From assembly GCA_945787575.1 (NCBI GenBank), contig CALZKB010000012.1, positions 1-37,492 on the forward strand: a stretch of DNA of 37,492 nucleotides, written 5' to 3'. The position numbers and the translations under genes are program-made. A model generated the notes under the pieces. That model was given only the letters and a program-made list of their open reading frames with translations, was not told the DNA's origin and made no database searches. This DNA is from Thermoanaerobaculia bacterium (GTDB lineage: Bacteria > Acidobacteriota > Thermoanaerobaculia > Multivoradales > JAHEKO01). Shown here in pieces: positions 1-37,492 of this stretch (position 1 is its first letter; every line of letters begins with the position of its first letter).

Positions 1-406
1 GAACCGCGGCGGCTGCGGGAACTGCCGCTGGACTCGTTGCCGGTTGACTCCTCTGGGTGGCTCGGACATTGAGCCACACCTGCGCCAGCTGATCCTGGAC
101 CACCGCCGCGTCCTCGACCAGGACGCCGCTCCCGGTTCCGGCAGCGCCCGCAACGGCGAGCCGGCTGAACTTGGTCAGCTGGGCGTTGAGCAACCGAATG
201 CTGCGAGCATCGGCATCCGAAACGAGGGTTCCCTGCAGCTCCATGTGGCTGGTGATCTCGTCGAGCCACTCGGCCTGTGTCTGCATCGCCTGGATCTGTT
301 CACTCGAGGCGAGCGCTTGAGCCAAGACCGCTTCCTGGCCGAGGCCGATGACCGGAATCATCACCGCCAGGACGCATCGGCGGATCTTCGAAAGTCGAGT
401 TCTCAT
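1..406 (-). CDS. Secreted protein of unknown function, C-terminus beyond left edge
   Basis: An open frame reads leftward from ATG at 406 to the window edge without a stop (135 codons seen). The start is supported by an AGGGGGA ribosome binding site about 7 bases upstream. The N-terminus has basic residues ([10 protein letters not shown]), then a hydrophobic stretch and an Ala-Gln-Ala type cleavage region near residues 28-32, which reads as a Sec signal peptide. The mature part is helical and rich in Gln, Glu and Ala (positions 33-75), followed by a Gly/Ala-rich segment and a Pro/Ala-rich stretch at the edge. I do not recognise the family; it could be a periplasmic helical or coiled-coil protein. 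It is divergent from the broken sigma54 activator at 649. The ends of the frame and the signal peptide are seen; the function is unknown. Confidence 0.6.
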
Positions 407-496
407 CTTCGCTTCCCCCTTTCGTATGGCTGCGCCCGACAGCTCGAGCCGACTTTCGGCGAGCTTCTTGCGCAGTGACACTCCCTGATCTCGCAA

Positions 497-525
497 GGCC
501 GGTGCCACTCCCGACGGCACCGGCC
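497..525. repeat. Perfect 10-bp inverted repeat in a divergent intergenic region
   Basis: GGCCGGTGCC (497-506) and its exact complement GGCACCGGCC (516-525) are separated by 9 bases. It lies between the divergent secreted-protein gene (start 406) and the activator remnant (start 649). It has no T-tract, so an operator or an RNA hairpin in a leader fits better than an intrinsic terminator. Its role is inferred only from position. Confidence 0.5.
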
Positions 526-648
526 AAGCCCGCTCGACCGCCAACAACCAAGCGGCTTTCCGGCCTCTCAAGAGAACTCTGGACGCGCCGACGTGGCACA
601 CATCGGAGACTTGCGCTCACCAGCAATCGGAAGCTACGCTCCGATTCC

Positions 649-2056
649 ATGCACATCCGAGCCGTAGTCATCTCGAACGACCCCGAGTGGTGTCTCGAGA
701 TTCGCCGTTTGTTGCCGAGCGACGACCTGTCGACGGTCGATTCGTTCTACGACTCGGCCGCGATCGGACGGCTGGAGGGTCTCAGCTTCGACCTGGCGTT
801 CATCGACCGGCAGGCGCTCGACGAGCCGTTGGAGCAGGCCCTCGAGCCCCTGACCGCACATCGCGACCGCCCCGGGATCTTCGTGCTGCAGAAGAAGGAG
901 ACGCCGGAGCAGACGGACGAGCTGATCGCCGCGGGCTGCAACGCGGTGATCGGCGCCAGCGCAGCACCCGACCTGCTCGGGCGGACCCTGAGCACTCTCG
1001 TCACGCGCTGGCAGGGGGTGATCTCGGAACGCCTGGCAGCCGGCGAGAAGCGCCCGGACTTCCGGCTTGGCGACTTCGCGTCCTACAGCCCCGCGATGAG
1101 CGAGACCCTGAAACTGGCCGAGCGGGTGGCGCGAGCCGACAGCTCGATCCTCATCACCGGCGAGACCGGCGTCGGCAAGGAGTGGATGGCCCGGGCGATG
1201 CATGCCACCAGCCGGCGCTCGGACGGCCCTTTCGTAGCCGTCAACTGCGCCGCCATCCCCGCGGAGCTCCTCGAGAGCGAGCTCTTCGGCCACGAAAAGG
1301 GCGCTTTCACCGGCGCCGTCCGGGCCCATCGCGGCTACTTCGAGCTAGCCCACGGCGGCACCCTGATGCTGGACGAGATCGCAGGACAAGACCGTGCGTC
1401 GGGTCGGCGCCGAAGCGGGACAGCCCTTCGATGTGCGGGTGATGGCGGCGACCCATCGCGACCTGGCCGAGGAGATCGAGGCGGGGCGTTTCCGCGAAGA
1501 TCTCTTCTACCGTCTGGCGGTCGTGACGCTCGAGGTGCCCCCCCTGAGGCGCCGGCAAGAGGACATTCCGCATCTGGCTCGGAACCACCTCGAGAGGCTC
1601 GGTACCGAGGTCTTGACCTTTGCCAAGGCGATCGACGACGAGGCCATGGCGGCTCTGGTCAGCTATTCCTGGCCCGGCAACGTGCGCGAGTTGATCAACG
1701 TCATCGAGCGCGCGGTGCTTCTGTGCGACCGCTCGAGCCTCGGATGCCAGCACTTGCCGGCCATCATCGTGGGTGAACGTGTCTCTTCGGCGGACGCGCT
1801 GCCCGGAGGCTACCTCCAGCTCCACGTGCCCGATTGGACGAAGATCTCGCTTAAAGAAGTCCGGCAAAAGACGCTCGAAGCCATCGAGCGGATCTACCTG
1901 TCCGAACAGCTACGGCGTCACCAGGGCCGCATCGCCGAAACCGCGAAGAGCTCGGGCATCGACCCGCGATCGCTCTACGACAAAATGAAGCGACTCGGCC
2001 TCGACAAGGCCGACTTCAAGCCGGGGACCACGCCGGACGGCGAGGCTCAGGGCTAG
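649..2056 (+). pseudogene. Sigma54 enhancer-binding protein (NtrC type), broken by a small deletion/frameshift
   Basis: Two adjoining frames together encode one NtrC-family activator. Frame 1 (ATG 649) carries a degenerate receiver-like domain (about residues 1-120, FIDR at the usual phospho-Asp strand) and the first half of an AAA+ domain: Walker A GETGVGKE, the sigma54-contact motif GAFTGA, and Walker B LMLDEIA ending near 1382. The protein resumes in frame 2 at about 1382 with QDKTVRRVG, then sensor I (AATHRDL), the WPGNVREL motif and a C-terminal Fis-type helix-turn-helix (about 1880-2020), stopping at 2056. Family members have about 14 residues between DEIA and Q(D/E), usually with a (K)LLRVL core. 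Here they are missing and the frame changes, which fits a deletion of about 44 bases. As written, no full activator can be made. Either this is a recent pseudogene or the assembly is wrong at about 1380. The 3' end overlaps the stop of the convergent sortase gene by four bases. Confidence 0.85.
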
Positions 2057-2691
2057 AACGCGGTCCGCCCGGGCGCCGAGGAGCCGGTGATCTCCGCTTC
2101 CCGCTCCCGTTCGCCGAGCCAACGGGCGTGGACGACGAAGCGCTGCGGCGCGGCGCCGACGTAGTCGAACGGGTAGCAGGTGATCAGCGTCAATTGACGC
2201 CCGCCTCGCGGATCGATGACGTCGACCTGGGTCGGTTCGACCACCCGGGTCTCTTCGATCCGATAGGAATGGATGGCGTACGGGGTCTCGATCTCGACTT
2301 CCTGTCCGACGACGACTCGGCGCAGACCGCGGAAGAAGGAGTCGCGGTGTGCCGCAAAGCTCGCATTGCCCCGCTCACCAGGCAGCGCCGTCCCGGGAAA
2401 GTGCCCCACCGCCCGCTTCAGGGTCTTGGCGTCGATACCCTCGAGCGCCACGGCGTCGACCTCGGCCTCTGAGATGACGATTCGCCCTACCACCGACCCC
2501 AGCGCCGGCCGCGGCGTCGGCGCGGAATCGAGCAGCTCTTCCGACGGCGGCAACCGACCCTCGAGCTCGCTGCGGCCCGCCTGCTGGGTCGCGCGGCGCT
2601 CGAGCACCTCGACTCCGATCCACAGCAGCAGAGCCAAACCGATCACGATCGCGAGGGTGCCGGGCAGCACACGAATCGGAGCCTTGGCCAT
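2053..2691 (-). CDS. Class-D-like sortase (membrane-anchored transpeptidase)
   Basis: This 212-residue protein has an N-terminal membrane anchor (about residues 8-30) followed by a sortase beta-barrel. The catalytic triad is visible: His115 in SFAAHRDSFF, Cys172 in TLITCYPFDYVG and Arg184 in APQRFVVHA. The TLxTC signature is classic for sortases, and the spacing resembles class D enzymes and those known from Gram-negative bacteria. Sortases cleave LPxT-like sorting signals between T and the next residue and transfer the protein to an amine acceptor at the cell envelope. The gene directly upstream (3527-2766) ends in LPQTA plus a membrane segment and basic tail, so it is almost certainly the dedicated substrate. 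A GC-rich hairpin with a T-run lies between the two genes. No clear Shine-Dalgarno precedes ATG 2691. Confidence 0.9.
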   Translation of the reverse strand: MAKAPIRVLPGTLAIVIGLALLLWIGVEVLERRATQQAGRSELEGRLPPSEELLDSAPTPRPALGSVVGRIVISEAEVDAVALEGIDAKTLKRAVGHFPGTALPGERGNASFAAHRDSFFRGLRRVVVGQEVEIETPYAIHSYRIEETRVVEPTQVDVIDPRGGRQLTLITCYPFDYVGAAPQRFVVHARWLGEREREAEITGSSAPGRTAF

Positions 2692-2705
2692 GAGTCATTC
2701 GCGCG

Positions 2706-2747
2706 AAAAGCCCGCCCCGCCCGGGGAGTGAACCTCGGGGCGGGGCG
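2706..2747 (-). terminator. GC-rich hairpin plus T-run between sortase substrate and sortase (attenuator candidate)
   Basis: CGCCCCGCCC (2713-2722) pairs with GGGCGGGGCG (2738-2747). On the minus strand the stem is followed within a few bases by TTTT (about 2706-2709), as in an intrinsic terminator. It sits after the stop of the LPQTA protein and before the sortase start, so it could allow abundant substrate with less sortase. Termination efficiency is inferred. Confidence 0.55.
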
Positions 2748-2765
2748 ACGACTCTTCTGGGAAGT

Positions 2766-3527
2766 CTAGCGCCAGAACCTCGACACCAGACCACCAGCGA
2801 TCAGCAGCAGACCGACGAGGGCAACCATGGGCGACTGGCTGGCAGTCTGCGGCAGGGTCACCATCGGCTCGGGCGCCTCGACCGGGGCAGGTGCCGGCTC
2901 GGGAGTCGGAGCCGGAGCCGGCTTCGGGATGTCCTGATAGGAGATCTTCACCGGCGACTCGTCGAACGTGTCCGGCAGCAGCACCAGTCCGGTCGCCATA
3001 TAGCTCGGCGGCTTGGTCGACACCACCCTGTAGGTCAGGGCGACACGCTGATTCGGCTTGGGGAACGGCTGACGGAAGGTCTTCGGGTCGATCACGAAGG
3101 CGTGCTTGCCCTGCTGGGTGCGAATGATCATTTGGTGCGGCGAGGTCACCGCCCCATCGAAGCGACCGATGATCGCCCGCTCGCGGATTCCCTTGCCCTC
3201 GACCCACACTTCCTGATCGACGAGGATGACGCGCTCCGCCACCTTCGAGCCGGGAGTGGTTTCACGCACGACTACCAGACTGCCTTCGCCCACAGGGCGC
3301 TGCGGCATGAGCGTGCTGTCGTTGAGCACGAAGACCTCGCGGCCCTTCTTGGTCCACAAGGCGAGCCTGCCTTCCTTCTTGGTGATCACGATACCCGACC
3401 TGAAGCCGGACTCCGTCTGGGTCTGTGCCTTCTCCGCGCCCTGCGCGACGGCAGGTGCAGCCAGCCCGGCCAGGGCCAGCACCGCGAGCGCTGGCGCAAG
3501 TGCGGCCAACTTGAGTAACTTGTTCAT
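2766..3527 (-). CDS. Exported sortase substrate with C-terminal LPQTA sorting signal
   Basis: The start is ATG 3527, chosen because AAGGGAG lies just upstream and a signal peptide follows immediately (MNKLLK, hydrophobic core, APAVA-QG cleavage near residue 28). An upstream in-frame ATG at 3626 has no such support. The 253-residue protein has a beta-rich central region (about 40-190) that may hold OB- or S1-like strands. A Pro/Ala/Glu-rich linker follows (about 200-222, PAPAPTPEP-like), then LPQTA at 225-229, a hydrophobic segment and the basic end SRFWR. That tripartite end is the canonical sortase sorting signal. With the sortase directly downstream, the protein is predicted to be covalently attached or processed at the envelope. 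Its own function is unknown; I do not recognise the central domain. Confidence 0.88.
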   Translation of the reverse strand: MNKLLKLAALAPALAVLALAGLAAPAVAQGAEKAQTQTESGFRSGIVITKKEGRLALWTKKGREVFVLNDSTLMPQRPVGEGSLVVVRETTPGSKVAERVILVDQEVWVEGKGIRERAIIGRFDGAVTSPHQMIIRTQQGKHAFVIDPKTFRQPFPKPNQRVALTYRVVSTKPPSYMATGLVLLPDTFDESPVKISYQDIPKPAPAPTPEPAPAPVEAPEPMVTLPQTASQSPMVALVGLLLIAGGLVSRFWR

Positions 3528-3817
3528 CTGATACAACTCCCTTCCGAGGAATCGGCGCACGAACTTGTGCGGCACTCCTCGCCGGAGCAAGCGCAGTGCC
3601 AAACCTGGGCGCCTCGGAGAGAACACCCGAAGAGGCCTTTTTTCAACGACTTAGCGGCCAGATTGCCAAGCGCAGAACCTGCCGGACTGGAGGTCCGGAG
3701 GTGGGGGCTCCGATTCGAATCGGAGAGCCTCGGCCAGATCGCCGGCGTCTCTCACCTCCGAGAGACCCCGTCCCTGCATTGTCCTGGGTTGCCAACAGTT
3801 GCCAGTGTCCGCCCGCG

Positions 3818-5125
3818 TTATCTGGACGGAGACGCTCCGTAAGAGCGGGCCTCCAGCACCGTCGGAATCGGCATATTCTGTGGGTCGTACTCCTTCTTCG
3901 GCGCATAGTCGCGAATCGCGACGGTGGTTCCCTGGAGGTTCTTCCCGAGCAGCCGGGCCACCTCGTTCCGCCAGCCCGGATTCGCCCTGACCTCCTCGAC
4001 GTCGAGGGTTTTCACATCGCCCAAGGCGAGGGGGATTCCCGGCGCGATGCTGACATTCCCCTCGGCCTCGTCCACCGCCGGAAACTCCTCGATCTGCTCG
4101 ATCGAGATCGGTTGCTTGCGCCCGCCCGCCGAGACGATCATCGCCACGGATTCGGGCTCCGTCTCACCGTGTAGGAGCCCGTTCCCGACAAAGTTGTTGC
4201 GGCTGATGACGAGTGACGGCAGCTGGCCATGCAGCGCCAGAACAGCGCCACCGAAATTGGCGTAGAACAAGTTGTTCGTGAGGACGATCTCGTCCGCCGC
4301 GTCCCTGGGGCCCAGCTCGACGGCAGCGGGCAGCCCGGTGTCCGGGTCGGGATTGTAGGCCCAGTTGACCAGGAAGCTGCAGTGGTCGACCTCGATCCGG
4401 GCCGGCCGATTCCGGAAGCGGGCCGTGTCGAGTTTGAGGGGGATGCGGTTGTTGAGGAAGATCGAGTTGGAGAAGCGGATCACCGCTTGCGGAGTGGCCG
4501 CGCGAATCGTCGTCTCCATCACTCGATTCGCCGAGTTCATGAAGATGCAATTGTCGAACGCCAGCTCGTCGAGCTCGAGGTAGTTGAACTTGATGAACAC
4601 GTGGGTCGAGGACTTACCGACCAGCAGGCTATTGGTGTCGACGTCGTAAGCGTTCGAGGCCGCAGTGTCGAACAGCAAGCCATCGACCACCAGCGACCCC
4701 AGCTTGCTGTTCCGGGCGAAGGTCCAGAGCGGCGCACTGCGCTCGGCGATGGTGACGATGCGAGATGGGCTGTGGAAGGGATTCCGCGACGCGAAGTCGT
4801 CCGTGTGGCCGCCCTCGATTCGCAACTCGCCGGCGGGGTTGGCGAACGCCGGCAGAGCATAGGCGCCGGATCCGAGATCGCCGTCGAAGTCGCCCGCTGC
4901 GAGCTTGAGCAGGACCTTCACCTCACCACCGGCGTTGAGGTCGCCGGCTGCCTTGGCGAACCCCTTGCTCAACGACGAGAGCCAAGCGCCACCTTCCCGC
5001 TCCGCCGCCGCTTCGCCCGCCTCTCGGTCACCGCCGACGAAGTAGGTGACGGCCGCGGCCTCGACCAAGCTCGGACAGAGGGATAGGGCAAGCACTAATA
5101 GAACAGAACCTGGACAGCTGCGCAT
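3818..5125 (-). CDS. Secreted right-handed parallel beta-helix protein
   Basis: The start is ATG 5125, with GAGGAG six bases upstream. It opens a clear signal peptide (MRSCPGS, a hydrophobic core, VEA-AAV near residue 23). The 435-residue protein has the repeating pattern of pectate-lyase-like beta-helix rungs from about residue 100 to 330, with recurrent units such as VDGLLFD, FDNCIFMN, FSNSIFLNN, VDHCSFLVN, LTNNLFYAN and ISRNNFVGN. Short N-rich turns following hydrophobic strands are typical. No lyase catalytic set can be assigned, so it may bind or process a polysaccharide or be structural. It is followed 290 bases downstream by the sortase-substrate gene, with no apparent functional link. 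A GC hairpin (5158-5179) lies in its leader, just upstream of the start. Confidence 0.82.
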   Translation of the reverse strand: MRSCPGSVLLVLALSLCPSLVEAAAVTYFVGGDREAGEAAAEREGGAWLSSLSKGFAKAAGDLNAGGEVKVLLKLAAGDFDGDLGSGAYALPAFANPAGELRIEGGHTDDFASRNPFHSPSRIVTIAERSAPLWTFARNSKLGSLVVDGLLFDTAASNAYDVDTNSLLVGKSSTHVFIKFNYLELDELAFDNCIFMNSANRVMETTIRAATPQAVIRFSNSIFLNNRIPLKLDTARFRNRPARIEVDHCSFLVNWAYNPDPDTGLPAAVELGPRDAADEIVLTNNLFYANFGGAVLALHGQLPSLVISRNNFVGNGLLHGETEPESVAMIVSAGGRKQPISIEQIEEFPAVDEAEGNVSIAPGIPLALGDVKTLDVEEVRANPGWRNEVARLLGKNLQGTTVAIRDYAPKKEYDPQNMPIPTVLEARSYGASPSR

Positions 5126-5286
5126 TTCGGCTCCTCGTCGGTAGGTGCATCGCAACGCCCGGGGCTCCCAGAGCCCGGGTGAAGGATCCAGATGGCCTCT
5201 CAGTTCTTCGACTTTGTCTTCGTAAACAATCACGCGGCGATGGGTCAACACCCCTTGGGGTGGGGTCCGTCGAGCCGTGCTCCGGG

Positions 5287-5973
5287 TCAGCCGCCACCGG
5301 CCGGGTAGGTTCGCCCGGCTTCCAACCCCTGCGGATTCGGATCGGTGTTCCGAAAGTTGACCGCGATCGACGAGCAGTCCCCTCCCGTGCCTGGCAGCCC
5401 CGGAAGGCGGGAGCACGGGTGAACCGAGAAGTGGAGGTGGGGAACCCCACCCGTGTTGCCGGTGTCCCCGCTACGGCCCACCGACTCACCGGCGGCGACG
5501 AGCTCGCCCACTTCCACCAGGTTGCCGTCGCGGGTCAGGTGCGAGTAAAGCGCAACCGTTCCGTCGTCGTGCTCGATCGTGACGAGATTGGTGCGCGACC
5601 GATCGCCGTCCTCGGCGCCGCCGAGCGAGTGAACGACCACCCCCGACCGGGCGGCTGTCACCGTCGTGCCGAGCGGCATCAAGAAATCGTACCCGTTGCT
5701 CCAGAAGCCGGAATGGCCGAAGCCGGAGCAGTTGGCCTGGTTGACGTAGTAGGCGGTCCCCACTGGGTAGGGAAGCGCGTAGGGCGAGGACTGCCACGCA
5801 CCGAAGGGGCCACAGATGTCGGGCTCTGCGCGGGGCGCGCTGGGGCTATCACCGTGGTCGCAGGCGGCAACCGAGAGCACCAGGAGGGCGCGCGGGAGGA
5901 GGGCTGCCGCCCACCGACGAAAAGCGGGGAGGGCTCGAAGCCGAGAGGTCTTTCCTGCAGAGATCTGGCGCAT
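5287..5973 (-). CDS. M23-like (LytM) peptidase domain lipoprotein
   Basis: This 228-residue protein begins with a basic N-terminus and a lipobox, LSVAAC, with the lipidated Cys at 38. The domain from about 80 to 185 matches the M23 metallopeptidase fold: YDFLMPLGTTVTAARSG (Asp96), YSHL (His145) and PHLHF (His179, His181). M23 enzymes cut peptide cross-links of peptidoglycan or act as degenerate activators of amidases. The first zinc-binding His, usually four residues before the Asp (HxxxD), is not there: the sequence is SNGYD. The nearest His is 87 (GHSGFW), nine residues before the Asp. Catalysis is therefore uncertain. The last residues (PAGGG) are low complexity. It is in the same direction as the beta-helix gene but separated by 161 bases. 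Confidence 0.82.
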   Translation of the reverse strand: MRQISAGKTSRLRALPAFRRWAAALLPRALLVLSVAACDHGDSPSAPRAEPDICGPFGAWQSSPYALPYPVGTAYYVNQANCSGFGHSGFWSNGYDFLMPLGTTVTAARSGVVVHSLGGAEDGDRSRTNLVTIEHDDGTVALYSHLTRDGNLVEVGELVAAGESVGRSGDTGNTGGVPHLHFSVHPCSRLPGLPGTGGDCSSIAVNFRNTDPNPQGLEAGRTYPAGGG

Positions 5974-6057
5974 CGTGTTCGTCGCTCTTCCCTCCTGCCC
6001 AGAGACGCGACATCGTAGGAGACGATCCGCAAGATCGCCCCGACGCCCACGTGCGCT

Positions 6058-7341
6058 TTAGTCCCATCGGCCTAGCGTCGATCCCGGAGACCGGACCGTC
6101 GGCGGCCGACGGATCGACAACGAAAGGCCCTCACCAGTCGACGCCGATGATCGGCAGCCAGGGAGTGCGCCAGCGGCTCGAGCGCTATCGTCTTCTGGAG
6201 CTCCTCGATGGCTTCGTCGTTCCTGCCCGTTATGAGCAGAACGCCGCGCTCCCTTTTCGGCCTCCGTCCAATTCCAACCCAGCGCGAGAGTTATATTTGC
6301 CAGCGTCAGATGGGCATCGGAGACGGAATCGTCCAGGTCAAGAGCCTGAAAGGCGTAGGCCTTGGCTTTCTCGAGCGACTCGCTTGGCGACTCGACGGCG
6401 CCCCTCGCAAGCCACAGATAGAGCTCGGCCAGTCCGCCATGCGGCTGAGCGTAGTCCGGGGCGATGGCGATCGCCTGCTCGAACGCCTCTCTTGCCTTGC
6501 CAACGGCCTCCTCTCCGCGCTGGTCGGAGAAGTAAAGGCCCACCTCCTGCGGTGAGAGCGTGATACGGATCCGCTCGGCAATGGCGCGGGCCACGTCGCT
6601 CTGCAGGCCGAGAACATCTTCCAGCTCGCGCTCGAAGTTGTTGGCCCACAGGTGTCGCTCCGGTCCGATACCGACGAGTTGCGCGGTGATCCGGACCGTG
6701 TTCTCCGATCTCAAGACCGACCCCTCGATCACGGCATCGACTCCGAGCCTGCCGGCAATCTCCTCGAGAGAGTCCTGGGTGTCGCGGTAGCGGTTGACCG
6801 AGGTCCGAGAGATGACGCGCAGCGCGCCGATCCTGGAGAGCTCGGTGATCGGTGCGCCGTGCATCCCGTCGACGAAGTACTGCTGTTCGGGATCGCCCAT
6901 CAGGTTGTCGAGAGGAAGCACCGCGAGTGATTTGATCTCGCCAGTCTCGGGCGTTGCGGGAGCCCCTCTTCCGGTCAGCCAGGCGAAACCGCCCGCGACG
7001 GTCAGCATGGTGACCGCCGCGATCGCTAAGCGCCAGCCGAACGCCCGCTCGAGCCTGGGCGCGACGGCCTCTGTCGCCGGAGCGCTCCTCTCGGAACGGA
7101 GAAGCTCCGCCAGATCCGTCCGCACGCCGTGCACCGACTGGTACCGGTCATTGGGGTCCTTTGCCAGCATCTTCCTGACGATGTGTCCGAGTAGCTCCGG
7201 CGTTTGGTCACTGTAGCGGGCCAACGGGTCGGTTTCGAAGGCCGCACCGAGGAACTTCAGTGCGACCTTGCGGCCAAGAACGGTGTCCTCGGCGAGATAC
7301 ACTTCACCCATCCCGCCTTCGCCGAGCTTCTTCAGTATCTG
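6058..7341 (-). pseudogene. Eroded Ser/Thr kinase-TolB-TPR gene (internal deletion, lost start, 3' frameshift)
   Basis: The sequence is a decayed relative of the intact kinase at 8075-10264. It begins in mid-domain with [19 protein letters not shown] right after an in-frame TAA (7342-7344). It keeps the glycine-rich loop and the VALK lysine, then jumps from DPLAR straight to [17 protein letters not shown]. About 200 kinase residues, with HRDLKP and DFG, are therefore absent in frame. A membrane segment (around [18 protein letters not shown]), the TolB-like region ([10 protein letters not shown] to LSPQEV) and the first TPRs follow. Near 6260 the frame changes. TPR-like coding ([16 protein letters not shown]) continues in another frame to about 6150, so a second deletion is present. 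An open frame from ATG 7311 still exists, but no active kinase could result. I read it as a pseudogene. Confidence 0.85.
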
Positions 7342-7516
7342 TTAATGCCCGTAAGTTAGGCCGATCATGGCTCGCGGTCAGCTCTACGCTACGGTCGCGA
7401 GCCGCGCAGAGGACCACCTCGAGGGGTGGGTGTCACCGGTTGTGAGCGAGACCCTCGGGGCAGCGTTGGGGATTGGGGGGCGGCACCCGGCCGCCTCGAC
7501 CTACCGGCTAGGCCGC

Positions 7517-7723
7517 TCAGGTAAAGCCGGAGCCGGCACCGCAACCACCGGCTGTCGGGACCGACGCCTTGCCGTCCGAGCTGCTGGCAAAGGTCGAATA
7601 CTGCTTCTCCAACTTGGCCGCATCACATTGCGGGCAGCTCAGGCCATCAGCGCCTTCGCCGATTCTCTGCAGGATCTCGAAGCGGTGTCCGCACTCGGCA
7701 CAGGCGTATTCGTAGAGTGGCAT
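7517..7723 (-). CDS. FmdB-family zinc ribbon protein
   Basis: This is a 68-residue protein with the FmdB signature: [16 protein letters not shown], then about 20 residues on LSCPQC. The two CxxC pairs (Cys8/11 and about Cys34/37) would bind one zinc ion. The tail is Gly/Ser-rich (GGCGAGSGF), as is common in this family. FmdB-like proteins are often called putative regulatory proteins; their biochemical role is not settled. The start has GGAGAG about 6 bases upstream. It stands alone between two degraded genes. Confidence 0.88.
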
Positions 7724-7859
7724 GATGATCTCTCCGGGCGCGAATTCTATCGACCTCGCGTGCTCCGGGGAAGTCGACCCTGTCGGTGTGCCCGACGGCG
7801 GGCGCCTGATGGCACTTGAAGATCAGACCCCGTGCCGTCTTCCGAAATGATCTTCCGCT

Positions 7860-8050
7860 GCTAGCGTCGCGGTCCTCGTCCGAGTCCGCTCCGGCCACCG
7901 CGCTCGAGGTCAGCGCTTCGTCGCCGGTCAGTCGTCGGATCGCCGCCGCGACCTCCGCCTGCAGGAGCGTCGGCGCGACCAGAGCGCTTCCCTCGACAAC
8001 GGCCTCCTCGAGCCAACGTGCGCCTCGCCGCTCCACCCAGTTACGGTCAT
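7860..8050 (-). pseudogene. Remnant of a PIN-domain (VapC-like) toxin gene
   Basis: Reading leftward, ATG ACC GTA at 8050 matches a typical VapC start (MTV). That frame soon loses similarity. In another frame, from about 8042 to 7862, the peptide reads RWLEEAVVEGSALVAPTLLQ, continuing AEVAAAIRRLTGDEAL. This is the segment that follows the first catalytic Asp region of many PIN toxins (WLxEA, LxAPxLLxxEVAxAIxRxTGD). The Asp-bearing start (VDASV) and the C-terminal half are absent. Two deletions with a frameshift explain this best. No antitoxin gene is seen beside it. The family assignment is from pattern recognition, so confidence is moderate. Confidence 0.55.
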
Positions 8051-8074
8051 TGCAGGCTGTGACGCTCTTGCGGC

Positions 8075-10264
8075 CTATTCCTCCGACTCTTGGTCGGCCG
8101 GGTCCGTCGTCTTCGCGATCACTTTCTCGACCAGTGCCGTGTAGCGTGGGTGCTTGCGCACCGGGTCGAAGTAAGGGTCGTTCTCGATCCACTCGATGTG
8201 GCCCATGCCGAATTCGATCGCGCGCTCCAGGTTGTCGAGCGACTTGTCGATCTCGCCCAGTTGGGCGAAGACGCAGGCCACGTTGTAGAGGGTGTTGGAG
8301 TCGTCGGGATCGATCTCTACCGCCCGGGTGATCCACTCCTTGGCCAGCTCGAGCTCGCCGAGCTCGACCAGGCCGCCCGCGCCGAGGTAGAGCGCCCGGG
8401 GGTCGTCGGCGTGGAAGGCCAGGTGCTTCTTGACCGCCTCGACGGCCTTGCGCAGGCTCACCGCGGCATAGGCTCTCTGGCCCAGGCTCAAATAGGTCTG
8501 CGCCAGGAAGAACGGGGCCTGGTAGTCCTCCGGGCTGACTCGACACGCTTCCTCGAATCGCTCGACGGCCTCTTCGTGGCGTCCCTCGGCAAACAGGGCC
8601 CGAGCGAAGAAGTAGTGAGCCTCGTAGAGCTTGGGGTTGAGCTCGATCGCCCGCTTGAACTCCCGCTCCGACTCGTCGAACTTCCCGCTGAACGACAGCG
8701 CCAGGCCGCGGGAGGCATGCGCTTCGGCGCTCTGCGGGTTGATCTTCACGGCCTTGAGGCTGGCCGCGTCGGCCTCCTGCAGGTTGGCTTCGCTGGCGTC
8801 GTACCACATGTACAGGAAGCAGCAGCAGTCGGCGACGCCGGCGTAGGCCCGAGCGTAGCGATCGTCAATGACGATGGCGCGGGCGAACATCTGGCGCGCC
8901 AGCTCGAATCCCCTGGCATGGAACTCGTAGAAGAACTTCCGTCCCTTGAGGTAGTAGTCGTAGGCCTGCACGTCGGCCGGAGCCGCCGTTTCGACCGCCT
9001 GTTTGGCCTTCGGCGTCAGCGTGACCTGCAGGGCTTCGACGACGCTTTGCGCAATCTCGTCCTGGATGGCGAAGACGTCCTTGAGCTCACGGTCGTAGCG
9101 ATTCGACCAGAGGCGGTAGCCGTCTGCCACGTCGACCAGCTGCACGCTGATGCGAACCTGCTTGCCGGCCTTGCGCACGCTGCCCTCGAGCACCGTCGAG
9201 ACGCCCAATCTGCGCCCGATCTCGCGAATGTCCGACTCAGCGCCCTTGAAGCGGAAGGCGGAAGTGCGCGAGGCGACTTGCAGGCTCTCGACTCCGCCCA
9301 GCGCGTTGATCAATTCCTCGGCGAGGCCCTCGCAGAAGTAGTCCTGGTCCTTGTCCGGGCTCATGTCGGCGAACGGTAAGACCGCGACGGACGGCCCCTC
9401 GTCCTTGCGCTCCTGACCGACCGCTTCGCCGACCTTGGACAAGGCGGTATGGATGTCGACCGCCGATTGGTAGCGAAGCTCGGCCTCTTTCTCCAGACAG
9501 CGGCCGATCACGCGACCGAGGTGCCCGGGAAGGTCGGGGCGCCGGTCGCTGACCGCTTCGGGGGAGTCCCTCAAGATAGAGGAGACCAGCTCAGCCGACG
9601 TTCCTCCCTGGAAGGGGCGCCGACCGGTCGCCATCTCGTAGAGGATGACGCCGAGCGAGAAGATGTCGGCGCGATGGTCGACCGGCTTGCCCTGCACTTG
9701 CTCGGGCGACATGTAAGGCACCGTGCCCAGCACCACTCCCTGTTGAGTCAGCATCAGGGTCGCATCGTCTCCGCTGTCCGCGTCCGTCTCCCCGACGTGC
9801 AGCTTGGCGAGTCCGAAGTCGAGGATCTTCACCGTACCTTCTTCGGTCACCATGATGTTGGCCGGTTTCAGGTCGCGGTGGGTGATGCTGCGCTGGTGAG
9901 CGGCGACGAGCGCCCGAACCAGAGGCAGACCGATCTCCAGCACCCGCTCGACCGACAGACCGTCGCCGGTGATGATCTGGTCGAGACCCTTGCCGGTAAC
10001 CAGCTCCATGGTGATGAAGTGGCCGGCCGGCGACTCCTCGATCGAATGGATGGTGACGATGTTGGGATGATTGAGAGAGGCGACGGCTTGAGCCTCGCGG
10101 CGAAAGCGCTCGAGCCGATCGGGATCCGAGGCGGTCTCCGCCGGCAGCATCTTGAGCGCCACCTCGCGCCCGAGGTTGGTGTCCTCGGCGAGGTAGACCG
10201 TCCCCATCCCACCTTCGCCCAGGATGTCGAGGATCTTGTAGTGGGAGATCGTCTGATCGATCAT
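8075..10264 (-). CDS. Ser/Thr protein kinase fused to TolB-like domain and TPR array
   Basis: The start is ATG 10264 (MIDQTISHYKIL), preceded by AAGGAAAG. The protein has 729 residues. The Hanks-type kinase domain (about 9-275) is complete: glycine loop GEGGMG at 16-21, ATP-anchoring Lys38, catalytic HRDLKP with Asp131, and DFG with Asp149. From about 300 (SVAVLPFADMSPDKDQDYF) to 425 runs the TolB/FlgO-like region often seen in kinase and adenylate cyclase fusions. TPRs fill the rest to about 715. There is no obvious membrane segment, unlike the degraded copy at 6058-7341, so it is probably cytoplasmic. It would phosphorylate Ser/Thr on partner proteins, with the TPRs as a docking surface; the substrate is unknown. 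It is divergent from acylphosphatase. Confidence 0.92.
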   Translation of the reverse strand: MIDQTISHYKILDILGEGGMGTVYLAEDTNLGREVALKMLPAETASDPDRLERFRREAQAVASLNHPNIVTIHSIEESPAGHFITMELVTGKGLDQIITGDGLSVERVLEIGLPLVRALVAAHQRSITHRDLKPANIMVTEEGTVKILDFGLAKLHVGETDADSGDDATLMLTQQGVVLGTVPYMSPEQVQGKPVDHRADIFSLGVILYEMATGRRPFQGGTSAELVSSILRDSPEAVSDRRPDLPGHLGRVIGRCLEKEAELRYQSAVDIHTALSKVGEAVGQERKDEGPSVAVLPFADMSPDKDQDYFCEGLAEELINALGGVESLQVASRTSAFRFKGAESDIREIGRRLGVSTVLEGSVRKAGKQVRISVQLVDVADGYRLWSNRYDRELKDVFAIQDEIAQSVVEALQVTLTPKAKQAVETAAPADVQAYDYYLKGRKFFYEFHARGFELARQMFARAIVIDDRYARAYAGVADCCCFLYMWYDASEANLQEADAASLKAVKINPQSAEAHASRGLALSFSGKFDESEREFKRAIELNPKLYEAHYFFARALFAEGRHEEAVERFEEACRVSPEDYQAPFFLAQTYLSLGQRAYAAVSLRKAVEAVKKHLAFHADDPRALYLGAGGLVELGELELAKEWITRAVEIDPDDSNTLYNVACVFAQLGEIDKSLDNLERAIEFGMGHIEWIENDPYFDPVRKHPRYTALVEKVIAKTTDPADQESEE

Positions 10265-10395
10265 CGCTTTCCTTGTCGAGGCCGCCGAGCAGCGCCTGGA
10301 CCTCGCGTCGTCGCGCAACGAGCGCTAGGGTATTGCTTTCGTCCTCACGGGTCCAGATGGGCCGGGAGACGCCTCGCTTCTGCTAGGTTGACTCG

Positions 10396-10683
10396 GTGAG
10401 CGCGACGATTGTCCGGGTGCGAATCGAGGGCCGCGTTCAAGGCGTCTGGTTTCGGGGCTGGACTATCGAGGAGGCCCGGCATCGGGGTCTCGACGGCTGG
10501 GTACGCAACCGGGTCGACGGCTCGGTCGAGGCGCTCTTCTCGGGCTCGCAGGAGGCGGTCGAAGCGATGATCGCCGCCTGTCACCGTGGTCCGGCCGCAG
10601 CTAGGGTGAGCTCCGTCCGGCGCTTTCTGGCCACCGCGGAAGAGCTTCGCGGTGACGAGTTCGTCTACCTGCCGACGACCTGA
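10396..10683 (+). CDS. acyP: Acylphosphatase
   Basis: This 95-residue protein is of standard acylphosphatase length. It has the N-terminal motif RVRIEGRVQGVWFRGW, whose Arg (in GVWFR) binds the acyl phosphate. The downstream motif GLDGWVRNRVDGSVEALFSG contains the catalytic Asn (VRN). Acylphosphatases hydrolyse carboxyl-phosphate bonds such as acetyl phosphate and 1,3-bisphosphoglycerate in the cytoplasm. The start is GTG 10396. The C-terminus (DEFVYLPTT) is a little unlike the usual FxIR ending but beta-strand-like. It is a single-gene unit, divergent from the kinase and convergent with the membrane protein at 10766. Confidence 0.93.
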   Translation: MSATIVRVRIEGRVQGVWFRGWTIEEARHRGLDGWVRNRVDGSVEALFSGSQEAVEAMIAACHRGPAAARVSSVRRFLATAEELRGDEFVYLPTT

Positions 10684-10765
10684 AGGCGCCAGGTACCGTC
10701 TCGCCGCCAGGCTTCTGCGCCGGGCGAGCCGTGGCTCCCTCGGCATCGAATCCCCAGACGGCCCT

Positions 10766-11146
10766 CTAGCGGGCGGCCATGACCAGCAGCGCCCCGGTCA
10801 CGTAGGCGACCAGCCACCAGCCGAACGCGAGCCGCGAGAAGCGGTGCAGCCAACCAGGCACCACGTCGTCGCCGTGCGCCCGACGGTGGCGCCAGGCCAG
10901 CGCCGTCTCGGTCAGCATCGCCGCCAGCGACGAGAAGCCGAGCACGCCGTGCGCGGTGAACGGGCCACGACTCGAGCCGGCGATCATGCAGACGGTGGCC
11001 GTCACGTCGAGGACCACGCCGGCAGCGAGAAACGCCAGCGTGCGGGAGCTCACCCGCCGGCTGCGCTGCTCCCCGACGATTCCCACGGCGTAGGAGATCA
11101 GGGCCAGGTTGACGATGATCGTGCCGGCTATCAGAACGGGACTCAT
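10766..11146 (-). CDS. Small four-helix membrane protein (resembles HsmA/TIGR03987 family)
   Basis: ATG 11146 is chosen over an upstream in-frame start because GGAGG lies six bases before it and the hydrophobic N-terminus (MSPVLIAGTIIVNLALISYA) begins there. The 126-residue protein has four predicted membrane helices: about 3-22, 37-57, 64-85 and 105-124. A conserved-looking pattern (TAHGVLGFSSLAAMLTE) places a His in helix 3. By memory it resembles the TIGR03987/HsmA family of unknown role, but this cannot be confirmed without a search. No enzymatic motif is visible. It is convergent with acylphosphatase and about 230 bases from the next minus-strand gene. Confidence 0.75.
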   Translation of the reverse strand: MSPVLIAGTIIVNLALISYAVGIVGEQRSRRVSSRTLAFLAAGVVLDVTATVCMIAGSSRGPFTAHGVLGFSSLAAMLTETALAWRHRRAHGDDVVPGWLHRFSRLAFGWWLVAYVTGALLVMAAR

Positions 11147-11374
11147 GGCTTCCTCCCGGTGGGCCTCGTCGGTCTCCCAGAGGCTATCAGCGTCAACCGA
11201 CCTCCCCACTCTCCCCCGGCCGAGATACTCATCTAGATCGATGGTCAGTCGATAGAAGAACCGCAGCACAACCTCGGAGGACACCCGTGATGAAGAGACT
11301 GCACGGCGGTCTGGCCCCGACGACCTGTCGAACCTCGATTCCGGATCTCGGTCATCCGGCGATGACGGGTCGGG

Positions 11375-13333
11375 TCAATCCAGCCTCGAGAACTCACGGG
11401 CGCGGTCAGCGAACGGACCGGTCGGCGCGCGCTCGAGAAACTCCAACCAGAGGGGCACGGCCTCCGCTCTTCGGCCGAGACGAAGCAGAGCCAGTGCCTT
11501 TCCGTAGGTCACGTGAGGATGCTCGGGAAAGCGCCTCTCGGTCTGCTCGAATGTCGCCAGCGCACTCTCGAACCGAGCCGCTTCGATCTCGAAGAAGCCG
11601 AGGTTCAACCAAGCGGTCACCGCTGCGGGGTTGCGTTCCACCGATCGTCTCATCTCGCTGATCGCCTCATCCAGGAACCCGTGGGTACGCAGCCGCAGGC
11701 CGAGGAGAAATCTCAGCTCCGGGTCGTCCGGAGCCGCCGAGACCGCTTCCCGGAGCTCTGCCAGCCTGGTGTCTCTTTCGAAGTAGACGAACCAGAGACC
11801 CGGTTGGACCTCCGCCGCTCTCGGGGAGTAGGCCTCCTGGAACTCGAGCCTGGCGATCAGGTCTGAAGGAGCGGGCCACCAGCCTTTCTCCGGCTGTACG
11901 CGTTCGAGGATCTTCTTGGTCGTGAGGTCGCGGGCGGGATCGAAATCCGACTCCTGGGTGCCGTACTCGATCGCCACGATATCCGGCTTCCGGGAGAGCA
12001 CGTACTCGGAGTCGTATTTCTGGTGACCCAGGAAGCCTCTATCGAGCTCCATCTCCCGATGGGCGATGTGCTCGTCGGCCAAACCGAGCATGTCGACGCA
12101 AGGCAGCTCGGAGTAGTACGGGATACGTCCCAGGGAACTGATCGCCAGAAGGGTGTCGGGCGGGAGGTTGTTGCCGAGCCATTCTCCATACGCGCGCATC
12201 CGCGGTGCGCTCGCCCGCAGAGACGACTCGAACGCCTCTCGGTGAGCCCGATCGGGCAGGATCTTGCCGCTCAGGCACAAGGATAGGGCGACGACCAGCG
12301 GCAAGGCGCCGGCGAGAACGGCAACGGCTGTACTCCCGCTCTCGAACCGCCGTGAGAGCTTCGAGCAGCCATCGATCAGCAAGAGGCTCCACCAAGGGAA
12401 GTACGGAATCAAGAACCGCGAGTAGGGGTAGATGTCTCCTCCGACGAGGACCACGTAGACGGTCGCCGCGCCGAGCAGAGTCAGCACCAGCGTCCGCTTG
12501 GCTCGGCCTCGTCGGGTCAACAGAGAGCCGAGCAGCACCGGCATTGCCCAAATGCCGTGACTGATCATGAACTCGCCCGTGTACTCGAGCCCGTCGCGGA
12601 TCATCGCCTCACTCAAGTCGGTCTTGGCGTAGAACGTGTTGGGCAACGGATACCCGTAGTACGACAATCGAAAGAGGAGGTGGGGGACGAAGATCGCGGC
12701 GAAGGCGACGACCAAGGCCAGCGTGTTCCGGCGCTGGTCCGGGGCTCGGAGAATCCAGTAGCCGGCGGCGATGGCGACCAAGCCCGCGGCCTCCGGCCTG
12801 GTCAAGTAGGCGAGGCCGAAGAAGACGCCCACGACGATGCCCGATCGTCTGCGCTCGGGAGCTCGAAGTGCCAGCGAGATCGCGAGAGTGATCAGTAGAC
12901 CGTAGAGACTGGTCTCGAGCCCTCCCCCAGCCCACATCGCGAGCGGTGCGCTCGAGACCAGCGTGAGGCACGAAAGCAACGCATGGGCTCGCGGGAGACG
13001 CAGTCCCCTCCTGCCTCCCAGATAGGTGGCGGGCACGAGAGCCAGGGTGAAGACGAGTCCCAGCGCCCCGGCCGCCCGAGGCGGATCCAGCCCGACCCGA
13101 TCGGCGCCAGCGAGAACCACGACCCAGAGGAAGTCCGTGTAGCCTTCGACTCGCTCGCCCCGGTTGAACACGAGGCCGTCGCCGGCGGACAGATTCCGTG
13201 CATAGCGAAAGGCGATGAACGCGTCATCCACCGGCACCCAATAGCGCATGACGTGGAAGGCCAAGACGAGAACCAACCCAGCGAGAGCGAGGTAGACCAC
13301 GCCACGGCTCATGGGCGAGAATCTGCGGGTCAC
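11375..13333 (-). CDS. GT-C-like membrane glycosyltransferase with C-terminal TPR repeats
   Basis: This is a polytopic membrane protein of 652 residues. About ten hydrophobic helices occupy residues 9-380. After helix 1 comes the acidic loop VPVDDAFIAFRYARNLSAGD, with paired Asp residues typical of GT-C (PMT-like) lipid-linked sugar transferases. YPLPNTFYAK and GDIYPYSRFLIPYFPW resemble arabinofuranosyl/mannosyl-transferase-like families. A soluble domain (about 385-540) follows, then TPR repeats (about 545-645). It probably transfers a sugar from a polyprenyl-phosphate donor at the periplasmic face. Donor and acceptor are unknown. The start could be GTG 13333 (AGGCGGG upstream) or ATG 13312; I chose the former. 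Confidence 0.8.
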   Translation of the reverse strand: MTRRFSPMSRGVVYLALAGLVLVLAFHVMRYWVPVDDAFIAFRYARNLSAGDGLVFNRGERVEGYTDFLWVVVLAGADRVGLDPPRAAGALGLVFTLALVPATYLGGRRGLRLPRAHALLSCLTLVSSAPLAMWAGGGLETSLYGLLITLAISLALRAPERRRSGIVVGVFFGLAYLTRPEAAGLVAIAAGYWILRAPDQRRNTLALVVAFAAIFVPHLLFRLSYYGYPLPNTFYAKTDLSEAMIRDGLEYTGEFMISHGIWAMPVLLGSLLTRRGRAKRTLVLTLLGAATVYVVLVGGDIYPYSRFLIPYFPWWSLLLIDGCSKLSRRFESGSTAVAVLAGALPLVVALSLCLSGKILPDRAHREAFESSLRASAPRMRAYGEWLGNNLPPDTLLAISSLGRIPYYSELPCVDMLGLADEHIAHREMELDRGFLGHQKYDSEYVLSRKPDIVAIEYGTQESDFDPARDLTTKKILERVQPEKGWWPAPSDLIARLEFQEAYSPRAAEVQPGLWFVYFERDTRLAELREAVSAAPDDPELRFLLGLRLRTHGFLDEAISEMRRSVERNPAAVTAWLNLGFFEIEAARFESALATFEQTERRFPEHPHVTYGKALALLRLGRRAEAVPLWLEFLERAPTGPFADRAREFSRLD

Positions 13334-13720
13334 GACGATGCCCGCCTCGGCTCGGCTCCCAGCCTCGGCGAACTGCGCTGGGGCTCTCCCGGCTTGTACC
13401 GCCCTGACGATCGATCGGGTCGCGCCAATCCTCTCCCTCGTTGTCAGTTCCCGCCGGGACTCCCCCCGGATGTCGGAAGCCGGCTCCTAAGTGTAGACGG
13501 TCCGTTTCCGGGCTGGCGGACCGATCGCGTCACTTCGGGGGGCGTGCGACGCGACGACGCGCTCGGTGCGAACAAGGTCCGGTGAGTCTGGGAATCGAAC
13601 CTCAGCGAGCGCGAGCTGAGATGCCAGCCGCCTTCTCATGAAGTAGGATCGATCTACAGAGATCGCCGCGAGCAGTCGACTAGAGATCCCTCGCGGCGCC
13701 AACAGAGGAAGGTGGCTGAG
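13334..13720. other. 387-bp intergenic region with repeat element and cytochrome leader
   Basis: No gene is seen. It holds the first copy of a two-block repeat (blocks at 13354-13379 and 13472-13500) that recurs after the cytochrome gene, and the leader with the ribosome binding site GAGGAAGG (13705-13712) of the octahaem cytochrome. No clear -35/-10 or -24/-12 promoter stood out. Confidence 0.5.
13354..13500 (+). repeat. Two-block intergenic repeat, copy 1
   Basis: Block A (13354-13379) matches 15348-15373 at 22 of 26 positions (GGCTCC..GCCTCGGC.AACTG). Block B (13472-13500) matches 15393-15421 at 23 of 29 (core GCCGGCTCC and AGACGG). Both copies have the same orientation, one on each side of the octahaem cytochrome gene. 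In this copy the blocks are separated by about 92 bases, against about 19 in copy 2. Compared by eye. Confidence 0.5.
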
Positions 13721-15178
13721 ATGAGAGGGTCGCCGCTGTTCGGAGTCGCAGCTCTGTCGGTTCTCGTGATGACGCCCGCTGCCGGTGGGGCGCAAAAGAC
13801 GACGCCGACGGTGATGTCCGCGGAGACGGAGGAGTGCAACGAGTGCCATGCCAGCGAGACGCGCGGCATCTATCAGGAGTGGGGAACCTCCAAGCACTAC
13901 CGCGCCCACGTCGGTTGCTACGAGTGCCATCGGGCGGAGGAAGGTGAAGCCGACGCCTTCGACCACATGGGGCACTCCATCAGCATCATCGTCTCGCCGA
14001 AAGACTGCGCCCGCTGCCACGAACGGGAGGTGGCCGAGTTCGACGAGAGCCATCACTCGAAGGCGGGCCTGATCCTCGGATCGCTCGACAACTTTCTCGC
14101 CGACGTGGTGGAGGGAGACAAGGCCTTCTTCGGCGGTTCGGCTCTCACCGTGAGCGGATGCAAACAGTGCCACGGCGGCGAGGTGGAGGTCGCCGAGGAC
14201 GGCTCCCTGCTGCCGACCGGTTGGCCCAACACCGGCATGGGGCGCCTCAACCCGGACGGCTCGGCAGGCGCCTGCACGGCCTGCCATCAGCGGCACGCGT
14301 TCTCGGCCGCCCAGGCCCGCCGGCCGGAGAACTGCGGCAAGTGCCACCTTGGACCGGACCATCCGCAGAAGGAGATCTACGAGGCTTCGAAGCACGGAAT
14401 CGCCTTCGAAGCGCACGTTGACGACCTCAACCTCGACAGCGCCAAGTGGGTGCTGGGCGAGGACTACACGGCGGCTCCGACCTGCGCCACCTGCCACATG
14501 TCGGCGGTGCGCACCGCCGACGGCGAGCTGATCCCGGTGACTCACGACGTCGGCCTGCGCATCAGCTGGAACAACCGGCCGCCGATCTCGATCCGGCCCG
14601 AGGTATCGGACGCCAAGCTCGGCCTCGAGAAGATGGCCAAGGTCGGCTGGCAGGAGAGGCGCGCCAACATGAAGCAGGTGTGCGTCGTCTGCCACACCTC
14701 GAACTATGTCGACAACTTCTACCAGCAGTACGACGGCGTCATCGAGCTCTACAACTCGAAGTTCGCCCAACCGGGAAGCGATCTAATGGCGCTGCTGCGC
14801 GAGCATGAGCTGATCAGCGCGCTACAGTTCGACGAAGACGTGGAGTGGACCTGGTGGGAGATCTGGCACCACGAAGGCCGAGTCGCGCGTCACGGCGCTT
14901 CGATGATGGCGCCCGACTACACCCACTGGCACGGGCTCTACGAAGTGGCCAAGCACTGGTACACGAAGTTCGTCCCCGAGCTGCAGGCGATCGTCGCTGA
15001 GCACGTGCACTCCGACGATCCGTCCAGAGTCGAAGGAGCGCGGGCGCTCCAGGCCGCGCTGGACGAGCTGCTCGCCAGACCCGAACACGCGTGGTACACC
15101 GGCAACCTGACCGACGAGGAACGAGAGGCGAGGCGAGCGGCACAGGAGGAGTTCAAGAAGCGGTACGGCGGCGACTAG
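13721..15178 (+). CDS. Octahaem cytochrome c, hydroxylamine-oxidoreductase-like
   Basis: ATG 13721 is preferred over GTG 13712 because GAGGAAGG sits 8-10 bases before it. A signal peptide (MRGSPLFGVAALSVLVM) is cleaved near AGG-AQ. The mature protein has eight CxxCH haem sites: CNECH, CYECH, CARCH, CKQCH, CTACH, CGKCH, CATCH and CVVCH. Order and spacing match the HAO/HaoA family, with CKQCHGG as the likely active-site haem motif. The C-terminal third has the family segments YDGVIELYNSKFAQP and HHEGRVARHGASMMAPDYTH. Members either oxidise hydroxylamine or hydrazine or reduce nitrite or hydroxylamine. Which applies depends on the haem-crosslinking Tyr, which I cannot place with certainty by eye. 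It acts in the periplasm. No partner quinol oxidase or cytochrome is adjacent. Confidence 0.88.
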   Translation: MRGSPLFGVAALSVLVMTPAAGGAQKTTPTVMSAETEECNECHASETRGIYQEWGTSKHYRAHVGCYECHRAEEGEADAFDHMGHSISIIVSPKDCARCHEREVAEFDESHHSKAGLILGSLDNFLADVVEGDKAFFGGSALTVSGCKQCHGGEVEVAEDGSLLPTGWPNTGMGRLNPDGSAGACTACHQRHAFSAAQARRPENCGKCHLGPDHPQKEIYEASKHGIAFEAHVDDLNLDSAKWVLGEDYTAAPTCATCHMSAVRTADGELIPVTHDVGLRISWNNRPPISIRPEVSDAKLGLEKMAKVGWQERRANMKQVCVVCHTSNYVDNFYQQYDGVIELYNSKFAQPGSDLMALLREHELISALQFDEDVEWTWWEIWHHEGRVARHGASMMAPDYTHWHGLYEVAKHWYTKFVPELQAIVAEHVHSDDPSRVEGARALQAALDELLARPEHAWYTGNLTDEEREARRAAQEEFKKRYGGD

Positions 15179-15347
15179 CTCTCCGCTCACCCCTCGCGTC
15201 GTAGCGGATCTCGCGACGTTTACCCGGGCATTGCAGCCGGCCGAGGTAGGTCGGGAGAAGTCCCCTGCGGCTCATCGCCGGACGCCGCGGCCCATCGGCG
15301 GGAACCGGTAGATCACGCCTGACCTGCTTACCCTCGGCTCTCGGATC

Positions 15348-15421
15348 GGCTCCTCGCCTCGGCAAACTGGGCTCGCCAGGCCTCCCACCGGTGTGGGAGG
15401 CCGGCTCCCTGGTGCAGACGG
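15348..15421 (+). repeat. Two-block intergenic repeat, copy 2
   Basis: Block A is 15348-15373 and block B 15393-15421, both in the same orientation as copy 1 at 13354-13500. Here the blocks flank and partly include a perfect hairpin (15379-15402). This copy is shorter and more compact than copy 1. It may be a member of a dispersed intergenic family. Confidence 0.5.
15379..15402. terminator. Perfect 10-bp hairpin between convergent genes
   Basis: GGCCTCCCAC and GTGGGAGGCC flank a CGGT loop. It lies between the cytochrome stop (15178) and the aceA stop (15476), so it could end transcription from both sides. There is no long T-run on either side, so it may instead belong to the repeat element. 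The rest of 15179-15475 holds nothing recognisable. Confidence 0.5.
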
Positions 15422-15475
15422 GGTTGCTCGTCGCTCGTTCCGCTCACGTCAAGGGGTCGTGACTTGATCCTCCGG

Positions 15476-17758
15476 TTAATTCGCCGCGGAATGGTGCAGC
15501 GGCAAGGTCTTGTCGATGAGCTTCCCGAGGTCGACCCGGTCGGGGTAGAGCAGCCGTTGTGTCCACTCCGCGTCGACGTCGGCGACGATGATGTCTCCGA
15601 CCTCGTCGTGGACGTTGCTGAAAATGCCGTGAGTCAGCATCTTCTGCGTCTGGTAGTGGTTGTCCTCGGTTGGGGAGACGTAGTGCACCGAGACGATCTT
15701 GTAGCGATGGATGAGGAAGAGGTGGATCAACGACATGAGGCGTTTCTTGCGCAACGCCTTCTCGAAGGTGTTCTGGTCGCGAATCGAGAGCAGGTTGCGG
15801 CCTCGGCGGTCCTTGATGATGGCGAAGATCACGTTGGCGACCTTGGTGCCGGACTCGTCCAGCGCCATCAGTTCGAGCAGATCCGAGGCTGCGGTCTGGG
15901 GCCTGAGCTCGACGCGCAGCGGTGGCAGCTCGTGGTGCGCGGTCCACAGCCCGAGCCACTCCTCGAGCAGCTTGCGTGGCACTTCGGTCTGCACGAGATG
16001 CTGGAACTGAGTCGAGCCCTTGCCCATCGCCTTGGTGGTCGCGGTGCGCCCCGAGGAGGCCATCAGCGCGGCGTCGAGCCGCGGGCCGCCGACAAGGGTC
16101 TGAGGCGTCTTGTAGGGGGACTGCAGCAGCCGGAACTTACGCTGCAGACGGGCCAGCGCCAGCATTCCGTCCTGCCCGAGAGCGGTGGCGAAGTCCTCGC
16201 CTGCCAAGCCGTCGATCTGGTGGCCGCCGTAGGTGATGAAGTTGAAGACGTAGCCGAGCTTGCCGAGCTCCTCGGGAAAGCGCTTCATCTCCTCCTCGCT
16301 CATGCCGGTCGTGTCCCAGTTGAACGATGGTGAGAGGTTGTAGGCGAGCATCTGGTCGGGGAACTTCGCGTGCATGGCCTCGGCGAAGGCCCGGGCATCT
16401 TCGAGGTCCGCCGTCTTGGTCTCCATCCACAGAATGTCGGCGAACGGCGCCACCGCCAGCGACTTGGCGATCGCGTAGTCGATCCCGCCCTGGATCTGGT
16501 AGTAGCCCTCGGGAGTCCGGGGAAGCTCACAATCCCAGATGATGGAGATACCCATCGACCGAGCCTTCTGGCGGGCGGCGAAGAACGACGCGCCGGCGGC
16601 GAATTCGTTCCATTCGTCGACGCTCGAGTCGAACTGCTCGCCCTCGTGGACGCGGAACTCGATGACGTCGGCAACCGCCTGGCCGTAGGTCTTGAGGCCG
16701 GCCTCCGCCTGCCAGCGATCGATGTAGGTCGTCGACACCACGTCGAGCATCGCGTCGACGTTGGCGAATCCACCCTGCTCGAAGGCGTCGACGTTGGCTT
16801 GGATCTCGCTCGACAGACCGGTGCGCTCGAGCCAGGTCTCGGCCGCCGCGTGCTCCTCGTCCGAGAGCGCGAACAGCAGATGGCCCCTGATCTCCTCGAT
16901 GCCGAGATCGTAGAACTTCTTCAAGAGCGTCACGTAGCCGGCCTTGTAGGTCGGCAGCTCCACGTTGGTGGCACCGAGAATGAAAGGCTGATCGCGCTCG
17001 TCGGACCTGCTCTCGAGGAAAGTCGCCGATTCGGCGTCCGTTCGGGCGACGATGATGCCCGCCACCTTCATCACGTCGAGCTGGAAGCGCGCCGCATTGA
17101 GCCTCTTGATCTGCTCGTCGACCGTGACGAGGACCTTGCCCCCTTGATGCCCGCACTTCTTGAGACCGGGCTTCTGGTCCTCGATGTGGTAGCCGGGCAC
17201 GCCGACCTCGACGAACCTGCGAATCAAGTTGCGGACGTGGGCGTCGCCGCCGTGCCCGGTGTCGGCATCGGCGATGATGAAGGGGCGGAAATCGACCTCG
17301 GGCGTCGCCTGGCGCTGCTCTTCGGTCATTCGCGAGCGGGCAAAGTGCTGGTTCCGGTCCGCCGTCAGCAGGGCGCGCACGATCGGCGCCGCTTCGTCCG
17401 GCACCTGACTCAACGGGTAGCTCGCCAGATCGGCGCCGGGGTCTTCGGTGATCGAGCCCTTGGCGGAGGTCGCCCAGCCACCGAGGTAGATACCGCCCAG
17501 ACCGAGCCGTCTCATGGTGACCGCCTGGCCTGGAGAGTAGGGGCCGAAAGTCGTGATGCTCCGGCGACGCCTGAACAGCTCACGGAGGGAATCGTAGAAG
17601 CCCTCGGCCGCCTCTTCGGCGACCGGGTAGTGGTTGGCGATCGTGCCCTGCTGAGCCGCTACCTGAGAGGGAGAGTAGAGGCGTACGATCCCTTCGAAGC
17701 GCGGGCGCGATGCCCAATCTTGTGCTCTTGCCTTCTGTTTCTCGAATGAGCTCATCAT
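15476..17758 (-). CDS. aceA: Isocitrate lyase, long form
   Basis: The 760-residue protein carries the isocitrate lyase catalytic motif KKCGHQGGK at 200-207, with nucleophile Cys202. It also has the metal and substrate segments [10 protein letters not shown] (164-172) and IEDQKPG, and the late motif NLSPSFNW. It splits isocitrate into glyoxylate and succinate in the cytoplasm. Standard enzymes are about 430 residues; this length resembles the long AceA2-type enzymes of mycobacteria, with an insertion between the core motifs and a C-terminal extension. ATG 17758 is preceded by TAGGAG. It starts six bases after the malate synthase stop, so the two form an operon for the glyoxylate shunt, used for growth on acetate or fatty acids. 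Confidence 0.95.
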
Positions 17759-17764
17759 GGGCTC

Positions 17765-19687
17765 CTAGGTAGTCGAGCCGCCGCGCGCGGAGGCGAAGTC
17801 GAGATTCTCGGTGATCCGGACTCCGTCGTCGTGCAGGGCGTCCATGTAGCGGACGATACGCCGTCTGGCGACCGCCAGCTCATGGTTGTCGAGGTTGATG
17901 TTCAAGAGATCGATGTACCACGGGGCTTTCTCGTCGCTGGTGACGTAGATTTCGACGATCTCGCGGGCGATCGGCAAGGTGGTCTCTTTGGACACGTCGT
18001 GGACGTCGCGGTTGCTCGCGTTCCGCAGCTTGTCGAACTCCTCGGACAGCAGCCGGCCAAAGAGCTCGGGGGTGAGCTCGTCGCCCTTCGCGACGCCGGT
18101 CTCGGCGTCGTCCTCGGTGAACGCGGCTCGCTTGTGGAGCCACTCCCACAGAATGCTCAGGCGGATCTCCCCGGTCGCCATGTCCTCCATGAGATAGAGA
18201 ACATCGTCGTTGCCGAAGAAATCGGCCGGCTTGAGCGCGGCCGCTTGGAGCCCTTGGCCGAAGGCGTTGCCGTACTGCAGGCCAACGCTCAACAGATCGC
18301 GTGCCCCGGCCACGGTTCGCGGCGCCGGCTCGAGCAGCAGCAGGCCGTCGGCATCCGCCGGCGTGTAGGTGAGCGGCGGAAACTCGCGGCCGAGCTGGTT
18401 GGCCGCGCCGACCTCTTCCCAGATCGGGCGCACGGCGTGCACCATCTTCCAGTGGGCGACCCACTTGCCGCTGGCGCCCTCCTGCTGTTCGCGGCGGCCG
18501 CCGGCGACCGCCCGCTCGAGCCCGGCGGCGACGCCCTCGGCCGAGCCGACCGGGATGTTGGGCTCCATGCCTCCCTGCCACAGAGCGTAACGGCCTTCGC
18601 GATCCGGGGTGTTGACCGCCCGCCGCACGCGGTCCTCGTAGGTGCGCATGTAGCCGTAGGTCATGGTGATGGCGTCGATATTGGGATTGACGAAGTCCGG
18701 ATCCCACGCCACGGCGTCGGCGACGCTGTTGATGTAATCCCACCGGCCGGTGTTGAAGCCGACGAAGTGCCGGCCCAGCGCCGCCCGGATCTCCATGAGC
18801 TGGAAGCATGCCTCGATCTGCTCGACGAGCACGTAGACCTTGACCGATCCGCCGGGCAGAGCGAGATGTGCTTCGAGGGCCTCGATCATGTTGTTCCACA
18901 ACGCCGCCTCCTCGGCGGTCTGGATCTTGGGGAGATAGAGAACGAGCGACGACCCGGCGTCACGCAAGCGGCGGTGGTTGTTGACGATGTAGAGCGTCAT
19001 GTCGACGAGCGAAGCGGAGAACCCCGAGCCGTCCGCGCAGCGCACGTGACGGTCGTCGAGATGAAGCCCGCGCGGGCGGAAGATCTTGGTCGTGAAGTCG
19101 AGCTGGGAAGTCCAGTCGTCGATGATCCGTCGGCCGAAGAACCCCTCCGACCACTCGTTCATCTCGCCGGCGACCTGTTCCGCAGCGCGCATGAAGACGT
19201 CGTCCTTGGCGATCGCCAGCTTGAGGTTGCGTTGGTTGTCGAGCGACATCGTCCCCACCTGGCCGAGGGCATCCTCACCATCGAACATCCAGCCGTCGGC
19301 GCCGGACAGCAGAGCGTAGGCCACGTTGCGAATGCTCTTCTCGACGGTCGATCGCGGTCTCGCCGCCGGCCCCGTACCCTGGATCCACTGTCGTTCGAGG
19401 TCGGCCGGAATGTCGCTGCCGATGAAGTTGCCGTCGCGCGCGTCCTGGACCGAGATCGCGGTACGCGGGATGATCCGGCGGCCGTCGGGGAAGGAGAGTC
19501 TCCGTCCCTCGCGAGCCCGCCGTGCGCGCCGGGCGAGCCGCGCCGCCATGACCGCCCGGCGCTCGGGCTCGAACGAAGCGAGGGCGGTCAGCGCCGCGAT
19601 CACCTCCGGCGTGAGAACGTCCCGATGGGAAGTCTCGAGGTCAGCGGCGATCTCGAGCGTGCTATCGCTAGTCGTGGAGGTGCTCAT
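17765..19687 (-). CDS. aceB: Malate synthase (A type)
   Basis: The 640-residue protein has malate synthase signatures. PRTAISVQDAR near the N-terminus precedes a DGEDALG segment and LYLPKIQTAEEAALWN. The strongly conserved IEQIEACFQLMEIRAALGRH-like block, GFNTGRWDYINS and ITMTYGYMRTYEDR follow. It condenses glyoxylate with acetyl-CoA to malate. It is longer than E. coli AceB (about 530), with an extended C-terminal helical region (about 520-640). ATG 19687 follows a GGGAGAAAAG ribosome binding site. It is the first gene of the aceB-aceA pair, with a six-base spacer, so both glyoxylate shunt enzymes should be co-expressed. No regulator is adjacent. Confidence 0.92.
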   Translation of the reverse strand: MSTSTTSDSTLEIAADLETSHRDVLTPEVIAALTALASFEPERRAVMAARLARRARRAREGRRLSFPDGRRIIPRTAISVQDARDGNFIGSDIPADLERQWIQGTGPAARPRSTVEKSIRNVAYALLSGADGWMFDGEDALGQVGTMSLDNQRNLKLAIAKDDVFMRAAEQVAGEMNEWSEGFFGRRIIDDWTSQLDFTTKIFRPRGLHLDDRHVRCADGSGFSASLVDMTLYIVNNHRRLRDAGSSLVLYLPKIQTAEEAALWNNMIEALEAHLALPGGSVKVYVLVEQIEACFQLMEIRAALGRHFVGFNTGRWDYINSVADAVAWDPDFVNPNIDAITMTYGYMRTYEDRVRRAVNTPDREGRYALWQGGMEPNIPVGSAEGVAAGLERAVAGGRREQQEGASGKWVAHWKMVHAVRPIWEEVGAANQLGREFPPLTYTPADADGLLLLEPAPRTVAGARDLLSVGLQYGNAFGQGLQAAALKPADFFGNDDVLYLMEDMATGEIRLSILWEWLHKRAAFTEDDAETGVAKGDELTPELFGRLLSEEFDKLRNASNRDVHDVSKETTLPIAREIVEIYVTSDEKAPWYIDLLNINLDNHELAVARRRIVRYMDALHDDGVRITENLDFASARGGSTT

Positions 19688-19956
19688 CGCACGGCTTTTC
19701 TCCCTGAGAGTGGGTTCGGAGCGGCCTGGATCCTAGAATCTACACTGAAGCATCCTGAAGCAAGGAACGACAACATCCGTATGGGTAGGTCCTCGGAGTC
19801 AGGCGCTCTGCAAACCCCTGTCTACGGCGAGCAGGCCGGCCGATCATGCGCGACCCGACCGAAGAGCCAAAGAGATCAACCACGCCGGCCGATCCTCGTG
19901 AGAGGACCTGCGCCAGTGGCGTCGCTTCCGGCGGCGTGTAGACTTCTTGCCGGATC

Positions 19957-20097
19957 ATGATGAGGAAAGCGCGGTGGCTCGTCCTCTTGGCGGTTGCCAC
20001 GGGATGCGCGGGCAGCGTGGACGACGTATTCTCGAGTCGCCTCGAAGCGCTCGGGTTCTTCGACTACGCGGACTCACCGGCCGACGCGAAGAGCTGA
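19957..20097 (+). CDS. Small lipoprotein candidate (46 aa)
   Basis: A short open frame from ATG 19957 encodes MMRKARWLVLLAVATGCAGS followed by 26 mostly acidic and aromatic residues, ending at TGA 20095-20097. The N-terminus has Arg/Lys, a hydrophobic core and a lipobox-like ATGC, so the mature peptide would be about 30 residues attached by Cys17. Ribosome binding support is weak. The family is unknown. It lies between the divergent aceB operon and the sigma54 activator gene. In the 269 bases before it (19688-19956) I see no other gene. Treat as possible. Confidence 0.45.
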   Translation: MMRKARWLVLLAVATGCAGSVDDVFSSRLEALGFFDYADSPADAKS

Positions 20098-20322
20098 GGT
20101 GGGCCGCGACGGCGAGCCAGCGCCTCCGAGGGCCCCTACTCGCCGTCGAAAGAGCATCCTCTCTTCGGTCAGCCCGAGCGATAGGCCTGTGTTGCGGGAG
20201 CCGACTCCACCTGCCGGAGGATCGGGCGGGGACCCGTGCCCCCGGTCGTCTCGACAGGAAGGCCGGCCACAGGTGCCGGTGGCGAGTGACACCCCGGGGC
20301 CGGCTTGGGTATCCTCGTTCCG

Positions 20323-21705
20323 GTGACCGAGGAAAGGGAGAGCAGCGCAGCCGAGCTTGCCATCGTCATGGCGGGGGTCAGCAACGTGTTCGAGTCCCTC
20401 GGACGTGCCATCGTCTGCCTCAGCCCGCACTTTCAGATCGTCCACACCTCCGACGGTATCGACGCTCTCTTCGGCACCGGCGCGGCCCGCGAGATCCTCG
20501 GCAAACAGGCTCAGGACGTGCTCGGCGACGATCTGTTCGGGACCGGCGGCACGATGCGCAAGGCGCTCGCCGATGGCGAGCGTCGCGAAGGGTGGGGAGC
20601 GACCGTGCGGATCGGCTCGCGGCGACCCCGTCTGGTATCGATCAGCGGCGCACCGATGCAGCATCCGCCGGGGACGCCCTGCGATCCGCAGGTCGCCTAC
20701 GTCCTCGTCGTCCGCCCCGGCGAGAGCGAGGACGGCAGCGGCTCCTCGGCGACGACTCTCTTCTCGGGCCTGATCGGGCGCTCGCGTTCGATGCTGCAGA
20801 CCTTCCACCTGATCGAGAATCTCGAGGAGAGCGACGCCACCGTCTTGCTGACCGGTGAGAGCGGCACCGGGAAGGAGGTCGTGGCGCGCGCCCTGCACGT
20901 CCACTCACAACGCCGCAACAAGCCGTTCGTGGCGGTGAACTGCGGCGCCTTGCCGGGCGAGCTGCTGGAGAGCGAGCTCTTCGGTCACGTGCGCGGCGCC
21001 TTTACCGGCGCGGTGCGCGATCGCGTCGGCCGTTTCGAGGCGGCGGGCGGCGGCACGATCTTCCTCGACGAGGTCGGCGATCTACCACTGCCGCTTCAGG
21101 TCAAGCTGCTGCGAGTCCTGCAGGAGCGATCGTTCGAGAGAGTCGGTGAGAGCACCGGGCGAGAGAGCGAGGCGCGGGTCATCGCCGCCACCAACAAGAA
21201 CCTCCGCAGGGAGGTCGACGAAGGTCGGTTTCGGGACGATCTCTACTACCGGCTACGGGTGGTTCCGATCGAGATCCCCCCTCTGCGCGAGCGCCGCGAA
21301 GACATCGAGCCGCTGGCCCGCCATCTTCTGGTGCGAGTCAACTCACGTCACAACCGCAATCTCCGGCTCTCTCCCGACGCTCTGGAGTCGCTCTTGCAAT
21401 ACCGCTGGCCCGGCAATGTACGCGAGCTCGAAAATGCTCTCGAGTACGCCGTCGCGGTGACTCGCGGGGACACCATCCACCTTCAGCATCTGCCAGCCGA
21501 GGTGCGGGAGTCGGGGTCCGCGGCCACCGGCGAGACGCCGCCTTCGGCAGCGGAAGCGCCACCCGATGCCGATTCGGGAGAGCGCCAACGCATCGTCGAG
21601 ACCTTGCAAGCCCACCAGTGGCGCCGGGCCGACGCCGCGCGGGCGCTGGGCATGAGTCGCACGACCTTGTGGCGCAAGATGCGCGAGCTCGGCTTGCAGG
21701 ACTGA
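20323..21705 (+). CDS. PAS-AAA+-Fis sigma54-dependent activator of the sulfur operon
   Basis: This is a single-component enhancer-binding protein of about 460 residues. A PAS-like sensor occupies about residues 15-120 (SLGRAIVCLSPHFQIVHTSD). The AAA+ domain (about 145-380) is complete: Walker A GESGTGKE, the sigma54-contact motif GAFTGA, Walker B IFLDEVGDL, sensor I AATNKNL and WPGNVREL. A Fis-type helix-turn-helix closes the protein (RRADAARALGMSRTTLWRKM). With a PAS domain and no receiver, it probably senses a ligand or redox state directly. It is followed by repeated TGTTGCAAC boxes and a -24/-12 promoter in front of the sulfide oxidation genes, its likely target. The start is uncertain: GTG 20323 or in-frame TTG 20305, neither with a strong ribosome binding site. 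Unlike the copy at 649-2056, it is intact. Confidence 0.9.
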   Translation: MTEERESSAAELAIVMAGVSNVFESLGRAIVCLSPHFQIVHTSDGIDALFGTGAAREILGKQAQDVLGDDLFGTGGTMRKALADGERREGWGATVRIGSRRPRLVSISGAPMQHPPGTPCDPQVAYVLVVRPGESEDGSGSSATTLFSGLIGRSRSMLQTFHLIENLEESDATVLLTGESGTGKEVVARALHVHSQRRNKPFVAVNCGALPGELLESELFGHVRGAFTGAVRDRVGRFEAAGGGTIFLDEVGDLPLPLQVKLLRVLQERSFERVGESTGRESEARVIAATNKNLRREVDEGRFRDDLYYRLRVVPIEIPPLRERREDIEPLARHLLVRVNSRHNRNLRLSPDALESLLQYRWPGNVRELENALEYAVAVTRGDTIHLQHLPAEVRESGSAATGETPPSAAEAPPDADSGERQRIVETLQAHQWRRADAARALGMSRTTLWRKMRELGLQD

Positions 21706-21746
21706 TCCCCTTCGCCCTCTAGCTCGCTGCAGCCGGCATCGCCCGG

Positions 21747-21789
21747 TGTTGCAACAATGAAACCTCGTGTTGCAACGATGCGTTGCAGC
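21747..21789. promoter_or_regulatory. Repeated TGTTGCAAC boxes, likely upstream activator sites
   Basis: TGTTGCAACA (21747-21756) is a perfect palindrome. TGTTGCAACG (21768-21777) repeats it 21 bases on, two helical turns. A weaker third box, GTTGCAGC, lies at 21782-21789. They end about 60 bases before a -24/-12 promoter, where enhancer sites for sigma54 activators usually sit. The Fis-type HTH protein encoded immediately upstream is the natural ligand. Binding is inferred. Confidence 0.7.
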
Positions 21790-21848
21790 GCGACGCTCCA
21801 GGCACACCAAGAATCGTGTAAATGACTTAGAAACAATAACTTACCGTC

Positions 21849-21865
21849 TTGGCACGCCTTCTGCT
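21849..21865 (+). promoter_or_regulatory. Sigma54 (-24/-12) promoter of the sulfide oxidation operon
   Basis: TTGGCACGCCTTCTGCT matches the sigma54 consensus TGGCACG-N4-TTGCW. The invariant GG (21851-21852) and GC (21863-21864) are separated by exactly 10 bases. Transcription should start near 21876, about 33 bases before the sqr ATG at 21909. Activator boxes and an activator gene precede it. Confidence 0.8.
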
Positions 21866-21908
21866 CAAGGACTGAGCGAGGTCGAACCAGCAAGAGGATC
21901 CCAAGACG

Positions 21909-23198
21909 ATGAAGAACCTGCTCATTCTCGGCGCCGGAACCGCCGGCACGATGGTCGCCAATCAGATCCGCAAGACCCTGCCGGCCGACTGGTCGACGAC
22001 AGTCGTCGACCCCGAGCCGACTCATCTCTACCAGCCTGGGCTGCTCTTTCTCCCCTTCGGCGCCCGCGACGAGGCCCAGATGCAGAAGCCGCGCGCCAAG
22101 ACCCTCGGCTCGGACGTGCAGTGGATTCGCAAGAGCGTGGAGCTCGTCGACCCGGACAAGCAGCAGGTCGTGCTGGCCGATGACGAGCGCCTCGACTACG
22201 ACCTGCTCGTCATTGCCAGCGGGTCCTCGATCCGCCCCGACGAGACGCCCGGCCTGCTCGGCCCGCACTGGCACGATTCGGTGCACGACTTCTACACCCT
22301 GGAGGGCGCCCAACGCCTGCGCGACTCTCTGGCCGCCTTCGAAGGCGGCAAGCTGGTCGTCAACATCGTCGAGATGCCGATCAAGTGCCCGGTGGCGCCG
22401 CTCGAGTTCCTGTTCCTCGCCGATGATTTCTTCAAGCGGCGGGGCATCCGCGATCGGGTCGACCTGGTCTACGCGACGCCCCTCGATGGCGCCTTCACCA
22501 AGCCCGCCTGCTCGGACGTCCTCGGCTACCTGCTCGAGGAGAAGGGGATTCGCCTGGAGACCGAGTTCAATGCCGGAGCGGTGGATGGCGACGCCCGGAT
22601 CCTGCGCTCCTACGACGAGCGTGAGATCCCCTACGACCTGCTGGTGACCGTCCCGACCCACATGGGAGCGCCGTTCATCGAGGCTTCGGGCCTCGGCGAC
22701 GACCTCGCTTTCGTGCCCACCGACAACCACACCCTGAAAGCCGTGGGACACGACAACATCTTCGTGCTCGGCGACGCCGCCAACGTGCCGACGTCGAAGG
22801 CCGGCTCGGTGGCGCATTTCCAGAGCGAGGTGGTGGTCGACAACCTGATGCGCACGATCCAGGGGCGCGCCCTGCACAAGGGCTCGGACGGCCACGCCAA
22901 CTGCTTCATCGAGAGCGGCAACGGCAAGGCTCTGCTGATCGACTTCAACTACTACGTCGAGCCTCTGCCCGGGCACTATCCGCTGCCTGGCGTCGGCCCC
23001 TTCACCCTGCTCGGCGAGAGCCGGCTGAATCATGCCGGCAAGCTCGGATTCCGCTGGCTCTACTGGAACGCCTTGCTGCCGGCGCGGCGGCTTCCGGTGG
23101 GCAACCGTATGTCCATGGTCGGTAAGAAGACCATCAAACTGAACGGCAAGAAGGCGGACGCCGCCGGTGCCGACGAACGAGAAACACGAGCCGCATGA
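21909..23198 (+). CDS. sqr: Sulfide:quinone oxidoreductase-like flavoprotein
   Basis: The 429-residue protein starts with the FAD dinucleotide fold LLILGAGTAGTMVA (4-17). It has the second binding block DLLVIASGSS (98-107), the late FAD motif NIFVLGDAAN (283-292) and KAGSVAHFQ. Redox cysteines Cys160 (MPIKCPVAP) and Cys332 correspond to the pair that carries sulfur in SQR; a third Cys at 201 is present. SQR is a monotopic enzyme at the periplasmic or cytoplasmic membrane face that oxidises sulfide to polysulfide or sulfane sulfur and reduces quinone. The amphipathic C-terminal part (about 370-400) could anchor it. The ribosome binding site is AGAGGA. It is the first gene after the sigma54 promoter and is followed by sulfur-transfer genes, which strengthens the call. 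Confidence 0.87.
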   Translation: MKNLLILGAGTAGTMVANQIRKTLPADWSTTVVDPEPTHLYQPGLLFLPFGARDEAQMQKPRAKTLGSDVQWIRKSVELVDPDKQQVVLADDERLDYDLLVIASGSSIRPDETPGLLGPHWHDSVHDFYTLEGAQRLRDSLAAFEGGKLVVNIVEMPIKCPVAPLEFLFLADDFFKRRGIRDRVDLVYATPLDGAFTKPACSDVLGYLLEEKGIRLETEFNAGAVDGDARILRSYDEREIPYDLLVTVPTHMGAPFIEASGLGDDLAFVPTDNHTLKAVGHDNIFVLGDAANVPTSKAGSVAHFQSEVVVDNLMRTIQGRALHKGSDGHANCFIESGNGKALLIDFNYYVEPLPGHYPLPGVGPFTLLGESRLNHAGKLGFRWLYWNALLPARRLPVGNRMSMVGKKTIKLNGKKADAAGADERETRAA

Positions 23199-23227
23199 AG
23201 CGCGCTCCAGTCAAGGAGGATGCAGCA

Positions 23228-23545
23228 ATGGAAGCCATCAACTACGCCGGTCAGACGGTCGAGGTCAACGACGAGGGGTTCCTCACGAACAGCGAGCATT
23301 GGACTCCCGAGGTCGCCGGGGCGATCGCCGAAGAGGTCGGCATCGGCCCCCTGACCGACGAGCACTGGAAGGTCATCACCTTCTGCCGCGAGGACGCAGC
23401 GCAGCAGGGGACGCCTCCCGGCCTGCGGCGGATCTCGAAGCTCTCCGGAGTCAACATGAAGGATCTCTACAGGCTCTTTCCCAAGGGCCCGGGCAAGCTC
23501 GCCGCCAGGATCTCCGGACTCCCCAAGCCCCAGGGCTGCATCTAG
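23228..23545 (+). CDS. tusE: TusE/DsrC-family sulfur-carrier protein with a single C-terminal cysteine
   Basis: ATG 23228 is preferred over in-frame ATG 23195 (which overlaps the sqr stop) because AAGGAGG lies directly before it. The 105-residue protein has the DsrC/TusE fold signatures: DEGFL, WTPEVAGAIAEEVGI, LTDEHWKVI and GPGKLAARISGLPKP. It ends in the C-terminal arm GCI with the penultimate Cys (CysA). True DsrC has a second Cys (CysB) eleven residues earlier; here that position is Ala. It is therefore the TusE/single-Cys type, which relays persulfide sulfur rather than forming the DsrC trisulfide of sulfite reductase. With SQR before and DsrE after it, it probably accepts sulfane sulfur made from sulfide. 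No dsrAB is in the window. Confidence 0.9.
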   Translation: MEAINYAGQTVEVNDEGFLTNSEHWTPEVAGAIAEEVGIGPLTDEHWKVITFCREDAAQQGTPPGLRRISKLSGVNMKDLYRLFPKGPGKLAARISGLPKPQGCI

Positions 23546-23572
23546 CCACGACCGAGGAAGGAGCGATAGATC

Positions 23573-24103
23573 ATGAGCTCGACAGTCACCCTGGAGAAGC
23601 CGCAGACCGCTGCCGGAAGCGGCGAAGACCGCCCCCGGCGCCAGCGGATCGAGCACGTCTCGATCATCTGCTCGAAGGGCACGCTCGACATGGCTTACCC
23701 CGGGCTCATCCTCGCCAACGCGGCCCGGATGAGCGGTATCGACGCGACCCTGTTCTTCACCTTCTGGGGTCTCGACATCATCACCGAGAAGCGGCTCGAC
23801 CATCTCCACGTGTCGACGGTCGGCAACCCGTCGATGCACATTCCGACGATGGTCGGCGGGCTGCCGGGGATGGAATCGCTGGCCTCGACGATGATGAGGA
23901 AGGAGATGGAGAAACTCGACATTCCGCCCGTCCGCGAGATGTTGGAGATGCTCCACGACGCCGGCGCCAAGATGTACGGCTGCCGGATGGCGATGGACAT
24001 GTTCAAGCGCGAGAAGGAAGACCTGGTGCCGTGGGTCGACGACGTGATCTCGGCGATGGACTTTTTCGACAAGAGCCAGGGAGCTCAAGTGCTCTTCATC
24101 TGA
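23573..24103 (+). CDS. DsrE-family sulfur-transfer protein
   Basis: The 176-residue protein belongs to the DsrE/DsrF/DrsH-like family. After a short flexible N-terminus comes VSIICSKGTLDMAYPGLILANAARMSGIDATLFFTFWG, the first beta-alpha unit. Later, AGAKMYGCRMAMDMF carries the conserved Cys at about 140 that takes persulfide. The length and the WGLD segment resemble DsrE2/DsrE3-like members, which have been linked to TusA- and Hdr-type cytoplasmic sulfur oxidation. AGGAAGGAG precedes the ATG. It lies 27 bases after the TusE-like gene, in the same operon. It likely passes sulfur between SQR product, TusE and an acceptor that is not encoded here. Confidence 0.87.
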   Translation: MSSTVTLEKPQTAAGSGEDRPRRQRIEHVSIICSKGTLDMAYPGLILANAARMSGIDATLFFTFWGLDIITEKRLDHLHVSTVGNPSMHIPTMVGGLPGMESLASTMMRKEMEKLDIPPVREMLEMLHDAGAKMYGCRMAMDMFKREKEDLVPWVDDVISAMDFFDKSQGAQVLFI

Positions 24104-24140
24104 GCCCCGCGCAAACCGTTCAATCCCAAGGAGCTAAACG

Positions 24141-25478
24141 ATGAGAACCTTCAAGCATACGCTTGCGGCACTGGTCATCCTGGCCATGACGATCCCGGGC
24201 GCCGTACAGGCCACCAACGGGATGTACTTGACCAGCTACGGTGCCGAGTCGATGGGCCGGGCCGGTGCCAACCTCGCGATCGCCGATCGGGGACTGGCAC
24301 TCAACTTCAACCCGGCGGGCATCGGCCAGCTCCAGGGGCGTCACTTCACCCTCAATCTCTCGGTCTTGGCGCCCTCGCTGGAGTATCAGAACACCCTGAA
24401 CGACGCCATCAACGGCGACGACCGGTACTTCCCACTGCCGGCGATGGCCTACGTCCGCTCGGCCAAGAACTCACCGTGGGCGTTCGGCGTCGGCTTCGTG
24501 GCGCAGGGCGGCATGGGCGCCACGTTCGAAGGCGAGAGCACGTTCTTCGGCACCGTCGATCAGACCTACACCGAAGTCCGGTTCATGACCTTGAGCCCGA
24601 CGGTCTCTTATTCCTTCGGCGAGGACATGGCGATCGGTCTGGCGCTCAACCTCGGTTACGCCGACGCGTCGTTCAAGTTCTTCCCGGAGACTTCCTTCTT
24701 CAACGTCGAGAGTCCCGACCAGAGCTTCTTCGGCGTCAACATGAAGCAGGCGGGAGGCGAGCAGTTCAACGCCCGGCTCGGCTGGTGGTGGAGAGCCAAT
24801 CCGAAGCTTTCGATCGGCGCCATCTACCAGACCGAGACCGAGAGCACCTACGACGGCGGCGAGCTGTCGATGAACTTCACCGGTCATCCCTTCGTCGGGC
24901 GTGAGGTGATGTACGAAGCCGAGATGGAGGGGTTCACCTTCGCCGCCCAAGCCGGTGTCGGCATCGCCGTAAGGCCTGCCGAGCGCTGGATCCTGGCGCT
25001 CGACGTCAAGCGCTACTTTTGGGACCACGCTATCGACAGCATCGTGGTGACGGCCCGTAATCCCGACTCCGAGACGGCACCACCCGAGGTGACGCTCCCC
25101 CCGTTCGTCTTCAACTGGGAGGATCAGTGGATCGTCGCGTTCGGTGGTGACTACCGACTCAACGACGTGCTCACCCTGCGTGCCGGCCTCAACTACGGTG
25201 AGAATCCGGTCCCCGACGACACTCTGACCCCGCTATTCCCAGCCACGGTGGAGCGCCACCTTACTTTCGGGTTCAGCTATCTCCGCGGCAACAAACTCCT
25301 CGAGTTCGCCGTGGAGCGAGGTTTCGACGAGGACCTGGTCAACAACTCGACCGATCCGTCGGTCAACCCGTTCGGTCCCGGTTCCGCCGTGACCCATGGC
25401 CAGTGGAGCGCCGGCTTCGGTGTCTCCTGGGCTCTGGATCGCAGAGCGGGTCGGGCGGGCGACTTTGGCATGGAGTGA
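24141..25478 (+). CDS. OmpP1/FadL-family outer-membrane transport protein
   Basis: The 445-residue protein has a signal peptide (MRTFKHTLAALVILAM, cleavage near VQA-TNG). It then has the FadL hallmark start of the mature chain, TNGMYLTSYGAESMGRAGA, with the NPAG turn at about 54-57. Alternating beta-strand segments with aromatic girdles and Gly/Asp turns run to a C-terminal strand (SAGFGVSWAL). FadL-type barrels bring hydrophobic molecules such as long-chain fatty acids or aromatics across the outer membrane. Its place in a sulfide operon is unusual; movement of elemental sulfur or polysulfide, or of a hydrophobic carrier, is possible but inferred. AAGGAG precedes ATG 24141. It shows that the cell has an outer membrane. 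Confidence 0.88.
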   Translation: MRTFKHTLAALVILAMTIPGAVQATNGMYLTSYGAESMGRAGANLAIADRGLALNFNPAGIGQLQGRHFTLNLSVLAPSLEYQNTLNDAINGDDRYFPLPAMAYVRSAKNSPWAFGVGFVAQGGMGATFEGESTFFGTVDQTYTEVRFMTLSPTVSYSFGEDMAIGLALNLGYADASFKFFPETSFFNVESPDQSFFGVNMKQAGGEQFNARLGWWWRANPKLSIGAIYQTETESTYDGGELSMNFTGHPFVGREVMYEAEMEGFTFAAQAGVGIAVRPAERWILALDVKRYFWDHAIDSIVVTARNPDSETAPPEVTLPPFVFNWEDQWIVAFGGDYRLNDVLTLRAGLNYGENPVPDDTLTPLFPATVERHLTFGFSYLRGNKLLEFAVERGFDEDLVNNSTDPSVNPFGPGSAVTHGQWSAGFGVSWALDRRAGRAGDFGME

Positions 25479-25484
25479 TCCATC

Positions 25485-25901
25485 ATGAAAAGACTATCGA
25501 TAGTGATCGTCGCCCTCGCTCTCGGGCTGGTATGGCCGCCGAGCGCGCAAGCCTCGAACGCCACCGCCAAACGAGAAGGTCTCTCTTGCACCGCCTGCCA
25601 CGACAAGCCTGGCAGCAAGCTGCTGACGAGTGAGGGCAAGTACTACGAGCTGATGCGGACGCTGGACGGCTACCAGGAGCTGATGGCCGAGTTCGGCAGC
25701 TGCACCTCCTGTCACGTTCGCAAACCCGGTTCGAAGAAGCTGACCGAGAACGGCAAGCGCTTCCTGTGGATGATGGAGGACATGAGCGGCCTCAAGAGCT
25801 GGCTCGAAGATCTCCACCCGATCGCTCCGGCCGAGCCCGAGGCCGACGACTCGCCACCTGCCGAGGCGCAGGAGAGCACGCCTGAAGTGGTCAAACCCTG
25901 A
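25485..25901 (+). CDS. Small dihaem cytochrome c
   Basis: The 138-residue protein has a signal peptide (MKRLSIVIVALALGL, cleavage near AQA-SN) and two haem c sites, CTACH (35-39) and CTSCH (73-77). The two halves look duplicated: CTACHDKPGSKLLTSEGKYY against CTSCHVRKPGSKKLTENGKRF. The tail is Pro/Glu-rich and probably disordered. As a periplasmic electron carrier it could take electrons in sulfur oxidation or donate them to a terminal oxidase. It begins six bases after the FadL-type gene, so it is the last gene of the sigma54-controlled unit, and a GC-rich hairpin follows. It is not a close match to SoxX, SoxE or FccA by eye; the family is unknown to me. Confidence 0.85.
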   Translation: MKRLSIVIVALALGLVWPPSAQASNATAKREGLSCTACHDKPGSKLLTSEGKYYELMRTLDGYQELMAEFGSCTSCHVRKPGSKKLTENGKRFLWMMEDMSGLKSWLEDLHPIAPAEPEADDSPPAEAQESTPEVVKP

Positions 25902-25925
25902 TCCACGACAGGCCCCTGCCGACGA

Positions 25926-25954
25926 GCGGGCCGCCGCGTCCCCCGGCGGCTCGC
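25926..25954 (+). terminator. Candidate terminator hairpin after the sulfur operon
   Basis: GCGGGCCGCCG (25926-25936) pairs with CGGCGGCTCGC (25944-25954), allowing one G-T pair, around a 7-base loop. It lies 25 bases after the dihaem cytochrome stop and before the ACS gene. No strong T-run follows, so factor-independent termination is only likely. Confidence 0.45.
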
Positions 25955-26001
25955 ACGTCTCAGGGCGTGATCGCGACGCCGGTTGATGGTAGTAATCCAC
26001 C

Positions 26002-28116
26002 GTGAGCGACGTGACGACGCCTTCCCTCGACCCCATCTTCTCCCCCCGCTCGGTGGCGGTCATCGGTGCCTCCACCCGTCGTGATTCGATCGGCTTCGCC
26101 CTCCTCCACAACCTCGTTATCGAGGAGTTCGAGGGTGCTCTCTACCCGGTGAACCCGACCGCCTCCTCGATCCACTCGCTCAAGGCGTACCCCTCGATCG
26201 GCGCCGTCCCCGATCCGGTGGACCTGGCGGTCATCGCCGTCCCCCGCGACGCCGTGCGCGGCGTCATCGAGGAATGCCTGGCCACGGAAGTCCGCGGTCT
26301 GGTGGTGATCACCGCCGGATTCTCCGAGACCGGCCACGAGGGTGCCGTCCTGGAGCGCGAGCTGCGGGACCTGGCCCGCGGCGCCGGCGTACGCATGATC
26401 GGCCCGAACTGCATGGGGGTGCTCAACACCGATCCGGCGGTGCGACTCAACGCCACCTTCTCGCCGACTCCCGCGCGGGCCGGCACCATCGGCTTCGTCA
26501 GCCAATCCGGGGCCCTCGGTGTCGCCATTCTCAACGCGGCGCAGGATCTCGGCGTCGGTCTGACGCAGTTCGCCTCGATGGGCAACAAGGCCGACGTCGA
26601 CGGCAACGACCTGGTCGAGTTCTGGGAAGACGACGAGCGCACCAACGTCATCTGCATGTACCTCGAGTCGTTCGGCAACCCGCGACGTTTCACCGAGATC
26701 GCCAAGCGCGTCGGCCGCAAGAAGCCGATTCTCGTCGTCAAGTCCGGCCGCACCGCCGAGGGAGCCCGTGCCGCCACCAGTCACACCGGAGCGATCGCCG
26801 GCGCCGACGTCACGGTCTCCGCTTTCCTCGAACAGTGCGGGGTGCTGCGCGCCAACACGATCTCGGAGCTCTTCGACATCGCCAAGGCGCTGTCGCGCTG
26901 CCCGCTGCCGGCAGGCCATCGCGTCGCGATTCTCACCAACGCCGGCGGCCCCGCCATCATGGCCACCGACTCGTGCATCAACCTCGGGTTGACGCTGGCG
27001 GAGCTGTCGGAGGCGACGCGCGCAGAGCTGGCGACCTTCCTGCCGGCGGAAGCCAGCCTCGTCAACCCGGTCGACATGATCGCTTCGGCCACCCCCGCCG
27101 ACTACGCTCGGGCGCTCGACCTCGTGCTGCGCGACGAGCAGGTGGACATGGCGCTCGTGATCAACGTGACGCCGCTGCTGTCGTCACCCACCGACGTCAT
27201 GGAGGCGGTCACGCGGACCGCCGGAGAGAACTCGAAGCCGGTCTTAGCGGTGATCATGGCGACCGAGGATTTCTACGAGGAGATGAAATCCCGCTCCGGA
27301 CATCCGCCGATCTACCGTTTCCCGGAGCCGGCCGCCAACGCCTTGGCGCAGCTCGTCCGTTACGCCGACTGGCGCCGCCGGCCGGCCGAGGAGGCGACAC
27401 CCGATTTCCCCGTCGACGACGGCGCGGTGAGCCGGATCCTCGACCCCGCTCCCGAGGGTTATCTCAGTGACGCCGAAGCCTTCCGCGTGCTGCGCCACTA
27501 CGGCATACCGCTCGTCGACGGACGCAAGGTCGACACCGTCGAGCAGGCGTTGGCGGCGGCCGAGGAGATCGGCTACCCGGTGGTGGTCAAGGCGATCGGC
27601 GCCGAGCTGATCCACAAGAGCGACGTCGGGGCGGTCAAGATCGACCTGCGCAGCCCCGCCGACCTCCAACAGGCGATGGCGGAGATCGACGTGGCGCTCG
27701 GCGCGAAGGATCTGGCGCCCGAGGGATACCTCGTCCAAGAGCTCGCTCGCGGCGGGCACGAGGTGATCTTCGGGATGTCGACCGATCCCCGTTTCGGGCC
27801 GCTGTTGATGTTCGGCCTCGGCGGCAAGTACGTCGAGGTGCTGCGCGACGTGCACTTCGGCGTCACCCCACTCAAGCCGAGCGAGGCGCGCGACATGATC
27901 CGCGGCCTGCGCGGCTACCCGCTGCTCGAGGGAGTCCGCGGCGAAGCACCCGCCGACCTGGCGCGCCTCGAGGAGACGCTCCTGAGAATCGCCCAGCTCG
28001 TCACCCGGCACCCGCGGATCCTCGAGCTCGACATCAATCCCTTCCTCGCCGCGCCGGAAGGGGTCGAGAGCAAGGCTCTCGACGTGCGGATCCGGGTCGG
28101 CCCGGCGAGCGTCTGA
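26002..28116 (+). CDS. ADP-forming acyl-CoA/acetyl-CoA synthetase, fused subunits
   Basis: The 704-residue protein has the full set of NDP-forming acyl-CoA synthetase domains. First is a CoA-binding Rossmann domain (about 10-105, SVAVIGAST). Next are two succinyl-CoA-synthetase-like domains (about 150-470) with phosphohistidine His261 in TSHTGAIAGA. A C-terminal ATP-grasp domain (about 480-700) has YPVVVKAIGAELIHKSDVGA and LELDINPFLA. It interconverts acyl-CoA + ADP + Pi with acid + CoA + ATP in the cytoplasm. Substrate range (acetate, propionate, aryl acids) cannot be told from sequence. It starts at GTG 26002, 100 bases after the sulfur operon. Acetyl-CoA so formed could feed the nearby glyoxylate shunt genes. 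Confidence 0.93.
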   Translation: MSDVTTPSLDPIFSPRSVAVIGASTRRDSIGFALLHNLVIEEFEGALYPVNPTASSIHSLKAYPSIGAVPDPVDLAVIAVPRDAVRGVIEECLATEVRGLVVITAGFSETGHEGAVLERELRDLARGAGVRMIGPNCMGVLNTDPAVRLNATFSPTPARAGTIGFVSQSGALGVAILNAAQDLGVGLTQFASMGNKADVDGNDLVEFWEDDERTNVICMYLESFGNPRRFTEIAKRVGRKKPILVVKSGRTAEGARAATSHTGAIAGADVTVSAFLEQCGVLRANTISELFDIAKALSRCPLPAGHRVAILTNAGGPAIMATDSCINLGLTLAELSEATRAELATFLPAEASLVNPVDMIASATPADYARALDLVLRDEQVDMALVINVTPLLSSPTDVMEAVTRTAGENSKPVLAVIMATEDFYEEMKSRSGHPPIYRFPEPAANALAQLVRYADWRRRPAEEATPDFPVDDGAVSRILDPAPEGYLSDAEAFRVLRHYGIPLVDGRKVDTVEQALAAAEEIGYPVVVKAIGAELIHKSDVGAVKIDLRSPADLQQAMAEIDVALGAKDLAPEGYLVQELARGGHEVIFGMSTDPRFGPLLMFGLGGKYVEVLRDVHFGVTPLKPSEARDMIRGLRGYPLLEGVRGEAPADLARLEETLLRIAQLVTRHPRILELDINPFLAAPEGVESKALDVRIRVGPASV

Positions 28117-28153
28117 ATTCCCCGCGCTTCGCTCGAGCTGCTTGCCGACAGGT

Positions 28154-28179
28154 GGCGGCGGAGTACGCCGTCCGCCGCC
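28154..28179. terminator. Hairpin between convergent genes
   Basis: GGCGGCGGA (28154-28162) and TCCGCCGCC (28171-28179) form a perfect 9-bp stem with an 8-base loop. It lies between the stop of the acyl-CoA synthetase (28116) and that of the membrane protein (28273). A two-way terminator is the simplest reading, though no T-run is seen. Confidence 0.45.
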
Positions 28180-28272
28180 GGAGCTCGACGCTACCCGGAG
28201 ACCGCTTGCGCTTCTCGCTCGGCGCGGCGGGTGCAGGTCGAGGCTCGGCCCGCTCGACCAAGATTGCGGAAC

Positions 28273-29322
28273 TCAGTTCCGCAGTATCCGAAAATAGTAT
28301 CTGCCTGCGAGCTCGAGCTCGCCACCTGTGGTCGCGCCACTCAGCCGAATATAGTAGTCGCCGACCAGTAACAACTTGGTCGGCAACGTCACGTCCACGG
28401 CAACCCTGGAATCGAAGGATTCAGCCTGGAGCTTCGCCTGGCTCCACAGCTCATCGCCGGCCGCTTCGTGAAGAGACGCGCGGTAGCTCGCGTAGTCGTC
28501 TACGCCGAGATCGAGAAGCAGTTGAAGCAGACTCGCGTCCGCCGGGATGATCACCCGCTCCGTCTCTCCCCCACCCCGGAGAAGACCTGGTGTAAGCCAA
28601 ACCGAGGCGAGGAATGACCCTAGCCCGGCTTTCCGCGCCAGTTTGTCGCCCGCGGCCCGAACCGCTTCGAGCTCGCGTTCCAGCGAAGCGCGCTGAGAGC
28701 GTTCGGCCAGCAGCTCGACTTTCAGCGATTCGCCGCGCGCTCGTTGCTCGGCCATCTGGCGCCTCGACGAGGCCTCGCTCTCCGCGAGCGCGGCCTGGGC
28801 GGAATGAGCTTGGTCGAGTCTGGTCTCCAGCCGCAGCTTGCCGACGAACAGCCACACGCCACCGATGATGGCTGCGACCAGCGTCGCTGCCAGAGCCATG
28901 CTCCAGGCGGGACGAGCTACCCAAGCCGATAGGTTTCGGAACGGCCGAGACTCCACTGGGCTTACCTCTCCGGAGGACTGAGGAGCCCCGCGTTCCTCGA
29001 GGTAGCTCTTCAGTATTGGGGCGAAGCCCAGCGCAAAGCTCAATGGCCTTCGTCGCCGAGGCGCGCGCAAGAAGTTGTCTTCGAAGAGCCTCCGTTGGAG
29101 TTCACTCAATTCACCCCAGACATACTCATCGATCAGCTCGGCCTCGACGTTCTCCAGCTCGCCTTCGACCTTCTTCGAACGCTCACCCGAAGCCTCCATC
29201 AGCCGGAGCTCGACAACCTCCGCCAGCTGCCTGTCCCCGTCCCCTTGCGAGTCCGGGTCAAAGTCCGTCAGCAGGTAGGCTCTGACCTCCTCGTGAAGAG
29301 CTTCGTTGATCTGTGCCTTCAT
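28273..29322 (-). CDS. Single-pass membrane protein with anti-sigma-like N-terminus, coiled coil and beta domain
   Basis: ATG 29322 has GGGAG about 12 bases upstream. The protein has 349 residues. The cytoplasmic part (1-135) contains LIDEYVWGELSELQRRLFED followed by NFL and APRRRR. This resembles the LxxYLxGELxxxERxxFExHL segment of anti-sigma (zinc-finger-like) proteins, but without Cys ligands. One membrane helix follows (about 139-161). A charged coiled coil (about 163-235) and a C-terminal beta-rich domain (about 245-349, ending YYFRIL) would lie outside the cytoplasmic membrane. It is the last gene of a five-gene unit, 65 bases after an ECF-like sigma factor. The likely role is membrane-bound restraint of that sigma factor, relieved by proteolysis. 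The order of domains is seen; the role is inferred. Confidence 0.75.
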   Translation of the reverse strand: MKAQINEALHEEVRAYLLTDFDPDSQGDGDRQLAEVVELRLMEASGERSKKVEGELENVEAELIDEYVWGELSELQRRLFEDNFLRAPRRRRPLSFALGFAPILKSYLEERGAPQSSGEVSPVESRPFRNLSAWVARPAWSMALAATLVAAIIGGVWLFVGKLRLETRLDQAHSAQAALAESEASSRRQMAEQRARGESLKVELLAERSQRASLERELEAVRAAGDKLARKAGLGSFLASVWLTPGLLRGGGETERVIIPADASLLQLLLDLGVDDYASYRASLHEAAGDELWSQAKLQAESFDSRVAVDVTLPTKLLLVGDYYIRLSGATTGGELELAGRYYFRILRN

Positions 29323-29387
29323 ATTCCGCCCACTCCCTCTCTGATCCACTTCATCCAATCGGTAATGACCCAACACCCCATTTCATT

Positions 29388-30023
29388 TCAATGCTCCTGT
29401 CCTTCCAAGCACCCATGAACGCATTCGCGCAGCTTCGTTCTAATTCGGCAGGTCGCGATCCGTAGTTGATTCAGGTTCCAGTTGTGTTTCTTCGCGAGGT
29501 CTCTGCGATGGTCGATTTTGGCTCTCTTCTCCGAGTGGTAATACTCCAGGATCAGCTCCCGGCTTCCCTTGTTCAATCTGTCCAACTTGTCGAGGCATCG
29601 ATCGAGGCACCGGCTCATGCGCTCCTTGATCTCCTGGTCTTCGAGATCGGTTTCGGCTGCCGGTAGCCGGTCCGGCAGAGGCTGTTCCCGCCATCGCCTC
29701 AACGACTCTTTGAACACCCGGGTGGCGAACGAATAGACGAAAGGAAGAGGGTCGCCCACACACGGTTTTGCGATCTCGTCCGCTTCGCACTTCCTCGCCA
29801 ACCGGTCGAGCGTCTCTTCCGCGAGATCTTCCGGGTCCGAGGAGCCGCGATATGTAAAGATCCGGACGAGACCGGCCCGGATTCTCTGCAGCTTCTCCCT
29901 CGCGACTTCACGATCGCGATCGAGAAAGCGAATCAAACTGGCGTAGGAGTCAGGGGTGAGCTTCTCCCAGCCTTTGGGCCTAAACGACATATTGACCATC
30001 CGTTTCGATGCGGCCAGCTTCAT
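29388..30023 (-). CDS. ECF-like RNA polymerase sigma factor
   Basis: The 211-residue protein has a region-2-like helix, SDPEDLAEETLDRLARKCE (about 62-80), in which DPEDLAEETL is the core-binding motif of ECF sigma factors. A linker and a region-4-like helix-turn-helix follow: LDRLNKGSRELILEYYHSEK, then RDLAKKHNWNLNQLRIATCRIRTKL (about 170-198). It should direct RNA polymerase to a small regulon. The start could be ATG 30023 or the internal ATG 29990 (GGATGG upstream). It lies 39 bases after the TPR-CHAT protease gene and 65 bases before the membrane protein. That order (protease, sigma, membrane protein) suggests control of the sigma factor by proteolysis. Its target promoter is unknown. Confidence 0.85.
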   Translation of the reverse strand: MKLAASKRMVNMSFRPKGWEKLTPDSYASLIRFLDRDREVAREKLQRIRAGLVRIFTYRGSSDPEDLAEETLDRLARKCEADEIAKPCVGDPLPFVYSFATRVFKESLRRWREQPLPDRLPAAETDLEDQEIKERMSRCLDRCLDKLDRLNKGSRELILEYYHSEKRAKIDHRRDLAKKHNWNLNQLRIATCRIRTKLRECVHGCLEGQEH

Positions 30024-30062
30024 GACGCAGCTGACGGTGCCGCCACAAAGATCGCAACTGGC

Positions 30063-33000
30063 TCACTGCCACTCCCCCTGCAGGGTGAACGCGGCCCAGT
30101 AGAAAGGCGAGCGCCACTGAGTCTGACTCCACATCTCGATCTGCGCCCGCCGCAACGCCGCCGGCGGCGAGTCGTTCTCCTTCAGCATCTGGTAGTAGAA
30201 GCGGCTCATCAGCTGTCCGGTGGCCTCATCATCAACCTTCCACAGGCTAGCCACCACACGTCTGGCGCCGGTGTACATGAAGCCTCGCACGATACCTACC
30301 AAACCCTCACCCCGGATCTCCTTTCCCAAGGCAGTATTGCAGGCGCTCAGCACGACCAACTCGACCGGCAGCTTCAGCTGGTAGATGTCATGCAATCGTA
30401 GAAATCCGTTCTGCGGTTTTCCCTGTTCATCGAACAGAGAAAGCACGATGGCCGAGAGGCCAGGATTCTGGTTGTTGATCAGGCCATGAGTGGCGAAGTG
30501 AACGATCCGATACCCGGCGAGCTCGGAGCTCGTTGCCAAGTCGAGGCTCGCGTCGAAGCCCAGCGCTATCAGGCTCGTGCCCGCGGGCGCCGCGGCCACG
30601 ATCGCATCGGCCTCCTGGCGCGTCGCCACCAGTCGTGGGATCCGCAACCTACCGTCCTGAAGAAAGCCGACCTCGCGCAGGGTGCCGGAGACCACGAATT
30701 CCGTCGAGGCAGTGGTCTCGGCGAAATCGGCATCGAGCCGTCTGGTGGATCTCTCCGCTCCTCCGACTCTCGGGTCGTCGAGCTCGAAGACCGGATCGGC
30801 CAGGACCGCCACCGACATCCCTGGCGTCTCTCGCCCCGCGGTCTCTTTCCGCAGGGTCGCCAGGGTCGAAATGGACGGCAAACTCACGATCTCGTGCTCG
30901 ACTGCCAGGGGGACCGGTGCCGCCCCCTTTGATCGAACGGGTAACGCCCCGAAAGGCAGATACTGCAGCGCTCCGTCCGCCACCACGAGAAGCCTCTTTC
31001 CGGCGAATCTCTCTCCGACAGGCCCGATGAGCATCTCGCTCAGGCGTGCCGCCTCGGTCCAGTAGGCGGCGTCGGCGGCCTTTACCCGCCGGCGGCGTTC
31101 GCTCAGGGTCTCGCCGGATACCGGCAACCGCGCCGTTAGAAGCCGATAGACGTTGCGAGCGGCCCGCTCAATCTGGGCACGCGGCGGCAGCTCGTAGGTC
31201 GCGTACCCACTTCGCCACACCGCCCACAGGAAGCTGCGCGTCTCTCCCAGTGCATACTCCAAGAGTAGGGTGTCGTCGTCCAGTACATCGTCCTGGATTC
31301 CCTTCAGGTCCAGGGATCGAGGCTGGCTCAAGGCCGTGACCTCCGGACTCTGGCTGCGGATTCGGGCCTGAAGCTGATCGTAGAGAATCGTCAGGTCTCG
31401 GACCTGGCCCTCCGCCGTTTCCAGCTCACGCGGGTCTGCCTCGCTGCCCATCAGCTCCATCAATCGGTCGGCAGAGGCATCCAGAGTCCGCTTCAGCTGT
31501 CGTTCTCGCGCCCTCAACAGCGGATCCAGGCCTCGATACAGATCGATGCCGGATTCGGCCAGGTTTTCCAGCAGCGACTGCGCGCGCGCTCGCTCGGCCA
31601 CCTGCAGAGCCTCGGCCGCGAGCTCCCGCGTCCCGTCGATCTCGTGGAGGCGCATGAGCACTTCAATGTAGACCTCGTAGTACTTATGAAAGGACGCCAC
31701 GTAGGAGGCGCGTAGACTGTGACTCGCCACCTGCCCGCGCAGCGATTCTGCAATCCGTAGGGCCGCTTCGAGATGAGTCCGCGCCGCCCAGAGATCTCGC
31801 CGCTCCCGCTCGACCCTACCCAGGCCATAGAGGGCCGCTGACTCTCCCTGGCGATCTCGAGCGAATCTGCTGAGGTTGAGGGCACCCAGCAGGTAGTGCT
31901 GGGCTCGCTCGAGCTCGCCGAGCTGAAGATAGGTCCTCCCGATGTCGGCCAGCGTGTCGGCCTCGAGCCTCGGGTCGACGAAGTGCTTCTGGTAGCTCAG
32001 AGAGCGCTGGTAGTGCTCCAACGCCTCATTCAGCTCTCCGCTCGACTGATAGGTCATTCCGATCAGCCGAATTCCGTATGCTTCGGCTCTTCGATTCTCC
32101 AGTTCCCGGCTGATGGCAACCGCTTCCTCGAAGCGAGCGAGAGCGGCGGTGTGGTCATGCGAGGCAAGAGCATTCCAGCCGAGGAACTCGAGCAGCTCCT
32201 CCTCAGCCATACGAAGACCTGCCGACCTGTACAGCGCCAGCGCTCTTGCCCAGTAGCCTCGGGCACTTTGGTTCTCGCCCATCTGCGAATAGACCGAGCC
32301 CAAGCCGGCCAGGGCGCTCGCGCGCCACACGGCATCACCCATCTTCTCCAGTAGCGACAGCGCTCGATTGAAGGCGTTCAACGCCAGCTGAGATTCGCCG
32401 AGGCGGAAGTTCAAGCGACCGATGGCCACCAGAGTCATGGCTTCCCCTCGTCTGTCACCCAGGAGTTCCCAGAGTGCCAGCGCGCTCTCGTAGTGGGCGT
32501 GCGCCCGGTCGAGGTCGCTCAGATCCGAATAGGAATAGCCAAGGAGAAGCAACGTTTGGGCGAGGCCTTCTTGGTCGCCGAGCCGGCGCCAGAGCTCCTC
32601 CGCCCGCCGGTAGGAGCTCACCGCATCCGTCAGGTTTCCTCGATGGTAGTCGACCTCTCCCAGACAGTTGAGCGCCTTTGCTTCGCCTCTCGCGCTCGCC
32701 AGCTCGCGCACCAAAGCGAGCGCCTCCTGACATCGCGTCAATGCTCTCTCCTGGTCACCCAGAAGAACATGAAGCAAGCCAACGTCGCTGAGGAGCTCGC
32801 TCTCGATCGGCCGAGCCCGACCCTCCCGACTGAGCCTCAGAGCGTCTTCATACGCCTTCAACGCCTGGTTCAGATCGCCCGATCGCTCGTAGAGCAGACC
32901 GATTCTCTGACCTGATCTTGCGGCCCCCTCTTGGTCGCCTCTGCGCGCGAAGGCCTCGCGAGCTGCTCGATAGGTCTCCAGTGCTTGGCTTCCAGCTCCT

Positions 33001-33194
33001 TCCTCGTAGACACGGAGCAGGTGTTCTCCTTGCTCGAACACCTCCTCCGCCGATGGTTGCCGATCGGCTTCGGCTGCCGCCTTGCCAGCGAGCTGCGAGT
33101 TCGGCCATGTACTGCCCGAGGCGACCTCGGAGCAGAGCAAGCAGACGAGAACACACATCGCGCTCCCGAGCCGTCCGCTGATTCTTCCGAACAT
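30063..33194 (-). CDS. Exported TPR-CHAT cysteine protease
   Basis: The 1043-residue protein opens with a hydrophobic signal-like segment (MFGRISGRLGSAMCVLVCLL), suggesting export to the periplasm, possibly as a lipoprotein. About a dozen TPR units fill residues 60-520, including GDLNQALKAYEDALRLSREG. After a helical linker, the CHAT domain (caspase-like, clan CD) occupies about 715-1043. The catalytic His is 903 in IVHFATHG and the catalytic Cys is 952 in LVVLSACNTALG; the family block GARRVVASLWKVDD follows. Both catalytic residues are present, so it should be active. TPR-CHAT proteins couple binding on the TPR surface to cleavage of a partner. AGGGG precedes ATG 33194. Neighbours on the same strand are a C11 protease (48 bases upstream) and a sigma factor (39 bases downstream). 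Confidence 0.92.
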   Translation of the reverse strand: MFGRISGRLGSAMCVLVCLLCSEVASGSTWPNSQLAGKAAAEADRQPSAEEVFEQGEHLLRVYEEGAGSQALETYRAAREAFARRGDQEGAARSGQRIGLLYERSGDLNQALKAYEDALRLSREGRARPIESELLSDVGLLHVLLGDQERALTRCQEALALVRELASARGEAKALNCLGEVDYHRGNLTDAVSSYRRAEELWRRLGDQEGLAQTLLLLGYSYSDLSDLDRAHAHYESALALWELLGDRRGEAMTLVAIGRLNFRLGESQLALNAFNRALSLLEKMGDAVWRASALAGLGSVYSQMGENQSARGYWARALALYRSAGLRMAEEELLEFLGWNALASHDHTAALARFEEAVAISRELENRRAEAYGIRLIGMTYQSSGELNEALEHYQRSLSYQKHFVDPRLEADTLADIGRTYLQLGELERAQHYLLGALNLSRFARDRQGESAALYGLGRVERERRDLWAARTHLEAALRIAESLRGQVASHSLRASYVASFHKYYEVYIEVLMRLHEIDGTRELAAEALQVAERARAQSLLENLAESGIDLYRGLDPLLRARERQLKRTLDASADRLMELMGSEADPRELETAEGQVRDLTILYDQLQARIRSQSPEVTALSQPRSLDLKGIQDDVLDDDTLLLEYALGETRSFLWAVWRSGYATYELPPRAQIERAARNVYRLLTARLPVSGETLSERRRRVKAADAAYWTEAARLSEMLIGPVGERFAGKRLLVVADGALQYLPFGALPVRSKGAAPVPLAVEHEIVSLPSISTLATLRKETAGRETPGMSVAVLADPVFELDDPRVGGAERSTRRLDADFAETTASTEFVVSGTLREVGFLQDGRLRIPRLVATRQEADAIVAAAPAGTSLIALGFDASLDLATSSELAGYRIVHFATHGLINNQNPGLSAIVLSLFDEQGKPQNGFLRLHDIYQLKLPVELVVLSACNTALGKEIRGEGLVGIVRGFMYTGARRVVASLWKVDDEATGQLMSRFYYQMLKENDSPPAALRRAQIEMWSQTQWRSPFYWAAFTLQGEWQ

Positions 33195-33242
33195 GGAGTC
33201 CCCTACGCTGCCGGGACGCTTCTCCCTGAAACCTGCCTTCGA

Positions 33243-34925
33243 TTATAAGTCCGGCGGCCAACGAAAGGAGCCGCACCCCGGTGGCAGGTTCTGTGCCGAG
33301 TGCTCTCGATCGGAGGTACCTTCATAACGGCTGCGGGCGTAGCGACTGCGGGCATAGCGACTGCGGGCGTAGCGACTACGCGCGTAGCGACTCCGGGCAT
33401 AGCGGCTGCGCGCATAGCGGGAGAACTCCCTAAGAGCCTCTTCAGACGCAGGCTCCGATAGGTCGAAGTCACGCCCGAGAATCCTCTGAACCATCCCCTG
33501 CAGTGAATCCGAATCCTCAGAATGGGTCTGACTCCGATCAGTTATGCCGTCTCTGGCGTCGCGTCTCGTCTTCTTTAGATATGACTCGACGAAATTTACC
33601 CACTGCGGCGCATCTCTCGCCAGCTGCAAGTTCTTGTAGGTAGGCGAGAGCTCGGCCCAGGGAAAGGAGAGCGCGATCCCGTGGGAGTGTTGACAGGCAG
33701 AGCCGCAGCCAGACGACACCACGACCCATCTCTTCCACTCGTTATCGTCATCGATCGTCTTGCACGCATTGATGACCCGGTCCCAGACCTTTCTGTCTGG
33801 GTGGCCGCTCTCTGGTTTGTGTGATTTGAACTCCCTCTGGAGGCAGATGCAGAGATCGCGCAGGTCGACGAACTGGTGGAATTTGTAGGTCTGTGCCCTC
33901 CAATGTGCAATGAGGATCTGGTCCTCGAACCGCTCCAGAGCGTCCCCCAAAGCCCCTCCCAGTTTGTCGAGCCGCTCTTTCAATATGTCGATCTCGCCCA
34001 GCTTGATCGCTGCCAGGTCTACAGAGCGCCCTACCGAACGATCATAGTCTCGGTAATAGCCGACGTAGCTGTCGACAATCACCTCACCAAGCTCCTCGGG
34101 TAGGAGCGGTCGATCTTCGTAGGAAGCGGCGAGCGCCGCGTTCAGAATCGAATGGTACGGCCAGCCGAAGTCTGGCTCGTAGCCTTCCGCCCCGACGATG
34201 ACCTCGACGTGTTCCCGAACCTCGTAGCAGACTTCCAGCATGTTCATGAAGCAAGCGTCCATTCCCAGGAGATGAATCTTTTCCTCGGGGGTTTGACCGC
34301 GCTGGAGTGCTTCGCGTCGTTTCTCGCAACAGTCGTCGTGCGTTGGCCCATCTTCCTGGTCCACGTACTCACAGTCCAGTGCTATGAGGATACGGGCGCG
34401 CTCAAGTGCCTCGCGTAGCTCGGGGAGCGTCAACGAGTCCTCGGCCGCCTCGTCTTTCAGGAGAAAGTCCTCGGTCGCCCCGCTCCCGTGTCCCACGAGG
34501 AGGATTGCGTACTTGTCGGCGCGACCGTTCTGCTCCTCAACACCACCGGCGGTCTTCTTTGGACTATTCACCGCCCAGCCGACGAAACCGCTAAGCGCCC
34601 CGGGGTTTCCGGTGTTTGTCTCGTCCAGGCGAAGCTGCGGCTCTACCACCAAGTCTTGATCAACGCCGTCGTCTTGATCAACGCCGTCGCTCCCAGCGCT
34701 CGAGGCGGAGGGCTCTCGTCCAGTGATGAGGTAACGTTGGGTGGGGATGCCGAGGCCGCTGGGATCGAGCTGCGCCAACACCCTGACGCGACCCTCCAAT
34801 TCGGTACCGGTACTGCGAAGTTGCTGCAACTGCAGCACCATGTCCTCGGCCAAGCTGTTGTCTCCGGCCATGTAGGCCATGGCGGTCCAATGGGTTTCGT
34901 TCAGCTCTTTTTCTGCTGATTCCAT
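33243..34925 (-). CDS. Clostripain-family (C11) cysteine protease with RYARS-repeat tail
   Basis: ATG 34925 (MESAEKELNE) is chosen; an upstream in-frame start at 35060 would overlap the phosphatase gene. The 560-residue protein has the C11 core. THWTAMAYMAGDNSL at the start is the family opening. Catalytic His146 lies in AILLVGHGSGA and catalytic Cys225 in LLGMDACFMNMLEV. Family members cleave after basic residues, are often zymogens and belong to clan CD like CHAT. No signal peptide is visible, so it is probably cytoplasmic. Two oddities: a duplicated GVDQDD unit (about residues 81-91), and a tail at 502-534 made of six SRYAR repeats. That Arg-rich tail could itself be a cleavage or nucleic-acid-binding segment. 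It is the second gene of the unit, 28 bases after the PP2C phosphatase. Confidence 0.9.
   Translation of the reverse strand: MESAEKELNETHWTAMAYMAGDNSLAEDMVLQLQQLRSTGTELEGRVRVLAQLDPSGLGIPTQRYLITGREPSASSAGSDGVDQDDGVDQDLVVEPQLRLDETNTGNPGALSGFVGWAVNSPKKTAGGVEEQNGRADKYAILLVGHGSGATEDFLLKDEAAEDSLTLPELREALERARILIALDCEYVDQEDGPTHDDCCEKRREALQRGQTPEEKIHLLGMDACFMNMLEVCYEVREHVEVIVGAEGYEPDFGWPYHSILNAALAASYEDRPLLPEELGEVIVDSYVGYYRDYDRSVGRSVDLAAIKLGEIDILKERLDKLGGALGDALERFEDQILIAHWRAQTYKFHQFVDLRDLCICLQREFKSHKPESGHPDRKVWDRVINACKTIDDDNEWKRWVVVSSGCGSACQHSHGIALSFPWAELSPTYKNLQLARDAPQWVNFVESYLKKTRRDARDGITDRSQTHSEDSDSLQGMVQRILGRDFDLSEPASEEALREFSRYARSRYARSRYARSRYARSRYARSRYARSRYEGTSDREHSAQNLPPGCGSFRWPPDL
33328..33420 (-). 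repeat. 15-bp tandem repeat coding for SRYAR units
   Basis: Six 15-base units of the form CGRCTNCGSGCRTAG (plus strand) run from 33328 to 33417, with a partial seventh. Units differ at third positions and two others, so the array is not freshly slipped. In the C11 protease frame each unit gives Arg-Tyr-Ala-Arg-Ser. Copy number may vary between strains. Confidence 0.95.
34654..34689 (-). repeat. Perfect 18-bp tandem duplication in the C11 protease gene
   Basis: TCTTGATCAACGCCGTCG occurs twice in a row (34654-34671 and 34672-34689). It encodes a duplicated Asp-Gly-Val-Asp-Gln-Asp unit in an acidic loop ahead of the catalytic His. The copies are identical, which points to a recent event. Confidence 0.95.
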
Positions 34926-34953
34926 AGCTCTTGCGCCTCTAGTTGGGTTGACG

Positions 34954-35844
34954 TTACCGATTCTGCAGATCCGCCATCGAATGTCGGGGAAATCCACTGA
35001 CAGGTCTGCTCCCGCGCGTGATCGCGATGAGATTGATGTCGTCCGGAGATGGCTTGCCACCGCTGAACTGAATCGCGCTGGCCATCAGGTGCTCGATTAC
35101 CGCTTCCCCCGCCTGACCGGCTACTCTCGCGAGCCCTTCTTGTAAGAACCCGTCTTCAAAGGACTCGTCCAGGTCGTTGACGATCGAGCCCAAACCGTCG
35201 GACGCGATCAAGAACACATCTCCCCATTCCAGCGTCAGAGTGGTTGCCTCGTACGTTGCTGCTCCTTCGCCCTCGAAGAGTCCGATAGGGCAGCCAGTAA
35301 CCTCCACTTCCTCTACCCGCTGAGTGCGGGAGCGCAGCACGAAGGGATGGGGCAGCCCAGCGTGGGCGTAGCGCACCGCGGAGCCTTCGCCCTCGAGTGT
35401 CGCCACTCCCGCCGCGACGAACACCCTCCGCGGGACGAGCGGAAGGAGTCCCGCGTTCATCCGTGCCAGAAGGTCGCGCGGCACGATCGTCGTGGCGGCG
35501 GCTTCCTGAAAGACGGCCTTCACCAGCATAGTGGTCATAGCGGCCTCGATACCGTGCCCCATGACATCGCACACCAGCAGGGCCGCACTATCGTGATCGC
35601 GAAAGAGATCGTAGAAATCTCCCCCGAGCGCTTCACATGGCCGGTAGAGCGCCGCGAAGCTGTACTGCCCGAGCGGCGCCGAGAGGTCTGGTAGCAGGCT
35701 CTTCTGGACGCGCGCGGCCCGTTCCAGCTGCCGCGCGAGCGAGCCCAATGTGTCGACTCGTTCCCGCTGCATTTTAAGACTCGACGCGAAGGACAAGACG
35801 CTGTCCCTTTCCCGCCGGATGGCTCGCTGTTCGTTGAGCTGCAT
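34954..35844 (-). CDS. PP2C-type (SpoIIE/RsbU) serine phosphatase
   Basis: The start chosen is ATG 35844 (MQLNEQRAIRRERD), with GAGAG upstream. A GTG at 36036 is in frame, but the extra stretch has AT-rich, noncoding-like composition. The 296-residue protein has an N-terminal coiled-coil region (1-55) and then the RsbU/SpoIIE phosphatase domain: ARVQKSLLPD, CEALGGDFYDLF (metal-binding Asp), LLVCDVMGHGIEAAM (DxxGHG), VFVAAGVATLEGEG, YAHAGLPHPF, PIGLFEG, LIASDG and DDINLIAI. Such enzymes dephosphorylate anti-sigma-factor antagonists in partner-switching. No STAS antagonist or HATPase kinase is nearby. It is the first gene of the protease-sigma unit. Confidence 0.9.
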   Translation of the reverse strand: MQLNEQRAIRRERDSVLSFASSLKMQRERVDTLGSLARQLERAARVQKSLLPDLSAPLGQYSFAALYRPCEALGGDFYDLFRDHDSAALLVCDVMGHGIEAAMTTMLVKAVFQEAAATTIVPRDLLARMNAGLLPLVPRRVFVAAGVATLEGEGSAVRYAHAGLPHPFVLRSRTQRVEEVEVTGCPIGLFEGEGAATYEATTLTLEWGDVFLIASDGLGSIVNDLDESFEDGFLQEGLARVAGQAGEAVIEHLMASAIQFSGGKPSPDDINLIAITRGSRPVSGFPRHSMADLQNR

Positions 35845-36473
35845 GGTTTGCTCTCGATCCGAGCTGCTTGTGTCTGCCCTGCTTCTATATGAGCCATCAG
35901 GCAAAAACCTTTCAACCTCGGGCTGGAGCGTCGTTTCACTTCTCCACCAAAAAGCGAGCTCTGCCGCCCTTGGCCTCTCCTTCGGCGGCTCGGCGCCCTT
36001 CGCGACTGCCAGACAAGACTGAGCGGTCGACCCCACCAGGGGCGACGAGGACCCCTAGCCTTACGAGGTCGCCTTCAGCCGGCCGTGCCGTTCTCGGGAT
36101 CTGGTCTCATTCGACTACACAGCTAGCAGTTGTCTCAATACCCCAACGGGTAGGCAATAGGCGAATCTGACGAGGTACGTTCGGGCCGAATTTCAACGGC
36201 GCATCGGTCATTCTCTTGAGCCCCGCCGCGCTTGGCAACTACCCAGATATGGGCTGCTCTCCCGGCCCAGTGAACGTCTAAGCCGTCGTGGACACTAGCG
36301 ACTTCGGCCTCGTCTGAAGAACGACGGTCAGTGTTATGTGGCGGCCCACTGGCCAGCGCGCCGACCGCACTTATAAAGGCATTCCGTCGAGGACCGACCC
36401 CGGCGCCAAGAAACGTTTTGCGCGTCGTGCTCATTAATAGTGAATGCAGCGCAAGCCGGAAGGACATTTCATT
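35845..36473. other. 629-bp region without a supported gene
   Basis: Between the PP2C gene (minus) and the small plus-strand frame at 36474 I see no gene with start, ribosome binding site and recognisable domain. The part next to the PP2C gene (35845-35960) is AT-richer and probably holds the operon promoter. A minus-strand open frame covering 36135-36434 (about 99 codons) has no ribosome binding site and matches nothing I know. Confidence 0.5.
35887..35915 (-). promoter_or_regulatory. Weak sigma70-like promoter candidate for the protease-sigma operon
   Basis: On the minus strand TTGAAA (35915-35910) is followed after 17 bases by TCATAT (35892-35887), a fair -35 and poor -10; an alternative -10 TATAGA overlaps at 20 bases. 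It lies 43 bases before ATG 35844, in a locally AT-rich stretch. Low confidence; an ECF-type promoter could also be here. Confidence 0.25.
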
Positions 36474-36718
36474 ATGAAGCGAAATGTAGTCGAACTGATT
36501 CGAGATTTGTCGTTGTTTCGATCCTGGCCCTGGCCTTCGCCGTCCGCTCGGGGGCGTGCGGCCTGCCGGTCGGTCCGACAGAGCCTCGCCTGCGGGTCGA
36601 TGACCCGGCGGCGGCGGCACCACCGGCCCTGGAGACTCTGCAGGGTCCCGGCGGGTGTCCCGATGATGTCGTCGCCGACCGACCGGGTAGCGACTGCCAG
36701 GACTGGGAGTCCGAATGA
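36474..36718 (+). pseudogene. Small lipoprotein-like frame, apparently frameshifted
   Basis: GGAAGG lies about 10 bases before ATG 36474, which begins MKRNVVELIRD. The hydrophobic signal and lipobox-like part (VVVSILALAFAVRSGAC, then GLPVGPTEP) is in a different frame that runs to a TGA at 36716-36718. One inserted or missing base near 36505 would join them into a protein of about 80 residues with a Cys-anchored Pro/Asp-rich tail. An alternative is an intact frame from GTG 36440 that lacks a good ribosome binding site. The family is unknown. It precedes the secreted protein at 36810 in the same direction, and a link is possible. Confidence 0.4.
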
Positions 36719-36809
36719 TCGGTCCACCGAAAAGAGCGACCCACCGCTACGGCAATCCTGTCGGCCAGCGGTTCCAGTGGGACGAACATCGTTCCGAAGG
36801 AGGTAAGTC

Positions 36810-37319
36810 ATGAAGAGCACCAACAACCAGAGGATATGGACCTTGGTCTCGCTTCTCGCGCTCGCGATGAGTGCAGCGACCCTCGGAGCCGCGCAAGGAC
36901 AGCCCGGCTCACTCGCACGGAGCAATCCGATCGACTGCGAGCCGCTAGTGGTCTTTGACGTCAGCGGCTACGGCATCGCTGGCATGATCCACCAGCATTT
37001 CGTCGTCTACAGCGACGGTCTCGCCAGTCTCTCGGCGCTCAGTCCGGGCGGGTCGTACGCGGACCTCACCTGGGTGACAACGGATCGTGCCAAGGAGTTC
37101 AACAACGAGCTCCTCTCGGCTGGCGCCCTGGAGCTCAACGACAGACTTACGCCCGGCACCGCGGACATTCCGCTGACCACCGTCACGGTGTTCAACGGTG
37201 GCGATCCGAGTGCCGTCCACAACACCTTTAGCTTCTACGCCATCGGCGGGGACGACGACTATCAAGCCGTCGTCGAGATCGTGCAAGCGTTCATCGGCTT
37301 CGCCTTCTACGCCGAGTGA
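36810..37319 (+). CDS. Secreted protein of unknown function
   Basis: ATG 36810 is preceded by the very strong ribosome binding site AAGGAGGT (spacing 5). The 169-residue protein has a signal peptide (MKSTNNQRIW, hydrophobic core, GAAQG cleavage region near 28). The mature chain looks beta-rich, with VFDVSGYGIAGMIHQHFVVY, then SDGLASLSALSPGG, a central LTTVTVFNGG, and an end VVEIVQAFIGFAFYAE. I do not recognise a family; short GxGIAG plus YSDG patterns are seen in several uncharacterised secreted proteins. One Cys (about residue 43) is present. A terminator-like structure follows directly, so it is the last gene of its transcript. Confidence 0.75.
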   Translation: MKSTNNQRIWTLVSLLALAMSAATLGAAQGQPGSLARSNPIDCEPLVVFDVSGYGIAGMIHQHFVVYSDGLASLSALSPGGSYADLTWVTTDRAKEFNNELLSAGALELNDRLTPGTADIPLTTVTVFNGGDPSAVHNTFSFYAIGGDDDYQAVVEIVQAFIGFAFYAE

Positions 37320-37344
37320 CAGCCTCCTGTGTCGGCGACTTTCG

Positions 37345-37407
37345 CCGCTGACGACACCCGACCCTCGTAGCAACGAGCCCTTTCGCCGCGTTGTCGTCAG
37401 CGGTTTT
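37345..37407 (+). terminator. Long stem terminator after the secreted protein gene
   Basis: CCGCTGACGACA (37345-37356) pairs exactly with TGTCGTCAGCGG (37392-37403), which is followed by TTTT (37404-37407). Inside the loop a second small stem CTCGT/ACGAG (about 37364-37377) is present. It begins 26 bases after the stop at 37319 and could also act for the minus-strand gene ending at 37422. Confidence 0.65.
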
Positions 37408-37421
37408 CGTCTACCCGCCCT

Positions 37422-37492
37422 TCAAACCTCGGGCAAGGAAGCGGCGCTCAGGCGGTCGGTCGCCTCGAGTCGGAGCTGCGCCAGCTCGAGAC
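37422..37492 (-). CDS. C-terminal end of a minus-strand gene running off the right edge
   Basis: On the minus strand the last 22 codons before TGA (37424-37422) read LELAQLRLEATDRLSAASLPEV. This is an amphipathic helix with normal codon use, whereas the other two frames are rich in unlikely residues. The gene continues beyond the window. Function cannot be assigned from this piece. Confidence 0.4.
   Translation of the reverse strand, partial: LELAQLRLEATDRLSAASLPEV

Follow-up and report, generated by a model that had tools for sequence, protein, structure and literature searches.

Sulfide oxidisers and sulfur reducers must shift insoluble zero-valent sulfur between the outside of the cell and the periplasm. 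No outer-membrane protein for S0 transport has yet been confirmed by experiment (PMC10045233), and in Chlorobaculum an unknown transport route has to be assumed for sulfur (PMC12285230). What role is played by a FadL-type outer-membrane channel and a dihaem cytochrome that are the last genes of a sulfide-oxidation operon in an uncultured member of the Thermoanaerobaculia (Acidobacteriota)? Because proven outer-membrane sulfur transporters are lacking, this FadL is a useful and testable candidate. The window analysed here (37,492 nucleotides) makes up the whole of contig 12 in a metagenome-assembled genome of 5.59 Mb and 97.5% completeness.

A sulfur operon ending in a channel and a cytochrome

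All genes of the locus lie on the + strand. The first encodes a sigma54-dependent activator with a PAS-like N-terminal domain, an AAA+ domain and a Fis helix-turn-helix (20305..21705; PF00158 1.5e-70, PF02954 1.7e-13, PF08448 1.4e-4). It is followed by a sigma54 (-24/-12) promoter, TGGCACGCCTTCTGCT (21850..21865, + strand), which has one mismatch and lies 59 bp upstream of the start of a type III sulfide:quinone oxidoreductase (SQR; 21909..23198; NF049943 601 bits, cut-off 525). Next come a DsrC/TusE-family sulfur carrier (23195..23545; PF04358 3.4e-31) and a DsrE2-family sulfur carrier (23573..24103; PF13686 5.2e-35), then the FadL/OMPP1/TodX-family channel (24141..25478) and the periplasmic dihaem c-type cytochrome (25485..25901). 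The original prediction had described these last two genes exactly, at the same coordinates, and had placed them inside a sulfur operon; the profile matches of the three upstream genes bear this out. From SQR through the cytochrome the intergenic gaps are -4, 27, 37 and 6 bp, the last as first reported. A scan of the 37-bp gap between DsrE2 and FadL for sigma70-like promoters or terminators found nothing above shuffles. The layout thus supports the proposed co-transcription of FadL and the cytochrome with SQR, DsrC and DsrE2.

The sulfur proteins of the operon were examined for their diagnostic cysteines. Cys160 and Cys332, the redox pair of SQR, are conserved in 84/84 aligned sequences, in keeping with the type III assignment. 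The same protein exceeds the cut-off of an NCBIfam model for a 'selenoprotein subtype', and its gene has no in-frame UGA. Cys115, the sole C-terminal cysteine of the DsrC-like protein, is present in 99% of the alignment and has no second conserved partner, so the protein lacks the two C-terminal cysteines of DsrC sensu stricto, whose partner is DsrAB. Together with the failure to find any dsrA match in the 97.5%-complete genome, this makes a reverse Dsr oxidation pathway improbable in this organism. The DsrE2-like protein scores 107 bits against the DsrE2 equivalog NF047629 (cut-off 210) and retains an invariant Cys137. Elsewhere in the genome is an operon in which split YeeE/YedE genes are followed by that of a rhodanese-metallo-beta-lactamase protein, likely a persulfide dioxygenase.

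In cable bacteria a route of type III SQR, YeeE, TusA and DsrEFH has been described (PMC13293266). There, as here, a type III SQR would feed a chain of sulfane-sulfur carriers; the present genome differs in having no dsrA match, and the cable bacteria route names no outer-membrane component.

Several neighbouring features were also recorded. An octahaem cytochrome (13814-15178, +; PF13447 multi-haem 5.5e-24) is encoded some 5 kb ahead of the operon. Just upstream of the operon, at 15476-19687 on the - strand, are two long genes whose translations alone resemble isocitrate lyase and malate synthase (glyoxylate shunt). A gene of about 235 amino acids between SQR and DsrC recurs in many phyla (L097, L101, L106 and others) and has no counterpart in the present Acidobacteriota operon. 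The copy between the type III SQR and DsrC at L086:9233-9943 matches DUF1641 (1.1e-8), and the Verrucomicrobia copy has no DUF1641 match.

The channel and its clade

The FadL protein matches Pfam PF03349 (Toluene_X/OMPP1-FadL-TodX) with an E value of 4.8e-33 (114.7 bits, cut-off 29.7). The closest sequences with solved structures are TbuX, CymD and TodX. An AlphaFold model built from seven sequences reached pLDDT 66 and pTM 0.71 with low confidence in the hatch region, and was applied to fold assignment only, not to pocket chemistry. Foldseek placed the TbuX, TodX and FadL crystal structures on top (E 5e-28 to 7e-24), with TbuX matching at E 5e-28 and TM 0.69-0.78. The protein is therefore predicted to adopt the FadL barrel fold with an N-terminal hatch. 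The NPA hatch motif (N57-P58-A59) is invariant in the 17 FadLs that are paired with the cytochrome. TbuX, TodX, CymD and E. coli FadL have the fold, the signal peptide and this motif in common with the operon FadL at about 20% identity; unlike them, it has a sulfur operon, a sigma54 promoter and a paired cytochrome. The mature part is free of cysteine in 16/17 paired FadLs, that of the window among them. A barrel without cysteine cannot bind sulfur covalently, and a covalent persulfide route through it was rejected.

Because PF03349 includes long-chain fatty-acid porins, we wondered whether an ordinary one had come to lie in the operon by chance. An ADP-forming acyl-CoA synthetase (26002-28116), which would be its partner, is encoded about 100 bp downstream on the same strand. 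Against this, the protein scores 35.9 bits with the FadL equivalog NF007988 (long-chain fatty-acid transporter; cut-off 585), and the better of the eight PF03349 matches in the genome (L002, 194 bits vs 114), which is the best overall, falls in a different clade. A search of relatives detected no synthetase homologue downstream of the pair, and for this reason the synthetase was discounted as part of the operon. A fatty-acid porin is very improbable.

Trees were constructed to place the operon FadL within its family. In a tree of 51 sequences the cytochrome-paired FadLs formed one clade (support 100/99), and SQR-adjacent FadLs of Verrucomicrobiota, gp13 Acidobacteria and Balneolota fell with them on one side of a branch supported at 100/97. 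Forty more FadL neighbourhoods, selected by FadL score alone, were then added. The larger tree of 70 sequences contains a 31-member clade, drawn from Acidobacteriota, Verrucomicrobiota, Balneolota and Calditrichota, with support of 100/97, although its bootstrapping had yet to converge fully and long-branch warnings were raised. Sulfur genes lie within 8 kb in 23/31 clade members vs 0/39 sequences outside; the remaining eight members have no sulfur neighbours in the sequence examined, many contigs being short and the trees covering part of the PF03349 matches. When only context-blind FadLs were counted, sulfur neighbours were found for 8/13 inside the clade vs 0/38 outside (Fisher p 2e-6). As a forward check, two FadLs put in the clade by the tree (L170 and L200) then proved to adjoin TusA and DsrE2.

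A FadL gene stands beside SQR in Verrucomicrobiota (L097, L101 and L106), Balneolota (L043), Calditrichota (L090) and gp13 Acidobacteria (L086); the other phyla were sampled by a scan of SQR loci, which under-samples the clade outside such loci. In Verrucomicrobiota the FadL gene is upstream of SQR, the two open frames lying 4 bp apart. The paired clade has at its base a FadL of the same genus as the window (G001, L214:10378-12308) with neither cytochrome nor SQR; ahead of it are encoded a small membrane protein containing a CC motif and a regulator of Crp-like type. This FadL possibly carries a different cargo.

The dihaem cytochrome and its pairing with FadL

The cytochrome has 138 aa, a signal peptide and two CxxCH motifs. 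It had been described as having an internal duplication with one haem in each half, and this is borne out. An alignment of the two halves scores 71, compared with a mean of 19.5 (sd 4.3) for shuffles; with CxxCH held fixed the shuffled halves score 35.7 (sd 4.3), and 0/2000 scored as high. Among 19 sequences the consensus of the first half is CTxCHDKPGSKLLTDxGKYYELMxTLDGY and that of the second is CTxCHVRKPGSxKLTxxGKxF...DMEGL...HP. Met100 and His111 are invariant in these sequences and are possible distal haem ligands. The sole profile match, to Paired_CXXCH_1 (1.2e-4; 22.1 bits vs 20.6), is motif-driven, a search of the PDB with the cytochrome returned no relative, and a single-sequence AlphaFold model (pLDDT 52) was set aside.

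Relatives of a single cytochrome half, with one haem and about 80 aa, occur in other Acidobacteriota. Those at L138:8309-8881, L137, L139, L140 and L141 are periplasmic proteins whose genes do not adjoin FadL, and at L138 they form a tandem pair. These one-haem proteins are consistent with the dihaem cytochrome having arisen by duplication.

The position of the cytochrome gene was compared across genomes. Of 99 relatives searched, 19 have the cytochrome, each directly after FadL. A phylum-wide search of 396 genomes added one further pair (G382) and otherwise returned one-haem relatives away from FadL. The cytochrome thus directly follows FadL in 20/20 genomes that carry it, supporting the view that the two genes form an obligatory pair. 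In the present search it was found only in Acidobacteriota.

The original prediction suggested a search for the pair next to sqr in other genomes, and there it recurs. Nine of the 20 pairs follow SQR-DsrC-DsrE2 (the window, L109, L110, L113, L116, L121, L122, L123 and L125), and the closest named SQR loci belong to Acidobacteriota, Thermoanaerobaculia. Persulfide dioxygenase, TusA and a second DsrE2 are also next door in L122 and L125, with a CsoR-type repressor in L122. By genome, the pair and SQR co-occur with p 1.6e-5, and with p 8e-4 outside the family of the window. YeeE/YedE and rhodanese genes lie beside five of the 20 pairs. In two of these (L111 and L118) the order is activator, YeeE/YedE, rhodanese, DsrC, FadL, cytochrome; in the other three (L117, L120 and L124) PsrA/PsrC-type (polysulfide-reductase-type) genes, split YeeE/YedE and rhodanese precede the pair. 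The L111 locus includes an octahaem OTR-type cytochrome (PF11783), different from the PF13447 octahaem protein of the window. At L114 the pair adjoins persulfide dioxygenase, TusA and DsrE2. Altogether 15/20 loci have sulfur genes beside the pair. The other five have no sulfur gene in view: L112, L119, L216, where the pair is in an operon with an ArsR-family gene, and L115 and L126, which are cut by contig ends.

These neighbourhoods bear on whether FadL imports a hydrophobic organic sulfur compound, such as an organic polysulfane, a disulfide or a thiophene, the sulfur operon then handling the released sulfide. FadL barrels pass hydrophobic organics, and the nearest solved structures, TbuX, TodX and CymD, are aromatic hydrocarbon channels that carry toluene or p-cymene, not sulfur, which also counts against a sulfur channel. 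Yet the annotated genes of the paired loci include no catabolic oxygenase of the kind expected in a TodX/TbuX-style aromatic catabolic operon, and no lyase or thiol-releasing gene either. Furthermore, FadL stays while the inorganic modules (SQR, PsrABC, YeeE/YedE, persulfide dioxygenase and OTR) vary. As the annotated neighbours show no organic-sulfur catabolic gene, organosulfur uptake is the weaker alternative and quite unlikely.

The strict pairing also raises the question of whether the dihaem protein plugs the barrel as a porin-cytochrome conduit, so that electrons pass through the outer membrane in either direction between the cell and external sulfur or metal. An MtrB/PioB-like barrel gene about 3.6 kb from the L126 pair and a multihaem ORF beside the sister locus L136/L216 could be taken in its favour, as could the obligatory gene pair itself. 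MtrAB, Pcc and fused Cyc2 systems, however, have a large multihaem protein in a wide barrel, or a fusion, and here there is a separate two-haem protein and a FadL-type barrel. The FadL barrel has 14 strands and a lumen filled by the hatch, and two haems in about 115 residues are unlikely to span the membrane. Many FadLs of the clade lack a neighbouring cytochrome gene, among them those from the three further phyla and from gp13 Acidobacteria. A conduit is accordingly improbable. Because it is expendable outside Acidobacteriota, the cytochrome is predicted to be an accessory redox partner and not the channel.

Control of the operon and its proposed role in sulfur traffic

Upstream regions were searched for sigma54 promoters. 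One-mismatch sites lie 44-90 bp upstream of 11/16 SQR genes examined, and two more of the 16 have sites with two and three mismatches; the background rate is 0.005 sites in 350 bp. Pairs that stand alone have a one-mismatch site before FadL itself (at -69 in L112 and at -82 in L119, the latter directly behind an activator gene). A FadL promoter of its own under fatty-acid control, which would have spoken against the original prediction, was not seen; the stand-alone pairs bear the same sigma54 type of promoter. Taken together, the conserved pairing, the sulfur-gene context, the single FadL clade and the sigma54 promoters indicate that the operon FadL belongs to a sulfur-associated subfamily distinct from the fatty-acid-type FadL of the cell.

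The activator is of FisR type in its domains and in the sigma54 promoter on the sqr operon. In Cupriavidus and Acinetobacter, FisR controls sigma54 sulfide operons (PMC7315123); there too the activator joins an N-terminal regulatory domain to AAA+ and DNA-binding domains, and a sigma54 promoter drives sqr. In contrast to those systems, the activator here has two invariant cysteines in a PAS-like domain (Cys38 and Cys126 of P0006, conserved in 12 homologues), through which it plausibly senses persulfide, and the operon carries the FadL-cytochrome pair, a DsrC-like protein and DsrE2.

In Acinetobacter and Cupriavidus, SQR operons under FisR-like regulation detoxify sulfide (PMC7315123). This would fit a barrel that only vents toxic polysulfide or sulfur made by SQR in the periplasm, the cytochrome being an unrelated carrier to a terminal oxidase, and a periplasm-facing SQR would let its products gather there. 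The same pair, however, is found in PsrABC operons, where sulfur must enter, and the cytochrome invariably follows the barrel. Venting alone is unlikely.

The best reading of these loci is that the FadL channel is common to sulfide-oxidising and polysulfide-reducing modules. FadL is constant while the sulfur enzyme is either SQR or PsrABC, and zero-valent sulfur or polysulfide is what these share, so it is the proposed FadL substrate. The original prediction of a role in moving elemental sulfur or polysulfide across the outer membrane holds in its gene association, which recurs, extends to FadL alone in four phyla and coincides with a sulfur clade; substrate and direction are what we infer. 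The pair would be the envelope end of a sulfur-trafficking system in which FadL passes zero-valent sulfur and the cytochrome is a periplasmic redox partner, a reading we judge to have about an even chance of being right.

In such a system SQR at the inner membrane, taken as periplasm-facing like the type III SQR of cable bacteria (PMC13293266), would turn sulfide into polysulfide, and in the sister loci PsrABC would reduce it. The FadL-type barrel would let hydrophobic or only slightly polar forms of zero-valent sulfur, namely S8, long polysulfanes and protonated polysulfide, cross the outer membrane, outward in sulfide oxidation and inward during reduction or re-use. Close to the channel, the dihaem cytochrome might trade electrons with sulfur chains, or it might hand electrons on to the respiratory chain. 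YeeE/YedE would bring sulfane sulfur inward, where DsrE2, TusA and DsrC-like carriers would hold it and persulfide dioxygenase could oxidise it. The sigma54 activator would turn the operon on.

A stronger version is a dedicated outer-membrane port for zero-valent sulfur, in which a FadL subfamily of at least four phyla carries S8 or polysulfide and the Acidobacteriota cytochrome opens or closes sulfur chains at the channel; we regard it as possible but on balance doubtful. H2S crosses without a channel and general porins could serve small anionic polysulfides, both of which count against a sulfur channel. So do the five pairs and eight clade members with no sulfur gene in view, the cysteine-free barrel and the many clade members that have no cytochrome. 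Were the proposal true, this FadL would be the first outer-membrane sulfur transporter identified. That such a channel recurs next to sulfur genes in four phyla qualifies it as a candidate, open to test, for an outer-membrane gate for solid or chain sulfur. The clade, with its SQR, PsrABC, YeeE/YedE and persulfide-handling context, supplies a definite target for deletion, expression and assay. Annotations as 'long-chain fatty acid transporter' may mislead in sulfur bacteria.

Other outer-membrane proteins have been proposed for this task. In the literature covered, from which subscription journals were mostly absent, no FadL is named as a transporter of elemental sulfur or polysulfide. OprD-like porins of Sulfurovum and Sulfurimonas have been proposed for S0 uptake (PMC10045233). 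Like the FadL of the window they are a proposed outer-membrane route for zero-valent sulfur, but their family is unrelated to FadL and their support comes from expression, not gene linkage. Porin RS05170 of Desulfurivibrio dismutans, together with periplasmic rhodaneses and YeeE/YedE, has been proposed as a polysulfide importer (PMC12142623). Its locus resembles the FadL loci in that sulfurtransferase and YeeE/YedE genes adjoin that of an outer-membrane porin; it belongs to a different phylum, and the portion of that report consulted describes no SQR or dihaem cytochrome alongside.

The rhodanese-domain proteins beside the pair in L111:17713-18402, L117:7361-8011, L118:13677-14372, L120:11626-12309 and L124:11679-12359 are membrane-anchored, and the usual active-site loop (YSAEGIHSAQ) contains no cysteine in them. 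All of them terminate in ...KKEGC or ...REGC, and a YeeE/YedE-rhodanese fusion in L111 terminates in ...KGGC. The C-terminal cysteine of the rhodanese-domain proteins may be a sulfur-carrier tail.
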